Program-made: the position numbers and the translations under genes | Shown here: one piece after another, positions 1-64,000 of the stretch | How the letters are laid out: each line of letters begins with the position of its first letter | Position numbering within the stretch: position 1 is the stretch's first letter | From: Rubrivivax sp. | Lineage (GTDB): Bacteria; Pseudomonadota; Gammaproteobacteria; Burkholderiales; Burkholderiaceae_C | DNA length: 64,000 bases | Assembly: GCA_026125665.1 (NCBI GenBank) | Contig: JAHCKS010000007.1 | Location: 44,596-108,595 of the forward strand | Reading direction: 5' to 3' | Notes under the pieces: generated by a model | Told to the model about the DNA's origin: nothing | The model's input: the letters and a program-made list of their open reading frames with translations, nothing else | Database searches by the model: none

Positions 1-1
1 C

Positions 2-133
2 AACTACGGCGCCGGCGGCGGCATCGAGCTGCCGTTCGGCGGCGTGAAGCACTCCGGCCACGGTCGCGAGAAGGGCTTCGAGGCGCTCTACGGCTTCTCG
101 GCGCTGAAGACGATCGCCATCAAGCACGACTGA
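2..133 (+). CDS. Aldehyde dehydrogenase, C-terminal end (partial)
   Basis: The window opens inside a gene; 43 codons remain before the TGA at 131-133. The peptide contains ELPFGGVKHSGHGREKG and then an ALYGFSALKT-like tail. This is the usual C-terminus of NAD(P)-dependent aldehyde dehydrogenases (the 'PFGG.K.SG.GRE.G' stretch after the catalytic domain). The catalytic Cys and Glu lie outside the window, so the substrate cannot be guessed. A short-chain dehydrogenase starts 35 nt downstream on the same strand, so the two probably form an operon for oxidation of an alcohol or aldehyde. That pairing is inference. Confidence 0.85.
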   Translation, partial: NYGAGGGIELPFGGVKHSGHGREKGFEALYGFSALKTIAIKHD

Positions 134-168
134 GCGAACCGGCGGACAGGCACGAGGAGACGGGCGCG

Positions 169-933
169 ATGCGACTGAAGGGCAAGGTGGCCATCGTCAC
201 CGGTGGCGGTTCGGGCTTCGGCGCGGGCATCGTGCGCAAGTTCGTCGCCGAAGGCGCGCAGGTGGTCGTGGCCGACCTCAACCTCGAAGCGGCGATGGAC
301 GTCGCCGCGGCGGCCGGCGCGGCGGCCCGCGCGCTGCGGGTCGACGTGGCCGATGCCGCCGACGTGCGGCTGATGATGCAGACGGCCGAGCTGCACTTCG
401 GCCGCCTGGACATCGTCGTCAACAACGCCGGCGTCACGCACCTGCCCGGGCCGCTGGAGAGCGTGAGCGAGGCCGACTTCGACCGCATCGTCGCGGTCAA
501 CATGAAGGCGATCTACTACGCGATGCGCGAGGCGGTGCCGCGGCTGAAGGCCAACGCGCCGGGCGCCGGCGGCATCCGTGGCGTGGTGCTGAACATGGCC
601 AGCACGGCCGGCGTGAGCCCGCGGCCGCGCCTGGGTTGGTACAACGCGAGCAAGGGCTGGGTCATCACCGCCACGCGCGCCAACGCGGTGGAGCTGGCGC
701 CGTTCGGCATCCGCGTCGTCGCGCTCAACCCGGTGGCCGGCGAGACGCCGCTGCTGAAGAGCTTCATGGGCGAGGACACGCCCGAGGTGCGGGCGAAGTT
801 CCTCTCGACGATCCCGCTCGGGCGCTTCTCTCAGCCCGAGGACCTGGGCAACGCCGCGTGTTTCCTCTGCAGCGACGAGGCGAGCATGATCACCGGCGTG
901 TGCATGGAAGTCGACGGCGGGCGCTGCATCTAG
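169..933 (+). CDS. SDR family NAD(P)-dependent oxidoreductase
   Basis: A 254-residue classical short-chain dehydrogenase/reductase. The Rossmann motif TGGGSGFG is at residues 11-18, NNAG at 85-88, and the structural Asn at 111. The catalytic Ser is 145 and the YxxxK pair is Tyr158/Lys162 (YNASK). Asp36 at the end of the second strand (VVVADLN) suggests a preference for NAD(H) over NADP(H). Full family length with a GGRCI tail. The ATG follows GAGGAGACGGG at a good distance. Probably cytoplasmic and co-transcribed with the upstream aldehyde dehydrogenase. The family is far too broad to name a substrate; a 3-oxoacyl-ACP reductase-like or sugar-alcohol dehydrogenase role is possible. Confidence 0.9.
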   Translation: MRLKGKVAIVTGGGSGFGAGIVRKFVAEGAQVVVADLNLEAAMDVAAAAGAAARALRVDVADAADVRLMMQTAELHFGRLDIVVNNAGVTHLPGPLESVSEADFDRIVAVNMKAIYYAMREAVPRLKANAPGAGGIRGVVLNMASTAGVSPRPRLGWYNASKGWVITATRANAVELAPFGIRVVALNPVAGETPLLKSFMGEDTPEVRAKFLSTIPLGRFSQPEDLGNAACFLCSDEASMITGVCMEVDGGRCI

Positions 934-978
934 CGCCGTCTGCGGCGCCGGCCGCGCGCCTGGGGCGCCGTGTCGGCG

Positions 979-1230
979 TCAGGCGGCGAGGTGGCGGTCG
1001 GCGGCCGCGTACAGGTCGGCCGCGAGGGCCGGGTCGACCTTGCTGATGCCGGCGGCGACACGGCGCAGCCCGGCGGCTTCCTCGGCGCGCTGGCGCCGCA
1101 GCCGGCGCTCGACATCGGCTTCGCTGGGCGGCTCGAACAGGCGCAGCAGCGCGGCGAAGGCGTTGGCGGCCCACTCCGCGCCGCGCGGCGTGGCGACGGG
1201 GGCGGGGGCTAGCAGGGTGATCTGGCTCAC
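979..1230 (-). CDS. Hypothetical protein, 83 aa
   Basis: A short minus-strand reading frame of unknown function. I prefer the GTG at 1228-1230 because AGGA lies six bases upstream; a GTG at 1248 would add six residues but lacks a ribosome site. The product is Ala/Arg-rich and looks helical: an N-terminal VSQITLLAPAP, then a charged amphipathic region with DVERRLRRQRAEEAAGLRR, and a tail DPALAADLYAAADRHLAA. There is no signal peptide, membrane segment or recognised motif. Its 5' side contains the only AT-rich patch nearby, a plausible promoter, which supports a real gene. No function is proposed. Confidence 0.5.
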   Translation of the reverse strand: MSQITLLAPAPVATPRGAEWAANAFAALLRLFEPPSEADVERRLRRQRAEEAAGLRRVAAGISKVDPALAADLYAAADRHLAA

Positions 1231-1296
1231 GGTGGATCCTCGGGCCACACCCCGGCACTGGGGGCGGCTTGTCTGTTGTCGGCGTCCCGACCCGAG

Positions 1297-1323
1297 ACAT
1301 TAGGGTTACCACCAATATTTCAA
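1297..1323 (-). promoter_or_regulatory. Candidate promoter for the 83-aa gene
   Basis: On the minus strand a TTGAAA (1318-1323) is followed after 15 bases by TAATGT (1297-1302), about 67 bases upstream of the preferred GTG start. The spacer is shorter than the optimal 17. The main support is that this is a clear AT-rich island in otherwise 70% GC sequence, between the tyrB stop and the small gene. Confidence 0.35.
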
Positions 1324-1426
1324 GGCGCCCCGGCCCTTGAGGCGCACTCGCGCACCAAATCGGGGCGAAACGGCAGGAACTCGCCGACGCGCCCGGGCGG
1401 CGAGCCGGCTGGCGGGGGCGGGCCGC

Positions 1427-2620
1427 CTACTCGATCACCGCGGCCATCGCCCGGGCCGTGCGCTCGACGTTCCCGGTGTTGAGGCCGGCCACGCAGATGC
1501 GGCCCGAGCGGATGAGGTAGACGCCGAACTCCTCGCGCAGGCGGTCCACCTGCGCTGCCGAGAGCCCCGTGTAGCTGAACATGCCGCGCTGGCTGAGGAA
1601 GTAGCCGAAGTCGCGGCCGGGCTTCATCGCGCAGAGCGTGGCGTGCAGGCTCTTGCGCATCGCCTGGATGCGCTCGCGCATGGCCGCCACGTCGGCCTCC
1701 CAGGCGCTGCGCAGCGGCGGCTCCGTGAGCACGCGGCTCACGATGCCGGCGGCGTGGATGCCCGGGCTCGAGTAGTTGCGGCGCACGGTGGCCTTCAGCT
1801 GCCCGAGTGCCAGCTCGGCTTCGGCGGCGCTGCCGCACACGAGCGACAGCGCGCCGGCGCGCTCGCCGTAGACGCTCATGCTCTTGGAGAAGGAGTTGGC
1901 GACGAAGAACACGAGCCCGCTGTCGGCGAGCAGCCGCACCGCGTAGGCGTCCTCGGCGATGCCGTCGCCGTAGCCCTGGTAGGCGAGGTCGAGGTAGGGC
2001 AACACCTCGCGCTGCTGCAGCAGCGACACCAGTTCGCGCCATTGCTCGCGGCTGAGGTCGACGCCGGTGGGGTTGTGGCAGCAGGCGTGCAGCAGCACGA
2101 CGCTGCGCGCCGGCAGGCGCGAGATCGCCTCGCGCATGGCGTCGAAGCGCACGCCGCCGGTGGCGGGGTCGTAGTAGGGGTAGGTGTGCACGGCGACGCC
2201 GGCGCCTTCGAACATCGCGCGGTGGTTGTCCCAGCTCGGGTCGCTCATCCACATCTGGCTCTCGGGCAGCCAGCGCTTGATGAAGTCGGCGCCGACCTTC
2301 AGCCCGCCGCTGGAGCCGATGGTCTGCAGCGTGGCGATGCGGCCGGCCTTCACCGCCGGGTGGCCGGCGCCGAAGAGCAGGTGCTGCACCGCTTCGCGCA
2401 TCGCCGGGGAGCCCTCGATCGGCAGGTAGGGCTTGGCGCCGCCCTCGGCGAGCATCTTTGCCTCGGCGTCGCGCACGCACTGCAGAACCGGGATGCGGCC
2501 GGCGTCGTCGAAGTAGATGCCGATCGACAGGTTGACCTTGTGCGGCCGCGGGTCCTCCAGGAACGCCTCGTTGAGGCTGAGGATCGGGTCGCCGGCGTAC
2601 GGCTCGAGGTGCTGGAACAT
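1427..2620 (-). CDS. tyrB: Aromatic amino acid / aspartate aminotransferase (class I PLP)
   Basis: A 397-residue fold-type I aminotransferase of the AspC/TyrB subgroup, transferring amino groups from aromatic amino acids or aspartate to 2-oxoglutarate. The PLP-binding lysine is Lys246 in NSFSKSMSVYGERAG. Other family residues visible are HNPTG (182-186, Asn183), Asp211 and Tyr214 (LDLAYQG), and Arg254 for the PLP phosphate. A C-terminal GRICVAGLN region should supply the substrate-carboxylate Arg. The start chosen is MFQHLEPYAGDP, which matches the family N-terminus; the frame stays open upstream to 2731, but that part is not family-like and overlaps the glutathione peroxidase gene. Sequence alone does not separate aromatic from aspartate specificity. 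Confidence 0.92.
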   Translation of the reverse strand: MFQHLEPYAGDPILSLNEAFLEDPRPHKVNLSIGIYFDDAGRIPVLQCVRDAEAKMLAEGGAKPYLPIEGSPAMREAVQHLLFGAGHPAVKAGRIATLQTIGSSGGLKVGADFIKRWLPESQMWMSDPSWDNHRAMFEGAGVAVHTYPYYDPATGGVRFDAMREAISRLPARSVVLLHACCHNPTGVDLSREQWRELVSLLQQREVLPYLDLAYQGYGDGIAEDAYAVRLLADSGLVFFVANSFSKSMSVYGERAGALSLVCGSAAEAELALGQLKATVRRNYSSPGIHAAGIVSRVLTEPPLRSAWEADVAAMRERIQAMRKSLHATLCAMKPGRDFGYFLSQRGMFSYTGLSAAQVDRLREEFGVYLIRSGRICVAGLNTGNVERTARAMAAVIE

Positions 2621-2657
2621 GGGCTGGCTCTCTGCTTGCGGGCTCGGGCGGGCGGGC

Positions 2658-3158
2658 TCAGGCCGGCACCGGCGCGGCGAGCGCCGCCTCGATGTCGCTG
2701 CGAAGAGACTCCGGGGCCTCGTTCGGGGCATAGCGCTTGATGACCCGGCCGTCGCGGCCGACCAGGAACTTCGTGAAGTTCCACTTCACCGCCTCGCTGC
2801 CGAGCACGCCGGGCGCCTCGGACTTGAGCCACTTCCACAGCGGGTGCGCCTCGTCGCCGTTGACCTGCACCTTGGCCATCATCGGGAAGCTGACGCCGTA
2901 GTTCATCTCGCAGAACGAAGCGATTTCGTCATTGCTGCCGGGGTCCTGCGCGCCGAACTCGTTGCTCGGGAAGCCGACGACGACAAGACCGCGGTCGCCA
3001 TAGTCGCGCCAGAGCTGCTCGAGACCCTTGAACTGCGGCGTGAAGCCGCAGGCGCTGGCCGTGTTCACCACCAGCAGCACCTTGCCGCGCTGGCTGGCGA
3101 AGTGCGCGGGCTTGCCCGCGATCGACAGCGACTGGAAGTCGTGAATCGTGCCCGGCAT
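2658..3158 (-). CDS. Glutathione peroxidase (thiol type)
   Basis: A 166-residue member of the glutathione peroxidase family (BtuE/BsaA type), reducing hydrogen or lipid peroxides with thioredoxin or glutathione. The peroxidatic cysteine is Cys37 in NTASACGFTPQ, so this is a Cys enzyme and not a selenoprotein. The tetrad partners are visible: Gln71 in FGAQDPGS and Trp126/Asn127 in KWNFTKFLV. Full family length with no signal peptide, so cytoplasmic. The ATG at 3158 follows GGAG with seven bases of spacing. It lies just upstream of tyrB with a 37-nt gap, so the two may share a transcript. Confidence 0.93.
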   Translation of the reverse strand: MPGTIHDFQSLSIAGKPAHFASQRGKVLLVVNTASACGFTPQFKGLEQLWRDYGDRGLVVVGFPSNEFGAQDPGSNDEIASFCEMNYGVSFPMMAKVQVNGDEAHPLWKWLKSEAPGVLGSEAVKWNFTKFLVGRDGRVIKRYAPNEAPESLRSDIEAALAAPVPA

Positions 3159-3341
3159 GGCGATGCTCCTGACAAGGCGGTGGTGTCGGCTGGAAAGGTG
3201 GATCGTAGCGGCGTGCCCCGGCCGGGTCGCGGGCATCGACTTTCGTGGCAAGTGGCGCACCGTGCCGCCGTGCCGTCCACCGGCCGGGCGATTGACGCCG
3301 CGGCGGGGCCGCCGCACGATGCCTGCGCCACTCCCGTGCCC

Positions 3342-4256
3342 ATGACGCACCTGCACCACCGCATCGCGTTGCTCGGCTTCAGTGCCTTCGAGCGCAACAC
3401 GCTCGCCTCGTACTTCCGCCTGGCCAGCACGCGCGAGCCGCGCTACGACCTCGTGTCGGCGCTCGCCGACGCGGACTTCGTCGTCGCCGACGCCGACCAC
3501 GGCCCCTCGGTGCAGGTGGTGCTGGCCGGCGAGCGCCTGCCGGAGACGGTGTTCGTCGGCGCCCGCGCGCCGCAAGGGGCCATCGCGTGGATGGCGCGGC
3601 CGATCGACCCGTTGCGCGTGCTGCGCGAGCTCGACGTGCTGGCCGCGCGCCGCCTGCCGCCGCCGGCCGGGCGCCGCCCGGGCCATGCATCGGCGGCCGG
3701 GCTGCCCGCGGAGGCGGCGAACCGCCGCCGCACCGTCATCCAGCCGGCGCGCCCGCAGCGGCCGGAGCCGCCGGCCCACCTGCTGCTGCCGGCCGAGGAG
3801 CCGCTCGACCTGATGCTTCCCGACCTGCAGGAAGCGCCGCCGGCCCGCGGAAGCGCACCCAGCACGGCACTGCTCGTCGACGACAGCGACATCGCGCTGC
3901 GCTTCCTGCAGAAGAAGCTGGTGCCCTTCGGCCTTCTCACGCACACCGCGACGCACAGCGACGCGGCGCTGGAGCGGCTGGCGCGCCAGCGCTACGACTT
4001 CGTCTTCCTCGACATGGAGCTGGGCGATGCCAGCCCGCTCGACGGCCTCGGCCTGTGCCAGCTCATCAAGCGCGAGACGGCCGAGGCGAACGTGGTGATG
4101 GTCACCGCGCACCACACCGAGCTCGACCGCGTGCGCGGCGCGCTCGCCGGCTGCGACGGTTTCCTCGGCAAGCCGCTGGACGACGAGGAGCTGGCGCTGT
4201 ACCTGGCCCGGCACGGCGTGCGGCCTGCGGCCAACGCCGGCCGGGCGCCTTCCTGA
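3342..4256 (+). CDS. Response regulator with a degenerate and a canonical receiver domain
   Basis: A 304-residue protein. Residues about 175-295 form a CheY-like receiver: acidic pair in LLVDDSDIA, phospho-acceptor Asp in FVFLDMELGD, Thr in VMVTAHH, Lys in GFLGKPLDD. Residues 1-105 look like a second, decayed receiver, with ADFVVADADH where the phospho-site strand would be and MARPIDPLRVLREL where the KP loop would be (Arg replaces Lys). A proline- and arginine-rich linker joins them. There is no DNA-binding, GGDEF or HD output domain, so it probably signals by protein contact. No histidine kinase is adjacent. Stop codons of this gene and the EamA gene face each other seven bases apart. The ATG has no strong ribosome site. 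Confidence 0.75.
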   Translation: MTHLHHRIALLGFSAFERNTLASYFRLASTREPRYDLVSALADADFVVADADHGPSVQVVLAGERLPETVFVGARAPQGAIAWMARPIDPLRVLRELDVLAARRLPPPAGRRPGHASAAGLPAEAANRRRTVIQPARPQRPEPPAHLLLPAEEPLDLMLPDLQEAPPARGSAPSTALLVDDSDIALRFLQKKLVPFGLLTHTATHSDAALERLARQRYDFVFLDMELGDASPLDGLGLCQLIKRETAEANVVMVTAHHTELDRVRGALAGCDGFLGKPLDDEELALYLARHGVRPAANAGRAPS

Positions 4257-4263
4257 TCCGGCC

Positions 4264-5196
4264 TCACTCCCGCGCCGCCAGCAGCGCCGCGCCGACGATC
4301 AGCGCGGCGCCGAGCGCCAGCCGCGGGGTCACCTCGCCCGCGTCCAGGGCCACGGCGCTGGCGCTGGCGAACAGCACCTCGCTCACCATGACCACGGCGG
4401 TGACGTTGGCCGGCACGCGCGCCGCGCCGTACTGCAGCGCGAGGTTGCCGGCCAGGAACCACAGCGCCAGCAACGCCACGCCCGGGCCCCAGGCCGGCGC
4501 CGGCCCGGGCCAGGGCACCTGGGCCACCAGCCCGAGGCCGAGCGCCAGTGCACCGGCGACGAGCGCGCCACCGACGAACATCGCGAGCGCGCGTGCCGTC
4601 TCGGGCGCGGCCGCCTCGCGCCGCAGCAGCACGTTGGTCAGCGCAAAGGTGAAGCCGCCCGCGAGCCCCAGCCACTCGGCCAGCGTGTGCGGCACCGGCC
4701 AGCGCGGGGTGCCGCCGCCGGCGGCGGCGCCGTCCGGCCACAACACGACGGCTGCGCCGGCAAGCGCCAGCGCCAGGCGAACGAGTGCGCCGCGGGTCAG
4801 CGGCTCGTGCAGCAGCACGCGTGCCAGCAGCACCGCCCACAGCGGCATCAGGTAGAACAGCAGCACGACGCGCACGACGTCGCCCACTGTCACGCCCCAG
4901 TTGAAGCTGGCGTTGGTGGCGCCGGCGGCGAGCCCCAGCCACCACAGCGCCGGCGCGCGCAGCAGCTGCACCCAGGCGCGCGGGCGCGCCAGCGTGATGA
5001 CGAGCGCACCGAGCGCGAAGACGATCACCGTCGTCCACAGCGGGTGCAGGCCGCGGTCGCCGAGCTCGCGCAACGGCCACCACGAGACGCCCCAGGCGAA
5101 GGCGTTGAACAGCAGCCCGGCGATCGCCAGGCGCGAACGTCGCGTGCCGGGCCCGCCCGCGGCTGCCGCCGGGGCCTGCGGGGCCTGAGTGCCCAC
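4264..5196 (-). CDS. DMT-superfamily transporter (EamA type)
   Basis: A 310-residue inner-membrane protein with about ten hydrophobic segments arranged as two EamA repeats. Examples are GLLFNAFAWGVSWWPLREL in the first repeat and VALLALWFLAGNLALQYGA in the second. Such proteins export or exchange metabolites or amino acids; the substrate is unknown. It begins with GTG only three bases after the stop of the LplT-like gene, so the two are surely co-transcribed. The N-terminus (about 18 residues, Ala/Pro/Gly rich) is cytosolic-looking. Confidence 0.85.
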   Translation of the reverse strand: MGTQAPQAPAAAAGGPGTRRSRLAIAGLLFNAFAWGVSWWPLRELGDRGLHPLWTTVIVFALGALVITLARPRAWVQLLRAPALWWLGLAAGATNASFNWGVTVGDVVRVVLLFYLMPLWAVLLARVLLHEPLTRGALVRLALALAGAAVVLWPDGAAAGGGTPRWPVPHTLAEWLGLAGGFTFALTNVLLRREAAAPETARALAMFVGGALVAGALALGLGLVAQVPWPGPAPAWGPGVALLALWFLAGNLALQYGAARVPANVTAVVMVSEVLFASASAVALDAGEVTPRLALGAALIVGAALLAARE

Positions 5197-5199
5197 CGC

Positions 5200-6477
5200 T
5201 CAGTGCCCGTCGGTGCGCGCGATCGCCAGCAGGTGGTCGACCTCGGCGCGGTGGCGCTGCAGGTTGCGGGCGTGCCAGCGGCGGATGAGCTCCATCGTGC
5301 CGGCCACCGTGAGGCCGAAGATGGTGATGGCGCCGAAGGCCGACAGGCCGAAGCGCGTCATGCCGGCGTAGAACGCGCCGAGGCCGAGGATGCAGGCCTG
5401 CTCGTTGAAGTTCTGCACGGCGATCGAGCGGCCGGCGCCCATCAGGTTGTGGCCGCGGTGCTGCAGCAGCGCGTTCATCGGCACGACGAGGAAGCCGCCG
5501 AGCGCGCCGAGCAGCGTCAGGAACGGTGCCGCCACCCAGACGTTGTCGATGAACACCATGCCGATGACGAGCACGCCCATGCCGATGCCCAGCGGGATGA
5601 CCGAGGTCGCGCGGTCGAGCTTCATCATCACCGTGGCCACCACGGCGCCCAGCGCCGTGCCGATGGCCACCACACCCACCAGGCGCGACGCCTGCGTCGT
5701 GTCGTAGGCGAGCGCCGCCGCCGCCCAGGCGAGCACGATGTAGCGCAGGTTGCCCGCGACGCCCCAGAACAGCGTCGTCGTGGCGAGCGAGATCTGCCCC
5801 AGCTTGTCGTGCCACAGGCGCGAGTTGCAGTCGGCGAAGTCGCGCACGACCTCGGGCAGCCTGGGGTTGAACGGGATCAGCGGCGCCTCGGTGCGCGGGA
5901 TGTAGAGGTTGAAGATCGCGGCGACGACGTAGATGAAGACGATGACGCTGATCGCCGCTTCGGGCGGGGTGTCGATGCCGAGGTCCAGCACCGGGAAATC
6001 CACGCCCAGCAGCATGGCCGCCACGCGCGCGCCGACGAGCTGGCCGCCGAGCAGCACGCCGAGGATGATCGAGGCGATCGTCAGGCCCTCGATCCAGCCG
6101 TTGGCCTTCACCAGTTGCGAGGCGGGCAGCAGCTCGGTGAGGATGCCGTATTTGGCCGGCGAGTACGCCGCCGCGCCGAGCCCCACGACGGCGTAGGCCA
6201 GCAGGGGGTGCGAGCCGAACAGCATCATCAGGCAGCCGACGATCTTGATGCTGTTGGAGACGAACATCACGCGCCCCTTCGGGATGCAGTCGGCGAAGGC
6301 GCCGACGAAAGGCGCGAGCACGACGTAGAAGAGGGCGAACATCGGCACCAGCGCCGCGCGCTGCCACTCGGCGGCGCCGCCGCTGCGCAGCAGTTCGACC
6401 GCACCCACGAACAAGGCGTTGTCGGCCAGCGAGCTGAAGAACTGCGCCGACATGATGGTGGAGAAGCCTTTTTTCAT
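5200..6477 (-). CDS. lplT: Lysophospholipid transporter LplT-like (MFS)
   Basis: A 425-residue major facilitator protein beginning MKKGFSTIMSAQFFSSLADN, which matches the LplT family N-terminus. LplT flips lysophospholipids across the inner membrane for re-acylation by Aas. A PKGRVMFVSN loop between helices 2 and 3 and about twelve hydrophobic segments are visible. An upstream in-frame start at 6507 exists, but the family start at 6477 is preferred. No aas acyltransferase gene is adjacent; instead it is followed by the EamA transporter. It is divergent from alr, with about 225 bases between them. Confidence 0.85.
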   Translation of the reverse strand: MKKGFSTIMSAQFFSSLADNALFVGAVELLRSGGAAEWQRAALVPMFALFYVVLAPFVGAFADCIPKGRVMFVSNSIKIVGCLMMLFGSHPLLAYAVVGLGAAAYSPAKYGILTELLPASQLVKANGWIEGLTIASIILGVLLGGQLVGARVAAMLLGVDFPVLDLGIDTPPEAAISVIVFIYVVAAIFNLYIPRTEAPLIPFNPRLPEVVRDFADCNSRLWHDKLGQISLATTTLFWGVAGNLRYIVLAWAAAALAYDTTQASRLVGVVAIGTALGAVVATVMMKLDRATSVIPLGIGMGVLVIGMVFIDNVWVAAPFLTLLGALGGFLVVPMNALLQHRGHNLMGAGRSIAVQNFNEQACILGLGAFYAGMTRFGLSAFGAITIFGLTVAGTMELIRRWHARNLQRHRAEVDHLLAIARTDGH

Positions 6478-6702
6478 CGCGTGCGGCGCGCAGGCGCGAC
6501 GGGGCATCGCGCTGGGGCGGGCCGCGGCTCGTTGCCGCGCGCCCGCCGCCCTGGTCTCCTCAGGGACGTTCGGGGGGTGCCTCGAAGGGGCGGCGGTTTA
6601 TAGCACGCGCCTTCCCGCGGGCAGGCCGATGCCAGAATCGGCGCCACCCTCGTGCACCCCGCGCTCCGGGGGTCGCGCGGCAGCGAACAACCGCCCCGGC
6701 AG

Positions 6703-7833
6703 ATGCCCCGCCCGATCGAAGCCCTCGTGCACACCGGCGCGCTCGCGCACAACCTGGCGCGGGCGCGCCGTGCCGCGCCCGACGCGCGCCTGTGGGCGGT
6801 GGTGAAGGCCGACGCGTACGGCCACGGCATCGAGCGGGCCTACGCGGGGCTGCGCCGCGCCGACGGCTTCGCGCTGCTCGACCTGGCCGAGGCCGAGCGC
6901 GTGCGGGCCCTCGGCTGGCGCGGGCCGGTGCTGCTGCTCGAGGGCGTGTTCGAGCCGCGCGACCTGGAGGTGGTCTCGCGCCTGGACCTGTGGCACACGG
7001 TGCACTGCACCGAGCAGATCGACTGGCTCGCCGCGCACCGCACGGCCGATCCGCACCACGTGTTCCTGAAGATGAACAGCGGCATGAACCGCCTCGGGTT
7101 CCGGCCCGAGAGCTACCGCGCCGCCTGGGCGCGGCTCAACGCGCTGCCGCAGGTGGGCGAGGTGGGCCTGATGACGCACTTCGCCGATGCCGACGGCCCG
7201 CGCGGCATCGAACCGCAGGTGCGCGCCTTTGCCGCGGTGACGCGCGACCTGCCCGGCGAGCGCAGTGTCGCCAACAGCGCGGCCATCCTGCGCCACCACG
7301 GCGCCGACGGGTTGCCCGGCTCGCTGCGCGGCCACGGCGCAGGCGACTGGGTGCGTGCCGGCATCATGACCTACGGCAGCGCACCCGACTTTCCCGAGCA
7401 CGACGCCGCGCACTGGGGGCTGGAGCCGGCGATGACGCTGCGCACGCGCCTCATCGCCACGCAGCAGCTCGAGCCCGGCGACACGGTGGGCTACGGCAGT
7501 GCCTTCGCCGCCGAGCGTGCAATGCGCATCGGCATCGCCGCCTGCGGCTACGCCGACGGCTACCCGCGCCACGCCGGCACCGGCACGCCGGTGCTGGTGG
7601 ACGGCATGCGCACGACGACGGTGGGCCGCGTGTCGATGGACATGCTGGCGGTCGATCTCTCGGGGCTGCCCGGGGCGGGCATCGGCAGCGAGGTGACGCT
7701 GTGGGGCCGCGGTCCCGGCGGCTCCGGGGGCGCCGTGCTGCCGATCGATGCCGTGGCACGCGCCGCCGGTACGATCGGCTACGAGTTGATGTGCGCGCTG
7801 GCGCGGCGGGTGCCGGTGCGCGCCGTGGACTGA
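6703..7833 (+). CDS. alr: Alanine racemase
   Basis: A 376-residue PLP enzyme that interconverts L- and D-alanine for peptidoglycan. The PLP lysine is Lys35 in [10 protein letters not shown]. The catalytic tyrosine equivalent is Tyr264 in VGYGSAF, with Arg130 (MNRLGF) and Met312 (RVSMDM) also in family positions. The GYADGYPR segment at 282-289 completes the signature. Start [17 protein letters not shown] fits the family; a longer frame from 6652 adds unrelated residues. Cytoplasmic. It is followed after 33 bases by a small membrane protein gene on the same strand. Confidence 0.95.
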
Positions 7834-7866
7834 AGACGCAACGAACCCGCGGAGGAGAACCCCGGC

Positions 7867-8136
7867 ATGGAACGCGGAATCATCGGCACGATCATCCTCG
7901 GCCTCATCGTCGGCGCCATCGCGCGCTTCGTCGTGCCCGGCGAGCAGAAGATGGGCTGGATCATGACCTGCGTGCTCGGCGTGGCCGGCTCGTTCGCCGC
8001 CGGCCTCGTCGGCCAGCTGCTCGGCTGGTACCAGGTCGGGCAGGGGGCGGGCTGGATCGCCTCGATCGTCGGCGCGGTCGTGCTGCTGCTGGTCGTCGGC
8101 AAGATGAAGGGCGGCTCGGGCGGCACGTCGAGCTGA
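7867..8136 (+). CDS. GlsB/YeaQ/YmgE family small membrane protein
   Basis: An 89-residue protein with three hydrophobic segments (about 5-22, 30-50 and 62-80) and a glycine-zipper look. The MERGIIGTIILGLIVGAIAR start and a VVPG turn are typical of the GlsB/YeaQ/YmgE stress-associated (transglycosylase-associated) family. Members are often induced by envelope or osmotic stress; the molecular role is unknown. GGAGGAG lies upstream of the ATG, giving a strong ribosome site. It may be read through from alr. Confidence 0.85.
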   Translation: MERGIIGTIILGLIVGAIARFVVPGEQKMGWIMTCVLGVAGSFAAGLVGQLLGWYQVGQGAGWIASIVGAVVLLLVVGKMKGGSGGTSS

Positions 8137-8138
8137 GC

Positions 8139-8190
8139 GCGGCGCGCGGGCGCGCGCACGCGCACGGGCACGCGCACGGGCACGCGCGGC
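8139..8190. repeat. Alternating GC/CA tract with short tandem repeats
   Basis: Right after the GlsB gene stop is a tract of almost uninterrupted alternating purine-pyrimidine (GCGC, CACG), including two copies of CGGGCACGCGCA. Such sequence can adopt left-handed DNA under supercoiling, and it lies in the gap before radA. It may also serve as a weak transcription-termination region. No coding sequence is seen. Confidence 0.6.
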
Positions 8191-8235
8191 GGCGACCGGC
8201 TGGGCGGGCGTTCCCGCGCCCCGCACAATCGTCGC

Positions 8236-9666
8236 ATGGCCCACGCCAAGCCCGCGAAGACCGTCTTCAGCTGCCGCGCCTGCGGCGGCGAGAGCCCGAA
8301 GTGGCTCGGCAAGTGCCCGCACTGCGGCGAGTGGAACACGCTCGACGAGGTGCGGGCCGAAGCGCCGCAGAAGCATCGCTTCCAGGCGCTTTCCGCCGCC
8401 GGCGCAGGCGCGGCGGCGCAGGCCGTGGCCACGCTGTCCGAGATCGAGGCGGCAGACTGCGAGCGCACGAGCACCGGCCAGGAAGAGCTCGACCGAGTGC
8501 TCGGCGGCGGGCTCGTGGCCGGCGGCGTGGTGCTGATCGGCGGTGACCCCGGCATCGGCAAGAGCACGCTGCTGCTGCAGGCGCTGGACGCGATGTCCGC
8601 CCGCCTGCCGGTGCTCTACGTCACCGGCGAGGAGAGCGGCGCGCAGGTGGCGCTGCGCGCGCGGCGGCTGGGCCTGTCCGGCGCGCGCGTGCGCGTGCTG
8701 GCCGAGATCCAGCTCGAGCGCATCCTCGCGACGATCGAGGCCGAGAAGCCCGCCCTGGTCGTCATCGATTCGATCCAGACGCTGTACTCGAGCGAGCTGA
8801 CGTCGGCGCCGGGCTCGGTGACGCAGGTGCGCGAGTGCGCGGCGCAGCTCACGCGCGTGGCCAAATCGGGTGGACTTGGCGGACCGGGCGGATCGGGCGG
8901 ATCGGGCGGGCCGCCGGGCATCGCGCTCGTGCTCGTCGGCCACGTCACGAAGGAAGGCGCGCTCGCCGGGCCACGGGTGCTCGAGCACATCGTCGACACG
9001 GTGCTCTACTTCGAGGGTGACACGCACTCCAGCTTCCGCCTCGTGCGGGCGGTGAAGAACCGCTTCGGCGCCGTCAACGAGATCGGCGTGTTCGCGATGA
9101 CCGAGCGCGGCCTGAAGGGCGTGGCCAATCCGAGCGCGATCTTCCTTTCCACGCACGGCGAGCCGGTGCCGGGCTCGTGCGTGCTCGTCACGCTGGAAGG
9201 CACGCGGCCGCTGCTGGTGGAGATCCAGGCGCTGGTGGACAGCGGCGGTGCGAGCCCGCGGCGGCTTTCAGTGGGGCTGGACCGCGACCGCCTGGCGATG
9301 CTGCTGGCGGTGCTGCACCGGCACGCCGGCGTCTCGTGCATGGACCAGGATGTCTTCGTCAACGCCGTGGGCGGCGTGCGCATCGACGAGCCGGCGGCCG
9401 ACCTCGCCGTGCTGCTGGCCATCCAGGGCAGCCTGCGCGCACGCGCGCTGCCGCGCGGCTTCATCGCCTTCGGCGAGGTCGGGCTGGCCGGCGAGGTGCG
9501 TCCGGCGCCGCGCGGCCAGGAGCGGCTGCGCGAAGCGGCCAAGCTCGGTTTCAGCGTCGCCGTCGTGCCGCAGGCCAACGCGCCGAAGAAGCCGATCGAG
9601 GGCCTCGAAGTGCATGCCGTACGGCGCATCGAGGAGGCCATCGACGCCGTCCGGTCATTGGCCTGA
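8236..9666 (+). CDS. radA: DNA repair protein RadA
   Basis: A 476-residue RadA/Sms, a RecA-like branch-migration helicase of recombinational repair. The N-terminal zinc finger has Cys13/16/27/30 (CRACGG and CPHCGEW). Walker A GDPGIGKST is at 103-111, Walker B LVVIDSIQT near 174-182, and the RadA-specific KNRFG at 274-278. A Lon-like C-terminal domain follows. Unusual: residues about 211-227 are a Gly/Ser/Pro stretch inserted where other RadA proteins have a short KT.G.. turn before LVGHVTKEG. The DNA there is a 9-nt tandem repeat. The frame is intact, so the protein is probably functional. Confidence 0.96.
   Translation: MAHAKPAKTVFSCRACGGESPKWLGKCPHCGEWNTLDEVRAEAPQKHRFQALSAAGAGAAAQAVATLSEIEAADCERTSTGQEELDRVLGGGLVAGGVVLIGGDPGIGKSTLLLQALDAMSARLPVLYVTGEESGAQVALRARRLGLSGARVRVLAEIQLERILATIEAEKPALVVIDSIQTLYSSELTSAPGSVTQVRECAAQLTRVAKSGGLGGPGGSGGSGGPPGIALVLVGHVTKEGALAGPRVLEHIVDTVLYFEGDTHSSFRLVRAVKNRFGAVNEIGVFAMTERGLKGVANPSAIFLSTHGEPVPGSCVLVTLEGTRPLLVEIQALVDSGGASPRRLSVGLDRDRLAMLLAVLHRHAGVSCMDQDVFVNAVGGVRIDEPAADLAVLLAIQGSLRARALPRGFIAFGEVGLAGEVRPAPRGQERLREAAKLGFSVAVVPQANAPKKPIEGLEVHAVRRIEEAIDAVRSLA
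8878..8913 (+). repeat. 9-nt tandem repeat inside radA (Gly-Gly-Ser units)
   Basis: Four consecutive 9-mers of the type GGCGGATCG (variants GGCGGACCG, GGCGGATCG twice, GGCGGGCCG) encode a Gly-rich loop in RadA. Because the unit is a multiple of three, copy-number change would not break the frame. Confidence 0.8.
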
Positions 9667-9755
9667 GGCGGGCCGGCGGCCCTTGTCCGCGGGCCATACT
9701 GCCCGCACGTTGCCGGGTGCGGCCGGCACCCGGCGGGCCGAGGAGGATGCCGATC

Positions 9756-10028
9756 ATGTGGAAACGCCTCGCGGTGCTGTGGTCCGTGGTGCGCGGCGAC
9801 GCGCGGCTGCTGTGGCGGGCGCTGAAGCATCCGCAGGCGCCGCTGTGGCTGAAGGCCGGCGCGGTGGCCATCGTCGCCTACGTGATCTGGCCACTGGATC
9901 TGATCCCGGACTTCCTGACGGTCTTCGGCATCGTCGACGACATCGTGCTGGTGCCGCTGGCCATCCGCTTCCTGCTCGACCGGCTGCCGCCGGCGCTGCG
10001 CGCGGACATCTCGCGCCCCACGGCCTGA
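9756..10028 (+). CDS. YkvA family (DUF1232) small membrane protein
   Basis: A 90-residue protein. The DUF1232 core is clear: AYVIWPLDLIPDFLTVFGIVDD, here split across residues about 44-66, with the conserved P-D-IPD and GxxDD elements. One or two hydrophobic segments suggest peripheral or inner-membrane association. The function of the family is unknown. AGGAGG at 9741-9746 abuts an ATG at 9747 but sits nine bases before the ATG at 9756, so the second ATG (MWKRLAVL) is the better start. It follows radA by 89 bases. Confidence 0.85.
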   Translation: MWKRLAVLWSVVRGDARLLWRALKHPQAPLWLKAGAVAIVAYVIWPLDLIPDFLTVFGIVDDIVLVPLAIRFLLDRLPPALRADISRPTA

Positions 10029-10044
10029 GGACGGCGGCGCACGT

Positions 10045-10848
10045 TCAGGCGCGTGCCGGGGCCGCGGAGGCCCGCGAGCGGCGGCTCTGCCACCGCTCGC
10101 GCAGCGCGTGCACGAGCCCGTAGCGCACGCGGCGCAGCTCGTTGCCGAAGCGGTAGGCGTAGGTGCGCAGGCGCCGCCATTTCGCGAACTTGCGGCTCGC
10201 CGTCGACGTGATGGTCGAGGCGATCACCTCGTCGTGTCCGCAGGGCGTGGGCGTCACGAGGCGGAACTTCAGGCCGAAGCGCCAGCCCTGGTCGAACACA
10301 TGGTCGTACGGCAGGCTCATCGGCAGCAGGCCGGCGACGTAGGCCTCGGCCGCGCGGCGGTTGAGCACATAGGCGCTCGATCCGGTGCAGCGGGTCAGCA
10401 TCACCGCGAGCCAATGCCCGGGCGCCACCTCGAGGTAGCGCACCGGCGTGCCCGAATGCACGGCCGAGAGCTTGGCCACGTCCCAGCGCCCGCGGCAGGC
10501 GAGCAGACCCTGCAGCACGGCCGGCAGGCTGGCGTGCAGCAGCACGTCGTCCTCGAGGACCAGCGCGTACTCGTGCGGCCCGGCGAGAAGGGCGCGCATG
10601 ACCTCGATGTGCGAGAGATAACATCCCAGCTCGCCGGCCGAGGAGGCCATGCCGTGCTTGCGCCGGTAGGCCGCCTCGTCGAGCGACGCGGCCTGCGCCG
10701 GCGTCAGCGCGCGTGCGTCGACGGCGGGCAGGCGAGTCCACGGCAGGCCGAGGGCGTCGAGCTGCGCGCGCACGCGCGCCAGCCGCTCGGGCGCCCGATC
10801 TAGGTTGATGACCCATGTGTGCAGGGATCGGTGCAGCGTGTCGTCCAC
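10045..10848 (-). CDS. Glycosyltransferase family 25 (LPS-type)
   Basis: A 267-residue family-25 glycosyltransferase. The N-terminal VINLDRAPERL motif and the metal/nucleotide-sugar ED motif in YALVLEDDVLL are both present, as is GELGCYLSHIEVM. Such enzymes add galactose or similar sugars to lipopolysaccharide or other surface glycans. The start appears to be GTG at 10848 (VDDTLHRSLHTWVINLD); no ATG is close. It stands alone with no other LPS genes nearby, and is convergent with the YkvA gene (16-base gap). Confidence 0.85.
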   Translation of the reverse strand: MDDTLHRSLHTWVINLDRAPERLARVRAQLDALGLPWTRLPAVDARALTPAQAASLDEAAYRRKHGMASSAGELGCYLSHIEVMRALLAGPHEYALVLEDDVLLHASLPAVLQGLLACRGRWDVAKLSAVHSGTPVRYLEVAPGHWLAVMLTRCTGSSAYVLNRRAAEAYVAGLLPMSLPYDHVFDQGWRFGLKFRLVTPTPCGHDEVIASTITSTASRKFAKWRRLRTYAYRFGNELRRVRYGLVHALRERWQSRRSRASAAPARA

Positions 10849-10891
10849 GGCGCGATTCTGCGGCCGCGACAGGGCCGGACCGGAGGGGCCC

Positions 10892-11335
10892 GTGAACGCG
10901 GCGCTCGGCTGGGGCCTCGCGGTGCTGGCCGTGGCCGTGGGCTACGCGGGCTACGGCTGGCGCGGCGTGGCGCTGGCCGTCACCGTCATCGCCTTCTGGC
11001 TGCTGCTGCAGTTCAGCCGATCGTTGCGCGTGCTGCGCGATGCCGCCGGCCGGCCCGTGGGCAGCGTCGCCAGCGCCGTCATGCTGCACGCGCAGCTGCA
11101 CGAGGGCATGCGGCTGCCGCAGATCCTCAAGCTCACGAAAAGCCTCGGTCGCAAGGCCGACGCCTCCCCCCCAGGGTCGGCCGAGGAGGCTTTCGCCTGG
11201 AGCGACGCGGCGGGCGACCGCGTGCTCGTGCACCTGCGCGAGGGGCGCCTGGCGCGCTGGACGCTCGAGCGCGCCGAGGCGCCGGCCGCCGGCGCGGGCG
11301 ATGCGGCGGCCCGGCCGGACGGACCCGGAACCTAG
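10892..11335 (+). CDS. Hypothetical membrane-anchored protein, 147 aa
   Basis: Not recognised by function. GTG at 10892 has GGAGG a few bases upstream. The first 35 residues form one or two hydrophobic segments (ALGWGLAVLAVAVGYAGY, then GVALAVTVIAFWLLL). A basic stretch and a soluble domain of about 100 residues follow, containing HAQLHEGMRLPQIL and AFAWSDAAGDRVLVHLREG. The tail is Ala/Gly/Pro rich. The likely topology is inner-membrane anchor with a cytosolic domain. It is followed by ilvE after 60 bases. Confidence 0.65.
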   Translation: MNAALGWGLAVLAVAVGYAGYGWRGVALAVTVIAFWLLLQFSRSLRVLRDAAGRPVGSVASAVMLHAQLHEGMRLPQILKLTKSLGRKADASPPGSAEEAFAWSDAAGDRVLVHLREGRLARWTLERAEAPAAGAGDAAARPDGPGT

Positions 11336-11395
11336 AATCGAGCCCTCTCGCCGCTCTCCACGCCCTGCGGAGTCCGGCCCCTCTAGGAGCAACCC

Positions 11396-12322
11396 ATGTC
11401 GATGTCCGACCGCGACGGCAAGATCTGGATGGACGGCCGCCTCGTCGACTGGCGCGATGCCAGGATCCACGTGCTGACGCACACGCTGCACTACGGCTGC
11501 GGCGCCTTCGAAGGCGTGCGCGCGTACAAGACGGCAAGTGGCAAGACTGCCATCTTTCGCCTGCGCGAGCACACCGAGCGCCTGTTCAACAGCGCCAAGA
11601 TCCTTCGAATGAAGATTCCCTACTCCATGCAGCAGGTGATGGACGCGCAGTGCGAGGTCGTGCGCGCCAACCAGCTCGACAGCTGCTATCTGCGCCCGCT
11701 GACGTGGATCGGCAGCGAGAAGCTCGGCGTGAGCCCCAAGGGCAACACGATCCACCTGATGATCGCCGCGTGGGCCTGGGGGGCCTACCTCGGCGAGGAA
11801 GGGCTGAAGCGTGGCATCCGCGTGAAGACCAGCAGCTACACGCGCCACCACGTCAACATCACGATGACGCAGGCCAAGGCGGTGAGCAACTACACCAACA
11901 GCATCCTCGCCAACATGGAGGCCACCGACGAGGGCTACGACGAGGCGATGCTGCTCGACGCCTCGGGCTTCGTCAGCGAAGGCGCGGGCGAGAACCTCTT
12001 CGTCATCAAGAACGGCACCGTCTGCACGCCCGACCTGAGCGCCGGTGCGCTGAACGGCATCACGCGCAACACGGTCTTCCACATCTGCAAGGACCTCGGC
12101 CTGCCGCTGGTGGAGAAGCGCATCACCCGCGACGAGGTGTACATCTGCGACGAGGCGTTTTTCACCGGCACCGCGGCCGAGGTGACGCCGATCCGCGAGC
12201 TCGACCGCATCGAGCTGGGCAGCGGCAGCCGCGGCCCCATCACCGAGAAGATCCAGAGCGCGTTCTTCGACATCGTCAACGGCCGCACGGCGAAGTACGC
12301 CGAGTGGCTGACGCCGGTGTGA
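11396..12322 (+). CDS. ilvE: Branched-chain amino acid aminotransferase
   Basis: A 308-residue fold-type IV PLP aminotransferase catalysing the last step of valine, leucine and isoleucine synthesis. The N-terminal KIWMDGRLVDWRDARIHVLT and HYGCGAFEGVRAY are diagnostic. The PLP lysine is Lys161 in TQAKAVSNYTNS, and Glu195 is in GFVSEGAGEN. AGGAG lies upstream of the first ATG (11396); a second ATG two codons later is less well placed. A TAGAAT at 11333-11338 could be its -10 element. It runs into the zinc-finger gene after 14 bases. Confidence 0.95.
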   Translation: MSMSDRDGKIWMDGRLVDWRDARIHVLTHTLHYGCGAFEGVRAYKTASGKTAIFRLREHTERLFNSAKILRMKIPYSMQQVMDAQCEVVRANQLDSCYLRPLTWIGSEKLGVSPKGNTIHLMIAAWAWGAYLGEEGLKRGIRVKTSSYTRHHVNITMTQAKAVSNYTNSILANMEATDEGYDEAMLLDASGFVSEGAGENLFVIKNGTVCTPDLSAGALNGITRNTVFHICKDLGLPLVEKRITRDEVYICDEAFFTGTAAEVTPIRELDRIELGSGSRGPITEKIQSAFFDIVNGRTAKYAEWLTPV

Positions 12323-12336
12323 GGGCGGGGGTGGCG

Positions 12337-12558
12337 ATGAACGAAGTTGCGGGCACCGCCCCGAAGGCCGTGGTCGAGCTGGCCGCCGCCGAGCTGATGG
12401 GGCCGGGTGTCACCTTCTGCCCGAATCCGCGCATGCCACTGTGGAGCAACCACCCGAAGGTCTTCATCGACGTGGCGAAGACAGGCGAGGGGCGCTGCCC
12501 GTACTGCGGCACGGCGTACCGGCTGAGGGCCGGCGAGAAGGCGCACGCGGCGCACTGA
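12337..12558 (+). CDS. CHCC-type zinc-finger protein
   Basis: A 73-residue protein with a C-terminal zf-CHCC domain: TFCPNPRMPLWSNHPKVF supplies Cys and His, and GRCPYCGTAYRL the CxxC pair. The domain is shared with mitochondrial complex I subunit NDUFS6; bacterial copies are small cytosolic proteins of unknown role often found after ilvE in Burkholderiales. The ATG at 12337 follows a G-rich run (GGGCGGGGGTGGCG); GTG at 12331 would add two residues. Likely co-transcribed with ilvE. Confidence 0.85.
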   Translation: MNEVAGTAPKAVVELAAAELMGPGVTFCPNPRMPLWSNHPKVFIDVAKTGEGRCPYCGTAYRLRAGEKAHAAH

Positions 12559-12626
12559 GAAGGTCAGAGGGAAGGCCTTCCGGGCCGACTGCCGCCCGAA
12601 GTGCACCGGGGCGGCGCCGGAGCGGC

Positions 12627-13841
12627 CTACAGGGCGTCGATGACCTCCCGGCGCTTGCGCTGGTACTCCTCCTCGGTGAGGAGATTGGCGTCGCGCAGCC
12701 GGCGCAGCGTGCGCAGCCGGTTCTCCTGCTCCTCGAGGTAGGCGGCGTCGCGCACGCGGGGTGCCGGCGCGGAGGCGCCCGCGCGCGCATCGGCCGGCGC
12801 CGACCCCGCGGCAGCGCGGGCCGCAGGCGCCGCCGTGAGCGCTGGCGTGGCTGCGGCGGCCGGTGACGCCGTGGCCCCGGCCCCCGCCAGTGCCGCCTTC
12901 AGCCAGGGGTTGACCGCCGGCACGCCCGGTGCGGGCGACGTGCCCGGGGCCGCGATCCCGCTCAGCACACCCGATGCCAGCTGCGCCCGCTGCGGCGCCC
13001 CGTTGCCGGCCAGCAGGTCCACGACGGCCGTGGTCGGCGCGGCCGTGCCGCGATAGCCCATCGCGATGGCCGGCCGCCCCGCCTCCGGCGCGGCAACGCC
13101 CAGCGGCAGGCGCACGATCGCCGGCTCGGCACCCGACCCGCCTCGCACGAGCCCGCCGAGCCAGTCCGACTCGATGCTCAGCTTGGCCGCGGTGACCACC
13201 GCGATCAGCGAACCGCCCAGCAGCGCCTTCGCGTCGACGAAGCGCGCCGGCACGGTGAAGCTCACGCTGCGCCCGCGCACGCGCACGTCGCGCGCGAAGA
13301 AGACCTCGGCATCGAGCGTGGCATCGACGTCGGTGCCGGCGGGCACGCCGCCTTCCACGAGCGCGTCGCGCAGCTGGCGGCGCATCAGCTCCGGCCGCGG
13401 TGTCAGCACGATCGCGCGCTCCCAGGCGTGCGCGGGGTCGGTGCGCGCTCGCCGCCCGGGCAACAGGGCCGTGTGGCCCGAGCCCGCGACACGGTCCACG
13501 TCGAGATAGATGTCCAGGTTGAAGGCGTAGAAGCCGCGCCGCGCGAACAGCGACAGGTCTTCGTTGCCCAGAAGGCCCGGCTTGACCTGCGCGGGGTCGC
13601 GCACGGCGTTGCCGAAGGTGGCCTCGAAGCGCAGTTCTCCGCGCTCGGCAAAGACGTGCAGCGAGCGCAGGTCGAGGTCGCCGGGTTCGGCGACAGGCTC
13701 GCGCGGGTAGACGAGCGTGCCGTCACCGTCGTCGTCGCCCTCGGCGTCGGCGAGACTCAACAGCGGCGCGGGTTGCGCCAGGGAAGCCACCGGCACGGCG
13801 ACACCGAACAGCAGCGCCACGGCGAGCGAACGGATCGTCAT
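12627..13841 (-). CDS. Secreted glucodextranase-C-like protein with SHOCT-like tail
   Basis: A 404-residue protein with a signal peptide (MTIRSLAVALLFGVAVPVASLAQ). The middle (about 28-260) resembles the C-terminal binding module of glucodextranase: DAEGDDDGDGTLVYPRE, DLRSLHVFAERGEL, FNLDIYLDVD. A long Ala/Pro/Gly linker follows (about 300-370). The end (about 375-404, LRTLRRLRDANLLTEEEY) is a SHOCT-like short helical pair. It closes the minus-strand maltodextrin run, 119 bases after the porin. Likely periplasmic, possibly binding glucans or aiding their capture. A SHOCT tail on an exported protein is uncommon. The module assignment is by eye, with moderate confidence. Confidence 0.65.
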   Translation of the reverse strand: MTIRSLAVALLFGVAVPVASLAQPAPLLSLADAEGDDDGDGTLVYPREPVAEPGDLDLRSLHVFAERGELRFEATFGNAVRDPAQVKPGLLGNEDLSLFARRGFYAFNLDIYLDVDRVAGSGHTALLPGRRARTDPAHAWERAIVLTPRPELMRRQLRDALVEGGVPAGTDVDATLDAEVFFARDVRVRGRSVSFTVPARFVDAKALLGGSLIAVVTAAKLSIESDWLGGLVRGGSGAEPAIVRLPLGVAAPEAGRPAIAMGYRGTAAPTTAVVDLLAGNGAPQRAQLASGVLSGIAAPGTSPAPGVPAVNPWLKAALAGAGATASPAAAATPALTAAPAARAAAGSAPADARAGASAPAPRVRDAAYLEEQENRLRTLRRLRDANLLTEEEYQRKRREVIDAL

Positions 13842-13960
13842 GGGCCGGATCCTCGCGATGTCGGGCAAGCGTACAGCCAAACGCGCACGGCGGAGCGGCC
13901 CACGCAGCGGGCCCCGGCCGGTCGGGCCGGCCGGGGCGGCGGGCCGATCGCGCCGCCGCC

Positions 13961-15760
13961 TCAGAAGATCGCCTTCACGAACGCCTTCATCCGGTACTGC
14001 TTGATGCTGGCGCGCGTACCGGTCTCGCCCGGATCGCCATCGCCGCTGATCCACTGCGACAACAGCCCGGTCTCGAAGCCCGCCAGGTTGTACGCCAGCC
14101 GAACGCCGGCAATGGTCTTCTCGTTGTCGATGTCCAGGCCCGGTGTACGGATCTCGCGCGTGTAGCGGCCATACGACAAGGCACCGTAGAGGTCGCCGAA
14201 GAGCTGGTTGCCGGCCGACAGCGTGTAGCCGCTGTCGCGCGTCTCGCGGTCGTCGGCGGCGGCAGCGATCGAGAAGTTGTTCTTGTCGAGCACGCGCTTG
14301 ACCTTGGCACCCAGCTCGATGCCGCCCATCGCCGGCACGACATAGCCGATCTTGAACACGCCGATGTTCGTGCGGCGATCGTTGTTGGTCGCGAAGTAGT
14401 TCGTCAGGGCGGTCGTGATGCCCTGGCGGTTGTAGTTGTAGCCGATGCGCGTCAGCTCCAGCGCCATCGGGATCTTCGCCACCTCGTAGTTGACGAGCAC
14501 GGTGTGGCCCTTCCAGCCCTGCACCGATTCGGCAGGCGCCTCGTCGAAGTCCATGAAGTCGTTGTCGACGAGGCCGTTGGCACCGGGTGCGAGGCCGCTG
14601 TCGCTGCGGCAGACGCCGCCGCCGCTGACGAAGCACTTGGCCGACGACGGGGCCTGCTGGTAGTCCCTGGCCGCGCCGCCGAGCCACAGCGACTGGCCCC
14701 ACCGGTGCCACGCCGCCTCGGAGCCCTCGGTCAGCAGCACGTCGACCTCGCGGCGCGACGCCGTGTTGCTGTAGAACCCCGCGCCGATGTTGAAGTACTG
14801 GTAATTGACCGACAGGCCGGCCACTGGCAGCGAGGCGAAGGCCGCGTCGAGCTTGATCGCCTTGCCGCGCACGTCGGATTTCGGCGAGTTGATCCACGGC
14901 TGGTCGAACAGCGGTGCCTCGTAGATCGAGCCGTAGAGGGCACCCTTGAGGTCGATGCCCCACACGCTGCCCTCGCCCTTGAGCATCGCGACCTGGCTCT
15001 TGGCGAACGTGCGGCTGTCGCGTCCGTTGAGGTCGGTGCCGTCGGTGTCCTCGAGGATGCGGTCGTTGAAGAACTGGTAGCTCGTGGCCAGTCGCACCGG
15101 GCCGAGCGTGCCCTTCAGCTGGCCGATGTAGACCGCCTCGTTGTACTGCGTCTCGTCGCTGCTGCAGCAGGCCGCGCCCTGGCCGTAGTTGTTCTGCAGA
15201 TAGTTGGGCAGCGACAGGCGGCCGAACTCCCAGCTGGCGCCCTGCAGCGGCAGCGGCCCCTTGAAGTACAGCCCGTTGTAGTTGTCGCGGTCGATGTAGC
15301 GCACGACGCCGACCGTGAAGGGGTCGAACTGGCCCCAGTCGCTGGAGCCGATCAACGCCTGGTCGAGCCACTTGTAGCCCGGCGTCAGCAGCACGTAGGC
15401 GCCGCGCAGCTTCATGAACTTGCTCTGCGTCGGTCGTGCGTTGGTGTCGGTGAAGCCTTCGTTGTTGGCGAACCCGAAGTTGGTCCAGTACGACGCCGAG
15501 CTGCGGCTCTGCAGCCGCACGCCGGCTTCGACCTGGCGCGAGATCGTCGCCTTGATGCGCAGCTCGAACTCCGTCCACTGCCCCTGGTCGGAGCCGGTGG
15601 CGGTGTCGGCGCTGCTGTCGCTGGCGCGGCGCTGGTCGCCGTCGAGGAACTTCATGTAGATGTTGGACCCGCTGAAGTCGAGCTTCTGGGCCATGACGCC
15701 GGTGCTGGCCAGGGCCAGCAGTGCCGCGGCGACGACGGGCTTGAGGGCATGGGGTTTCAC
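13961..15760 (-). CDS. Outer-membrane porin, probably for maltodextrins
   Basis: A 599-residue beta-barrel protein. It begins with GTG (GAGGAGAACC directly upstream) and a signal peptide ending GVMAQ. Alternating hydrophobic/polar strands with aromatic girdles run throughout. It ends in ...RMKAFVKAIF, the C-terminal Phe needed for BAM assembly. Strand-like pieces such as IGYVVPAMGGIELGAKV and LFGDLYGALSYGRY support a barrel. It is not an obvious LamB or general trimeric porin. The position inside a maltose-type ABC operon, between two glucan-binding-module-like proteins, suggests an oligosaccharide-specific channel; this is inference from context. Confidence 0.75.
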   Translation of the reverse strand: MKPHALKPVVAAALLALASTGVMAQKLDFSGSNIYMKFLDGDQRRASDSSADTATGSDQGQWTEFELRIKATISRQVEAGVRLQSRSSASYWTNFGFANNEGFTDTNARPTQSKFMKLRGAYVLLTPGYKWLDQALIGSSDWGQFDPFTVGVVRYIDRDNYNGLYFKGPLPLQGASWEFGRLSLPNYLQNNYGQGAACCSSDETQYNEAVYIGQLKGTLGPVRLATSYQFFNDRILEDTDGTDLNGRDSRTFAKSQVAMLKGEGSVWGIDLKGALYGSIYEAPLFDQPWINSPKSDVRGKAIKLDAAFASLPVAGLSVNYQYFNIGAGFYSNTASRREVDVLLTEGSEAAWHRWGQSLWLGGAARDYQQAPSSAKCFVSGGGVCRSDSGLAPGANGLVDNDFMDFDEAPAESVQGWKGHTVLVNYEVAKIPMALELTRIGYNYNRQGITTALTNYFATNNDRRTNIGVFKIGYVVPAMGGIELGAKVKRVLDKNNFSIAAAADDRETRDSGYTLSAGNQLFGDLYGALSYGRYTREIRTPGLDIDNEKTIAGVRLAYNLAGFETGLLSQWISGDGDPGETGTRASIKQYRMKAFVKAIF

Positions 15761-15791
15761 GGTTCTCCTCGCTTGTCGGGTGGGGTGGTGA

Positions 15792-16583
15792 TCACTTCCT
15801 GACCATCTTCAGCGTGGCCGGCTTGCTGGCCTTGCCGTCGGGGGCGCAGGTGTGGGCCAGCATCTCGGCCTGCTTGGCGTCGGCGCCGTCGAGCACGTCC
15901 ATCACGTGCGGGTCGCAGTCGGCGTCGTTGCCGCCGCCGAAGCGGTGCTGGCCCTCGTACTCGTTGACCTTGCGCGTGAGGAAGTCGGTGGCGGCGGGGA
16001 AGCCCTCGTTGGACTGCATCACGACCTGGTAGCTCCAGCCGTCGACGTTGCCGTCGCCGCCGAGGTCCGCGAGCGGGATCGAGCCGGTGATCGTGCGGCC
16101 GCGGCCGCGCGTGATGTTGGGCACCAGCACGTCCTTGGCCAGCGCGCCGAGCTTGGCGTCGGCTTCGCTGGTCACGCGCGCCTTCTTCTGCGGCGACAGC
16201 ACGATGACCTTGTTCCACTCGTGGCCGGGCGCGAACTTCACGTTCACGCCGGTCCAGGTGTCGGCATGGCCCCCGGGGGCACCGGTCTTCACGAAGATGA
16301 AGACCATCTGCACGGCGAAGCCGACGCCCATGCCCCAGGGGTCCTCGAGGTTGCTCGCCACGTCGACCGAGAAGTCGACGTTGGCGCCGCTCTTCACGGC
16401 ACTGAACTTCACGAGGTCGAACGAGCCGGCCTTGTAGGCGCCGTCGGTGGGGTAGGTGTAGTTGCCGGGGCCCTTGTCGTCGCCGCGCGGGTCGGTGAAC
16501 TCGACGGCACCGGCGCCGGCGGCGCCGAGGGCCAGAGCGGCGGCCGCGGCCAGCGCTCGCATCGGGCGCGTTGCGTGTTTCAT
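15792..16583 (-). CDS. Periplasmic glucodextranase-C-like glucan-associated protein
   Basis: A 263-residue protein with signal peptide MKHATRPMRALAAAAALALG..AGA. The mature part starts FTDPRGDDKGPGNYTYPTD, then GSFDLVKFSAVKSGANVDFSVDV, which matches the C-terminal binding-module (DOMON-like beta sandwich) of glucodextranase and pullulanase-type enzymes. No catalytic domain is present. Two late cysteines (DADCDPHVMDV and AHTCAPDG) may form a disulfide. It lies between malG and the porin (31-base gap to the porin), so it probably helps capture or pass on alpha-glucans in the periplasm. Domain family is fairly certain; role is inferred. Confidence 0.75.
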   Translation of the reverse strand: MKHATRPMRALAAAAALALGAAGAGAVEFTDPRGDDKGPGNYTYPTDGAYKAGSFDLVKFSAVKSGANVDFSVDVASNLEDPWGMGVGFAVQMVFIFVKTGAPGGHADTWTGVNVKFAPGHEWNKVIVLSPQKKARVTSEADAKLGALAKDVLVPNITRGRGRTITGSIPLADLGGDGNVDGWSYQVVMQSNEGFPAATDFLTRKVNEYEGQHRFGGGNDADCDPHVMDVLDGADAKQAEMLAHTCAPDGKASKPATLKMVRK

Positions 16584-16659
16584 GCGTGATCTCCTCTGGG
16601 TGGGTCTTGGGTCAAGGGAAGTGAAGCGTGGCGCGGGCCGCTTGCGGACTGGACACGCC

Positions 16660-17532
16660 TCACTTGACGCTGCCGGCGGTGAGGCCGGAAACGAGGTACT
16701 TCTGCAGGAACATGAACAGGATCACCACGGGCAGCGAGACGATCACCGAGCCGGCGGCGAAGAACCCCCACTGCGAGCTGAAGCCCCCGACGAAGAAGCG
16801 CAGGCCCACGGGCGCCGTGTAGTTGGCCTCGCTCTCCATGAACACCGAGGCGAGGATGAATTCGTTCCACGCCGTCATGAACGAGAACAGCGCCGTGATG
16901 GCGATGGCCGGCTTGGCCAGCGGCAGGATGATTCGCAGGAAGATCGTCTGCGCGCTGGCGCCGTCGATGCGCGCGCTCTCCTCGATGTCGATCGGGATGG
17001 TGTCGAAGTAGCCCTTCAGCATCCACACGCAGAACGGGATCGCGGTCGTGGCGTAGACGATGACCAGGCCGATGAAGTTGTTGCCCAGCCCCAGCCACTT
17101 CACGATGATGATGAACAGCGGGATCAGCATCAGCGTGCCCGGGAACATCTGCGACACGAGGAAGGCGAGCATGCCGGGGTTGCGCCCCGGGAAGCGGAAG
17201 CGGCTGAAGGCGTAGGCCGCGGTGCAGGCGAGGAAGACGCCCAGCAGCGTCGTCAGCGCCGAGACGATGACGCTGTTGAGCAGCCAGCGCCCGAACGGCT
17301 GCTCGGTCATCACCTCGATGAAGTTGCGCAACGACACGTGCGCCGGCCACGGCACGATGCCCCGGGCGCGCTCGAGCACGGTGGGGTCCCTGGGCAGGTC
17401 GACCAGGCCCACGCTCTGCTGGCCGGAGAAGGCGAGCGCCAGCACCCACAGCACGGGGTACACCGTCAGCAGCGTGAAGCCGATCAGCGCCGCGTGCAGC
17501 CACAGCGGGTTCCTCGGCCGGCCAAGCGCCAT
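16660..17532 (-). CDS. malG: Maltose-type ABC transporter permease MalG
   Basis: A 290-residue inner-membrane permease with six hydrophobic segments. The EAA loop contacting MalK reads IEESARIDGASAQTIF then RIILPLAKPA. The stretch MTAWNEFILASVFM is typical of MalG-type permeases. ATG at 17532 is chosen because AGGAGG (17543-17548, overlapping the malF stop) sits ten bases upstream; the GTG at 17541 is only one base from it. Partners are MalF and MalK of the same operon. Substrate is inferred as maltose/maltodextrin from the surrounding glucan genes. Confidence 0.9.
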   Translation of the reverse strand: MALGRPRNPLWLHAALIGFTLLTVYPVLWVLALAFSGQQSVGLVDLPRDPTVLERARGIVPWPAHVSLRNFIEVMTEQPFGRWLLNSVIVSALTTLLGVFLACTAAYAFSRFRFPGRNPGMLAFLVSQMFPGTLMLIPLFIIIVKWLGLGNNFIGLVIVYATTAIPFCVWMLKGYFDTIPIDIEESARIDGASAQTIFLRIILPLAKPAIAITALFSFMTAWNEFILASVFMESEANYTAPVGLRFFVGGFSSQWGFFAAGSVIVSLPVVILFMFLQKYLVSGLTAGSVK

Positions 17533-17547
17533 CTCGCCCACCCCTCC

Positions 17548-19527
17548 TCAGTAGCTCTCCGTGGCGCGCGTGATGCGGGTCTGGAAGTACCCGTACACGA
17601 GCAGGATCACGAAGATCACCGTCGAGTAGGCCGCAGCGTAGGCGTACTGGTATTGCTCGAACGCAATCTTGTACGCCTTGGTGACCAGGATCTCGTTGGC
17701 GCCGGCCGGCTCGCCGCCCGAGACGAGGAAGATGATGTTGAACATGTTGAAGGTCCACACCACCGAGATCACCACCGCCGGCACGAGCGTGGGTCGCAGC
17801 AGCGGCAGCGTGATGCGCCGGAACTGCTGCCAGCGGCTGGCGCCCTCCACGTCGGCGGCCTCGTACATCTCGCGCGGGATCGACTGCAGCGCGCCGAGGA
17901 TGACGACCATCATGAACGGGAAGCTCAGCCAGCCGTTGGTGACGAGCCCGGTCATGAACGAGCTGACGACGCCGTCGAACCAGCGCACGGGCGCGAAGCC
18001 GAACATCTGCAGCGCCTGGTTGATGACGCCGAACTGCGGGTGGAACATGCCGCGCCACACCAGTGCCGTGATGTAGTTCGGGATCGCCCACGGCAGGATC
18101 AGCAGCACGCGGTAGATCGTCTTGCCGCGAAAGCCTTCGGTGTTCAGCGCCAGCGCGAGCAGGAAGCCGAAGGTGACGCCCACGGTGACGTTGGTGACGG
18201 TCCAGATCACCGTCACCATCAGCGTCCAGTAGAAGTTCTGGTAGTTGACGACGGTGCCCTCGGCCGTCGTCTTGACGATGTCGAAGTCGCCGAGGATGTT
18301 GAAGAAGTTCGCCAGGCCGACCCAGCGCTCGCGGAACGGCAGATGCTCGTTGAACAGCGTCGTGTCGGTGAACGCCAGCGCGATGCCGTAGAGGAACGGG
18401 AAGAAGACGAGCACGAGCATGCCGAGCATCGCCGGCGCCACGTAGGCGTAGGCGAAGCGGTTCGCCTTCAGGGCGCGCGCGGTGCGCGCCGCGTAGCCCT
18501 GCACGAAGAAAAGCAGCAGCGCCACGCCGAGGAGGTCGATGGCGACGAAGCTGCGGCTGAGGAACGACGCGTGCGAGGCGGCGGCGAGGTTGGCCTTGTC
18601 CAGCAGGGTGCCGTCGGGCGCCAGCAGGCCGAGCGGGCGGCCGTAGGCGTCGCTGTCCCAGGCGCTCGCGGTGCCGGCCGGCATCGGCACGCCGCTGCGA
18701 CGGAAGGTGGCGGCGGCCGCCGCCTGCACGCCGGCGATGGCCGCGTCGCTGGCGGCGGTGGTCTCGGCCATGCGCGCCAGTTGCTGCTGCTGGAAGAAGG
18801 CCGAGCCGGCCAGCAGCGCCAGCACGGCGACACCGCGCGCGAGGTCGAAGCGCCGCTCGGGGCGGATGCGCAGGAAGGCGCCGAGCGCCGCGCCGGCGGC
18901 GGCGAGCGCGAGCCCGAGCCCCCGACGCCGCCTCCGGCGCTCACCCGCCACGCCGCGCCGGGCGCCCTCGCCGGCCGCGGTGCCGCGGGCGGCACCGACC
19001 TGCACCCGCGCCTGCACCATGCCTTCGACCGGCCCCCTGTCCGCGCGAGGCTGGCCGGCCTCGCCGCCGGCGCCCCGCAGCGGCACGCTGACAGTGAGCA
19101 CGTCTTCCATGCGCGCGCCGTCGACGTGCACGGTCTTCTTGCGCGCCTTGCCCTCGCCGAGGTTGGTCTCCTCGGCGGCGCGCAGCTCGCGCGCCAGGTC
19201 GAACAGCGGCTTCTCCTCGCGCCGCAGGGCGCGCGGCGCCTCGTCGGCCGCGACGGTGGAGGCTTGCAGGTCGCGGCCGACGACCACCCGCACCTCGCGC
19301 AGCGCCGGGTGCTCGCGCTGCCACAGCGCCAGGCGGCCGGCCTGCGTTGCCTCGTCGGCACCGGCCAGCGAAGCGGCCACGGCATTGGCGAGCAGCAGCA
19401 CGCCGCGCTCGCGCTGCGCGCCGGCCAGGTCGGCGGCAACGCCGGCGTGCAGCCAGCCGCTGGCGGCCAGCACGATCCCCAGTGCGGCCGCCAGGGCGAC
19501 CGAGGCGCTGCGCTTGAGCCAGTCCAT
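17548..19527 (-). CDS. malF: Maltose-type ABC permease MalF with long N-terminal extension
   Basis: A 659-residue protein. Residues about 355-659 are a normal MalF-type permease with six segments and the EAA loop YEAADVEGASRWQQF at 555-569. Residues 1-350 are extra. They comprise a membrane segment (about 8-26), a periplasmic-looking region (about 30-195) with ERGVLLLANAVAASLAG and REVRVVVGRD that recalls sensor domains, an Arg-rich patch (RRRRRRG), two more membrane segments (about 204-220 and 230-246), a second exported region (about 250-325) and another segment (326-345). E. coli MalF also has an enlarged N-terminal half but a different one. Overlaps the malG ribosome site, so translation is coupled. 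Confidence 0.88.
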   Translation of the reverse strand: MDWLKRSASVALAAALGIVLAASGWLHAGVAADLAGAQRERGVLLLANAVAASLAGADEATQAGRLALWQREHPALREVRVVVGRDLQASTVAADEAPRALRREEKPLFDLARELRAAEETNLGEGKARKKTVHVDGARMEDVLTVSVPLRGAGGEAGQPRADRGPVEGMVQARVQVGAARGTAAGEGARRGVAGERRRRRRGLGLALAAAGAALGAFLRIRPERRFDLARGVAVLALLAGSAFFQQQQLARMAETTAASDAAIAGVQAAAAATFRRSGVPMPAGTASAWDSDAYGRPLGLLAPDGTLLDKANLAAASHASFLSRSFVAIDLLGVALLLFFVQGYAARTARALKANRFAYAYVAPAMLGMLVLVFFPFLYGIALAFTDTTLFNEHLPFRERWVGLANFFNILGDFDIVKTTAEGTVVNYQNFYWTLMVTVIWTVTNVTVGVTFGFLLALALNTEGFRGKTIYRVLLILPWAIPNYITALVWRGMFHPQFGVINQALQMFGFAPVRWFDGVVSSFMTGLVTNGWLSFPFMMVVILGALQSIPREMYEAADVEGASRWQQFRRITLPLLRPTLVPAVVISVVWTFNMFNIIFLVSGGEPAGANEILVTKAYKIAFEQYQYAYAAAYSTVIFVILLVYGYFQTRITRATESY

Positions 19528-19595
19528 CGCGAGAGCGCGGGCAGGTCGGGCCGGCGGTGCGGGGTCGTGCGGTCAGGGCACGCGGGCGACCGACG

Positions 19596-20897
19596 TCACC
19601 GGCCCTTGCGCAGCGCGGCGATGCTCTCCTGCATGCTGCCGGCCGCCTCCTTCAGCGCCGCCTCGACGCTCGCGTTGCCCTTGACGATCTTGTTCATCGC
19701 CGTCGTCGCCGGCGACCACACCATCGTCATCTCGGGCCGGTTGGGCATCGGCTCGGCGTTCTCGAGCTGCGCGCGGAACGCCTGCAGTACCGGATCGGCG
19801 CCGACCTTCGGGTTGGCGTAGACGGCCTTGTTGGTGTGCAGCTGGCGCCCTTCGAGCGCGAGCACCAGGCCCGCCTCCTCGCCGGTGAGGTAACGCGCGA
19901 ACTCGTAGGCGACCTCCTTGTTCGCCGAGCTCGCCGCGACGTAGGCGCCTTCGATCGTCATCCACGGGCGCATCGGCTTCTTCGTCGCGTCCACCACCGG
20001 CAGCGGCGCGAAGCCGACGTTGATCTTCCTGTCGATGTCGCCGACGAACCACGGCCCGTTGATGACCATCGCCGCCTTGCCTTCGTTGAACATGGAGGCG
20101 ATCAGCGCCTCGCTCGGCTCGGCGGGCAGCACGCCGTCCTTGAACCACTTCATCATCTGGTTCAGCGACGCCGCGGTGGCCGGGCTGTCGACGACGAGCT
20201 TGCCGTCCTTGTCGAACACGGCGCCGCCGAAGGCGTTCATCAGCGCCGAGTGGAAGTAGAAGTTCGTGTACCAGTAGGCCAGGCCGTAGCGGCCGCTGGC
20301 GGCGTTGGTGAGCGACTTCGCCAGCTTGACCATCTCGTCGGTCGTCTTCGGCGGCGTCTTGACGAGGTCCTTGTTGTAGATGAGCGTGGGCATCTTGTAG
20401 TTGATCGGCAGGCCCCACACGCCGCGCTTGTAGGTCATCGCGTCGAGCATGCCGGGCAGCAGGCTGTCGCGCGTGGCCTTGTCGAGGAAGAAGTCGATCG
20501 GCTCGACGGTCTTGCCGGCCTCGATCCAGCCGCCCAGGCGGTCCTGCGCGTAGATGAAGACGTCCGGGCCCTTGCCGCGCGGCACCGCGGCGCTGATCTT
20601 GTCGGCGTAGGCGTCGTAGGGGATGGCCAGCGTCGAGACCTTGAAGCCCTTGGCCGCGGGCGTCTTCGCGAAGTTCTCGACCACCTTCTCGAACGCCGCC
20701 TTCTCGGCGGCACGGTAGGCGTGCCAGACGACGATCTCCTTGGCGGCCTGGGCGCGGGCAACGCCGCCGGCCAGCAGGCCGGCCATCGCGACGGCGGCCA
20801 GCGCGACGCCGAACGTCCTGCGCCGGGCGGCGGGAGCGGTGCCATGCCGGGTGTTGCGCGGCGCGGCGCGCGGCGGGTGGAAGGTCGGCTGGAACAT
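19596..20897 (-). CDS. malE: Maltose/maltodextrin-binding protein MalE-like
   Basis: A 433-residue family-1 extracellular solute-binding protein. ATG at 20897 follows AGGAG. The export signal is long: about 20 basic residues, then FGVALAVAMAGLL-type core and ARAQA. Mature start KEIVVWHAYRAAEKAAFEKV is typical. MalE-like pieces include GWGLPINYKMPTLIYNKDL-type (here GVWGLPINYKMPTLIYNKD) and GKAAMVINGPWFVGDI. It captures the sugar in the periplasm and delivers it to MalFG. The gap to malF is 68 bases and to malK 43. Binding specificity (maltose or longer dextrins) is inferred from context. Confidence 0.9.
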   Translation of the reverse strand: MFQPTFHPPRAAPRNTRHGTAPAARRRTFGVALAAVAMAGLLAGGVARAQAAKEIVVWHAYRAAEKAAFEKVVENFAKTPAAKGFKVSTLAIPYDAYADKISAAVPRGKGPDVFIYAQDRLGGWIEAGKTVEPIDFFLDKATRDSLLPGMLDAMTYKRGVWGLPINYKMPTLIYNKDLVKTPPKTTDEMVKLAKSLTNAASGRYGLAYWYTNFYFHSALMNAFGGAVFDKDGKLVVDSPATAASLNQMMKWFKDGVLPAEPSEALIASMFNEGKAAMVINGPWFVGDIDRKINVGFAPLPVVDATKKPMRPWMTIEGAYVAASSANKEVAYEFARYLTGEEAGLVLALEGRQLHTNKAVYANPKVGADPVLQAFRAQLENAEPMPNRPEMTMVWSPATTAMNKIVKGNASVEAALKEAAGSMQESIAALRKGR

Positions 20898-20940
20898 CGT
20901 CGTCTCCTGGTCTCGTGGCGGGGGCGGGTGCGGCGCGCCG

Positions 20941-22062
<1,122 letters not shown>

Positions 22063-22085
22063 GGCGTGCGTGCCCTCGCCGGACG

Positions 22086-23753
22086 TCAGGGGGCCGACGG
22101 CACGACGATGCGCACCGACTTCGCCGGCACGTCAACCTTCAGCCGGCCGTCCTGCACGCGCGGCGGCGCGAGCGCGCCGCCGGCCGGGCCGCCGAGCCGG
22201 TCGCGCGCCGCCGGGGCGTTCCAGGCCGGCGGCAGCGCGACGTCGGCGTCGAGCGCCTCGTCCTCGCGGTTGGCGAGCACGATCACCGCGTCGCCGCTGG
22301 CGGCGTCGCGGCGCATGAAGGCGAGCACGCGGTCGGCCGGTTGCGTGAGCATCGTGTAGTCGCCGCGGCGCAGCGCCGGGTGGGCCAGGCGCAGGCGGAT
22401 CAGCTCGCGGTAGTGGTCGCGCAGGCCCTCGTCGCGCGGCACGCCGCGGCCGGGCAGCACGTCGCGCGCACCCCAGGGCATGTCGTTGCGGTTGAACGGC
22501 CACTCATGGCCGCCGCGTGCCACCTCCTCGCCGTAGTAGATGACCGGCATGCCGAGCGAGGTCATCTGCAGCGCCACGCACAGGCGGAAGCGCGCCGTGT
22601 CGCCGCCCAGGTTGCCGAGCATCAGCGGCTCGTCGTGGCTGGACAGGTAGTGCGCCAGCACGTAGCCGGCGCGCACCTGGTGGCGGCTGCGCAGGTAGGC
22701 GGCGTAGGCGACGGTCCGCCCGCGCCCCAGCACCCAACCCTCGCAGCTGCCCTTGAAGCTGAAGTCGAAGCCGGCGTCGACCTCGTCGCGCTCGAAGAAG
22801 GCGTCGAGCGACTGCGCCGTGCCGCCCCAGTGCTCGGCGAGCAGGAAGAAGCCGTGGCCGAGCTCCGCGCGCGTGCGCTGCCGGTGCTCCTGCCACACGG
22901 CGCTTTCCACGTGCTTGTAGGTGTCCAGGCGGAAGCCGTCGAGGCCGGTGCGCCTGGCCAGGCCGATGTTCGCGTCGATCACGTGGTCGCGGACCTCGCG
23001 GATCTCGGTCCTGAAGTCCGGCAGGCCGCCCACGGCGCAGGTGACGGGGTTCACCTCGCAGTTGCCTTCGCCCGGGCGCAGCCAGGGCTCGCCGGCGGCG
23101 GTGCGCCGCGCCGTGTACGAGTTGAAGTAGCCGGCGTGGTTGACGACGACGTCCAGCAGCACCTTGATGCCGCGCCGGTGCGCTTCTTCGACCAGGCGCT
23201 TCAGGTCGGCTTCGCTGCCGAAGCGCGGCTCCAGCTGCGTGAAGTCGGCGATCCAGTAGCCGTGGAAGGGCTCGTGCGTGAAGCCGGCCGTGCCCGGCGC
23301 CTGCGCCGCCATGCCGCGCGGCTGCTGCAGCTGCACGGGGTTGACCCACAACGCGGTGACGCCCAGGTCGTGCAGCTCGTCGAGCTGCTGCGTCAGGCCC
23401 TTCAGGTCGCCGCCGTGCCAGCCACCGGGGTTGCGGCGATCGACGCCGCGGTTGTTGCCGGGGTCGCCGTCGGCGAAGCGGTCGAGCAGCACGAAGTAGA
23501 GGACCTCGTCGGCCCAGGTGCGCGGCCCGATGCGGGCCGGCGGCGGCGACGCCGGCCCTGCGGCAACGGGGTCCGTGCGGCCGTTCGCGCCGGCCGACGT
23601 GCTCGTGCCCGTGAGCTCGGGGCCGGTGGCCGTGCAGGCGGCGAGCGCCACGACGACGCCGAGCGCCACGAGGGCGGTCGCCTTCGTCCAGTGCCGCGCC
23701 GGCCCCTCCCCTTGCCGGGCGCCTTGCTCCCCCGCGTGACCCCGCTCGAACAA
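22086..23753 (-). CDS. GH13 alpha-amylase-family lipoprotein
   Basis: Glycoside hydrolase family 13 enzyme acting on alpha-1,4-glucans. With the TTG start at 23753 it is 556 residues; the frame is open to 23897, and the start is uncertain (TTG chosen because GAGGGGCGGG precedes it and it gives a normal export signal). A lipobox ALAAC puts the lipid-linked Cys at about 40. Catalytic residues visible are the nucleophile Asp277 (GFRLDTYKHV), acid/base Glu307 (LLAEHW) and Asp374 (SSHDEP). A calcium-site-like DVVVNHAGY is also seen. It is the first gene of the mal-type run, so it probably trims dextrins at the envelope before uptake. Confidence 0.88.
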   Translation of the reverse strand: MFERGHAGEQGARQGEGPARHWTKATALVALGVVVALAACTATGPELTGTSTSAGANGRTDPVAAGPASPPPARIGPRTWADEVLYFVLLDRFADGDPGNNRGVDRRNPGGWHGGDLKGLTQQLDELHDLGVTALWVNPVQLQQPRGMAAQAPGTAGFTHEPFHGYWIADFTQLEPRFGSEADLKRLVEEAHRRGIKVLLDVVVNHAGYFNSYTARRTAAGEPWLRPGEGNCEVNPVTCAVGGLPDFRTEIREVRDHVIDANIGLARRTGLDGFRLDTYKHVESAVWQEHRQRTRAELGHGFFLLAEHWGGTAQSLDAFFERDEVDAGFDFSFKGSCEGWVLGRGRTVAYAAYLRSRHQVRAGYVLAHYLSSHDEPLMLGNLGGDTARFRLCVALQMTSLGMPVIYYGEEVARGGHEWPFNRNDMPWGARDVLPGRGVPRDEGLRDHYRELIRLRLAHPALRRGDYTMLTQPADRVLAFMRRDAASGDAVIVLANREDEALDADVALPPAWNAPAARDRLGGPAGGALAPPRVQDGRLKVDVPAKSVRIVVPSAP

Positions 23754-23800
23754 ATGCCCGCCCCTCGCGCCCGGCAGTCCGGCGGCATCCCGCCACCAAG

Positions 23801-23815
23801 CCGTTTCGCAAACCG
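23801..23815. promoter_or_regulatory. Candidate LacI-type operator before the amylase operon
   Basis: The 15-mer CCGTTTCGCAAACCG has imperfect dyad symmetry (five of seven arm positions) with the GTTT/AAAC half-sites seen in many LacI-family operators. It sits 48 bases upstream of the proposed amylase start. No regulator gene is in the window, so this is a weak, symmetry-based call. Confidence 0.25.
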
Positions 23816-23945
23816 CTGCCGGCGAGTCTTGCCAGTCCGGGGGACGTCGGAGTTGACGGATCTCAAGGCGCATGCGGCTGTGACGCCTGCGCCACACGCC
23901 GGGGCCGGGTGCGCGTAACCCGGTTGCGGCCGACCTGCGTCGCGT

Positions 23946-25424
23946 TCAGCGCCCGGCCGCGACGACTTCGCGGTACAGCGTAGCGTATTGCCGCGCCGCG
24001 TCGTCCCAGGAGAAGTCCTGCGCCATCGCGCGGCGCATCACGCGTTCCCAGGCCTCGCCCTGCCGGTACAGCGCCAGCACGCGCCGCAGCGCGCCCTCCA
24101 GGGCGGCCGGCGTGGCGGCGTCGAAGGCGAAGCCGGTGGCTTCGTCGGCCGGCCACACCCCGGGGCCGGCGTCCACCACCGTGTCGGCCAGCCCGCCCAC
24201 GCGCCGCACCACCGGCAGCGTGCCGTAGCGCAGCGCGTACAGCTGCGTCAGCCCGCAGGGCTCGAAGCGCGACGGTACGAGCACCGCGTCGGCGCCGGCG
24301 ATGAGCCGGTGTGCCAGCGCCTCGTCGTAGCCGATGCGCACGGCCACCTGTTGCGGGTGCTGGCGCGCGGCGGCCACGAACGCCGCTTCGAGCGCCGCGT
24401 CGCCGCTGCCCTGCAATGCCAGCTGCGCGCCTTCGCGCAGCAGCGCCGGCAGGGCCGCCAGCACGAGGTCGAGGCCCTTCTGCGAAGTGAGGCGGCTGAC
24501 GACGCCGAACAGCGGCGTGTCGTCATGCACTTCGAGACCAAGCTCGACCTGCAGGGCGCGCTTGCAGGCACGCTTGCCCGCCAGGTCGTCGGCGTCGTAG
24601 CGGGTGGCCAGCGCCGTGTCCGTGCGCGGGTTCCAGACCTGGCAGTCCACGCCGTTCAGGATGCCCGAGACGTCGCGGCCGCGGCCGCGGATCACGCCGT
24701 CCAGGCCGAAGCCGAACTCGCTCGTGGCGATCTCGCGCGCGTAGGTCGGGCTCACCGTCGTCACCCGCCGCGCGTACTTCAGCCCCGCCTTCATGAACGA
24801 CACCTGGTGGTGGAACTCCAGCCCCTGCGCGTGCATGAAGCCGGCCGGCAGGCCGAGCAGCCGGAAGTCGTCGTGCGGGAACAGGCCCTGGTAGGCCAGG
24901 TTGTGCACCGTGAACACACTGGCCGCCGCCGTGGCCGGATGCGCGGTCATGTAGGCGCAGGCCATCGCCGCGTGCCAGTCGTGCGCGTGCAGCACGTCGG
25001 GCGTCCAGCCCGGGTCGATCTCGCCGGCCGCCAGGTGCGCCGCCACGTAGCCGAGCAGCGCGAAGCGCTGCAGGTTGTCGGGCCACTCGTGCCCCTCGGG
25101 CGACTGATAGGGGCTGCCGGCGCGCCGGTAGAGGTACGGCGCGTCGACGACATAGGTCTCGACATGGCTGAACGGCAGCCGGCCCAGGCGCACGCTGATG
25201 CGCGCCGCGCCGAACAGCGGGCCGAAGGTGAAAAGCGTCTTCTGGTGCAGCAGCGCGTCGACGATCGCCGGCAGCCCCGGCAGCACGAGCCGCGTGTGCA
25301 GCCCGGCCGCGTTCAGCGCCTTGGGCAGCGCGCCGACGACGTCGGCCAGCCCCCCGGTCTTGACGAGCGGGAACACCTCGGCCGCGGCGTGCAGCACGCG
25401 CGGTGGCGACGCGGGGGCTTTCAC
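23946..25424 (-). CDS. glgA: Glycogen synthase (ADP-glucose)
   Basis: A 492-residue GT5 family enzyme that elongates glycogen from ADP-glucose. KTGGLADV at 22-29 binds the nucleotide sugar; HDWHAAM near 150 and the late [14 protein letters not shown] motif complete the active site. The GTG at 25424 overlaps the glgC stop as GTGA, so translation is coupled. The reading frame is open far upstream through glgC, but that part is only a shadow. Cytoplasmic. Together with glgC it makes the storage polymer. No glgB branching enzyme is visible in this window. Confidence 0.95.
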
Positions 25425-26701
25425 GAGGCCAGCCGTGCCAGCATCTCGCGCGTCACGAGCGTCACGCCGCCCTCGCTGCGCAGGAAGCGCTGCGCGTCGG
25501 CGTCGGCGTCCTCGCCGATGACCATGCCGTCGGGGATGACGCAGCCGCGGTCGACGACGACGCGGTTCAGGCGCGCGCCGCGCCCCACCTGCACGCCGGG
25601 CAGCAGCACGCCCCACTTGACGTGGGCATACGAGTGCACGCGCACGCTCGAGAAGAGCACCGTGCGCTCGACCGTTCCCGAGACGATGCAGCCGCCCGAA
25701 ACGAGCGACTCGATGGCCTGGCCACGGCGGTCTTCGAGGTTGTGCACGAACTTCGCCGGCGGCAGCTGCGGCTGGTAGGTCCAGATCGGCCAGCGCGTGT
25801 CGTACAGGTTCAGCAGCGGGTCGGTGGCCGTCAGGTCGATGTTCGCGTCCCAGTAAGCATCGATCGTGCCGACGTCTCGCCAGTACGGCTCGTCGTCGGG
25901 CCGCGTGCCCACGGCGCTGAGCGAAAACGGGTGCGCCGCCGCCTGCCCCTGGCGCACCGCGTGCGGGATGATGTCCTTGCCGAAGTCGTGGTTCGAGCTC
26001 GGGTCGTGGATGTCGCGCTCGAGCTCGCGGTACAGGTAGCGCGCGTTGAAGACGTAGATGCCCATGCTGGCGAGCGCGCGCTCGGGCTTGCCCGGCATCG
26101 CCGGCGGGTCGGCCGGCTTCTCGACGAAGTCGACGATCATGTCGCGCTCGTCCACCGCCATCACGCCGAAGCCGGTGGCTTCCATGCGCGGCACCTCGAT
26201 GCAGCCCACCGTGCATTCGCGGCCCTTGGCGACGTGGTCGGCGAGCATCAGCGCGTAGTTCATCTTGTACACGTGGTCGCCGGCGAGCACGACGATGTAG
26301 TCGGCGCCGTAGGCGGCGAGGATGTCCTGGTTCTGGTACACGGCATCGGCCGTGCCGCGGTACCAGCTCTCCTCGTCGACGCGCTGCTGCGCCGGCAGCA
26401 GGTCGACGAACTCGTTCAGCTCGCTCTTCATGAACGCCCAGCCGCGCTGCAGGTGGCGCAGCAGGCTGTGGCTCTTGTATTGCGTGATGACGCCGATGCG
26501 CCGCAGGCCCGAGTTGATGCAGTTGGACAGCGCGAAGTCCACGATCCGGAACTTGCCGCCGAAGTAGACGGCGGGCTTGGCGCGCCGGTCGGTCAGGTGC
26601 TTCAGGCGGCTGCCGCGGCCGCCTGCAAGCACCAGCGCCACGGCGCGCTTGGGCAGGTCCAGGCCCAGGGCCAGCTCGTTCGGGCTCACGGGTCGGCTCA
26701 T
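25421..26701 (-). CDS. glgC: Glucose-1-phosphate adenylyltransferase
   Basis: A 426-residue ADP-glucose pyrophosphorylase, the committed and allosterically controlled step of glycogen synthesis. The nucleotide-binding [11 protein letters not shown] is near residue 25, with [19 protein letters not shown] following. The substrate-site [10 protein letters not shown] and [10 protein letters not shown] region and a C-terminal left-handed beta-helix ([19 protein letters not shown]) are present. The ATG at 26701 follows AGGAAG. It is divergent from glgP, 127 bases apart; that gap contains a GTGCACC/GGTGCAC inverted pair that might bind a regulator. Overlaps glgA by four bases. Confidence 0.96.
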
Positions 26702-26828
26702 CGGTGGCTTCCTTTGTTCCATCCCGGGTCGGTGTGCACCATGACGGGTTTGATGCCCGAACGCAACGGTGCACGCCTGTATCGTCGCATGGTTGGCACG
26801 CCGCGGAATTGACGCGCCACGGGGTGGC

Positions 26829-29327
<2,499 letters not shown>

Positions 29328-29400
29328 TGCGACCGGCTCGTCGCCGCGGCCCCGGGCGCCGCAACCGCCCTCGCTGCCCCGCGCGCGCCACGCGCGCGAC

Positions 29401-29427
29401 GCGCCCCATGCGCCCCATGCGCCCCAC
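29401..29427. repeat. 9-nt tandem repeat upstream of glgX
   Basis: Three direct copies of GCGCCCCAT (the last GCGCCCCAC) lie in the 133-base gap between the glgP stop and the glgX start. They separate the two genes; no gene is seen in the gap. Confidence 0.75.
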
Positions 29428-29460
29428 GCGCCGCGCCCGACGCTCTTGCCGCGGCGGCCC

Positions 29461-31593
29461 ATGCAGCGCCTGAGCCTGCTGCCGGGCCGGCCCTGGCCGC
29501 TCGGGGCGTGCCACGACGGCGGCGCGGTGAACTTCGCCGTCGCGTCGGCGCATGCGCAGCGCATCGAGCTGTGCCTGTTCGATGCCGAGGGCCGGCACGA
29601 GCTGGCGCGCACGCCGCTGCCCGCGCGCACGAACGACGTCTTCCACGGCCGCCTGCCCGGGGCCGCGCCGGGGCTCGTCTACGGGTTCCGCGCGCATGGC
29701 CCCTGGCGCCCGGACCGCGGCCACCGTTTCAACCCGCACAAGGTGCTGCTCGACCCCTACGCGCGCGAGATCGTCGGCCGCTTCGAATGGCGCGACGAGC
29801 ACTTCGGCGCCGACCGCCAGCACCCGGCGCACATGGACCTGCGCGACAACGCCCCGTGGGCGCTGAAAGCGCGCGTCAGCGCGCCCCGCCCGGCCGCGGC
29901 GAGCGACGCGGCGAGCGACGCGGCGAACGGCGCGGCGAGCGGTCGGCTGCACACGCCGCTGGCCGACACCGTGATCTGCGAGCTGCACGTGCGCGGCTTC
30001 ACGAGGCGGCACCCCGGCGTGCCCGAGGCGCTGCGCGGCACCTATGCCGGGCTGGCGTCGCCCGCGGTGCGGGCGCACCTGCAGCGGCTCGGCGTCACCG
30101 CGGTGTGCCTGCTGCCGGTGCACCAGCACCTGGACGAACAGCGCCTCGTGCAGATGGGGCTCGTCAACTACTGGGGCTACAACACCATCGGCTACTTCTG
30201 CCCCGAGCCGCGCTACGCCTCGGGTGCCGGCGGGCTCTCGGCGGCCGACGAGTTCCGCGCCATGGTGCGCGCGCTGCACGACACCGGCATCGAGGTGCTG
30301 CTGGACGTCGTCTACAACCACACCGCCGAGGGCGACGAGACCGGCCCGACGATCGCCTGGCGCGGCCTGGACAACTGCACCGCCTATCGCCTGCCGCCCG
30401 CGGCTCGCGCGCACTACGAGAACCACACCGGCTGCGGCAACACGCTGGACATCCGCCAGCCGCGCATGCTGCAGCTGGTGATGGACAGCCTGCGCTTCTG
30501 GGCCGGCGAGATGGGCGTGGACGGCTTCCGCTTCGACCTGGCCACCGTGCTCGGGCGCGGCGAACACCTGTTCGAGCGCCACGCGGCGTTCTTCGCCGCC
30601 GTCGCGCAGGACCCGCTGCTGCAGCGCGTGAAGCTCATCGCCGAGCCGTGGGACCTCGGCCACGACGGCTACCAGCTCGGCGCGTTCCCGAACGGCTGGC
30701 TGGAGTGGAACGACCGCTTCCGCGACACGATGCGTGCGTTCTGGGTCGGCCAGCGCACCACGCGCGGCGCCTTCGCGCAGCGGCTGTGCGCCTCGTCGGA
30801 CATCTTCCAGCCGCGCGGCCGCTCGCCGGCCGAGTCGGTGAACTACGTCGTCTCGCACGACGGGTTCAACCTCGCCGACCTCGTCAGCTACGCCGAGCGG
30901 CACAACCACGCCAATGGCGAGAACAACCGCGACGGCCACGCGCACAACCTGAGCGCCAACTTCGGCGTCGAGGGGCCCACAGAGGACGCGGCCATCAACG
31001 AGCGCCGCGGTCGAGTGCGCCGCGCGCTGCTGGCCACCGTGCTGCTGTCGCAGGGCACGCCGATGCTCGCCGCCGGCGACGAGATCGGCCACACGCAGCG
31101 CGGCAACAACAACCCCTACTGCCAGGACAACGACATCACCTGGCTGGACTGGGAGCACGCCGACGAGGCGCTCGTCGGCTATGTCGCGCGGCTGGTGGCG
31201 CTCAGGCGCGACAAGCTGCCGTTCGCGCTGCGCTGGTACGACGGGCTGGCCGACGGCCACGGCCTGTCGGACCTGACCTGGCTGCGCGCCGACGGCCACT
31301 TCCTGCACGGCCACGACTGGCAGGCCGAAGGCCAGGCCGTGCTGGGCTGCCTGATCGGCAAGCCCGGGCGCGCAGGCGCGCCGCTGCTGCTGCTCGTCAA
31401 CGCCGGCAGCGAAGACCGCGACTTCGCGCTGCCGGGCGGCGTGTGGGAGGGCCTGCTGGACAGCGCCGAGGCCACGGGGCACAACGGCTTCCACGGCCAG
31501 GGGCCGTCACCCTACCGGTTGCTTGCGCACAGCCTCGTGCTGCTCGGCGCGGCCGGGCACGACCGCGCCGCCGCTACGATCGAAGCCGCCTGA
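29461..31593 (+). CDS. glgX: Glycogen debranching enzyme GlgX
   Basis: A 710-residue GH13 isoamylase-type debranching enzyme. An N-terminal carbohydrate-binding module is marked by VYGFRAHGPWRPDRGHRFNP. Catalytic residues are the nucleophile in VDGFRFDLAT (about residue 358), the acid/base in LIAEPWDLG (about 394) and the Asp in VSHDGFN (about 466). An Ala/Ser-rich insertion at about 145-161 is encoded by a 12-nt tandem repeat. The ATG at 29461 has no good ribosome site but matches the family start (SLLPGRPWPLGA). It removes limit-dextrin branches left by GlgP. Confidence 0.94.
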   Translation: MQRLSLLPGRPWPLGACHDGGAVNFAVASAHAQRIELCLFDAEGRHELARTPLPARTNDVFHGRLPGAAPGLVYGFRAHGPWRPDRGHRFNPHKVLLDPYAREIVGRFEWRDEHFGADRQHPAHMDLRDNAPWALKARVSAPRPAAASDAASDAANGAASGRLHTPLADTVICELHVRGFTRRHPGVPEALRGTYAGLASPAVRAHLQRLGVTAVCLLPVHQHLDEQRLVQMGLVNYWGYNTIGYFCPEPRYASGAGGLSAADEFRAMVRALHDTGIEVLLDVVYNHTAEGDETGPTIAWRGLDNCTAYRLPPAARAHYENHTGCGNTLDIRQPRMLQLVMDSLRFWAGEMGVDGFRFDLATVLGRGEHLFERHAAFFAAVAQDPLLQRVKLIAEPWDLGHDGYQLGAFPNGWLEWNDRFRDTMRAFWVGQRTTRGAFAQRLCASSDIFQPRGRSPAESVNYVVSHDGFNLADLVSYAERHNHANGENNRDGHAHNLSANFGVEGPTEDAAINERRGRVRRALLATVLLSQGTPMLAAGDEIGHTQRGNNNPYCQDNDITWLDWEHADEALVGYVARLVALRRDKLPFALRWYDGLADGHGLSDLTWLRADGHFLHGHDWQAEGQAVLGCLIGKPGRAGAPLLLLVNAGSEDRDFALPGGVWEGLLDSAEATGHNGFHGQGPSPYRLLAHSLVLLGAAGHDRAAATIEAA
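29896..29943 (+). repeat. 12-nt tandem repeat inside glgX
   Basis: Four consecutive 12-mers of the type GCGGCGAGCGAC (two exact, then GCGGCGAACGGC and GCGGCGAGCGGT) encode an Ala-Ala-Ser-Asp-like linker in GlgX. In frame, so copy change alters only linker length. Confidence 0.8.
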
Positions 31594-31619
31594 ACTTCGC
31601 ATCGGCCGCGACCGAGACC

Positions 31620-33134
<1,515 letters not shown>

Positions 33135-33178
33135 CCCTTTGCCGGCGGCACCGCGACGCGCACACCGAGGAAAGAAGA

Positions 33179-33203
33179 AAGGCAGGGCACGCGGCCCTGC
33201 CTT
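33179..33203 (-). terminator. Hairpin terminator between malQ and the small KPAD-repeat gene
   Basis: A perfect 9-bp stem (AAGGCAGGG / CCCTGCCTT) closes a 7-base loop. On the minus strand it is followed by a CT-rich run, so it suits the convergent small gene best; it may also stop malQ transcripts. Confidence 0.7.
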
Positions 33204-33233
33204 GTTGCACCGGAAACGAAGTATCCGGGCGGC

Positions 33234-33455
33234 TTACTTCTTGTCGGCGGCAGAGGCGGCCGGCTTGGCGGCAGCGGGCTTGTCCGCAGGCTTCGCCGCG
33301 GGCTTGGCCGGCTTGTCGGCCGGCTTGGCGGCCATCGGCTTGTCGGCCGGCTTCGCGCCGCTGGCCGGGGCAGCTGCCGCGTGCGATGCGGCCTGGGCGG
33401 TGAACGTGGCCGCGGCGAAGGCCGTGGCGATCAGGGCGGCAAGGGTCTTGCTCAT
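33234..33455 (-). CDS. Small exported Ala/Lys/Pro repeat protein, 73 aa
   Basis: Not assigned a function. Residues 1-22 are a signal peptide (MSKTLAALIATAFAAATF then TAQA). The mature part is low complexity: repeated KPADKP and AAKP units, ending SAADKK. It is highly basic and probably unfolded, so it could bind acidic envelope polymers or DNA, as other Lys/Ala/Pro-rich small proteins do; that is a guess. It has its own terminator downstream and two hairpins in the upstream leader, suggesting a separately regulated monocistronic unit. Confidence 0.65.
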   Translation of the reverse strand: MSKTLAALIATAFAAATFTAQAASHAAAAPASGAKPADKPMAAKPADKPAKPAAKPADKPAAAKPAASAADKK

Positions 33456-33480
33456 GGAAGGTTGCTTTCTGGATGGGAAG

Positions 33481-33525
33481 CGCGAGGGATCCTCGCGAAG
33501 AAGAGCCGGGCTTCACGGCCCGGCT
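33481..33525 (-). promoter_or_regulatory. Two leader hairpins upstream of the small repeat gene
   Basis: Hairpin 1 (33481-33497) is CGCGAGG / CCTCGCG with a 3-base loop. Hairpin 2 (33504-33525) is AGCCGGGC / GCCCGGCT with a 6-base loop. Both lie 25-70 bases upstream of the small gene's start on its own strand. Either may act on translation or transcript stability, or hairpin 2 may be a terminator; the sequence does not decide. Confidence 0.45.
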
Positions 33526-33631
33526 TGAGCCTTAACGGCGGCCCGCACCCGGGGTTGACAGGGCTGCCGCCGGGGTGCGCGCCACCGCGCCGCGGACGGT
33601 ACGCGCCGAAGCGGGCGCTAGCATCCCCTTC

Positions 33632-34855
33632 GTGCATCGAAGTGCAACCGCATCGCTGGTCACCGCTTTCGCGGCGGGTCTGCTGGTGGCCGTGGCAGGG
33701 CTTCGGGTCGCGTCCGCGGCCACGACCACGGCCGGCACGCCACGTACGCCGGCCGCCGACGGCGAGGTGCTGGAGCGTGTGCCCGCGCGCGCCCGCGACC
33801 CGCGCGCCCGCACGCTGGCCGCGCTGCGTGCCGCCTGGCGCGCGCAACCGGCCGATGCAACGGCTGCGCTGGCGCTGGCCCGGCACTGCATCGACACCTT
33901 CCAGGCCGACGGTGACCCTCGCCACCTCGGTTGCGCGCAGGCGGCGCTCGGCCGCTGGTGGGACGAGCCGGCGCCGCCGCCCGAGCTGCGCGTCCAGCGC
34001 GCGGTGGTGCTGCAGTTCAGCCACCGGTTCGACGCCGCGCTGGCCGACCTCGACGCCGTGCTGACGGCCGACGACCGGGCGTACGAGGCCTGGCTGTGGC
34101 GCGTCGCCGTGCTGATGGTGCAGGCGCGGTACGGCGAGGCGGCCGACGCCTGTGCGCGCGTGGCGCCGCTCGTCACGCCGCTGTCGGCGATCGGCTGCAG
34201 GGCGCAGGTGGACGCGGCCACCGGCCGTGCCGAGGCCGCCGTTCGCGCACTGCGCGAAGGCCTGGCACGCCAGAAGGATGCCGGCGTCGCCGAGCGCCGC
34301 TGGGCGCTGACGCGCCTGGCCGAGACCGAGGAGCGCCTGGGTCGCGCCGCCGCGGCCGAGGCGGCGTTCCGCGACGCGTTGGCCCTCGATGCCGGGGACG
34401 TCTACCTGCTCGCGGCCTATGCCGACTTCCTGCTCGACCAGGACCGGCCGGCCGACGTGCGGGCGCTGCTTGCCGGCCGCGAGCGCGTCGACGTGCTGCT
34501 GTTGCGCCTGGCCCTGGCCACCGCGCGGCTCGGCGACGCCGGTGCCCGGCGCCTGCAGCGCGAGCTGGCGGTGCGCTTCGAGCAGGCGCGCCGGCTGGGC
34601 GGCGACGCGCTGCACGAGAAGGAGGAAGCGCGCTTCGCGCTCGCCCTGCAGGGCGACGCGGCGCGGGCGCTGGCGCTGGCCCGCCACAACTTCGGCGTGC
34701 AGCGCGAGCCGGCCGACGCACGCGTGCTGCTCGAAGCGGCGCTGGCCGCGCGCGACAAGGCGGCTGCCGAACCGGCGCTGCGCTGGCTGGCCGACTCGCG
34801 CATCGAAGCGCCGCGGCTGCACGCGCTGGCGGCGCAGTTGCAGGCGCTGCCGTGA
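33632..34855 (+). CDS. Exported TPR-repeat protein
   Basis: About 407 residues from the GTG at 33632, which gives a plausible signal peptide (VHRSATASLVTAFAAG, then AGLRVASA). The rest is alpha-helical with repeated TPR-like pairs, for example AVVLQFSHRFDAALADLDAVL and TEERLGRAAAAEAAFRDALAL. It is probably a periplasmic scaffold. Its stop overlaps a GTG of the HupE-like frame by GTGA, and the three genes TPR / HupE-like / DUF4198-like appear to be a set. The frame is open upstream to 33575, so the start is not certain. Confidence 0.7.
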   Translation: MHRSATASLVTAFAAGLLVAVAGLRVASAATTTAGTPRTPAADGEVLERVPARARDPRARTLAALRAAWRAQPADATAALALARHCIDTFQADGDPRHLGCAQAALGRWWDEPAPPPELRVQRAVVLQFSHRFDAALADLDAVLTADDRAYEAWLWRVAVLMVQARYGEAADACARVAPLVTPLSAIGCRAQVDAATGRAEAAVRALREGLARQKDAGVAERRWALTRLAETEERLGRAAAAEAAFRDALALDAGDVYLLAAYADFLLDQDRPADVRALLAGRERVDVLLLRLALATARLGDAGARRLQRELAVRFEQARRLGGDALHEKEEARFALALQGDAARALALARHNFGVQREPADARVLLEAALAARDKAAAEPALRWLADSRIEAPRLHALAAQLQALP

Positions 34856-34914
34856 GCGCGCATGGCTGTTCCAGGGCGCTCGCACCGCGGCGCTTCGAGC
34901 GCGGCGGCTGCCTC

Positions 34915-36141
34915 GTGAGCGCCAACGCACGCGCGGCGAATTCCGCTGTCGCGACGACCACCCGCCGGTTGGCCGCCACCCTGCGCATGCCCGCGGCCGC
35001 GCTGGCGGCGTGCGTGACGTTGGCCGCGCAGGCGCCGCCGGCCTTCGCCCACAGCACCTCCGAGGCCTACCTGACGATCACCGCGCCGGCGGCCGGCCAC
35101 ACCGTCGAGGCGCGGCTCGACATCGCGCTGGCCGACGTCGACGAGGCGGTCGGCCTGGACGACGACGGCAACGGCGAGATCACCTGGGGCGAGCTGCGCG
35201 CCCGCCAGGCTGCCGTGGCCGCCTACGCCGTGCCGCGCGTGGGGCTGCAAGCCGACGGCCGGGCCTGCGAGCCGCGCCCGCCCGGCGCGCTGCAGGTGGC
35301 CGAGCACGGCGGCCGCGGCTTCGCGGTGCTGGCGCTGCAGTTCGACTGCCCCGACCCGCCGCGCACGCTGGCGCTCGACTACCGGCTGTTCGCCGACGTG
35401 AACCCGACGCACCGCGGCCTGCTGAAGCTGCAGGCGGCCGGCGCGGTGCAGAGCGCCGTGCTCGACCCGGCGGCCGGCGCGCCGCTGCGCTTGGAGCTGG
35501 CGCGGCCCGGCGCCTGGCGCAACTTCGTCGCCTACGTCGGCCAGGGCGTGTGGCACATCTGGATCGGCCTGGACCACATCCTGTTCCTCGTCGCGCTGCT
35601 GCTGCCGGCGGTGCTGTGGCGCGAGGGCGCGCGCTGGGTGCCGGCAGACACGCTGCGCGGCGTGGGCTGGGACGTGCTGAAGGTCGTCACCGGCTTCACG
35701 GTGGCCCATTCGATCACGCTGACGCTGGCCACGCTCGGCTGGCTCGTGCTGCCGGCGAGGCCGGTCGAGTCGCTGATCGCCGCGTCGGTGGCGCTGGCGG
35801 CGGTGAACAACGTCTGGCCGCTGGTCGGCGGCCGGCGCTGGCTGGTGGCCTTCGGCTTCGGGCTGGTGCACGGCTTCGGCTTTGCCGGTGCGCTTGCCGA
35901 GCTGGGCCTGCCGCAGGGCGCGCTGGCCGTGTCGCTGCTGGGCTTCAACGTCGGGGTCGAGCTCGGCCAGCTGGCGATCGTGCTGGTGTTCCTGCCGCTC
36001 GCCTTCGCGCTGCGGCGCACGCGGCTCTACCGGCGCGCGGTGCTCGTGGGCGGCTCGGGGCTCATCGCGTTGCTGGCGCTGGCGTGGTTCGCCGAGCGAG
36101 CGTTCGGGCTGGAGGTCGGGCTCGCGGCGTTCGGTGGCTGA
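34915..36141 (+). CDS. HupE/UreJ-like membrane protein with EF-hand-like N-domain
   Basis: About 408 residues. An export signal ends AQAPPAFA. An extracytoplasmic domain (about 45-205) follows and contains DDDGNGEITWGEL at about 82-94, an EF-hand-like calcium loop. The membrane half (about 205-408) carries VWHIWIGLDHILFL, the HupE/UreJ_2 signature (His/Asp in a helix), and FGFGLVHGFGFAGAL, with six or seven segments. HupE-type proteins are linked to nickel, cobalt or copper handling; the metal here is unknown. Possible starts are GTG 34852 (overlapping the TPR stop), GTG 34915 (used) and ATG 34987. It overlaps the convergent DUF4198-like gene by 115 bases. Confidence 0.75.
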   Translation: MSANARAANSAVATTTRRLAATLRMPAAALAACVTLAAQAPPAFAHSTSEAYLTITAPAAGHTVEARLDIALADVDEAVGLDDDGNGEITWGELRARQAAVAAYAVPRVGLQADGRACEPRPPGALQVAEHGGRGFAVLALQFDCPDPPRTLALDYRLFADVNPTHRGLLKLQAAGAVQSAVLDPAAGAPLRLELARPGAWRNFVAYVGQGVWHIWIGLDHILFLVALLLPAVLWREGARWVPADTLRGVGWDVLKVVTGFTVAHSITLTLATLGWLVLPARPVESLIAASVALAAVNNVWPLVGGRRWLVAFGFGLVHGFGFAGALAELGLPQGALAVSLLGFNVGVELGQLAIVLVFLPLAFALRRTRLYRRAVLVGGSGLIALLALAWFAERAFGLEVGLAAFGG

Positions 36142-37025
36142 TTCGGCGGCTTGTTCGGCGGCTCAAGGCGCGCGGCAGCGGCCGGCAACGCTTCGGCGGC
36201 CACGAAGGTGTGCGTCACGAAGCGGCTCTCCCACCGTGGCGACCGCGAAGAGGTGGCCTCTTCTTCCGGCAGCGGCCGCAGATCGGTCGCCCGCAGCACC
36301 CAGCGGCCGGGCAGCGGCACGATGACACTGGCGCGGCCCTCGGCGTCGGTGCGGCGCCACAGGCCGAAGCGGCTCGCTTCGCCGCGCAGTTCGACCGCCA
36401 GGCCGGGCAGCGGTCGGCCGTCGCGCCAGGCGCGAAAGGCGAGAAGCCCGCCGGCGCGTGGCCCGTCGGCGGCCTCGATCTCGATGTCGAGCGCCATCCT
36501 GCCTTCGCTCGGGACGGGTGCGTTGCCGGCGGCCGACCCGAAGGTGGTCCGCGCGTGCTTCGTGTAGCGCTCGATCCACGGCAGGCCACGCCGCCGCTGC
36601 GCCGCCCACGCCGCATGCACCGTCTCGGGCGCGGCGATCTCGCGCAGGTACACCGGCACGAGGTGCCCGGCCACCTCGACCTCGAAGACCGTGGTCTGCA
36701 CCTGGCAGCTCGCGAGGACCGTGTTGTCCGGCACCCGCGCGCGCAGCTGCAGCGCCGGCCCGGCGATGGCCCCGGCCTGCAGGGGCACCTTCAGCCCCGA
36801 GCGACTCGTGCACCGCTGCTCCACCAGCGCTTCGGCGGCGATCGGCGTCTCGGCCGCTGGGAACAGCTCACCGGTCGTCAGCGCAAGCTCGATGTGGCCC
36901 GCCGGCGCGCCGGCGCGCGGCTCGAGCCAGGAGTCGTGTGCCGCGGCGTCGGTGAAAGGCGCAGCCAGGGCGCACAGGGCGGCGAGCGCGGCGCAGTCGA
37001 GTCTCGGTCGGTGTCGGTGCTGCAT
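36027..37025 (-). CDS. DUF4198-like exported protein
   Basis: A 332-residue protein with signal peptide ending DAAAHDSWLEP. The mature AHDSWLEP start and a mostly beta fold with FRAWRDGRPLPGLAVELR and RTDAEGRASVIVPLPGRW match DUF4198 (periplasmic, often next to metal or TonB uptake genes). The last ~45 residues (NKPPNQPPNAASP onward) are low complexity and lie on the opposite strand to the end of the HupE-like gene, a 115-base convergent overlap. The two genes probably work together in metal handling, but they are on opposite strands. Start ATG 37025 is clear. Confidence 0.65.
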   Translation of the reverse strand: MQHRHRPRLDCAALAALCALAAPFTDAAAHDSWLEPRAGAPAGHIELALTTGELFPAAETPIAAEALVEQRCTSRSGLKVPLQAGAIAGPALQLRARVPDNTVLASCQVQTTVFEVEVAGHLVPVYLREIAAPETVHAAWAAQRRRGLPWIERYTKHARTTFGSAAGNAPVPSEGRMALDIEIEAADGPRAGGLLAFRAWRDGRPLPGLAVELRGEASRFGLWRRTDAEGRASVIVPLPGRWVLRATDLRPLPEEEATSSRSPRWESRFVTHTFVAAEALPAAAARLEPPNKPPNQPPNAASPTSSPNARSANHASASNAMSPEPPTSTARR

Positions 37026-37212
37026 GTCGGTGGGGCGCGCCTTGCGCGGTCACGTCGGGGCCGCGACGCTCCACCGCTGGCGGCAGGCATCCGGCAGCGA
37101 TGCTTACGCGCGCCGTGCGGTGGCGGATGCGCCGCGACGCTCTTCTCACCAGGAGCTGAACCTTGCTTCATGCGGGGGACGCCCACGGCTTCTTCGCCAA
37201 CGCCAGGCGCAG

Positions 37213-38292
37213 TCACGGGCCTGGGATGCGCTGAAGCTGCCGCAACGCCGCCATGGCCCCCACCAGCGCGGCGCGCGTGTCGGTGATGAGCCAGGTGGGG
37301 ATGGGCTTCAGGTACGTCTCGAAGCGCCCCTTGGCTTCGAAGCGCTCGCGAAAGCGCGACCGGTGGAACAGCTCGCCCAGCCGCGGCACGATGCCGCCGC
37401 CGAGGTACAGGCCCCCGCGCGCGCCGAGGATCAGCGCGACGTTGCCGGCGAAGCCGCCGAGCAGCGAGCAGAAGTGCTCGAGCGTCTCGCGGCACAACGT
37501 GTCGGCCTCGGCGCTGCCGGGCGCCGCGGTGCCGGCGGCCACGATGGCCCTGGCGTCCCGTTCCGGCGTCTTCGTGCCGCGCACCGCCGCCACCGCCTGA
37601 AGCAGCGCCGGCAGTCCGATGCCCGAGAGCAGCCGCTCGGCCGACACGTGGCCGGCATGTTGCCTGGCCGCGGCCAGCAGCGCGGCCTCGAAGTCGTCGG
37701 CCGCCGCGAGCGTGGCGTGCCCGCCCTCGCCCGGCAGGGCCAGCCAGCGCGCCGTCTCGGCCGCGTCGTCTCTGTCCGCGCCGCCGCCGGGCCACGGCGC
37801 GAGCCCGGCCACGCCGAGCCCCGTGCCCGGGCCGATGACGGCGCGAACGGCGCCGGCGGCCGCCTGCTGCCCCGGTGCCTCGCCGACGCGTTGCAGCTGC
37901 GCCGGCGCCAGGCGCGGCAGCGCCAGCGCCAGCGTCTCGAAGTCGTTCATCACGACGAGCCGCGCGACGCCGAGCTCGCGCTGCAACGCGCGCTGCGAGA
38001 AGCTCCAGCCCGAGTTCGTCAGCTCGACCTGGTCGCCGACGATCGCCGTGGCCACCGCCAGCGCCGCGGCACCGGGCGGCGGTGCCTCGGCGCCCAGCTG
38101 TCCGCGCGTCTGCGCGATGAAGGTGCGCACGGCGTCGAGCAGGGTGCCGTGCCGCGCCACCGGCAGCGTCAGCGCGTGCTCGATGCCGCCGCCTTCGTGC
38201 ACCACCCAGGCGAAGCGGGCATTCGTGCCGCCGATGTCGGCCACGATCCACGGCAGCGGTGGTGCCGCGCCGGCTGTCTTCGACGACCCCAT
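37213..38292 (-). CDS. glk: Glucokinase
   Basis: A 359-residue Glk of the ROK/hexokinase-like bacterial family, phosphorylating glucose with ATP. The phosphate motif is VADIGGTNARFA (19-24 core), the catalytic Asp is in VVMNDFETL, and GPGTGLGVAGL and PGEGGHATL follow in order. Start MGSSKTAGAAPPLPW at 38292; the longer frame to 38541 runs into the riboswitch and is not used. Cytoplasmic. It would take glucose released by MalQ and the amylase into glycolysis, completing the glucan pathway of this window. Confidence 0.93.
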   Translation of the reverse strand: MGSSKTAGAAPPLPWIVADIGGTNARFAWVVHEGGGIEHALTLPVARHGTLLDAVRTFIAQTRGQLGAEAPPPGAAALAVATAIVGDQVELTNSGWSFSQRALQRELGVARLVVMNDFETLALALPRLAPAQLQRVGEAPGQQAAAGAVRAVIGPGTGLGVAGLAPWPGGGADRDDAAETARWLALPGEGGHATLAAADDFEAALLAAARQHAGHVSAERLLSGIGLPALLQAVAAVRGTKTPERDARAIVAAGTAAPGSAEADTLCRETLEHFCSLLGGFAGNVALILGARGGLYLGGGIVPRLGELFHRSRFRERFEAKGRFETYLKPIPTWLITDTRAALVGAMAALRQLQRIPGP

Positions 38293-38398
38293 GCGGCCGA
38301 TGCTATGCCCGCTGCCGACCGCGGCCCAGCAACGTGAACGATGCGGCGCGCACGGGGCGGCCGTCAGCGGGCATCGAAGAGGCGATGGCGCGCCTCGG

Positions 38399-38404
38399 TA
38401 GAAT
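38399..38404 (+). promoter_or_regulatory. Candidate -10 element for the riboswitch-metH transcript
   Basis: TAGAAT lies just before the SAH riboswitch, so a start about seven bases downstream would put the aptamer at the 5' end. No convincing -35 hexamer is seen (the best is a weak TCGAAG-like site). Confidence 0.4.
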
Positions 38405-38414
38405 CCCGCGGTCC

Positions 38415-38551
38415 TTCCCGAGGAGCGTTGCAACGCGCCGCCCGGGGCCCTGACCGCACGCAGCGAAGGGCCGCGCGGTCGGCCGCCAGGCTCGGGACAC
38501 CGCGGGTGGCGCCCATCGTGGCCGCTGCGCGCGGTTGGCAACGGCGCTCGT
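38415..38551 (+). ncRNA. SAH (S-adenosylhomocysteine) riboswitch
   Basis: The conserved SAH aptamer pieces occur in order. CCCGAG (38417-38422) pairs with CTCGGG (38491-38496) as P1; GAGGAGCGTTGCAAC follows the 5' strand; GCCAGGCTCGGG holds the conserved CCAGGCUCG; and AACGGCGCTC near 38540-38549 gives the pseudoknot strand, whose CGCTC pairs with GAGCG (38423-38427). The internal helix and the region after P1 are longer than in the minimal aptamer. SAH riboswitches turn genes on when SAH accumulates. Here it sits 31 bases before metH, which recycles homocysteine, the expected target. Confidence 0.85.
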
Positions 38552-38582
38552 CTCCCACCCCGGTGACCGAGCCCCTCCAGAG

Positions 38583-41393
<2,811 letters not shown>

Positions 41394-41441
41394 TACGCCG
41401 TTGCGTTCGATGACATGGAACGCGTGCGCGAGGTCGTGGCG

Positions 41442-41556
41442 CGCCGAGGACGCCGGGTGGTCGGCTCCGCGAATGTCCTCTTTGAGCGGCCCAGCTTCGC
41501 TGGTCCCCTCAATGCCCCCTTGATTTCGCTGCACCGACCACCCGGCGTCCTCGGCG
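41442..41556 (+). repeat. Structured inverted-repeat element, copy A
   Basis: A 115-base element. Perfect 22-base arms (41443-41464 starting GCCGAGGACGCC, and 41534-41555) enclose a 69-base core. The core starts CTCCGCGAATGTCCTCTT, has CCAGC-TTC-GCTGG in the middle, and ends CCCCCTTGATTTCGCTG. It lies 49 bases after the metH stop. It is not coding by any visible sign and looks like a REP/MITE-type element. Confidence 0.8.
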
Positions 41557-41599
41557 TGGCACCCGTGTTGGCCTTGGCTCGTGTGCCACTGCGGGTGCC

Positions 41600-41716
41600 G
41601 GATCGGGACGGCGGGGTGCCCTGCGCAGCGAAATCAAGGGGGCATCAGGGGGACCAGCGGAGCTGGGCCGCCTGAAGAGGACATTCGCGGAGCAGGGCAC
41701 CCCGTCGGCCCGATCC
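41600..41716 (-). repeat. Structured inverted-repeat element, copy B (opposite orientation)
   Basis: A 117-base element, the reverse complement of copy A in its core (about 88% alike by eye over 67 bases). Its 24-base arms (41601-41624 and 41692-41715, 22 of 24 paired) differ from those of copy A. The two copies are 43 bases apart, head to head. The rest of the 450-base gap (41717-41843) holds no gene; it contains the leader of the DUF1800 gene. Confidence 0.8.
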
Positions 41717-41843
41717 CCCCACGGTCCGTCGCCGTGCGATCCAATCCTTCGGTAACGCCAGCGAACGATTCCAGCGTTCGGACACGCGCGCAGGCGCAGC
41801 GCGGCTCCCACAATGCCCGCCATCGTTGCCGGAGCATGCGGCC

Positions 41844-43619
41844 ATGAAGTTCAGCCAAGTCCGATGCACCTTCCTCGCCTTGGCGGCGGCTGCGGCGCTG
41901 GCCGCCTGCGGCGGGGGTGGCGGCGCGGACGGTTCGTCGCCCAGCCCCTCGCCGGCGCCTGCGCCGGCGCCGGCACCCGGGCCAGAGAAGCCGGCCACAC
42001 GCGACGAAGCGGCGCGTTTCCTCGCCCAGGCCACCTTCGGCCCGGTCGACGCCGACATCGACCGCCTGATGGACATCGGCTACGCCGCGTGGATCGACGA
42101 GCAGTTCGCACGCGCGCCAGCGCAGACGCACCGCGCGCACTGGGAAACGCGCGATGCCGAGATCAAGGCCGCCAACGCCACGGCCAGCGCCGGCCAGAAC
42201 GAGTTCTTCGAGTCGTTCTGGAAGCAGGCCGTCACCGGCCCCGACCAGCTGCGCCAGCGTTTGGCCTTCGCGCTGTCGCAGATCTTCGTCGTCTCGCTGG
42301 TCGACGGCACCGTGGGCGACAACCCGCGTGCCGTCGCCGCCTACCTCGACATGCTCGCCGACAAGGGCTTCACGACCTACCGCGAGCTGCTCGAGCAGGT
42401 GTCGCGCCATCCGATGATGGGCATCTACCTGTCGCACCTGCGCAACCAGAAGGCCGACGCCCGCACCGGTCGCGTGCCCGACGAGAACTACGCGCGCGAG
42501 GTGATGCAGCTGTTCTCCATCGGCCTCGTCGAGCTGGCCGAGGACGGCAGCGTGCGCACCGGCGCCGGCGGCGCGGCGCTCGAGACGTACACGCCGGCCG
42601 ACATCTCCGGCCTGGCGAAGGTGTTCACCGGCTGGAGCTGGGACTGCCCGGCCTTCCCGGCCAACAGCTGCTTCACGAGCGGTGCCAGCGGCGGTGTCTC
42701 CGACCCCGACCGCAGCTTCAAGCCGATGCTCGGCTACGCGCAGTACCACGCCACCGAAGCCAAGACCTTCCTCGGCACGACGATCGCCGCGCAGGCCACC
42801 GCCGACCCGGCGGCGAGCCTCGCCGCGGCGCTCGACCGCCTGGCCACGCACCCGAACGTCGGGCCGTTCATCGGCCGCCAGCTCATCCAGCGCTTCGTCA
42901 CCAGCAACCCGAGCCCGGCCTACGTGGGCGCGGTGGCGCGCGCCTTCGCCGACAACGGCACCGGCGTGCGCGGCGACATGAAGGCCGTGCTGAAGTCCGT
43001 GCTGATGCACCCCGAGGCGCGCACGGTCAGCGACACCTCGGGCAAGGTGCGCGAGCCGGTGCTGCGCCTCTCGGCCTACCTGCGTGCCTTCCCGCACGCC
43101 AGCGACTCGGGCCACTACCGCATCGGCGCCACCGACAACCCGGGCACGCAGCTCGGCCAGTCGGCGCTGCGCTCGCCGTCGGTGTTCAACTTCTACCGGC
43201 CGGGTTTCGTGCCGCCGGGCACGGCGACGGCGGCGCGCGGCCTCGTCGCGCCCGAGCTGCAGATCGCCAGCGAGACGAGCGCCGCGGGCTACGTGAACTA
43301 CATGCGCGACGGCGTCTCGGCGGGCATCGGCATCACCGCCGGCGCGCCGTTCAACCGGCGCGACCTGCAGCCCGACTTCAGCGCCGAGCTGGCGCTGGCC
43401 GCCACGCCGGCGGCGCTCGTCGACCGCGTCACCTCGCGCCTCACGTACGGCTCGGCCGGCACGGCGCTGAAGGCCGAGATCACGAACGCCGTGGGCGCGA
43501 TCAACGTGCCGGCAGCGAACGGGTCGAACCAGGCGCAGATCGACACCGCCCGGCGCAACCGCGTCAACGCGGCGATCCTGCTGACGCTGGCGTCGCCCGA
43601 GTTCGTGGTGCTGAAGTGA
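41844..43619 (+). CDS. DUF1800 domain lipoprotein
   Basis: A 591-residue exported protein. The signal ends at a lipobox (ALAACGGG, Cys about 22), followed by a Pro/Ala-rich spacer. Then the DUF1800 core: ATRDEAARFLAQATFG, LRQRLAFALSQIFVVS, YAREVMQLFSIGL, GRQLIQRFVTSNPS and VLRLSAYLRAF. The function of DUF1800 is unknown; members are nearly always paired with DUF1501 proteins, as here (17-base gap). The start at ATG 41844 gives a proper lipoprotein signal; the upstream Met at 41826 does not. Upstream is the repeat pair at 41442-41716. Confidence 0.88.
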   Translation: MKFSQVRCTFLALAAAAALAACGGGGGADGSSPSPSPAPAPAPAPGPEKPATRDEAARFLAQATFGPVDADIDRLMDIGYAAWIDEQFARAPAQTHRAHWETRDAEIKAANATASAGQNEFFESFWKQAVTGPDQLRQRLAFALSQIFVVSLVDGTVGDNPRAVAAYLDMLADKGFTTYRELLEQVSRHPMMGIYLSHLRNQKADARTGRVPDENYAREVMQLFSIGLVELAEDGSVRTGAGGAALETYTPADISGLAKVFTGWSWDCPAFPANSCFTSGASGGVSDPDRSFKPMLGYAQYHATEAKTFLGTTIAAQATADPAASLAAALDRLATHPNVGPFIGRQLIQRFVTSNPSPAYVGAVARAFADNGTGVRGDMKAVLKSVLMHPEARTVSDTSGKVREPVLRLSAYLRAFPHASDSGHYRIGATDNPGTQLGQSALRSPSVFNFYRPGFVPPGTATAARGLVAPELQIASETSAAGYVNYMRDGVSAGIGITAGAPFNRRDLQPDFSAELALAATPAALVDRVTSRLTYGSAGTALKAEITNAVGAINVPAANGSNQAQIDTARRNRVNAAILLTLASPEFVVLK

Positions 43620-43636
43620 GCCGAGGGAGAACGACG

Positions 43637-45229
43637 ATGAACCGCCAACGCTCTTCCTCGTTGCCCGCGGCCGCACCGGCGCTGCACGTGGACACGTCGC
43701 GCCGCCTCTTCCTGCGCCACGGCGCCGTGCTGTCGGCGCTGGCCGGCACCGGCGCGCCGCTGGCGCTGAACCTGCTGGCTGCCGGCTCCGCCGCGGCACA
43801 GGGCGCGCCCGACTACCGCGCCGTCGTCTGCCTGTTCCTCTTCGGCGGCAACGACGCGTTCAACACCGTGCTGCCCACCGACGCCGCGAGCTGGGCCGCC
43901 TACACCACCACGCGCAACCAGGCGCCGGACCCCATCGCGCTGCTCGCGCCGGGCACCGCGCCCAACGCCGGCGCCGCCGCCGGCACGCCGGCGCGGCTGG
44001 GCGGCGTGCTGCCGATCGCGCCGATCGACGCCCAGGGCCGCACGTTCGCGCTGCACCCGCTGCTGGGCGAGCTGCGCGCGATGTTCGACACCGAGCGGCG
44101 GCTGGCCATCGTGCCCAACGTCGGCCCGCTGATCCTGCCGACGACGAAGGCGCAGGTCGCGCTCGCCTCGCACCCGAAGCCGCCGCGCCTGTATTCGCAC
44201 AACGACCAGCAGAGCACCTGGCAGGCGCTGGCGCCCGAGGGGGCCACCAAGGGCTGGGGCGGCCGCATCGGCGACCTGCTGGCCGGCATGAACACCAACA
44301 CCGTGTTCACGGCCGTGTCGGCCACCGGCAGCGCCGTCTGGCTGAACGGCAACAGCGTGCAGCAGTACCAGGTGGGCAGCGGCGGCGCCATTCGCCTGGG
44401 CGCCAACAACAACGGCCAGGTCTACGGCTCGGTGGCGGTGGCCGATGCGCTGCACCGCATCGTTTCCGGCGCGCGCAGCAACCACGTCTTCGAAGCCGAT
44501 GTCGCGGCCGTGTCGCAACGCTCCATCGCCGCCGAGGCGCTGCTGCGCTCGGCGCTGCGGCCGGCCAGCGACGCTGCCTTCGGCACGCCACCGGCCAGCG
44601 GCAACTACAACGCCAGCGCCGACCCGAAGCTGCAGTACGCGAACCCGCTCACCGGCGCGACGGCCTTCAACGCCGTGGCGCAGCAGTTCCAGGTGGTGGC
44701 GCGTCTGGTCGACGCGGGCCTGCGCGGCGCCACCGGCGCGCGGCGGCAGGTGTTCTTCGTCAGCCTCGGCGGCTTCGACACGCACGACGGGCAGAACCGC
44801 AACCATGCCGACCTGATGGCACGCGTGGCGCACGCGCTGCGCTACTTCGACACCGCGCTCGGCGCATTGAACGCACGCAACCTCGTCACCACCTTCACCG
44901 CCAGCGACTTCGGCCGCACCTTCACCAGCAACGGCGACGGCACCGACCACGGCTGGGGTGCGCACCACTTCGTGATGGGCGGCGCGGTGAAGGGCGGCGA
45001 CCTGTACGGCCGCTTCCCCGCGCTGGCCACGAAGAACGCGAACAACAACAACTTCGACGGCAGCGCCGACCAGCTCGGCAACGGCTCGCTGCTGCCGGTG
45101 AGCTCGGTGGACCAGCTCGGCGCGACGCTCGGCGCGTGGTTCGGGCTGTCGGCGGCGCAATTGCTGGACGTGTTCCCGAACCTCGCGAACTTCGACGCGG
45201 GGCAGCGCAACCTCGGGTTCATGGCGTAG
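43637..45229 (+). CDS. DUF1501 domain protein, probable Tat substrate
   Basis: A 530-residue protein. The N-terminal TSRRLFLRHGAVLSALAG has the twin-arginine pattern S-RR-x-F-L, suggesting export in folded form by Tat. The DUF1501 (sulfatase/alkaline-phosphatase-like) fold is seen in VVCLFLFGGNDAFNTVLPT, YSHNDQQSTWQAL, LGGFDTHDGQNRNHADLM and SDFGRTFTSNGDGTDHGWGAHHF. The last carries His and Asp residues likely to bind metal. It pairs with the DUF1800 gene just upstream. No substrate is known. Convergent with the kinase gene, 67 bases apart. Confidence 0.88.
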   Translation: MNRQRSSSLPAAAPALHVDTSRRLFLRHGAVLSALAGTGAPLALNLLAAGSAAAQGAPDYRAVVCLFLFGGNDAFNTVLPTDAASWAAYTTTRNQAPDPIALLAPGTAPNAGAAAGTPARLGGVLPIAPIDAQGRTFALHPLLGELRAMFDTERRLAIVPNVGPLILPTTKAQVALASHPKPPRLYSHNDQQSTWQALAPEGATKGWGGRIGDLLAGMNTNTVFTAVSATGSAVWLNGNSVQQYQVGSGGAIRLGANNNGQVYGSVAVADALHRIVSGARSNHVFEADVAAVSQRSIAAEALLRSALRPASDAAFGTPPASGNYNASADPKLQYANPLTGATAFNAVAQQFQVVARLVDAGLRGATGARRQVFFVSLGGFDTHDGQNRNHADLMARVAHALRYFDTALGALNARNLVTTFTASDFGRTFTSNGDGTDHGWGAHHFVMGGAVKGGDLYGRFPALATKNANNNNFDGSADQLGNGSLLPVSSVDQLGATLGAWFGLSAAQLLDVFPNLANFDAGQRNLGFMA

Positions 45230-45296
45230 CGCGCAGCGCGGCGACGGCGGCGCCGCGTTCGAGGTCGGCCTGCACCTGTGCGCCTCGGCTGCGCGC

Positions 45297-48050
45297 CTAG
45301 GGCAGGGCGTCGATCTGGCTCCGCAGCTCGCGCACGGCCTCCGCGTTCGGCCCGATGCGCTCGGCGAGTGCCGCAGCGACCGCGCTCGCGCGGGCACGCG
45401 CCTCGGCCGCGGCCTCCTCGGCGAAGGGCGGCAGGGCAACCGCCGCCTCGGCGGCCTGGCGCCGCCAGTGCGTCGGCGGCAGGCGCTCGCGCATCGTCGC
45501 CAGCGCCTGCGTGGCGAGCTCCCGGCCTTCGGCGCGCCGGCCCTGCAGCGCCACGGCGCGCGCCAGCGTCCACAACACGCGGTCGCGCGGGTTGCGGTCG
45601 GGTGACTCGAGGCCGTTGATCAGGGCCAGCGCGGCACGCGCCTCGCGTTCGGCCATGGCCGGCCGGCCCCGCTCGAGCGCCAGCCGCGCCAGCGCCAGCA
45701 GCGGGCCGGTGTGGTCGGCGTGGCCGGGTGGCAGCAGCTCGCGGCGCACGGCCTGCGACTGGCGCAACAACTGCTCGGCCTCGTCGAGCCGGCCAAGGCC
45801 CAGCAGCGCCACGCCGTGGCTTTGCATCGTGATGGCGGTCCAGCGATGCCGCTCGCCCAGCAGCTTGCGGTTCGTCGCCAGTGCGGCCGCGGTGAGCACG
45901 CCCGCCTCGTCGTAGCGGCCGCGCTCGATGGCCACCAGCGCCACCATGTTCTGCGAACGCGCCACCGCGGCGTGGCCGCCCGTGCCGAAGACGCCTTCGT
46001 AGCCCTGCAGCACCTCGTGCCACATCGCACCGGCGCGTTCGAGGTCGCCGCGGTCGTAGAACACGCCGGCCAGGTTGTTCTGCGTCTGCAGCCGCTCGGC
46101 CGGCGCGATGCCCAGCCGCCGCTGCATCGCCAGCGCCTCCTCGTACAGCGGCTGCGCCTCGTCGAGCCGGCCCATCGCGTGCAGGCACCAGCCGTGGTTG
46201 TTCAGCAGCCAGGCGATGTCGCCGTGGTCGCCGCGATGCACCTCGCGCAGCTTCGCCAGCGCCTGCTTGAACACGGGCTCGGCCTCGCTGCGCCGGCGCA
46301 GGCCGTTCAGGGCCACGGCCATGTCGCTGAGCGCGCGCGCCTGCTGCGCCGGCGTGCCGACGCGGCGCAGCAGCGCTTCGGCCTGCTGCACCCACCCGAG
46401 CGACTCCTGCAGGCGGCCCAGGTCGTGCGTCACCACGCCCAGCTGCAGCATCAGCTCGGCGGCTTCGTTCTCGCCTTGGGCGCCGCGCGCGCGCGCTTCG
46501 GCCAGTGCCGGTTGCAGCACCTTCAGCGAGCGCTCGTATTCGCCCCAGCTCGAGTAGGCCGAGCCGAGCGCCGCGCGCATGCGGGTGGCCAGCACCGGGT
46601 TGTCCGCCAGCTCGCTGCCCACGCGCTCGGCGGCGCGGTCGAGCAGGTCGCGCACCGAGACCTCGCGTTCGGCGTCGTTCAGTGCGCCGGTGCGCTCCAG
46701 CACCGAGGCGGTGAAGGTGGCCGCCTTCTGGGCCCGTGCCTCGGAGGCGAGCGCGCGGTCTCGCTCGTCGGCGAGCCTCCACGTGAAGAAGGCCCCGGCG
46801 GCCAGCGCGGCGACCGCGGCAAGCGCCCAGGCCGGCACCGCCGCTGGATGCCGGCGCACGAACTTGGCGGCGCGGTACGCGAAGGTGTCCGGCCGCGCGC
46901 GCACCGGCAGGTGGGCGAGGTAGCGTTCGATGTCCTCGGCCAGCTCCGCGGCGCTGGCATAACGACGCTCGGGCTCCTTGCGCAGCGCCATCAGCACGAT
47001 GTTGTCGAGGTCGCCTTGCAGCTCGCGCGCCAGCCGATCGGGCGTCAGTGCGCTGCCGCGCCGCTGCATCTGCGCTTCGCGTTCACGCGCCGCGCTGCTG
47101 CCGACCGCGGTGCTCGGCCGCGGCGGCTCCGTCTCGACGATGGCGCGCGCCAGCGCCGCCGCGCTGCCGGTGGCCTGCTCGTGCGGCAGCCGCCCCGTCA
47201 GGAGGTCGTACAGCAGCACGCCGAGCGCGTAGATGTCGGTGGCGGTGGTGATGGCGCCGCCGGTGATCTGCTCGGGGCTCGCATGTGAAGGCGTGAGCGC
47301 ACGCTGGCCGCTGGCGGTGACGCCCGCGTCGGCCTCGGTGAGCCTGGCGATGCCGAAGTCCAGCAGCCGCGGCGCGCCTTCGGCGTCGACGAGGATGTTG
47401 CCGGGCTTCAGGTCGCGGTGCACGACGAGATTGCGGTGCGCGTGGTCCACCGCGCGGCACACCTGCACGAACAGGCGCAGGCGTGTGCGCAGGTCCGCTC
47501 CCCGCTCGCGGCACCACGCGTCGATGGGCAGGCCGTCGACGAACTCCATCACGAGGTAGGGCACGCCGTCGGCGGTGTTGCCGCCGTCGAGCAGCCGGGC
47601 GATGTGCGGGTGCGCGAGGAGCGCCAGGATCTGGCGCTCCAGCGCCAGCCGGGCGCGCGCATCGGGCGAGACGAACGCCGGGTTCAGCAGCTTGATCGCC
47701 ACCTGCTGTTCGTACTGGCCGTCGGCGCGCTCGCCGCGATAGACGGTGCCCATGCCGCCATCGGCGAGGTGGGCGGTGATGCGCCAGGGACCCAGGCGCT
47801 CGCCGCTGCGGCTGGCGCGCTGCGCGCCGGCCCAGCGCGCGGCGGCCTGCGCAACGGCGGCGCCCGCGATGTCGGCGGTGGCCGCCTCGCCGGCTTCGGC
47901 GGCCTCCCCGGCGAGCAGATGCGTCAGCTCGCGCGCCAGCGGCTCGTCGCCCGCACAGGCGCGGGCGACGAAGTCCGTGCGCTGCGCCGGCGGTTGCGCC
48001 AGCGCCTGCGTGAACAGGTCTTGCAGCTTGCGCCAGCGTTCGGCGTCCAT
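45297..48050 (-). CDS. Membrane-anchored Ser/Thr protein kinase with C-terminal TPRs
   Basis: A 917-residue protein. Residues 1-75 are a helical N-region. The kinase domain is about 85-400: glycine loop HLADGGMGTVYRG, Lys120 (VAIKLLN), HRDLKPGN at 211-218 with catalytic Asp213, DFG at 231-233 and a PSHASPEQ activation segment. A single membrane span lies at about 425-445. Residues 450-917 are TPR-type repeats, presumably outside the cytoplasm. All key catalytic residues are present. It lies 3.1 kb from the ECF sigma gene, on the other side of the VCBS lipoprotein gene; TPR-linked kinases near ECF sigma factors are known, so it may phosphorylate that sigma. Confidence 0.92.
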   Translation of the reverse strand: MDAERWRKLQDLFTQALAQPPAQRTDFVARACAGDEPLARELTHLLAGEAAEAGEAATADIAGAAVAQAAARWAGAQRASRSGERLGPWRITAHLADGGMGTVYRGERADGQYEQQVAIKLLNPAFVSPDARARLALERQILALLAHPHIARLLDGGNTADGVPYLVMEFVDGLPIDAWCRERGADLRTRLRLFVQVCRAVDHAHRNLVVHRDLKPGNILVDAEGAPRLLDFGIARLTEADAGVTASGQRALTPSHASPEQITGGAITTATDIYALGVLLYDLLTGRLPHEQATGSAAALARAIVETEPPRPSTAVGSSAAREREAQMQRRGSALTPDRLARELQGDLDNIVLMALRKEPERRYASAAELAEDIERYLAHLPVRARPDTFAYRAAKFVRRHPAAVPAWALAAVAALAAGAFFTWRLADERDRALASEARAQKAATFTASVLERTGALNDAEREVSVRDLLDRAAERVGSELADNPVLATRMRAALGSAYSSWGEYERSLKVLQPALAEARARGAQGENEAAELMLQLGVVTHDLGRLQESLGWVQQAEALLRRVGTPAQQARALSDMAVALNGLRRRSEAEPVFKQALAKLREVHRGDHGDIAWLLNNHGWCLHAMGRLDEAQPLYEEALAMQRRLGIAPAERLQTQNNLAGVFYDRGDLERAGAMWHEVLQGYEGVFGTGGHAAVARSQNMVALVAIERGRYDEAGVLTAAALATNRKLLGERHRWTAITMQSHGVALLGLGRLDEAEQLLRQSQAVRRELLPPGHADHTGPLLALARLALERGRPAMAEREARAALALINGLESPDRNPRDRVLWTLARAVALQGRRAEGRELATQALATMRERLPPTHWRRQAAEAAVALPPFAEEAAAEARARASAVAAALAERIGPNAEAVRELRSQIDALP

Positions 48051-48356
48051 CGCCCTTCTCCCCGTCGGCCGGATGCCGACGCTGCGGCCGCGGCCCCGTG
48101 CATTCGTCCGAATCTACCGCGCCCGGCGGCCGCGGCACGGGCATCGATTGGAGAAGCAGGAAGCCGCACCGAAGGACCCGGCCCGCGGCGCGGGCGTCAG
48201 CCTTCACCGCGCGGCTCCTCTGCACAGGGGGCGCCGGGGCGCCGCCGCTTGGGGAAAAGCCGCGCCCGTCCTGCTTTGACGAGGGACGGCCACCAAGCGC
48301 CCGGGCCTTGGCGGCGGCAGCGATCGCCCGGCCTCCCTGTTCCTCGGAGTACGAAG
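48051..48356. other. Intergenic region between divergent kinase and VCBS-lipoprotein genes
   Basis: About 306 bases with no gene. It must hold both promoters. Visible: an ATTCG-TC-CGAAT dyad at 48102-48113, about 52 bases upstream of the kinase start; a TTGACG near 48278; and GC-rich self-complementary runs around 48230-48250. No terminator or RNA gene was found. Confidence 0.5.
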
Positions 48357-51053
48357 ATGCAAGCTCGACCTGAATCCCGACGCGGCACCTGGCGACGCGC
48401 GGCCTGCGCCGCGGCGCTGCTCGCCCTCGCGGCCTGCGGCGGTGGTGGCGGTGGCAACGCAGATGATGGAGGCGGCGTCACGCCACCCCCGCCGCCACCT
48501 GCGCCCCCGCCGGTGGCCACCGGCGACGATGTCGCCGCCACGCTCACCAAGCTCGGCATCGACACCGCGGCCACGCCGCGTGTCGACGCCGACAACAAGC
48601 CGCTGCCGGCGAGCTACTCGCCGCTCGGCAAGAAGCGCACGCTCACCAAGAAGAGCGAGCTGTTCCTCGCCGGGCTGCCGCTCAGCGCCTCGGCCGCCGA
48701 CCAGGTGAACCTGCTGAAGTTCGAGCCGGGCGTGAGCAACGTGCCCGGGGTGCCGAACTCGCCCGACCGCACGCGCCGGCTGCCCGCGAGCGCGCTGGAC
48801 GCGAGCTGGAAGAGCAGCGCCTTCAACGCCGCCGCGGCCTGCGACGTCGATGGCGACGGCCTGGACGAGACGGCTTTGCTGTGGTGGTCGGCCAGCGACA
48901 ACGCCATCCGCCTGAAGTTCATCGGCGACCAGGACGAGGCCTTCGCCGAGTCGCCGGTGAGCGTGCTCGGCACCGTGACGACGCCTTCGCAGCTCAAGCT
49001 CGTCTGCGCCGACTTCGACGGCGACGGCAGCGACGACATGGCCTTCGCCGTGGCCAACGACACGGCCGGCAGCGTGACGCTGGAGCTCCTCGGCGGCAGC
49101 AAGGGCAGCGGCTACAGCGTCGACGGCGCGCTGCGCAAGACCTTCGCGGCGCCGCAGGCCGGTGCGAGGCTCGGCCTCGAGCTGGCCACCGGCCAGCTTG
49201 ACCACGACGCCGGCGTGGAACTGGGCGTCGTCTTCAACGCCACCTGGGGCAGCGGGCGCAACGCGTCGCCGGGCACCGGCCGCGCCGACTACTTCGTCTA
49301 CGACGACCGAGGCGCCGCGTTCGCGCAGCTCACCACCGGCCGCGTCGCCGCCGACGTCGGCGCGGCCACGCACAACGGCGTGACCGCCAACATCGCCATC
49401 GGCGACATCGACGGCAACGGCCTGGACAACGTCGTGCTGGCGGCGCTGACCCGGTTTTCGGTGGAGTGCGAGGCGATCGAGATCGTGCAGTTCGCGCTCG
49501 GCGACGCGGTGGCGGGTTTCCGCAACCTGGGCGCGACCTTCGCGCGCACCGGCAAGAACAGCTGCGAGTCGGGCGGCAACAACGGGCACGTGGAACACCT
49601 GTGGGTGCACACGCTCGACATCGACGGCGACCAGATCAAGGAGATCGTCGTCAACACCCATGTCTACGAGGACTTCAAGAACGCCGCCCAGCCGTGGGTG
49701 CCGATGATGGTGGACACGGGCGGTGCGCAGCCCGTGGCGGCGACGATCCCGCAGATCAACCTGTACAAGACGGGCAGCGGCGGCAACAGCTGGGCACGCG
49801 TGACGCGCGACTTCGCCACCATGGCGGTGGGCGACGTCACCGCCGACGGCAGGGAGGACATCCTCATCCACAGCTCGGGTTTCGTGCCCGTCGCGCGCCG
49901 CACCAGCGGCAACACTTCCTTCGACGTCGCGGGCCTGGCCGTCACGGTGTGGGGCATCGACCCCGTCACCGGCCGCTGGGGCAAGGGCCCCTCGCCCAAC
50001 GGCTCCAGCGGGCACATGGGGCTCCTGTACCTCGAGGGCGTCGACCACACGGTGCCGCGCCTGCCCGGCGCGCCGATCGTGCTGCCGGTCAACGTCGACC
50101 GCGACAGCACGATGCTGAAGTTCGAGGAAGGCTCGCACCGCGTCGTCTTCAGCGAGCCGATCGTGCACGCCGCGCTCGCCGCGCCGCCGTGCTGGGGCGA
50201 CGGGTCGCAGGTCAGCGACGACTGCCGCACCTCGTGGGGGAAGGGCAGCTCCAGCGGCGTCAACGCGTCGGTCTCGCACGAGATCACGGCGCGCGTGCAC
50301 AAGGGCGTCTCGGGCGGCGTGAGCCTGCCGATCGTCGGCGATGTCGGGGTGGAGGTGGAGAAGTCGGTGGGGGTGTCGCTGAAGGCCGAGGCGAGCCTCG
50401 GCTACGAGCTGACGCGCACGGTCACCTACACCACCGGGCCGATGGAGGACACGGTGGTGGCCACCGTCATCCCGTACGACCAGTACACCTACAGGATCCT
50501 GTCGCACCCGGTGTACCCGCAGCTCGTCGGCAAGGACATGGTGATCTCGCTGCCGCGCTCGCCGCGCACGATGCAGATCGAGCGCCGCTTCTACAACGAC
50601 AGCCTCGTCGGCAGCGGCCTCCGGATCGACGGCAACGTGTTCGGCCACACCATCGGCAACCCGAAGTCGTACCCGACGCGTTCGCAGATGCTCTCGGTGA
50701 GCGGCACCACGCGGCTCGGCCCGCAGTCGGTGGGGGCGAGCTCGGGCAACCAGTCGGTGGAGATCTCCGAGAGCCTCGTCGGCGGCTTCACCACCACGGT
50801 GGGGGTGTCGTACGAGACGAGCGTCAAGGCCACCGGCGGCAAGGTGATGGCCGGCTTCAGCGTCGGCAGCACCACCGAGGCGTCGCTCGGCTTCAGCGTC
50901 GGCAGCCAGGTGAGCTTCACCGGCACCGTGGGCGACATGCCGCCGGCCAGCTTCAGCCTCGACAAGGCCTACAAGTTCGGCATGTTCGTCTACAAGCAGA
51001 ACCCGGGCGGCGACCAGCGGCCGTTCCAGGTGATCAACTACTGGGTCGAGTAG
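48357..51053 (+). CDS. VCBS/FG-GAP-repeat lipoprotein with unusual beta-rich C-terminal domain
   Basis: An 898-residue exported protein. A lipobox ALAACGGG (Cys about 26) and Gly/Asp and Pro-rich spacers are at the N-terminus. Residues about 160-560 hold FG-GAP/VCBS blades with calcium-type loops: DVDGDGLDE, DFDGDGSDD, DIDGNGLDN, DIDGDQIKE and DVTADGRED. The C-terminal ~260 residues lack these and instead alternate small and polar residues (ARVHKGVSGGVSLPIVGDV, VGVSYETSVKATGGKVMAG), resembling pore-forming beta-sheet proteins. This resemblance is by eye only. Start ATG has GGAG upstream. Divergent from the kinase; the ECF sigma gene follows after 112 bases. Confidence 0.7.
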   Translation: MQARPESRRGTWRRAACAAALLALAACGGGGGGNADDGGGVTPPPPPPAPPPVATGDDVAATLTKLGIDTAATPRVDADNKPLPASYSPLGKKRTLTKKSELFLAGLPLSASAADQVNLLKFEPGVSNVPGVPNSPDRTRRLPASALDASWKSSAFNAAAACDVDGDGLDETALLWWSASDNAIRLKFIGDQDEAFAESPVSVLGTVTTPSQLKLVCADFDGDGSDDMAFAVANDTAGSVTLELLGGSKGSGYSVDGALRKTFAAPQAGARLGLELATGQLDHDAGVELGVVFNATWGSGRNASPGTGRADYFVYDDRGAAFAQLTTGRVAADVGAATHNGVTANIAIGDIDGNGLDNVVLAALTRFSVECEAIEIVQFALGDAVAGFRNLGATFARTGKNSCESGGNNGHVEHLWVHTLDIDGDQIKEIVVNTHVYEDFKNAAQPWVPMMVDTGGAQPVAATIPQINLYKTGSGGNSWARVTRDFATMAVGDVTADGREDILIHSSGFVPVARRTSGNTSFDVAGLAVTVWGIDPVTGRWGKGPSPNGSSGHMGLLYLEGVDHTVPRLPGAPIVLPVNVDRDSTMLKFEEGSHRVVFSEPIVHAALAAPPCWGDGSQVSDDCRTSWGKGSSSGVNASVSHEITARVHKGVSGGVSLPIVGDVGVEVEKSVGVSLKAEASLGYELTRTVTYTTGPMEDTVVATVIPYDQYTYRILSHPVYPQLVGKDMVISLPRSPRTMQIERRFYNDSLVGSGLRIDGNVFGHTIGNPKSYPTRSQMLSVSGTTRLGPQSVGASSGNQSVEISESLVGGFTTTVGVSYETSVKATGGKVMAGFSVGSTTEASLGFSVGSQVSFTGTVGDMPPASFSLDKAYKFGMFVYKQNPGGDQRPFQVINYWVE

Positions 51054-51069
51054 GCGGGCAGGCGCACGA

Positions 51070-51096
51070 GGGCGGCGGTGCCGTTTCCCGCCGCCC
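51070..51096 (+). terminator. Hairpin after the VCBS-lipoprotein gene
   Basis: A 9-bp stem (GGGCGGCGG / CCGCCGCCC) with a 9-base loop lies 17 bases after the stop codon. There is no T-run, so efficiency is unsure. Confidence 0.45.
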
Positions 51097-51165
51097 CCGT
51101 GAACGTGGCGGGCTGGGTGCCCGCTCCCGGCGTCCTGCAAAGCTTTGTCCGAATATGCTTCGGGC

Positions 51166-51738
51166 ATGGCGACAGGAGACGAGTCCGGGGCCAGCGACGT
51201 GACGCGCCTGCTCGGCGCATGGCGCGGCGGCGACGCCGGCGCGCTGGAACGGCTGGTGCCACTCGTCTATCGCGAGCTGCACCGGCTGGCGCGCAGCGCG
51301 ATGCGCGGCGAGCGGCCGGGCCACACGTTGCAGACGACGGCGCTGGTGCACGAGGCGTTCATCGGGCTGGCCGGCGCGCGCGTCGACTGGGTCGACCGCG
51401 CGCACTTCTACGCCGTCGCAGCGCGGCAGATGCGGCGCATCCTCGTCAACCACGGCGAGGCGCACCGTGCCGCCAAGCGCGGCGGCGGCCAGCCGAACCT
51501 GCCGCTGGACGAGGCGCTCGACGTCGTGGGCACCAGCACCGCCGAGATCAGCGACCTCGACGACGCGCTGCGGCGGCTTGAAGCCTTCGACGCGCGCAAG
51601 GCGCAGGCCCTCGAGCTGCACTACTTCGGCGGCCTCACCTACGACGAGATCGCCGCGGTGCTGGACCTCTCGGCCTCCACCGTGGACACCGAGCTGCGCT
51701 TCGCGAAGGCCTGGCTGCGCACGCAGCTGGGACCCTGA
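51166..51738 (+). CDS. ECF-type RNA polymerase sigma factor
   Basis: A 190-residue ECF sigma of the kinase-associated type (Sig-70_X6/ECF43-like). Region 2 is seen in HTLQTTALVHEAFIGLAG and AHFYAVAARQMRRILVNH, and region 4 in LEAFDARKAQALELHYFGGL plus TYDEIAAVLDLSASTVD, a helix-turn-helix. Anti-sigma genes are normally next to ECF genes; none is here. Instead a Ser/Thr kinase lies nearby, and some sigmas of this type are activated by phosphorylation. ATG at 51166 is used; a TTG at 51145 is possible. A GTCCGAAT sequence at 51147 may be part of its own promoter. Confidence 0.88.
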   Translation: MATGDESGASDVTRLLGAWRGGDAGALERLVPLVYRELHRLARSAMRGERPGHTLQTTALVHEAFIGLAGARVDWVDRAHFYAVAARQMRRILVNHGEAHRAAKRGGGQPNLPLDEALDVVGTSTAEISDLDDALRRLEAFDARKAQALELHYFGGLTYDEIAAVLDLSASTVDTELRFAKAWLRTQLGP

Positions 51739-51747
51739 GCCGAGGCC

Positions 51748-51767
51748 TTGCCGCGCCTGCGCGGCAA
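51748..51767 (+). terminator. Hairpin terminator after the ECF sigma gene
   Basis: A perfect 8-bp stem (TTGCCGCG / CGCGGCAA) with a CCTG loop, ten bases after the sigma stop. It is followed by only a weak T-containing run. Confidence 0.5.
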
Positions 51768-51968
51768 CGGCTTGTTACCGCGGGCGACATCTGCTGACCT
51801 TCGGCACGACACGCCGGCCACGGTGAAGAGTCTCACGACCACCGGAGTCGGGGGAGTGGTGCCGAACGTTGCACGTTGCGACCTCGATCGACGCGGACCC
51901 GGTCGCATCATCGAGGTCGGTGCGAAGGGCCCGACCCTGGGGCCGGAAGCCGGCATGGAGGTTCGCAG

Positions 51969-53156
51969 ATGAAGCGATTGTCATTCCTCGCAGGTTCGGC
52001 GGCCGCGGCCGCCGTGGCGACCCTGGTCGCTTGTGGCGGTGGCGGCGAGAGCGGCGGCGCGGGCACGCTGCGCCTCTCGCTCACGGACGCGCCGGCCTGC
52101 GGCTTCGAGAGTGCCTTCGTCACGGTGACCAAGGTGCGCGTGCACCGCAGCGACACCGCGCCGGAGACCGATGGCGAGTGGCACGAGATCGTGCTGCCTG
52201 CGCCGATGCGCGTAGACCTGCTGACGCTCACGAACGGCACGCTGCAGCCGCTGGGGCAGGCGCGGCTGCCGGCCGGCATCTACCGGCAGCTGCGGCTGGT
52301 GCTGGCTGCGAACACGGCGGCCGATCCGCTGGCCAATGCCGTCAAGCCCATCGGCGGCAGCGAGACCGCGCTGACCACGCCGAGCGGTCAGCAAAGCGGT
52401 TTGAAGATGAACGTCAACCTCGAGGTGCCTGCCGACAAGGTGGTCGACTTCGCCATCGACTTCGACGGCTGCAAGTCGTTCGTGCGCGCCGGCAACTCCG
52501 GCAAGATCCTGCTCAAGCCGGTGCTGAGCGTGCTGCCGATCCTCACCGATGCGGGCCAGCGCATCGAGGGCTATCTCGATCCGTCGCTGGTGGCGCCGGG
52601 CACGGTCGTCTCGGCGCAGAACGGCGGCGTGCCCGTGCGCTCGACGCCGCCGGGTGCCGACGGCAAGTTCCGTCTCTACCCGGTGCCCGTGGGCACCTAC
52701 GACGTCGTCATCACCGCGGCCGGCCGCGTCAACGCGGTGTTCACGGGCGTGCCGGTGGTCACGACGTCGACCACCACGCTCGGTGACCCGACGGGCCGCA
52801 TCGACACCCCCGCGTCCGCGGCCAGCCACGCCGTGAGCGGCAAGGTGACCGCCAACGCGAGCGTCGTCGACACGGGCGGCGTCGTGCGCGCCCTGCAGGT
52901 GCTGACCGGCGGGCCGGTGGTCGAGGTGGGCACGGCCAACGCACTGGCCGACGATGGCACCTACGGCATGACGTTGCCGGCCGGCGCGCCGGTGCGGCTG
53001 CCGTACGCCGCCGGGGCCCTGACCTTCCCGTGGGCGGCCGACCTGCCTCGTGCCGGGCTGTACCGGCTGGAGGCGACGGCGACCGGCTTCGCGACGCCCA
53101 AGCCCGCCGAGATCGCCTTGACCGGCCCGGTGACGCAGGACTTCACCTTCCCCTGA
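51969..53156 (+). CDS. DUF4382 domain lipoprotein
   Basis: A 395-residue lipoprotein (lipobox ATLVACGGGG, Cys about 19). A DUF4382 domain starts at TLRLSLTDAPACGFESAFVTV, typical with its SLTDAP, then VRVHRSDTAPETDGEW and ILLKPVLSVLPILTD. Two later carboxypeptidase-regulatory or Ig-like beta modules are indicated by KFRLYPVPVGTYDVVIT and RLEATATGFATPKP. The likely location is periplasm or outer membrane; function unknown. ATG follows GGAGG. The 230-base gap upstream holds the sigma terminator and an ACCTCGAT/ATCGAGGT inverted repeat (51881-51917), and no other gene. Confidence 0.8.
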   Translation: MKRLSFLAGSAAAAAVATLVACGGGGESGGAGTLRLSLTDAPACGFESAFVTVTKVRVHRSDTAPETDGEWHEIVLPAPMRVDLLTLTNGTLQPLGQARLPAGIYRQLRLVLAANTAADPLANAVKPIGGSETALTTPSGQQSGLKMNVNLEVPADKVVDFAIDFDGCKSFVRAGNSGKILLKPVLSVLPILTDAGQRIEGYLDPSLVAPGTVVSAQNGGVPVRSTPPGADGKFRLYPVPVGTYDVVITAAGRVNAVFTGVPVVTTSTTTLGDPTGRIDTPASAASHAVSGKVTANASVVDTGGVVRALQVLTGGPVVEVGTANALADDGTYGMTLPAGAPVRLPYAAGALTFPWAADLPRAGLYRLEATATGFATPKPAEIALTGPVTQDFTFP

Positions 53157-53163
53157 GTGCCGG

Positions 53164-53183
53164 GCGGGGGCGTACGCCCCCGC
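53164..53183. terminator. Bidirectional terminator between DUF4382 and CHRD genes
   Basis: GCGGGGG / CCCCCGC with a self-complementary CGTACG loop, between two convergent stops. Confidence 0.6.
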
Positions 53184-53187
53184 GCCT

Positions 53188-53730
53188 TCAGTCGCCGCGC
53201 ACCTGGCCGCGGATCTCGCCGCCCGGGAACTTCGTCGAGTGCACGTTGACGTAGCCGGCTCCTGCGCGCAACGCGGCGAGGAACTCGGCGAACTCGTTGG
53301 CGGCCACACCCTGGCCGGATGGGCCGATGACGTTGGCGGCGCTGAGCGTGCCGGTGACGCTGCCCGCCTGCGGGCACACCGGCGACAGGCCCGTCGGGTC
53401 CACGTTGGCCGAGGTCTGGCACAACCAGACCATGATGCCGCCGTTGGTATGGTGCTGCCCGAAGTGGATGTGGGCCTGGCGCACGTCGCCTTCGAGGCCG
53501 CTGTAGGTGAGCTCGTAGCGCAGCGTCTGCGAGGCCTTGTCGAGCCGGGCCTTGAAGCGGCCGCGTGCCACCGACGACACGGCGGGCACCTCGCTGTAGC
53601 CGCGCAGCGTGGCCTCGAATTCGTCGTCGTCATCATGGGGGTGGCGCGGCCCGGTGGCCGAGGCGCCGGCCACCGCGAGGGCGGCGAGCGCGCCGAACAG
53701 GACGCGGGCGAGCGGGCTGGGTGCTTGCAT
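53188..53730 (-). CDS. CHRD domain protein
   Basis: A 180-residue exported protein. The signal peptide ends at GASA. A His/Asp cluster (RHPHDDDDE) follows, then a CHRD domain: FEATLRGYSEVPAV, GRFKARLDKASQTLRYELTY, DVRQAHIHFGQHHTNGGIMV and the closing YVNVHSTKFPGGEIRGQV. CHRD is a domain from chordin found in secreted bacterial proteins of unknown role. Two Cys residues in the middle may pair. It is convergent with the DUF4382 gene. Start ATG at 53730 gives a good signal sequence. Confidence 0.92.
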   Translation of the reverse strand: MQAPSPLARVLFGALAALAVAGASATGPRHPHDDDDEFEATLRGYSEVPAVSSVARGRFKARLDKASQTLRYELTYSGLEGDVRQAHIHFGQHHTNGGIMVWLCQTSANVDPTGLSPVCPQAGSVTGTLSAANVIGPSGQGVAANEFAEFLAALRAGAGYVNVHSTKFPGGEIRGQVRGD

Positions 53731-53905
53731 GGTGGGGTCTCCTCGCGCATCGATCCGGCCGGCGCCCGATGGAGCGGCGCCGTTGCCGGTGAAGTCGTGT
53801 ACGCCGCGGTCGCCGCGGCCATTCCCGCGTACGTCGAGGCTTGCGCGCGGCGTTGCCGCCGACGCGGCTGCCGGCGGGTGAGCGACCCGCCGCTAGCATG
53901 CGCGG

Positions 53906-56900
53906 ATGGCCACCCGGCACAACCCGCTTCAGTTCGTCGACGTGCACGGGCGGCCGCTGGGTCGTGCCACCGACCTCGGCCGCTCGGCGAAGCAGGGCGC
54001 CGGGCAGCGCCGCGAAGACGAGCTCGCGGCGTCGCTTTCGCCGGCCGAGCTCGACAGGGTGTTCGACGGCCTCGCGATCGCCGGCTGGCGCCGCGGCAAG
54101 ACGGCGCTGATGGCGCTGCTGCGCGCGCTGGAGCTCAAGCGCGACTCGGGGCGCGCCTTCAGCGGCGAGGAGGTGGGCGCCGCGCTCGGCCGCCTGGCCG
54201 CCGCCGGGCACGCCAAGGCGCACGAGGGCGAGGGCTGGTCGGCGTCGCCCGCGCTGGCCGAGCAGCGCCTGCCGCAGCTGCTGGCGCGCGCCGAGGCCGC
54301 CGGCTGGTGGCGCGCCTGGCTGTGGGTGGCCAACGGCGCCTACGGCCCGATGGAGCGCGAACCCGCCTACTTCAGCCCGCGCAACGACGCCGAGTCGGTG
54401 GCGCTGCTGCGCCTGGTGCTGCTCGGCGGCGTGGACACCGCGGGCTACACGCGGCTGGCCAACGCGGCGCTGCGCGCCGCGAGCCTGGTCGGTCCCGTGC
54501 TCGAGGCGCTGGCGCAGCTGCACCGTTTCGGGCTCTTCGACAAGGTGGACGAAGCGCTGCGCTGGCATCTGCTGTCGTCGATCGACCAGCACGGCCTGCT
54601 GGCGCGTGCCCCGGCGCTTCTCGCCTGGGTCGAGGCCGGCATCGAGGCGGCGCCTGGGTCGGCCGCCACCGGCTTGCGCCTGCGCGTGGCCGAGCAGCGG
54701 CTGCAGCGCGGCGACGGGCCGGGCATCACCCGCGTGATCGGCAGCGACGCGCAGGCGCGGCCGTTCCTGCCGCTGCTGCAGGCGGTGTGGCCGGCGCGCG
54801 AAGGGCGCTTCGCCGACACCGTGGCCGCCTTCCCGCCGGCGTGGAAGGCGCTCTGTGCGCACCTGGGCAAGAGGCGCGGCTTCGCGCCGATGAGCCTCTT
54901 GCAGTGGATCCCGCTGGCGCTGATGGCGCAGCCGGACGCGGCGGCCTGGACCACGGCACGCCGGTTCTGCGTCGCCGCGTCGGGCGCGCGCGAGCCGTCG
55001 CCCTACGACGACTGGGGGCGCTGGGCGCATGTGCTGGCCGTGCGGCTGGGCGACGCGCGGCTCGAAGCCGGCGCGCTGGCAGCGGGGCGGCACGGGCACG
55101 ACGAGCTGCGCGACCCCGACCGCGCGGCCGACCGCGTCGTGCTCGCGGCGTGGCTGGGCAGGTCGCCGCCGGGCTGGACGCCGGCGCTGCTGGCCGCGCT
55201 CGTGGCGCGCCTGCACGAGCACCGCCTGCCGTGGAAGGCCGACCTCGTCGTGCAGGCCTGTGCCCGGCTGGGCTGGCCCGCGCCGCCGCGGCCCGAGGGC
55301 GCACCCGCGCCGTGGGACGTGGCGTACTTCGCCACGCGCCAGGACACGTGGCGCGACGCGCTGGCGGCGATCACGGCGCTCGGCGGCAACGGTGCCACCG
55401 CGGCCACGGCGGCGCAGCCGCCGGCCACGCTGCAGTGGCGGCTGACACTGGACGCCGCAGGCCGCGTGCACGACCTCGTGGCCTTGGAGCCCACGCCGAG
55501 CGGCCGCGGCAAGCCCAAGGCGCTGACGCCGCTGCAGCTGAAGAAGCGCACGCGGCTGGACCCGCGCGACGCCGCCGTCGCCCGCTGCGTGCGCCAGGAC
55601 CGCTACCGGCCTTCCGACACCTGGCTCGACCTCGTGTCGGCGACGGTGGCACTGGTGGGCCACCCGGCGCTCGAGCTGGCCGATGCGCCGGGCACGCCGG
55701 TCGAGCTGGCCGAGAGCCTGCCCGTGCTCGAGGTGCGGCGCGAACGCGCCACCGACGGCGGCGGCGCTGGGCACGAGCACTTCGTCTTCCGGCTGCACGA
55801 CGCGCTGCTGGCCGACGACGAACCGGAAGTCGAACACCACGTGCCCGACATCGTCGACATCGACGACGAGGCCGAACGGCGCAACAGCCTGCGCATCGTG
55901 CGCGAGTCGCCCGGGCGCGCGCGCCTCATCCGCGTCACCGCGGCGCAGCGCCGCGTGGCCGAGCTGGTCGCGCAGCGCTGGACGGTGCCCGTCGATGCCG
56001 GCGCCGAGCTGGACGCGGCGCTGCGCGTGCTCTCGGCCCACTTCGTGCTGCACAGCGACGCTGCTGCCGGCGAGCCGGTGGCCAGCGACGCGCGGCTGGT
56101 CGCGCAGCTGCAGCCGCGCGGCGACGCGATGCGGCTCGTGCTGGCGGTGCGGCCGTTCGGCGAGTTCGGCCCGCTCGTCGTGCCCGGCGTCGGGCGCGCG
56201 CGGCTGATCACGCTGCACGGCGGCGTGAGCCTGGCCACCGAGCGCGAACTCGATGCCGAGCGCACGCACCTCGCGGCGGTGCTGGACGCGCTGCCCTTCC
56301 TCGGCACGCCGGCGGAGATGCCCGGCGACGGCGCCTGGCTGCTGGAGGACCCCGAGCAGGTGCTGGCGGCGGTGCACGAGCTCGGCCGCATGGCCGGCGA
56401 GACGCAGGGCGAGGGCACCGGGGGGCCGGTGCGTGCGCTGGAGTGGCCCAAGGGTCGAGCGCTGCGCGTCTTCGCGCCGCCGCCGAAGGCGTTCGCCGGC
56501 GCCGTCGCCGGCGGGCGCGACTGGTTCGCGATCGAAGGCGAGCTGCGCCTGGACGAGCAGCGTGTGCTGTCGCTGCAGCAGCTGCTGGCACTGCTGCGCC
56601 AGGCGCGCGGCAGCCGCTACGTCGCGCTCGGCGAGGGCGAGTACCTGACGCTGGCCGACCAGCTGCGCCAGCGGCTGGCGGAGCTCGACGCGCTGGCCGA
56701 GGCCGACGGCGCGGCCATGAAGCTCGGCGCCACCGCGGCGGCCTGGCTCGCCGACGCGGCGCCGGAGCTCGCGCTGCGTGGCGACGCCACCTGGGCGCGG
56801 CGCGCTGGCGAGCTCGAGCGCGCCGCCGCGCTCGAGCCCGCGGTGCCGCACGGCTTGCAGGCGACGTTGCGGCCGTATCAGCTGGAAGGTTATGTGTGGA

Positions 56901-58240
56901 TGCGCCGGCTGGCCGAAGCCGGCTTCGGCGCCATCCTCGCCGACGACATGGGCCTGGGCAAGACGATCCAGACGCTGGCGGTGCTGCTGGCGCGCGCCGC
57001 GGCGGGGCCGGCGCTGGTGGTGGCGCCCACGTCGGTGTGCGGCAACTGGGCCGACGAGGCGGCGCGTTTCGCCCCCGGCCTGCGCGCGGTGGTCTACGGC
57101 CAGGGCGAAGGCGAGCGGGCGGCGCAGATCGGCTCGGCCGCCGCCGGCGACCTCGTCATCGTCAGCTACGCGCTGCTGCTGCGCGATGCCGAGGCCTTCG
57201 GCGCGCGCGCATGGGCCACGCTCGTGCTCGACGAGGCGCAGGCGCTGAAAAACGCGGCCACGTTGCGCGTGCAGGCGGTGGCGGGGCTGAAGGCAGGTTT
57301 CCGGCTCGCACTTTCGGGCACGCCGGTGGAGAACCGGCTGGCGGACCTGTGGTCGATCATGAACCTGCTCAATCCCGGGCTGCTCGGCAGCGCGGCGCGT
57401 TTCGGCGAGCGCTTCGCCAACCCCATCGAGCGCCTGCGCGACGCGGCCGCACGCGCGCGGCTGCGGCGACTGGTGAGCCCGTTCCTGCTCAGGCGCACGA
57501 AGGCGCAGGTGCTCACCGACCTGCCGCCGCGCACGGAGATCGTGCACCGCATCGAGCCGCAGGCCGACGAGCGCGCCTTCCTCGAGGCGATGCGCCGCGA
57601 CGCGCTGGAGCGCATCGCCGCGCTCGACCCGACGGACCACAAGAACCGCTTCAACGTGCTGGCCGAACTGACGCGGCTGCGGCGCGCCGCCTGCGACCCG
57701 CGCCTGGCCGCGCCCGAGCTCGGCCGCATCGGCGCCAAGGTGCAGGCCTTCGAGCGGCTGGCCAGCGAGCTCGTCGAGGCGCGCCACCAGGCGCTGGTCT
57801 TCAGCCAGTTCACCGACTTCCTGAAGCTGCTGGCCGAGCGGCTCGATGCCTGCGGGCTGGCCTACCAGTACCTCGACGGCAGCACGCCGGCGGCGGCGCG
57901 CGCCGAGCGCGTGGCCGCGTTCCAGCGCGGCGAAGCGGACCTGTTCCTCATCAGCCTGAAGGCGGGCGGTTTCGGCCTCAACCTCACGGCCGCCGACTAC
58001 GTGGTGATCGCCGACCCGTGGTGGAACCCGGCCGCCGAAGACCAGGCGATGGGCCGCGCGCACCGCATCGGCCAGCAGCGGCCCGTGACCGTCTACCGCC
58101 TCGTCACCGCCGGTTCGATCGAGGAGCGCATCGTCGCGCTGCACGACGACAAGCGCGAGCTCGCCGAGGGGCTGCTGGCGGGGCAGGACACCGCGGCGCC
58201 GCTGGCGGCGGGGGAGTTGATCGAGTTGATGCGGGGGTGA
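53906..58240 (+). CDS. SNF2-family DEAD/DEAH-box helicase, 1444 aa
   Basis: A large cytosolic SWI2/SNF2-type ATPase. The helicase is at the C-terminus (about 985-1444): RPYQLEGYVWM, Walker A ADDMGLGKTIQT (about 1011-1022), LDEAQALKN (Walker B, DEAQ form, about 1107), LSGTPVENRLADLWSIMN, FSQFTDFLK, SLKAGGFGLNLTAADYV and GRAHRIGQQRPV. Residues 1-980 are Ala/Arg/Leu-rich with no motif I can name; HHVPDIVDIDD near 645 stands out. Other bacterial SNF2 proteins of this length are often of unknown function. ATG at 53906 is the only good start. No restriction or defence partner adjoins it. Confidence 0.93.
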   Translation: MATRHNPLQFVDVHGRPLGRATDLGRSAKQGAGQRREDELAASLSPAELDRVFDGLAIAGWRRGKTALMALLRALELKRDSGRAFSGEEVGAALGRLAAAGHAKAHEGEGWSASPALAEQRLPQLLARAEAAGWWRAWLWVANGAYGPMEREPAYFSPRNDAESVALLRLVLLGGVDTAGYTRLANAALRAASLVGPVLEALAQLHRFGLFDKVDEALRWHLLSSIDQHGLLARAPALLAWVEAGIEAAPGSAATGLRLRVAEQRLQRGDGPGITRVIGSDAQARPFLPLLQAVWPAREGRFADTVAAFPPAWKALCAHLGKRRGFAPMSLLQWIPLALMAQPDAAAWTTARRFCVAASGAREPSPYDDWGRWAHVLAVRLGDARLEAGALAAGRHGHDELRDPDRAADRVVLAAWLGRSPPGWTPALLAALVARLHEHRLPWKADLVVQACARLGWPAPPRPEGAPAPWDVAYFATRQDTWRDALAAITALGGNGATAATAAQPPATLQWRLTLDAAGRVHDLVALEPTPSGRGKPKALTPLQLKKRTRLDPRDAAVARCVRQDRYRPSDTWLDLVSATVALVGHPALELADAPGTPVELAESLPVLEVRRERATDGGGAGHEHFVFRLHDALLADDEPEVEHHVPDIVDIDDEAERRNSLRIVRESPGRARLIRVTAAQRRVAELVAQRWTVPVDAGAELDAALRVLSAHFVLHSDAAAGEPVASDARLVAQLQPRGDAMRLVLAVRPFGEFGPLVVPGVGRARLITLHGGVSLATERELDAERTHLAAVLDALPFLGTPAEMPGDGAWLLEDPEQVLAAVHELGRMAGETQGEGTGGPVRALEWPKGRALRVFAPPPKAFAGAVAGGRDWFAIEGELRLDEQRVLSLQQLLALLRQARGSRYVALGEGEYLTLADQLRQRLAELDALAEADGAAMKLGATAAAWLADAAPELALRGDATWARRAGELERAAALEPAVPHGLQATLRPYQLEGYVWMRRLAEAGFGAILADDMGLGKTIQTLAVLLARAAAGPALVVAPTSVCGNWADEAARFAPGLRAVVYGQGEGERAAQIGSAAAGDLVIVSYALLLRDAEAFGARAWATLVLDEAQALKNAATLRVQAVAGLKAGFRLALSGTPVENRLADLWSIMNLLNPGLLGSAARFGERFANPIERLRDAAARARLRRLVSPFLLRRTKAQVLTDLPPRTEIVHRIEPQADERAFLEAMRRDALERIAALDPTDHKNRFNVLAELTRLRRAACDPRLAAPELGRIGAKVQAFERLASELVEARHQALVFSQFTDFLKLLAERLDACGLAYQYLDGSTPAAARAERVAAFQRGEADLFLISLKAGGFGLNLTAADYVVIADPWWNPAAEDQAMGRAHRIGQQRPVTVYRLVTAGSIEERIVALHDDKRELAEGLLAGQDTAAPLAAGELIELMRG

Positions 58241-58397
58241 AGGGGCGATGGCCCTTCAGGCCAGCACTGCGCCGCAGCGCCCGGCCATGCGTTGCGCCAG
58301 CGCGAGGAAGTCGCGATAGCCCGCGCGCGCCGCTTCACCGTGTGCCCGGCGCAGCCGCGGCTATCATCCGCCGCCCTTGGAAGAGTCGAAGCGCCGC

Positions 58398-60545
58398 ATG
58401 TCCGACGCGCCCTCGTCAGCGCCCTCGTTGAATGCGGCCCAGCTCGAGGCCGTGCACCACCTCGCCGGCCCCTGCCTGGTGCTCGCCGGTGCCGGCAGCG
58501 GCAAGACGCGCGTCATCACGCACAAGATCGCCAAGCTGCTGCAGCACGGGCTGGAGTCGAGGCAGATCGCGGCCATCACCTTCACCAACAAGGCCGCCGC
58601 CGAAATGCGCGAGCGGGCCAAGGGGCTCGTGGGTCCGCGTGCCGCGAAGGACCTGGTGATCTGCACCTTCCACGCGCTGGGCGTGCGCATGCTGCGCGCC
58701 GACGGCGAGCGCATCGGCCTCAAGCCCAGCTTCAGCATCCTCGACAGCGACGACGTGCTCGGCATCCTGCGGGATTGCGGCGGCCACACCGACAACGTGC
58801 TGGCCCGCCGCTGGCAGTGGGCGATCAGCCTGTGGAAGAACCAGGGGCTCGATGCGGATGCCGCCGAAGCCGCCGCGGCCGACGACGACGAGCGCGTGGC
58901 CGCGCGCGTGATGCGCCGCTACCAGGAGCGGCTCGCGGCCTACCAGGCGGTGGACTTCGACGACCTGATCGGTCTGCCGCTGGCCATGCTGGGGCGCGAC
59001 GCCGAGGCACGCGGGAAGTGGGGGGCGATGTTCGGCCACGTGCTGGTCGACGAGGTCCAGGACACCAACGCCGTGCAGTACGAGCTGCTGAAGGCGCTGG
59101 TGGGCGGCGCGGCGGGTGCGCCGGGCGGGGCCGGCGGCAAGCGCTGCACGCCGTTCACCGCGGTGGGCGACGACGACCAGAGCATCTACGGCTGGCGCGG
59201 CGCGACGATCGAGAACCTGAGGCGGCTGCCGCAGGAGTTCCCGTCGCTGAAGGTGATCGCGCTGGAGCAGAACTACCGCAGCACGGGCCACATCCTGCGT
59301 GCCGCCAACGCGGTGATCGCCGCCAACCCGAAGCTGTTCGAGAAGAAGCTGTGGAGCGAACATGGCGACGGCGAGCCCGTCAAGGTGATCGAGTGCGACG
59401 GCGAGGAGCACGAGGCCGAGCGCGTGGTGGCGCGCATCCAGGCGCTGCGCGGCGGCCGGGCGGGTGAGGGCGGCACGGTGAGGTTCGCCGACATCGCCGT
59501 GCTCTACCGCGCCAACCACCAGGCCAAGGTGTTCGAGCAGAAGCTGCGCGCGGCGCAGATCCCGTACAAGGTGAGCGGCGGCCAGAGCTTCTTCGACCGC
59601 GCCGAGATCCGCGACCTGTGCGCGTGGCTCAGGCTGATCGTCAACAACGACGACGACCCGGCGTTCCTGCGTGCCGTGACGACCCCGAAGCGCGGCATCG
59701 GCCACCAGACGCTGGCCTCGCTCGGCGAGTTCGCCGCCGGGCGCAAGGCGAGCCTCTTCGAGGCGCTCTTCGCGCCGACGCTTTCGGCGGTGCTGAAGGG
59801 CAAGGCCATCGACGCGCTGCATGAGTTCGGCCGCTTCGTCAACGACCTCGAGCACCGCGCGCGGCACACCACCGGGGCCGAGGACGCCAAGGCGCTGCTG
59901 CTCGGCTGGCTGAAGGACATCGGCTACGAGCAGCACCTCCTCGACGCCGAGGACAACGCCAGGCTGGCCGAGGCGCGCTGGAGCAACGTGCTCGACTTCG
60001 TCGACTGGATCGCGCGGCGCTGCGGCGGCGAGATCACGCAGGAAGGGGGCACCTTCGAAAGCGAACGGCAAAGCGTCTTCGACGCCGCGCAGACGATCAG
60101 CATCATCGTCAGCATCGCCGAGCGCGGCGAGGACACCGACGTGGTGACGCTGTCGACGCTGCACGCGGCCAAGGGCCTGGAGTGGCCGCACGTGGTGCTG
60201 GCCGGCGTCAACGAGGGCCTGCTGCCCTTCAAGGGCGCCGAGGAAGAGATGACGGCCGAGCGCCTGCAGGAGGAGCGGCGGCTGATGTACGTCGGCATCA
60301 CGCGCGCGCAGCGCACGCTGGTGGTGAGCTGGCTCCGGCGCCGCAAGCGCGGGCGCGAGACGGTCGCCGGCGTGCCGAGCCGCTTCGTCGCCGAGATGAA
60401 GCTCGACGAGGCGGTGGCGAAGGAAGATCCGCGCGAACGTCTGAAGCGGCTGCGCGCCGAGCTTGCCGCGCGCGTGCAGGCGAACGAGGCGGCGCGGGCC
60501 AGCGAAGCGGGCCGGCCCGCCGAACCCGCAGGCGCATCGCGATGA
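58398..60545 (+). CDS. rep: ATP-dependent DNA helicase Rep
   Basis: A 715-residue superfamily-1A 3'-5' helicase. Walker A AGAGSGKT is at 30-37; TFTNKAAAEMRERAKGL; Walker B LVDEVQDTN; VGDDDQSIYGWRGATIENL and LEQNYRSTGHILRAANAVI (Rep-like motif III/IV region); HAAKGLEWPHV and GITRAQRTL. The DDDQSIYGWRGA segment and the FEKKLWSE stretch match Rep better than UvrD. A Gly/Ala-rich insert (VGGAAGAPGGAGGK) lies near residue 240. ATG at 58398; TTG at 58377 is possible. A TATCAT at 58362 may be the -10. Overlaps the next gene by four bases (ATGA). Confidence 0.93.
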   Translation: MSDAPSSAPSLNAAQLEAVHHLAGPCLVLAGAGSGKTRVITHKIAKLLQHGLESRQIAAITFTNKAAAEMRERAKGLVGPRAAKDLVICTFHALGVRMLRADGERIGLKPSFSILDSDDVLGILRDCGGHTDNVLARRWQWAISLWKNQGLDADAAEAAAADDDERVAARVMRRYQERLAAYQAVDFDDLIGLPLAMLGRDAEARGKWGAMFGHVLVDEVQDTNAVQYELLKALVGGAAGAPGGAGGKRCTPFTAVGDDDQSIYGWRGATIENLRRLPQEFPSLKVIALEQNYRSTGHILRAANAVIAANPKLFEKKLWSEHGDGEPVKVIECDGEEHEAERVVARIQALRGGRAGEGGTVRFADIAVLYRANHQAKVFEQKLRAAQIPYKVSGGQSFFDRAEIRDLCAWLRLIVNNDDDPAFLRAVTTPKRGIGHQTLASLGEFAAGRKASLFEALFAPTLSAVLKGKAIDALHEFGRFVNDLEHRARHTTGAEDAKALLLGWLKDIGYEQHLLDAEDNARLAEARWSNVLDFVDWIARRCGGEITQEGGTFESERQSVFDAAQTISIIVSIAERGEDTDVVTLSTLHAAKGLEWPHVVLAGVNEGLLPFKGAEEEMTAERLQEERRLMYVGITRAQRTLVVSWLRRRKRGRETVAGVPSRFVAEMKLDEAVAKEDPRERLKRLRAELAARVQANEAARASEAGRPAEPAGASR

Positions 60546-61198
60546 CCGGGCGCGAGCGCGGGCTGGCTGCTGCGCTCGTCGCCTGCGCCGGCCTGGCCAT
60601 CGCCTCGGCGCCGTGGGCGCTGGCGCTGCAGTGGCTCAACGTCGTCTTCAAGCCGCTGGCCACGCTGTGCGTCATCGCCTACGCCGCGGGCCGCGGCGCG
60701 GCCGAGGAGGAGGCGGCGCGCCGCTGGGTGCTCGTCGGCCTCGTGCTCTCGCTGGGCGGCGACGTGGCACTGCTGTGGCCGCAACAGGGGTTCCTGCCCG
60801 GGCTCGTGAGCTTCCTGCTCGCGCACCTGGCGTACCTCGTGGCGTTCACCCGGCGCCATCGTTTCGCGGCGTGGTGGCCGGCGTTCGCCGCCTATGCCGC
60901 GGTGTCGGGGCTGGTGCTCGTCTCCCTCTGGCCGGGTGTGCCCGGGGCGCTGCGCGGCCCGGTGGTGGCCTACGTGCTGTTCCTGGCTTCGATGGCGGCG
61001 CAGGCGGCGGTGTTGTGGCGGCGAGGTGCCGCGCGCGGCGCCGTGCTGGCGCTCGGGGGTGCGCTCTTCCTGGTCTCCGACGCGCTGCTGGCGACGAACA
61101 AGTTCGCCGGCCCGCTGCCGCTGGCGAGCCTGTGGATCCTCGCCACGTACTGGGCGGCGCAGTGGTGCATCGCGTCGTGGCTGGCGCCGCGGCGCTGA
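60542..61198 (+). CDS. Lysoplasmalogenase (YhhN family)
   Basis: A 218-residue membrane protein with about eight hydrophobic segments (for example WLNVVFKPLATLCVIAYA and GALFLVSDALLATNKF). The FKPLAT near the second segment, GDVALLWP and the SDALLA.NKF motif are characteristic of the YhhN/TMEM86 family, some of which cleave the vinyl ether bond of lysoplasmalogens; the bacterial substrate is unsettled. It overlaps the rep stop as ATGA, so translation is coupled to rep. The pairing is not functionally explained. Confidence 0.85.
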   Translation: MTGRERGLAAALVACAGLAIASAPWALALQWLNVVFKPLATLCVIAYAAGRGAAEEEAARRWVLVGLVLSLGGDVALLWPQQGFLPGLVSFLLAHLAYLVAFTRRHRFAAWWPAFAAYAAVSGLVLVSLWPGVPGALRGPVVAYVLFLASMAAQAAVLWRRGAARGAVLALGGALFLVSDALLATNKFAGPLPLASLWILATYWAAQWCIASWLAPRR

Positions 61199-61238
61199 GT
61201 CCGGGCGCGCTGCCGCCAGGGCTTCGTGCGCCCACGCA

Positions 61239-62234
61239 TCAAGCACGCACGGGCACGCCGGTCTCGCGCAGGAACGACAGCACCATCGCGGTCAACGGCG
61301 GCCCGGCCGTCGTGACGTAGGGGTGCCCGCCGGGCGCGCCGCTCCAGGCGTGGCCGAGCCCCGGGAGCAGGCGATACCGCAGCATCAGGCGCGTGCCGGC
61401 GAGATGCTCGACGCCGTCTTCGATGGGATGTGTGCTCAGCTCGCCCGCCTCGCAGCCGCGGGCCTGCCGGCGCATCACGTGCAGCGCCTGCTCGGCGAGC
61501 TGCTCCGCGCAGCGCGGGGCCACGACGTCGTCGGCCGCACCGTGCAGGACGAGCAGCGGCGCGCAGCGCTGAAGTCGCAGCGTGGCGAGCGTCGGCGAGA
61601 TCGCGAGGCCGTCCTTCATCACGCGTCGCGGGTCCTGCAGGCTGCCGCGCCCGAGCAGCGGTGGCGCGGCGACGGTGGCCACGGCGTCGAACTGCGCGGC
61701 GTGGTGGAAGGCGAGCAGCGCTGCAAGGCCACCGCCGGCCGACAGGCCCACGGCGGCCACTGCGCCGCAGCGCACCTGTGCGCGGGCCGCCTCCAGCGCC
61801 TGCAGCACGACCTCCAGTTCGCCGTGGCCCGCCTGCGCCGGCGGGTGGAACCAGTTCCAGCAGCGCCATGGGTTGGACGGTTCGCGCTGCTCGGGGCACA
61901 GCAGGCGGAAGCGGCCGCGCGCGGCCGCGGCGGTGAGACCGGTGGCATGCGCGAACTCGATCGCCCGCTGGCCGCAGCCGTGCAGCAGCACGACGAGCGG
62001 CGCCTCGTCCGTGTCGGCCAGGCCCGGCGGCCGATAGAGCGCGCAGTCCCAGCGCGCGCGCACCCACGGCACGGTCCACCACGTGAAGGCGGTGGCCGCC
62101 GCCACGTCCACGTCCAGCCGCAGCCAGCGCCCGCGCAGCAGCCCGACGCGCTTGGCGAACCAGGTGCGCAGCCGCCGCCACATCGGCCGCAGCCGCCGCA
62201 GCCCCGGCAGGCGTGAAAGAAGGGGCCAGACCAT
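61239..62234 (-). CDS. PHB-depolymerase-family alpha/beta hydrolase
   Basis: A 331-residue serine esterase of the poly(3-hydroxybutyrate) depolymerase/LpqC type. An Arg-rich N-terminal region (about 1-45) precedes the fold. Visible: VVLLHGCGQRAIEFAHATGL (oxyanion), the nucleophile elbow GLSAGGGLAALL, LLVLHGAADDVVAP with the Asp, and LGHAWSGAPGG with the catalytic His. There is no clear signal peptide. ATG at 62234; a TTG three bases earlier is possible. Natural substrate not assignable; polyhydroxyalkanoate oligomers or acetyl esters are options. Convergent with the YhhN gene (40 bases). Confidence 0.85.
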   Translation of the reverse strand: MVWPLLSRLPGLRRLRPMWRRLRTWFAKRVGLLRGRWLRLDVDVAAATAFTWWTVPWVRARWDCALYRPPGLADTDEAPLVVLLHGCGQRAIEFAHATGLTAAAARGRFRLLCPEQREPSNPWRCWNWFHPPAQAGHGELEVVLQALEAARAQVRCGAVAAVGLSAGGGLAALLAFHHAAQFDAVATVAAPPLLGRGSLQDPRRVMKDGLAISPTLATLRLQRCAPLLVLHGAADDVVAPRCAEQLAEQALHVMRRQARGCEAGELSTHPIEDGVEHLAGTRLMLRYRLLPGLGHAWSGAPGGHPYVTTAGPPLTAMVLSFLRETGVPVRA

Positions 62235-62304
62235 CAAGTCACCCTAACACAGCAATTTGATGGACGAAGCCGTGTGGCCGGGCCCGTGCCTGCACCAGCC
62301 CGGT

Positions 62305-63603
62305 TCAGGCCAGCGCCAGCCAGCCCCAGGTGATGGCCAGCGACGCAAGAGTCACAGGCACGCCGACGCGCGCATGCGCGGCCCAGCCGATGCGCAGGCC
62401 CGCCTTCTCGGCGAGGTCGACGACGATGAGGTTGGCGATCGAGCCGACGAGCAGCAGGTTGCCGGCGAAGGTGCTGGCCAGGGCCAGCAGCACGCCGGCC
62501 TCGCGCGCGGCGGCGCTGCCGGGCTCGCCCACGTGCGGCAGCAGCAGCATCACCGCCGGTACGTTGGAGACGAGGTTCGACAGCGCCGTGCCCAGCACGA
62601 GCAGGGCGCCGGGCTCGTGCAGGTGCACGCCGAGCGCTGCCAGCGCAGCCACGGCGTCGGAGGCCAGCCCCGTGCCCTGGAAGGCATGGTTGACGATGAA
62701 CAGGCCGATGAACAGCAGCAGCAGCGGCCAGTCGACGAAGCCCATCACGTGCGCGGAGTGCAGGCGGCGGCTGAGCAGCAGCACGCCGGCGCCGACCAGC
62801 GCCGCCACGTCACGCGGCCAGTCCGTGGCGAGGAAGACGAGCATCAGCGCGCCGGCGACGGCCAGGCCCTTGGCTGCCTGCCAGCGATCGAACGGTGGCG
62901 CTTCGGCGTCGGCTGCGGCGGGCACGGTGCGCACGAGCGAGGCCGCCGGTGCGGCCGGCGGCTCGCTGCCTGCCGCACGCCAGAGCGCACGCGCGAGCCA
63001 CGCCCACAGCACCCCCAGCGACAGCGCCACCGGCAGCAAGGCCGCCTGCAAGTAGCCGCCGAAGGGCAGCTGCAGCACCGAGCCGATGAGCATGTTCTGC
63101 GGATTGCCGATCAGCGTGGCCGCCGAGCCGATGTTGGCCGCGCAGGCCAGCCCGACGAGGAAGGGCAGCGGGTCGAGCCGCCGCTCGAGCGCCAGCCGTG
63201 CCACCACCGGCGTCATCGCCAGGCACACGACGTCGTTGGAGAACACCGCCGAAAGCGCCGCGGCCACGGCGACGAGCGCGGCCAGCAGCGCCGCCGGCGC
63301 CAGCGGCAGCGCGCCGACGCGGCGCGTCACCTCGGTGTAGAAGCCGCCCAGCCGCATCTGCGCCGACACCACCATGAAGGCGAACAGCAGCACGATCGTC
63401 GGCAGGTCCACCGAGCGTGCCGCCTGCTCCAGCGGCATGCCGGTGAGCGCGATCATCGCGATGGCGCCCAGCAGCGCCACGCCGGCGCGGTCGAGCTTCA
63501 GGCGCGGCAGGCCACCGAGGAACATGCCGAGGTAGACGACGCCGAAGACGGCGACGACGCCCCAGTCGACGAGATCGTGCTGCAGCAGCGTGGGCAACGT
63601 CAT
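62305..63603 (-). CDS. ArsB/SLC13-type anion or Na+ transporter
   Basis: A 432-residue inner-membrane protein with about ten to twelve segments in two repeats. Key stretches are FSNDVVCLAMTPVVARLAL (first half) and ANIGSAATLIGNPQNML (the re-entrant NIGS..T..GNP motif), then SNLVSNVPAVMLLLPHV in the second half. This is the ion transporter superfamily of ArsB, CitM and YbiR; the solute could be arsenite, citrate or other anions. No ars genes are near, so arsenite is less likely. ATG at 63603 is used. A partial TonB/AgmX-like gene follows the opposite way in transcription order, 77 bases upstream. Confidence 0.82.
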   Translation of the reverse strand: MTLPTLLQHDLVDWGVVAVFGVVYLGMFLGGLPRLKLDRAGVALLGAIAMIALTGMPLEQAARSVDLPTIVLLFAFMVVSAQMRLGGFYTEVTRRVGALPLAPAALLAALVAVAAALSAVFSNDVVCLAMTPVVARLALERRLDPLPFLVGLACAANIGSAATLIGNPQNMLIGSVLQLPFGGYLQAALLPVALSLGVLWAWLARALWRAAGSEPPAAPAASLVRTVPAAADAEAPPFDRWQAAKGLAVAGALMLVFLATDWPRDVAALVGAGVLLLSRRLHSAHVMGFVDWPLLLLFIGLFIVNHAFQGTGLASDAVAALAALGVHLHEPGALLVLGTALSNLVSNVPAVMLLLPHVGEPGSAAAREAGVLLALASTFAGNLLLVGSIANLIVVDLAEKAGLRIGWAAHARVGVPVTLASLAITWGWLALA

Positions 63604-63680
63604 CCGCGGCGGCAGCCGGACTGAGATGGGCCGCCATCATAGGCGGCCCCTGGCCGGCGACGGTGCCGAAGGCCGGCGTG

Positions 63681-64000
63681 CTACGAGGGCAGGAAGTCCA
63701 CCGGCCAGCTCACGACCATCGGCTCCACGTCCTTGGCGCCGAAGTCGAACTGGCGGATGCGCGCCACGAGCTTGCGCTCGAGGTCCTCGCTCTTCAGTTC
63801 GCTGCTGACGACGCGGCAGTCGGTGACGGCGCCGCTGGGGTCGATCTTCAGCGACACCACCACCTTGCCCTGCAGCGAGGAGTCTTCGCGCAGCGCGCGG
63901 TTGTACAGCGCGTAGATGGCGCCCTTGTTGCGCTCGAAGACGAGCTTGATCTCCTCGATCGAGCGGCTGGCCTTGCCGCTGCCGCTGCGCGTGAGCGTGC
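63681..64000 (-). CDS. AgmX/TonB-like C-terminal domain protein (partial)
   Basis: The gene runs off the right edge. The last 106 residues read on the minus strand and end in PVDFLPS with TAG at 63681-63683. They show IEEIKLVFERNKGAIYALYN, LQGKVVVSLKIDPSGAVTDC and LERKLVARIRQFDFGAKD, matching the AgmX/PglI C-terminal domain related to the TonB C-terminus (energy transduction across the envelope or gliding/pilus-type machinery). The N-terminal transmembrane and Pro-rich parts lie outside. Partner genes cannot be seen. Confidence 0.8.
   Translation of the reverse strand, partial: TLTRSGSGKASRSIEEIKLVFERNKGAIYALYNRALREDSSLQGKVVVSLKIDPSGAVTDCRVVSSELKSEDLERKLVARIRQFDFGAKDVEPMVVSWPVDFLPS

Follow-up and report, generated by a model that had tools for sequence, protein, structure and literature searches.

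The gap between the genes for the cobalamin-dependent methionine synthase (metH, ending at 41393) and a DUF1800 protein (starting at 41844), both named by Pfam, holds two facing stretches of DNA that resemble each other in the window, the whole analysed stretch of 64,000 nucleotides from Rubrivivax sp. An earlier note had regarded them as a small mobile or structured element of the MITE/REP kind, or as a pair able to fold into a long cruciform. The locus therefore raises the question of whether the two stretches belong to one element and, if so, what maintains its form and on which strand.

The two stretches, half A (41442-41556) and half B (41600-41716), were found to have a common core in inverted relative orientation, with arms that differ between A and B and are self-complementary within each, and to lie outside protein genes, all as the earlier note had described. 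Half A is an A-type hairpin whose purine-rich and putatively functional strand is the minus strand; other full-length copies in the same genome are 84-97% identical to it. Its outer arms, read on the plus strand at 41442-41464 and 41534-41556, pair at 23 of 23 positions and enclose the two sides of an internal loop recognised by alignment conservation on the minus strand (41465-41481, including CCGCGAATGTCC, and 41513-41533, including CCCCCTTGATTTCGCT), between which lies an inner hairpin (41482-41512) with a co-varying stem and a C(GAA)G triloop, also on the minus strand. A spacer of 43 nt (41557-41599) leads to half B, a B-type hairpin with a C(GGA)G triloop and with the plus strand as its purine-rich strand. 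The B arms (41600-41624 and 41692-41716) form Watson-Crick pairs at 23 of 25 positions, the remaining two being one G.T wobble on the plus (purine) strand and one A.G mismatch. The unit extends beyond the halves, with a terminal inverted repeat of about 10 nt outside each arm and further conserved flank in some copies, and totals about 300 bp at this site. The left repeat (41432-41441) has the consensus GGTCGTGGCG, columns -10 to -1 outside arm A being identical in 29-39 of the 40 pairs of this genome; the right repeat (41717-41726) has the own-genome consensus CGCCAC[C/G][A/G]CC and is degenerate in the window copy.

The paired element and its relatives

Searches of the genome that holds the window (G000; 6.28 Mb, 268 contigs, 88.6% complete) gave full-length matches with 84-100% identity to A and 83-100% to B among the best 40 candidate places scored per search. 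A covariance model of the half-element (R1, built from 35 sequences) identified at least 91 halves, 80 of them in at least 40 pairs; these are lower bounds from 150 scored candidates, after 49 of the 140 listed matches were dropped as opposite-strand duplicates or, in one case, as partial. Neighbouring halves are head to head in 40 of 40 pairs, and the gap between them is 40-49 nt in 36, the remaining four having 73, 80, 80 and 115 nt. The likeness of A and B is not due to chance, since it recurs in 91 matches and 40 pairs of a single relative orientation. Eleven halves were without a found partner, some of them at contig ends or next to a remnant. The left flanks of five own-genome loci (L168, L178, L184, L198 and L207) carry partial tandem repeats of the terminal repeat and the start of arm A, and the downstream flank of L205 carries a degenerate additional half-like stretch.

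The element is present in many environmental Burkholderiales. In the genus survey with R1, 34 of the 60 genomes gave matches, seven of them at least 30 with both strands counted, while an even sample of the order (200 genomes) gave at least seven matching genomes, the own genome included; surveys that covered more than 40 genomes were run with stricter filters and scored few candidates in each genome (62 in the genus survey, 19 in the order sample). A scan for the fixed-loop pattern returned at least 116 stretches. Among the 80 titles listed were Rubrivivax, Rhodoferax, Ramlibacter, Hydrogenophaga, Variovorax, Pseudorhodoferax, Polaromonas, Methylibium, Aquabacterium and Rhizobacter, together with Rhodocyclales records (including Sulfurisoma) and one possibly misbinned bin of Stagnimonas, which we take to be a gammaproteobacterium. 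A distant search with the window element, confined to plasmids and phages, matched one Variovorax megaplasmid and no phage.

A second covariance model (R2, built from 59 sequences) was applied to 117 named or plasmid loci and yielded 204 halves, kept from 226 rows once opposite-strand matches were dropped. Neighbours within 1 kb face each other in 80 of 83 cases, as counted by a script that pairs head-to-head halves only, with the three other arrangements listed separately: L237 and L293 in the same orientation, and L296 in reverse orientation, 935 nt apart. The same-orientation halves lie 402 nt apart at L293:1149-1754 and 137 nt apart at L237:1-300, where one is cut by the locus end. The gap of the named pairs is 40-60 nt in 63 of 80. 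Two arm types can be distinguished, and 42 of 49 pairs combine an A-type with a B-type half against 24.5 expected, a few genomes being present twice in this count. It was thus confirmed that A and B together make up one element, of which its own genome has at least 40 paired copies and which has relatives across the Burkholderiales. Further copies had been proposed as the test in the earlier note and proved to be many; to its question of whether they are always paired, the answer is that pairing is the rule and is not universal, as 44 named halves are unpaired, 29 of them away from locus ends. In a Brachymonas sp. bin, the halves of L252:6570-7567 flank 797 nt with a TumE toxin gene and a MarR-like partner gene (Pfam), which looks as if the pair can carry cargo; this is the one case among the named loci of halves flanking a gene.

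A conserved fold read on one strand

Read on the purine strand, a half consists of an outer stem of about 23 bp, followed by a G.A pair, one varying pair and an A.G pair, then two G-C pairs and, further inward, an internal loop opposite GGRGGACAT, an inner stem variable in sequence and length, and a small terminal loop, the whole being mostly 90-130 nt long. The outer arms and the inner hairpin vary across species and remain paired, and the purine-rich internal loop is fixed. In 59 aligned halves, selected for pairing at 18 or more of the 22 arm positions (as seen in 358 of 384 motif hits), 94.6% of the cells pair against 64.8% when shuffled and 37-43% when slid, and 33 of the 34 pairs change on both sides across species. 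The invariant columns sit in or next to the internal loop; the arms are not fully free, as a GGG block is present in 54 of the 59 and a GGG(T)G block is nearly invariant. The loop itself covaries: G.A and A.G are followed by G in 40 of the 59 halves, G-C and A-T by A in 19, with no exceptions, and its two R positions are A/G in 41, G/A in 14 and other combinations in 4. A fixed inner loop between stems that vary and stay paired suggests that something recognises a single strand, of DNA or RNA, by its folded form.

The mismatches in the outer arms are strongly asymmetric. Read on the pyrimidine strand they comprise 210 A.C, 18 G.T and 86 others, so that wobble pairs on the purine strand stand to the opposite mismatch as 210 to 18. 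Taken by genome key, 108 favour the purine strand, five the reverse and 10 are ties (sign test 3e-26); one half was counted per key (123 keys, 2706 cells; loci L288-L323 counted singly and two genomes included twice), and the 7 of 384 halves in which fewer than 12 of the 22 arm positions pair were omitted. One strand is therefore read as a fold, and with the constraint one-stranded, a symmetric long cruciform is not the best description of the element. On paper the whole unit can nevertheless form a single long hairpin of A with B (-128.7 kcal/mol under DNA parameters, against -52.2 and -50.4 kcal/mol for the separate purine-strand halves); this better predicted fold counts against a model of separately folded halves.

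The same data bear on the explanation that the element is an ordinary MITE with long palindromes that play a passive part: template switching during replication would keep the stems perfect, and nothing would recognise the structure. Such quasi-palindrome correction perfects stems and changes both arms together, and the orthologous sites L283 and L306 indeed differ by a block of compensated arm changes. It predicts, however, neither a strand preference of the wobble, contrary to the 210 against 18 observed, nor an unpaired loop fixed across genera, nor the bias in loop type described below, and is considered very unlikely.

Movement, gene context and the nature of the folded strand

The metH and DUF1800 genes are adjacent without the element in four related genomes (G012, G055, G009 and G059), in which the joined gene flanks of 11 further own-genome sites were also searched. 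Four of the 11 (L175, L178, L161 and L164) gave one unbroken match in G012 across the junction. At L175, 373 nt of G000 are absent in G012, and the site is empty in G055 and G009 too; at L178, 516 nt in G000 correspond to 46 in G012, with an empty site in G009 as well; and at L161, 335 nt correspond to 18. At L171, G012 has an empty site (gap 104 nt), G055 has the element and G009 a partial half, and at L157 the element adjoins the left flank in both G012 and G055; for the other five sites the flanks were not found adjacent or the gap was ambiguous. Empty orthologous sites in relatives show that the element moves, on the scale of species, and together with the copy number and the covariation they support the earlier view of a small mobile, structured element. 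The copies L006 and L010 share 99.7% identity over 327 bp within different flanks. Gene neighbourhoods that include the element also recur across species, in one set at L232, L266, L283 and L306 (L259 in part) and in a second at L221, L240 and L279 (L265 and L269 in part), and the neighbour genes of shared sites recur at several Hydrogenophaga-type loci. As these sites are common to several species, part of the copies must be old. The target-site duplications that the earlier note had proposed to look for were not found among the 40 own-genome pairs: the best 3-mer recurs in 9 of 40 against a mean of 7 and a maximum of 10 in shuffles, and longer words are not above shuffles. In its own genome the element thus shares its terminal inverted repeats with a MITE of a DDE insertion sequence and differs in that no such duplication was seen.

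None of 51 own-genome sites overlaps a called gene; of the 40 pairs, 15 are in convergent gaps, 25 in codirectional gaps and none in a divergent one. The 79 named pairs with a gap of at most 200 nt comprise 67 judged, two overlapping a called gene and 10 without a neighbour; the judged pairs lie in 26 convergent, 38 codirectional and three divergent gaps, compared with 11, 95 and 65 among 171 background gaps of at least 100 nt without the element, a depletion of divergent gaps with P 2e-8; these and the own-genome counts rest on genes called by a crude script. At 53 of 154 adjacent 3' ends the element lies 20-39 nt from the stop codon.

In a subset of own-genome copies, an extra conserved flank ends in the ribosome-site-like GGAGCAACTGAG (or close variants) directly before the next start codon, and this flank suggests that the next gene may still be translated when an insertion falls within an operon. 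An operon-junction subfamily of this genome (L158, L168, L178, L184, L191, L195, L196, L203 and L206) has TGAAACCTGTGCAGG-like flanks after the upstream stop and GGTGGAGCAACTGAG-like flanks just before the downstream start codon. The conserved AAAGGAGG was considered as a ribosome site and rejected, the adjacent ATG being ATT in most own-genome copies.

Placement at 3' ends would fit a bidirectional transcription terminator or a supercoiling site that happens to be mobile. The unit is without a T-run, however, and few 3' ends have a terminator-like hairpin, whether the element is present (6 of 186) or absent (12 of 281), so that replacement of terminators is not evident; a fixed internal loop would also be left unexplained, and the idea seems extremely improbable.

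The same placement, behind stop codons and with divergent gaps at 3 of 67 named and 0 of 40 own-genome pairs, also suits an RNA element at mRNA 3' ends, in which the purine strand would fold as RNA and bind a protein or block exonucleases, the inverted pair ensuring that one working hairpin is included in transcripts from either direction. The wobble pairs and the G.A covariation agree with this explanation, tolerance of G.U and G.A pairs being equally typical of RNA. Against it, a small number of copies are located downstream of an intrinsic terminator (at 6 of the 100 3' ends judged) and no Rfam family matches: with the Rfam 15 covariance models the window gave no match at the gathering threshold, and at E of 10 or less the sole matches of the element were to mir-4891 (25.8 bits against a cut-off of 100) and to a frameshift element (19.4 against 40). 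The orientation of unpaired halves, judged for 25 of the 44 named ones, also speaks against RNA, as the purine strand is antisense to the genes in 10 of the 12 that lie in codirectional gaps (P 0.04); in the own genome it is antisense in one and sense in two, which favours RNA, the two sense cases resembling remnants of pairs.

The inner loops point in the same direction as the antisense halves. In 209 unique cores (of 223, 14 being unparsed), 159 have loops of three nucleotides, 126 of them C(GNA)G; outside the own genome, C(GNA)G loops occur at 67 or more of 123 loci, with two GNRA and no UUCG loops, the tetraloops of RNA type. Other palindromes with three-nucleotide loops in the same DNA have a C-closed GNA loop or its complement, on either strand, in 23 of 294 cases. 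GNA triloops are found in RNA too, and the ViennaRNA tables do not separate triloop sequences and are uninformative on DNA versus RNA. In PMC4686876, GNA and GNNA loops closed by two or more G-C pairs are described as giving DNA mini-hairpins of extraordinary stability, with a melting temperature of 78 degrees for GCGAAGC. With C(GNA)G triloops dominant and RNA-type tetraloops rare, folded single-stranded DNA is favoured; the triloop bias and the antisense unpaired halves favour DNA over RNA, and none of this is proof. The RNA explanation is thus the most serious of the alternatives and, on the whole, rather unlikely.

Candidate recognition and known repeat families

Passages of PMC3733652 and PMC8266576 describe REP, REPIN and BIME sequences as extragenic palindromes in head-to-head dimers, often heterodimers (for which the former notes a preference), one strand being recognised by TnpA_REP as folded single-stranded DNA, including an irregularity of loop or stem. 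A REPIN proper, that is a REP dimer moved by a RAYT/Y1 transposase, would account for the head-to-head arrangement (40 of 40 own, 80 of 83 named neighbours within 1 kb), the strand-specific irregular hairpin and the extragenic sites; strand asymmetry is observed in the present element, and folded single-stranded DNA is inferred from its loops. The element is nevertheless at variance with REPs in several respects. The GTAG/CGTC tag is absent next to the arms, both in the 59 sequences (arms and about 1 nt of flank) and in the own-genome flanks, where the repeat is GGTCGTGGCG. The halves are three to five times longer than REP/REPIN units of 20-40 nt, and their stems are largely free in sequence around a fixed internal loop. 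The Y1 transposase (PF01797) shows no association, occurring in 15 of 34 carriers and 14 of 26 non-carriers (P 0.6), and gave no hit in G000, G012, G055 and G059, four of the five genomes with most matches, two of these four being less than 90% complete. The element is REPIN-like as a dimer in its logic and fails three defining REP features, namely tag, size and transposase association; that it is a REPIN proper is scarcely credible. No recurrent transposase was noticed among 311 neighbour proteins by clustering rather than family search, the largest clusters (10 and 5 members) being by eye an ABC ATPase and metabolic genes.

The attC sites of integrons are likewise recognised by the fold of one strand, with variable stems and unpaired features, and have conserved R/L boxes. 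In contrast, no attC-like box stands at the alignment ends of the 59 sequences, and the element occurs as scattered single pairs, whereas attC sites occur in arrays. ERIC, NEMIS/Correia, RUP and BOX are small intergenic repeats suspected of mobility, which to our knowledge have not been characterised as a pair of independent hairpins containing a fixed purine loop. They are named as repeats in PMC3110155, in which the beta-proteobacterial repeat element BRE (Hot et al. 2011) is described from Comamonadaceae and Alcaligenaceae, and known from Bordetella, as a GC-rich, mostly intergenic and suspectedly mobile sequence of about 90 bp, with conserved sequence and tandem at many loci in up to 8 copies; section 14 of that paper mentions no inverted pair or hairpin. 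BRE is the nearest published repeat found in our literature search, and is set apart by its description: none of the 40 own-genome neighbours is tandem, and there are two same-orientation neighbours among the 204 named halves. Neither this repeat, as described, nor the Rfam models place the element in a known family; membership of a known repeat family was one ground that the earlier note had named for withdrawing its proposal.

With a probability slightly above one half (about 0.53), we consider the element to be a non-autonomous mobile element made of two different, facing hairpin halves, each read as a folded single DNA strand. In each half, a largely free outer stem of about 23 bp would be followed by a fixed purine-rich loop, stabilised by G.A pairs, and by an inner stem that in most cases ends in a GNA triloop; a putative structure-recognising enzyme, supplied in trans, would bind the folded purine strand. 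The inverted arrangement would give each DNA strand one recognised hairpin; the two arm types may hinder A-B pairing between the halves. The element would be retained where it does little harm, just behind stop codons, its location thus probably reflecting mainly tolerance. More tentatively, and at somewhat less than even odds, it may represent a previously undescribed mobile class in which a folded single DNA strand is recognised through a fixed G.A-rich loop with near-free stems by a non-Y1 enzyme, typically as an A/B heterodimer serving either strand.

The element supplies hundreds of naturally occurring folded strands that combine one fixed motif with diverse stems, and makes it possible to test directly which factors other than HUH transposases and integron integrases recognise folded single-stranded DNA in bacteria. 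If the RNA explanation were true, it would instead be a widespread structured RNA at 3' ends without an Rfam family.
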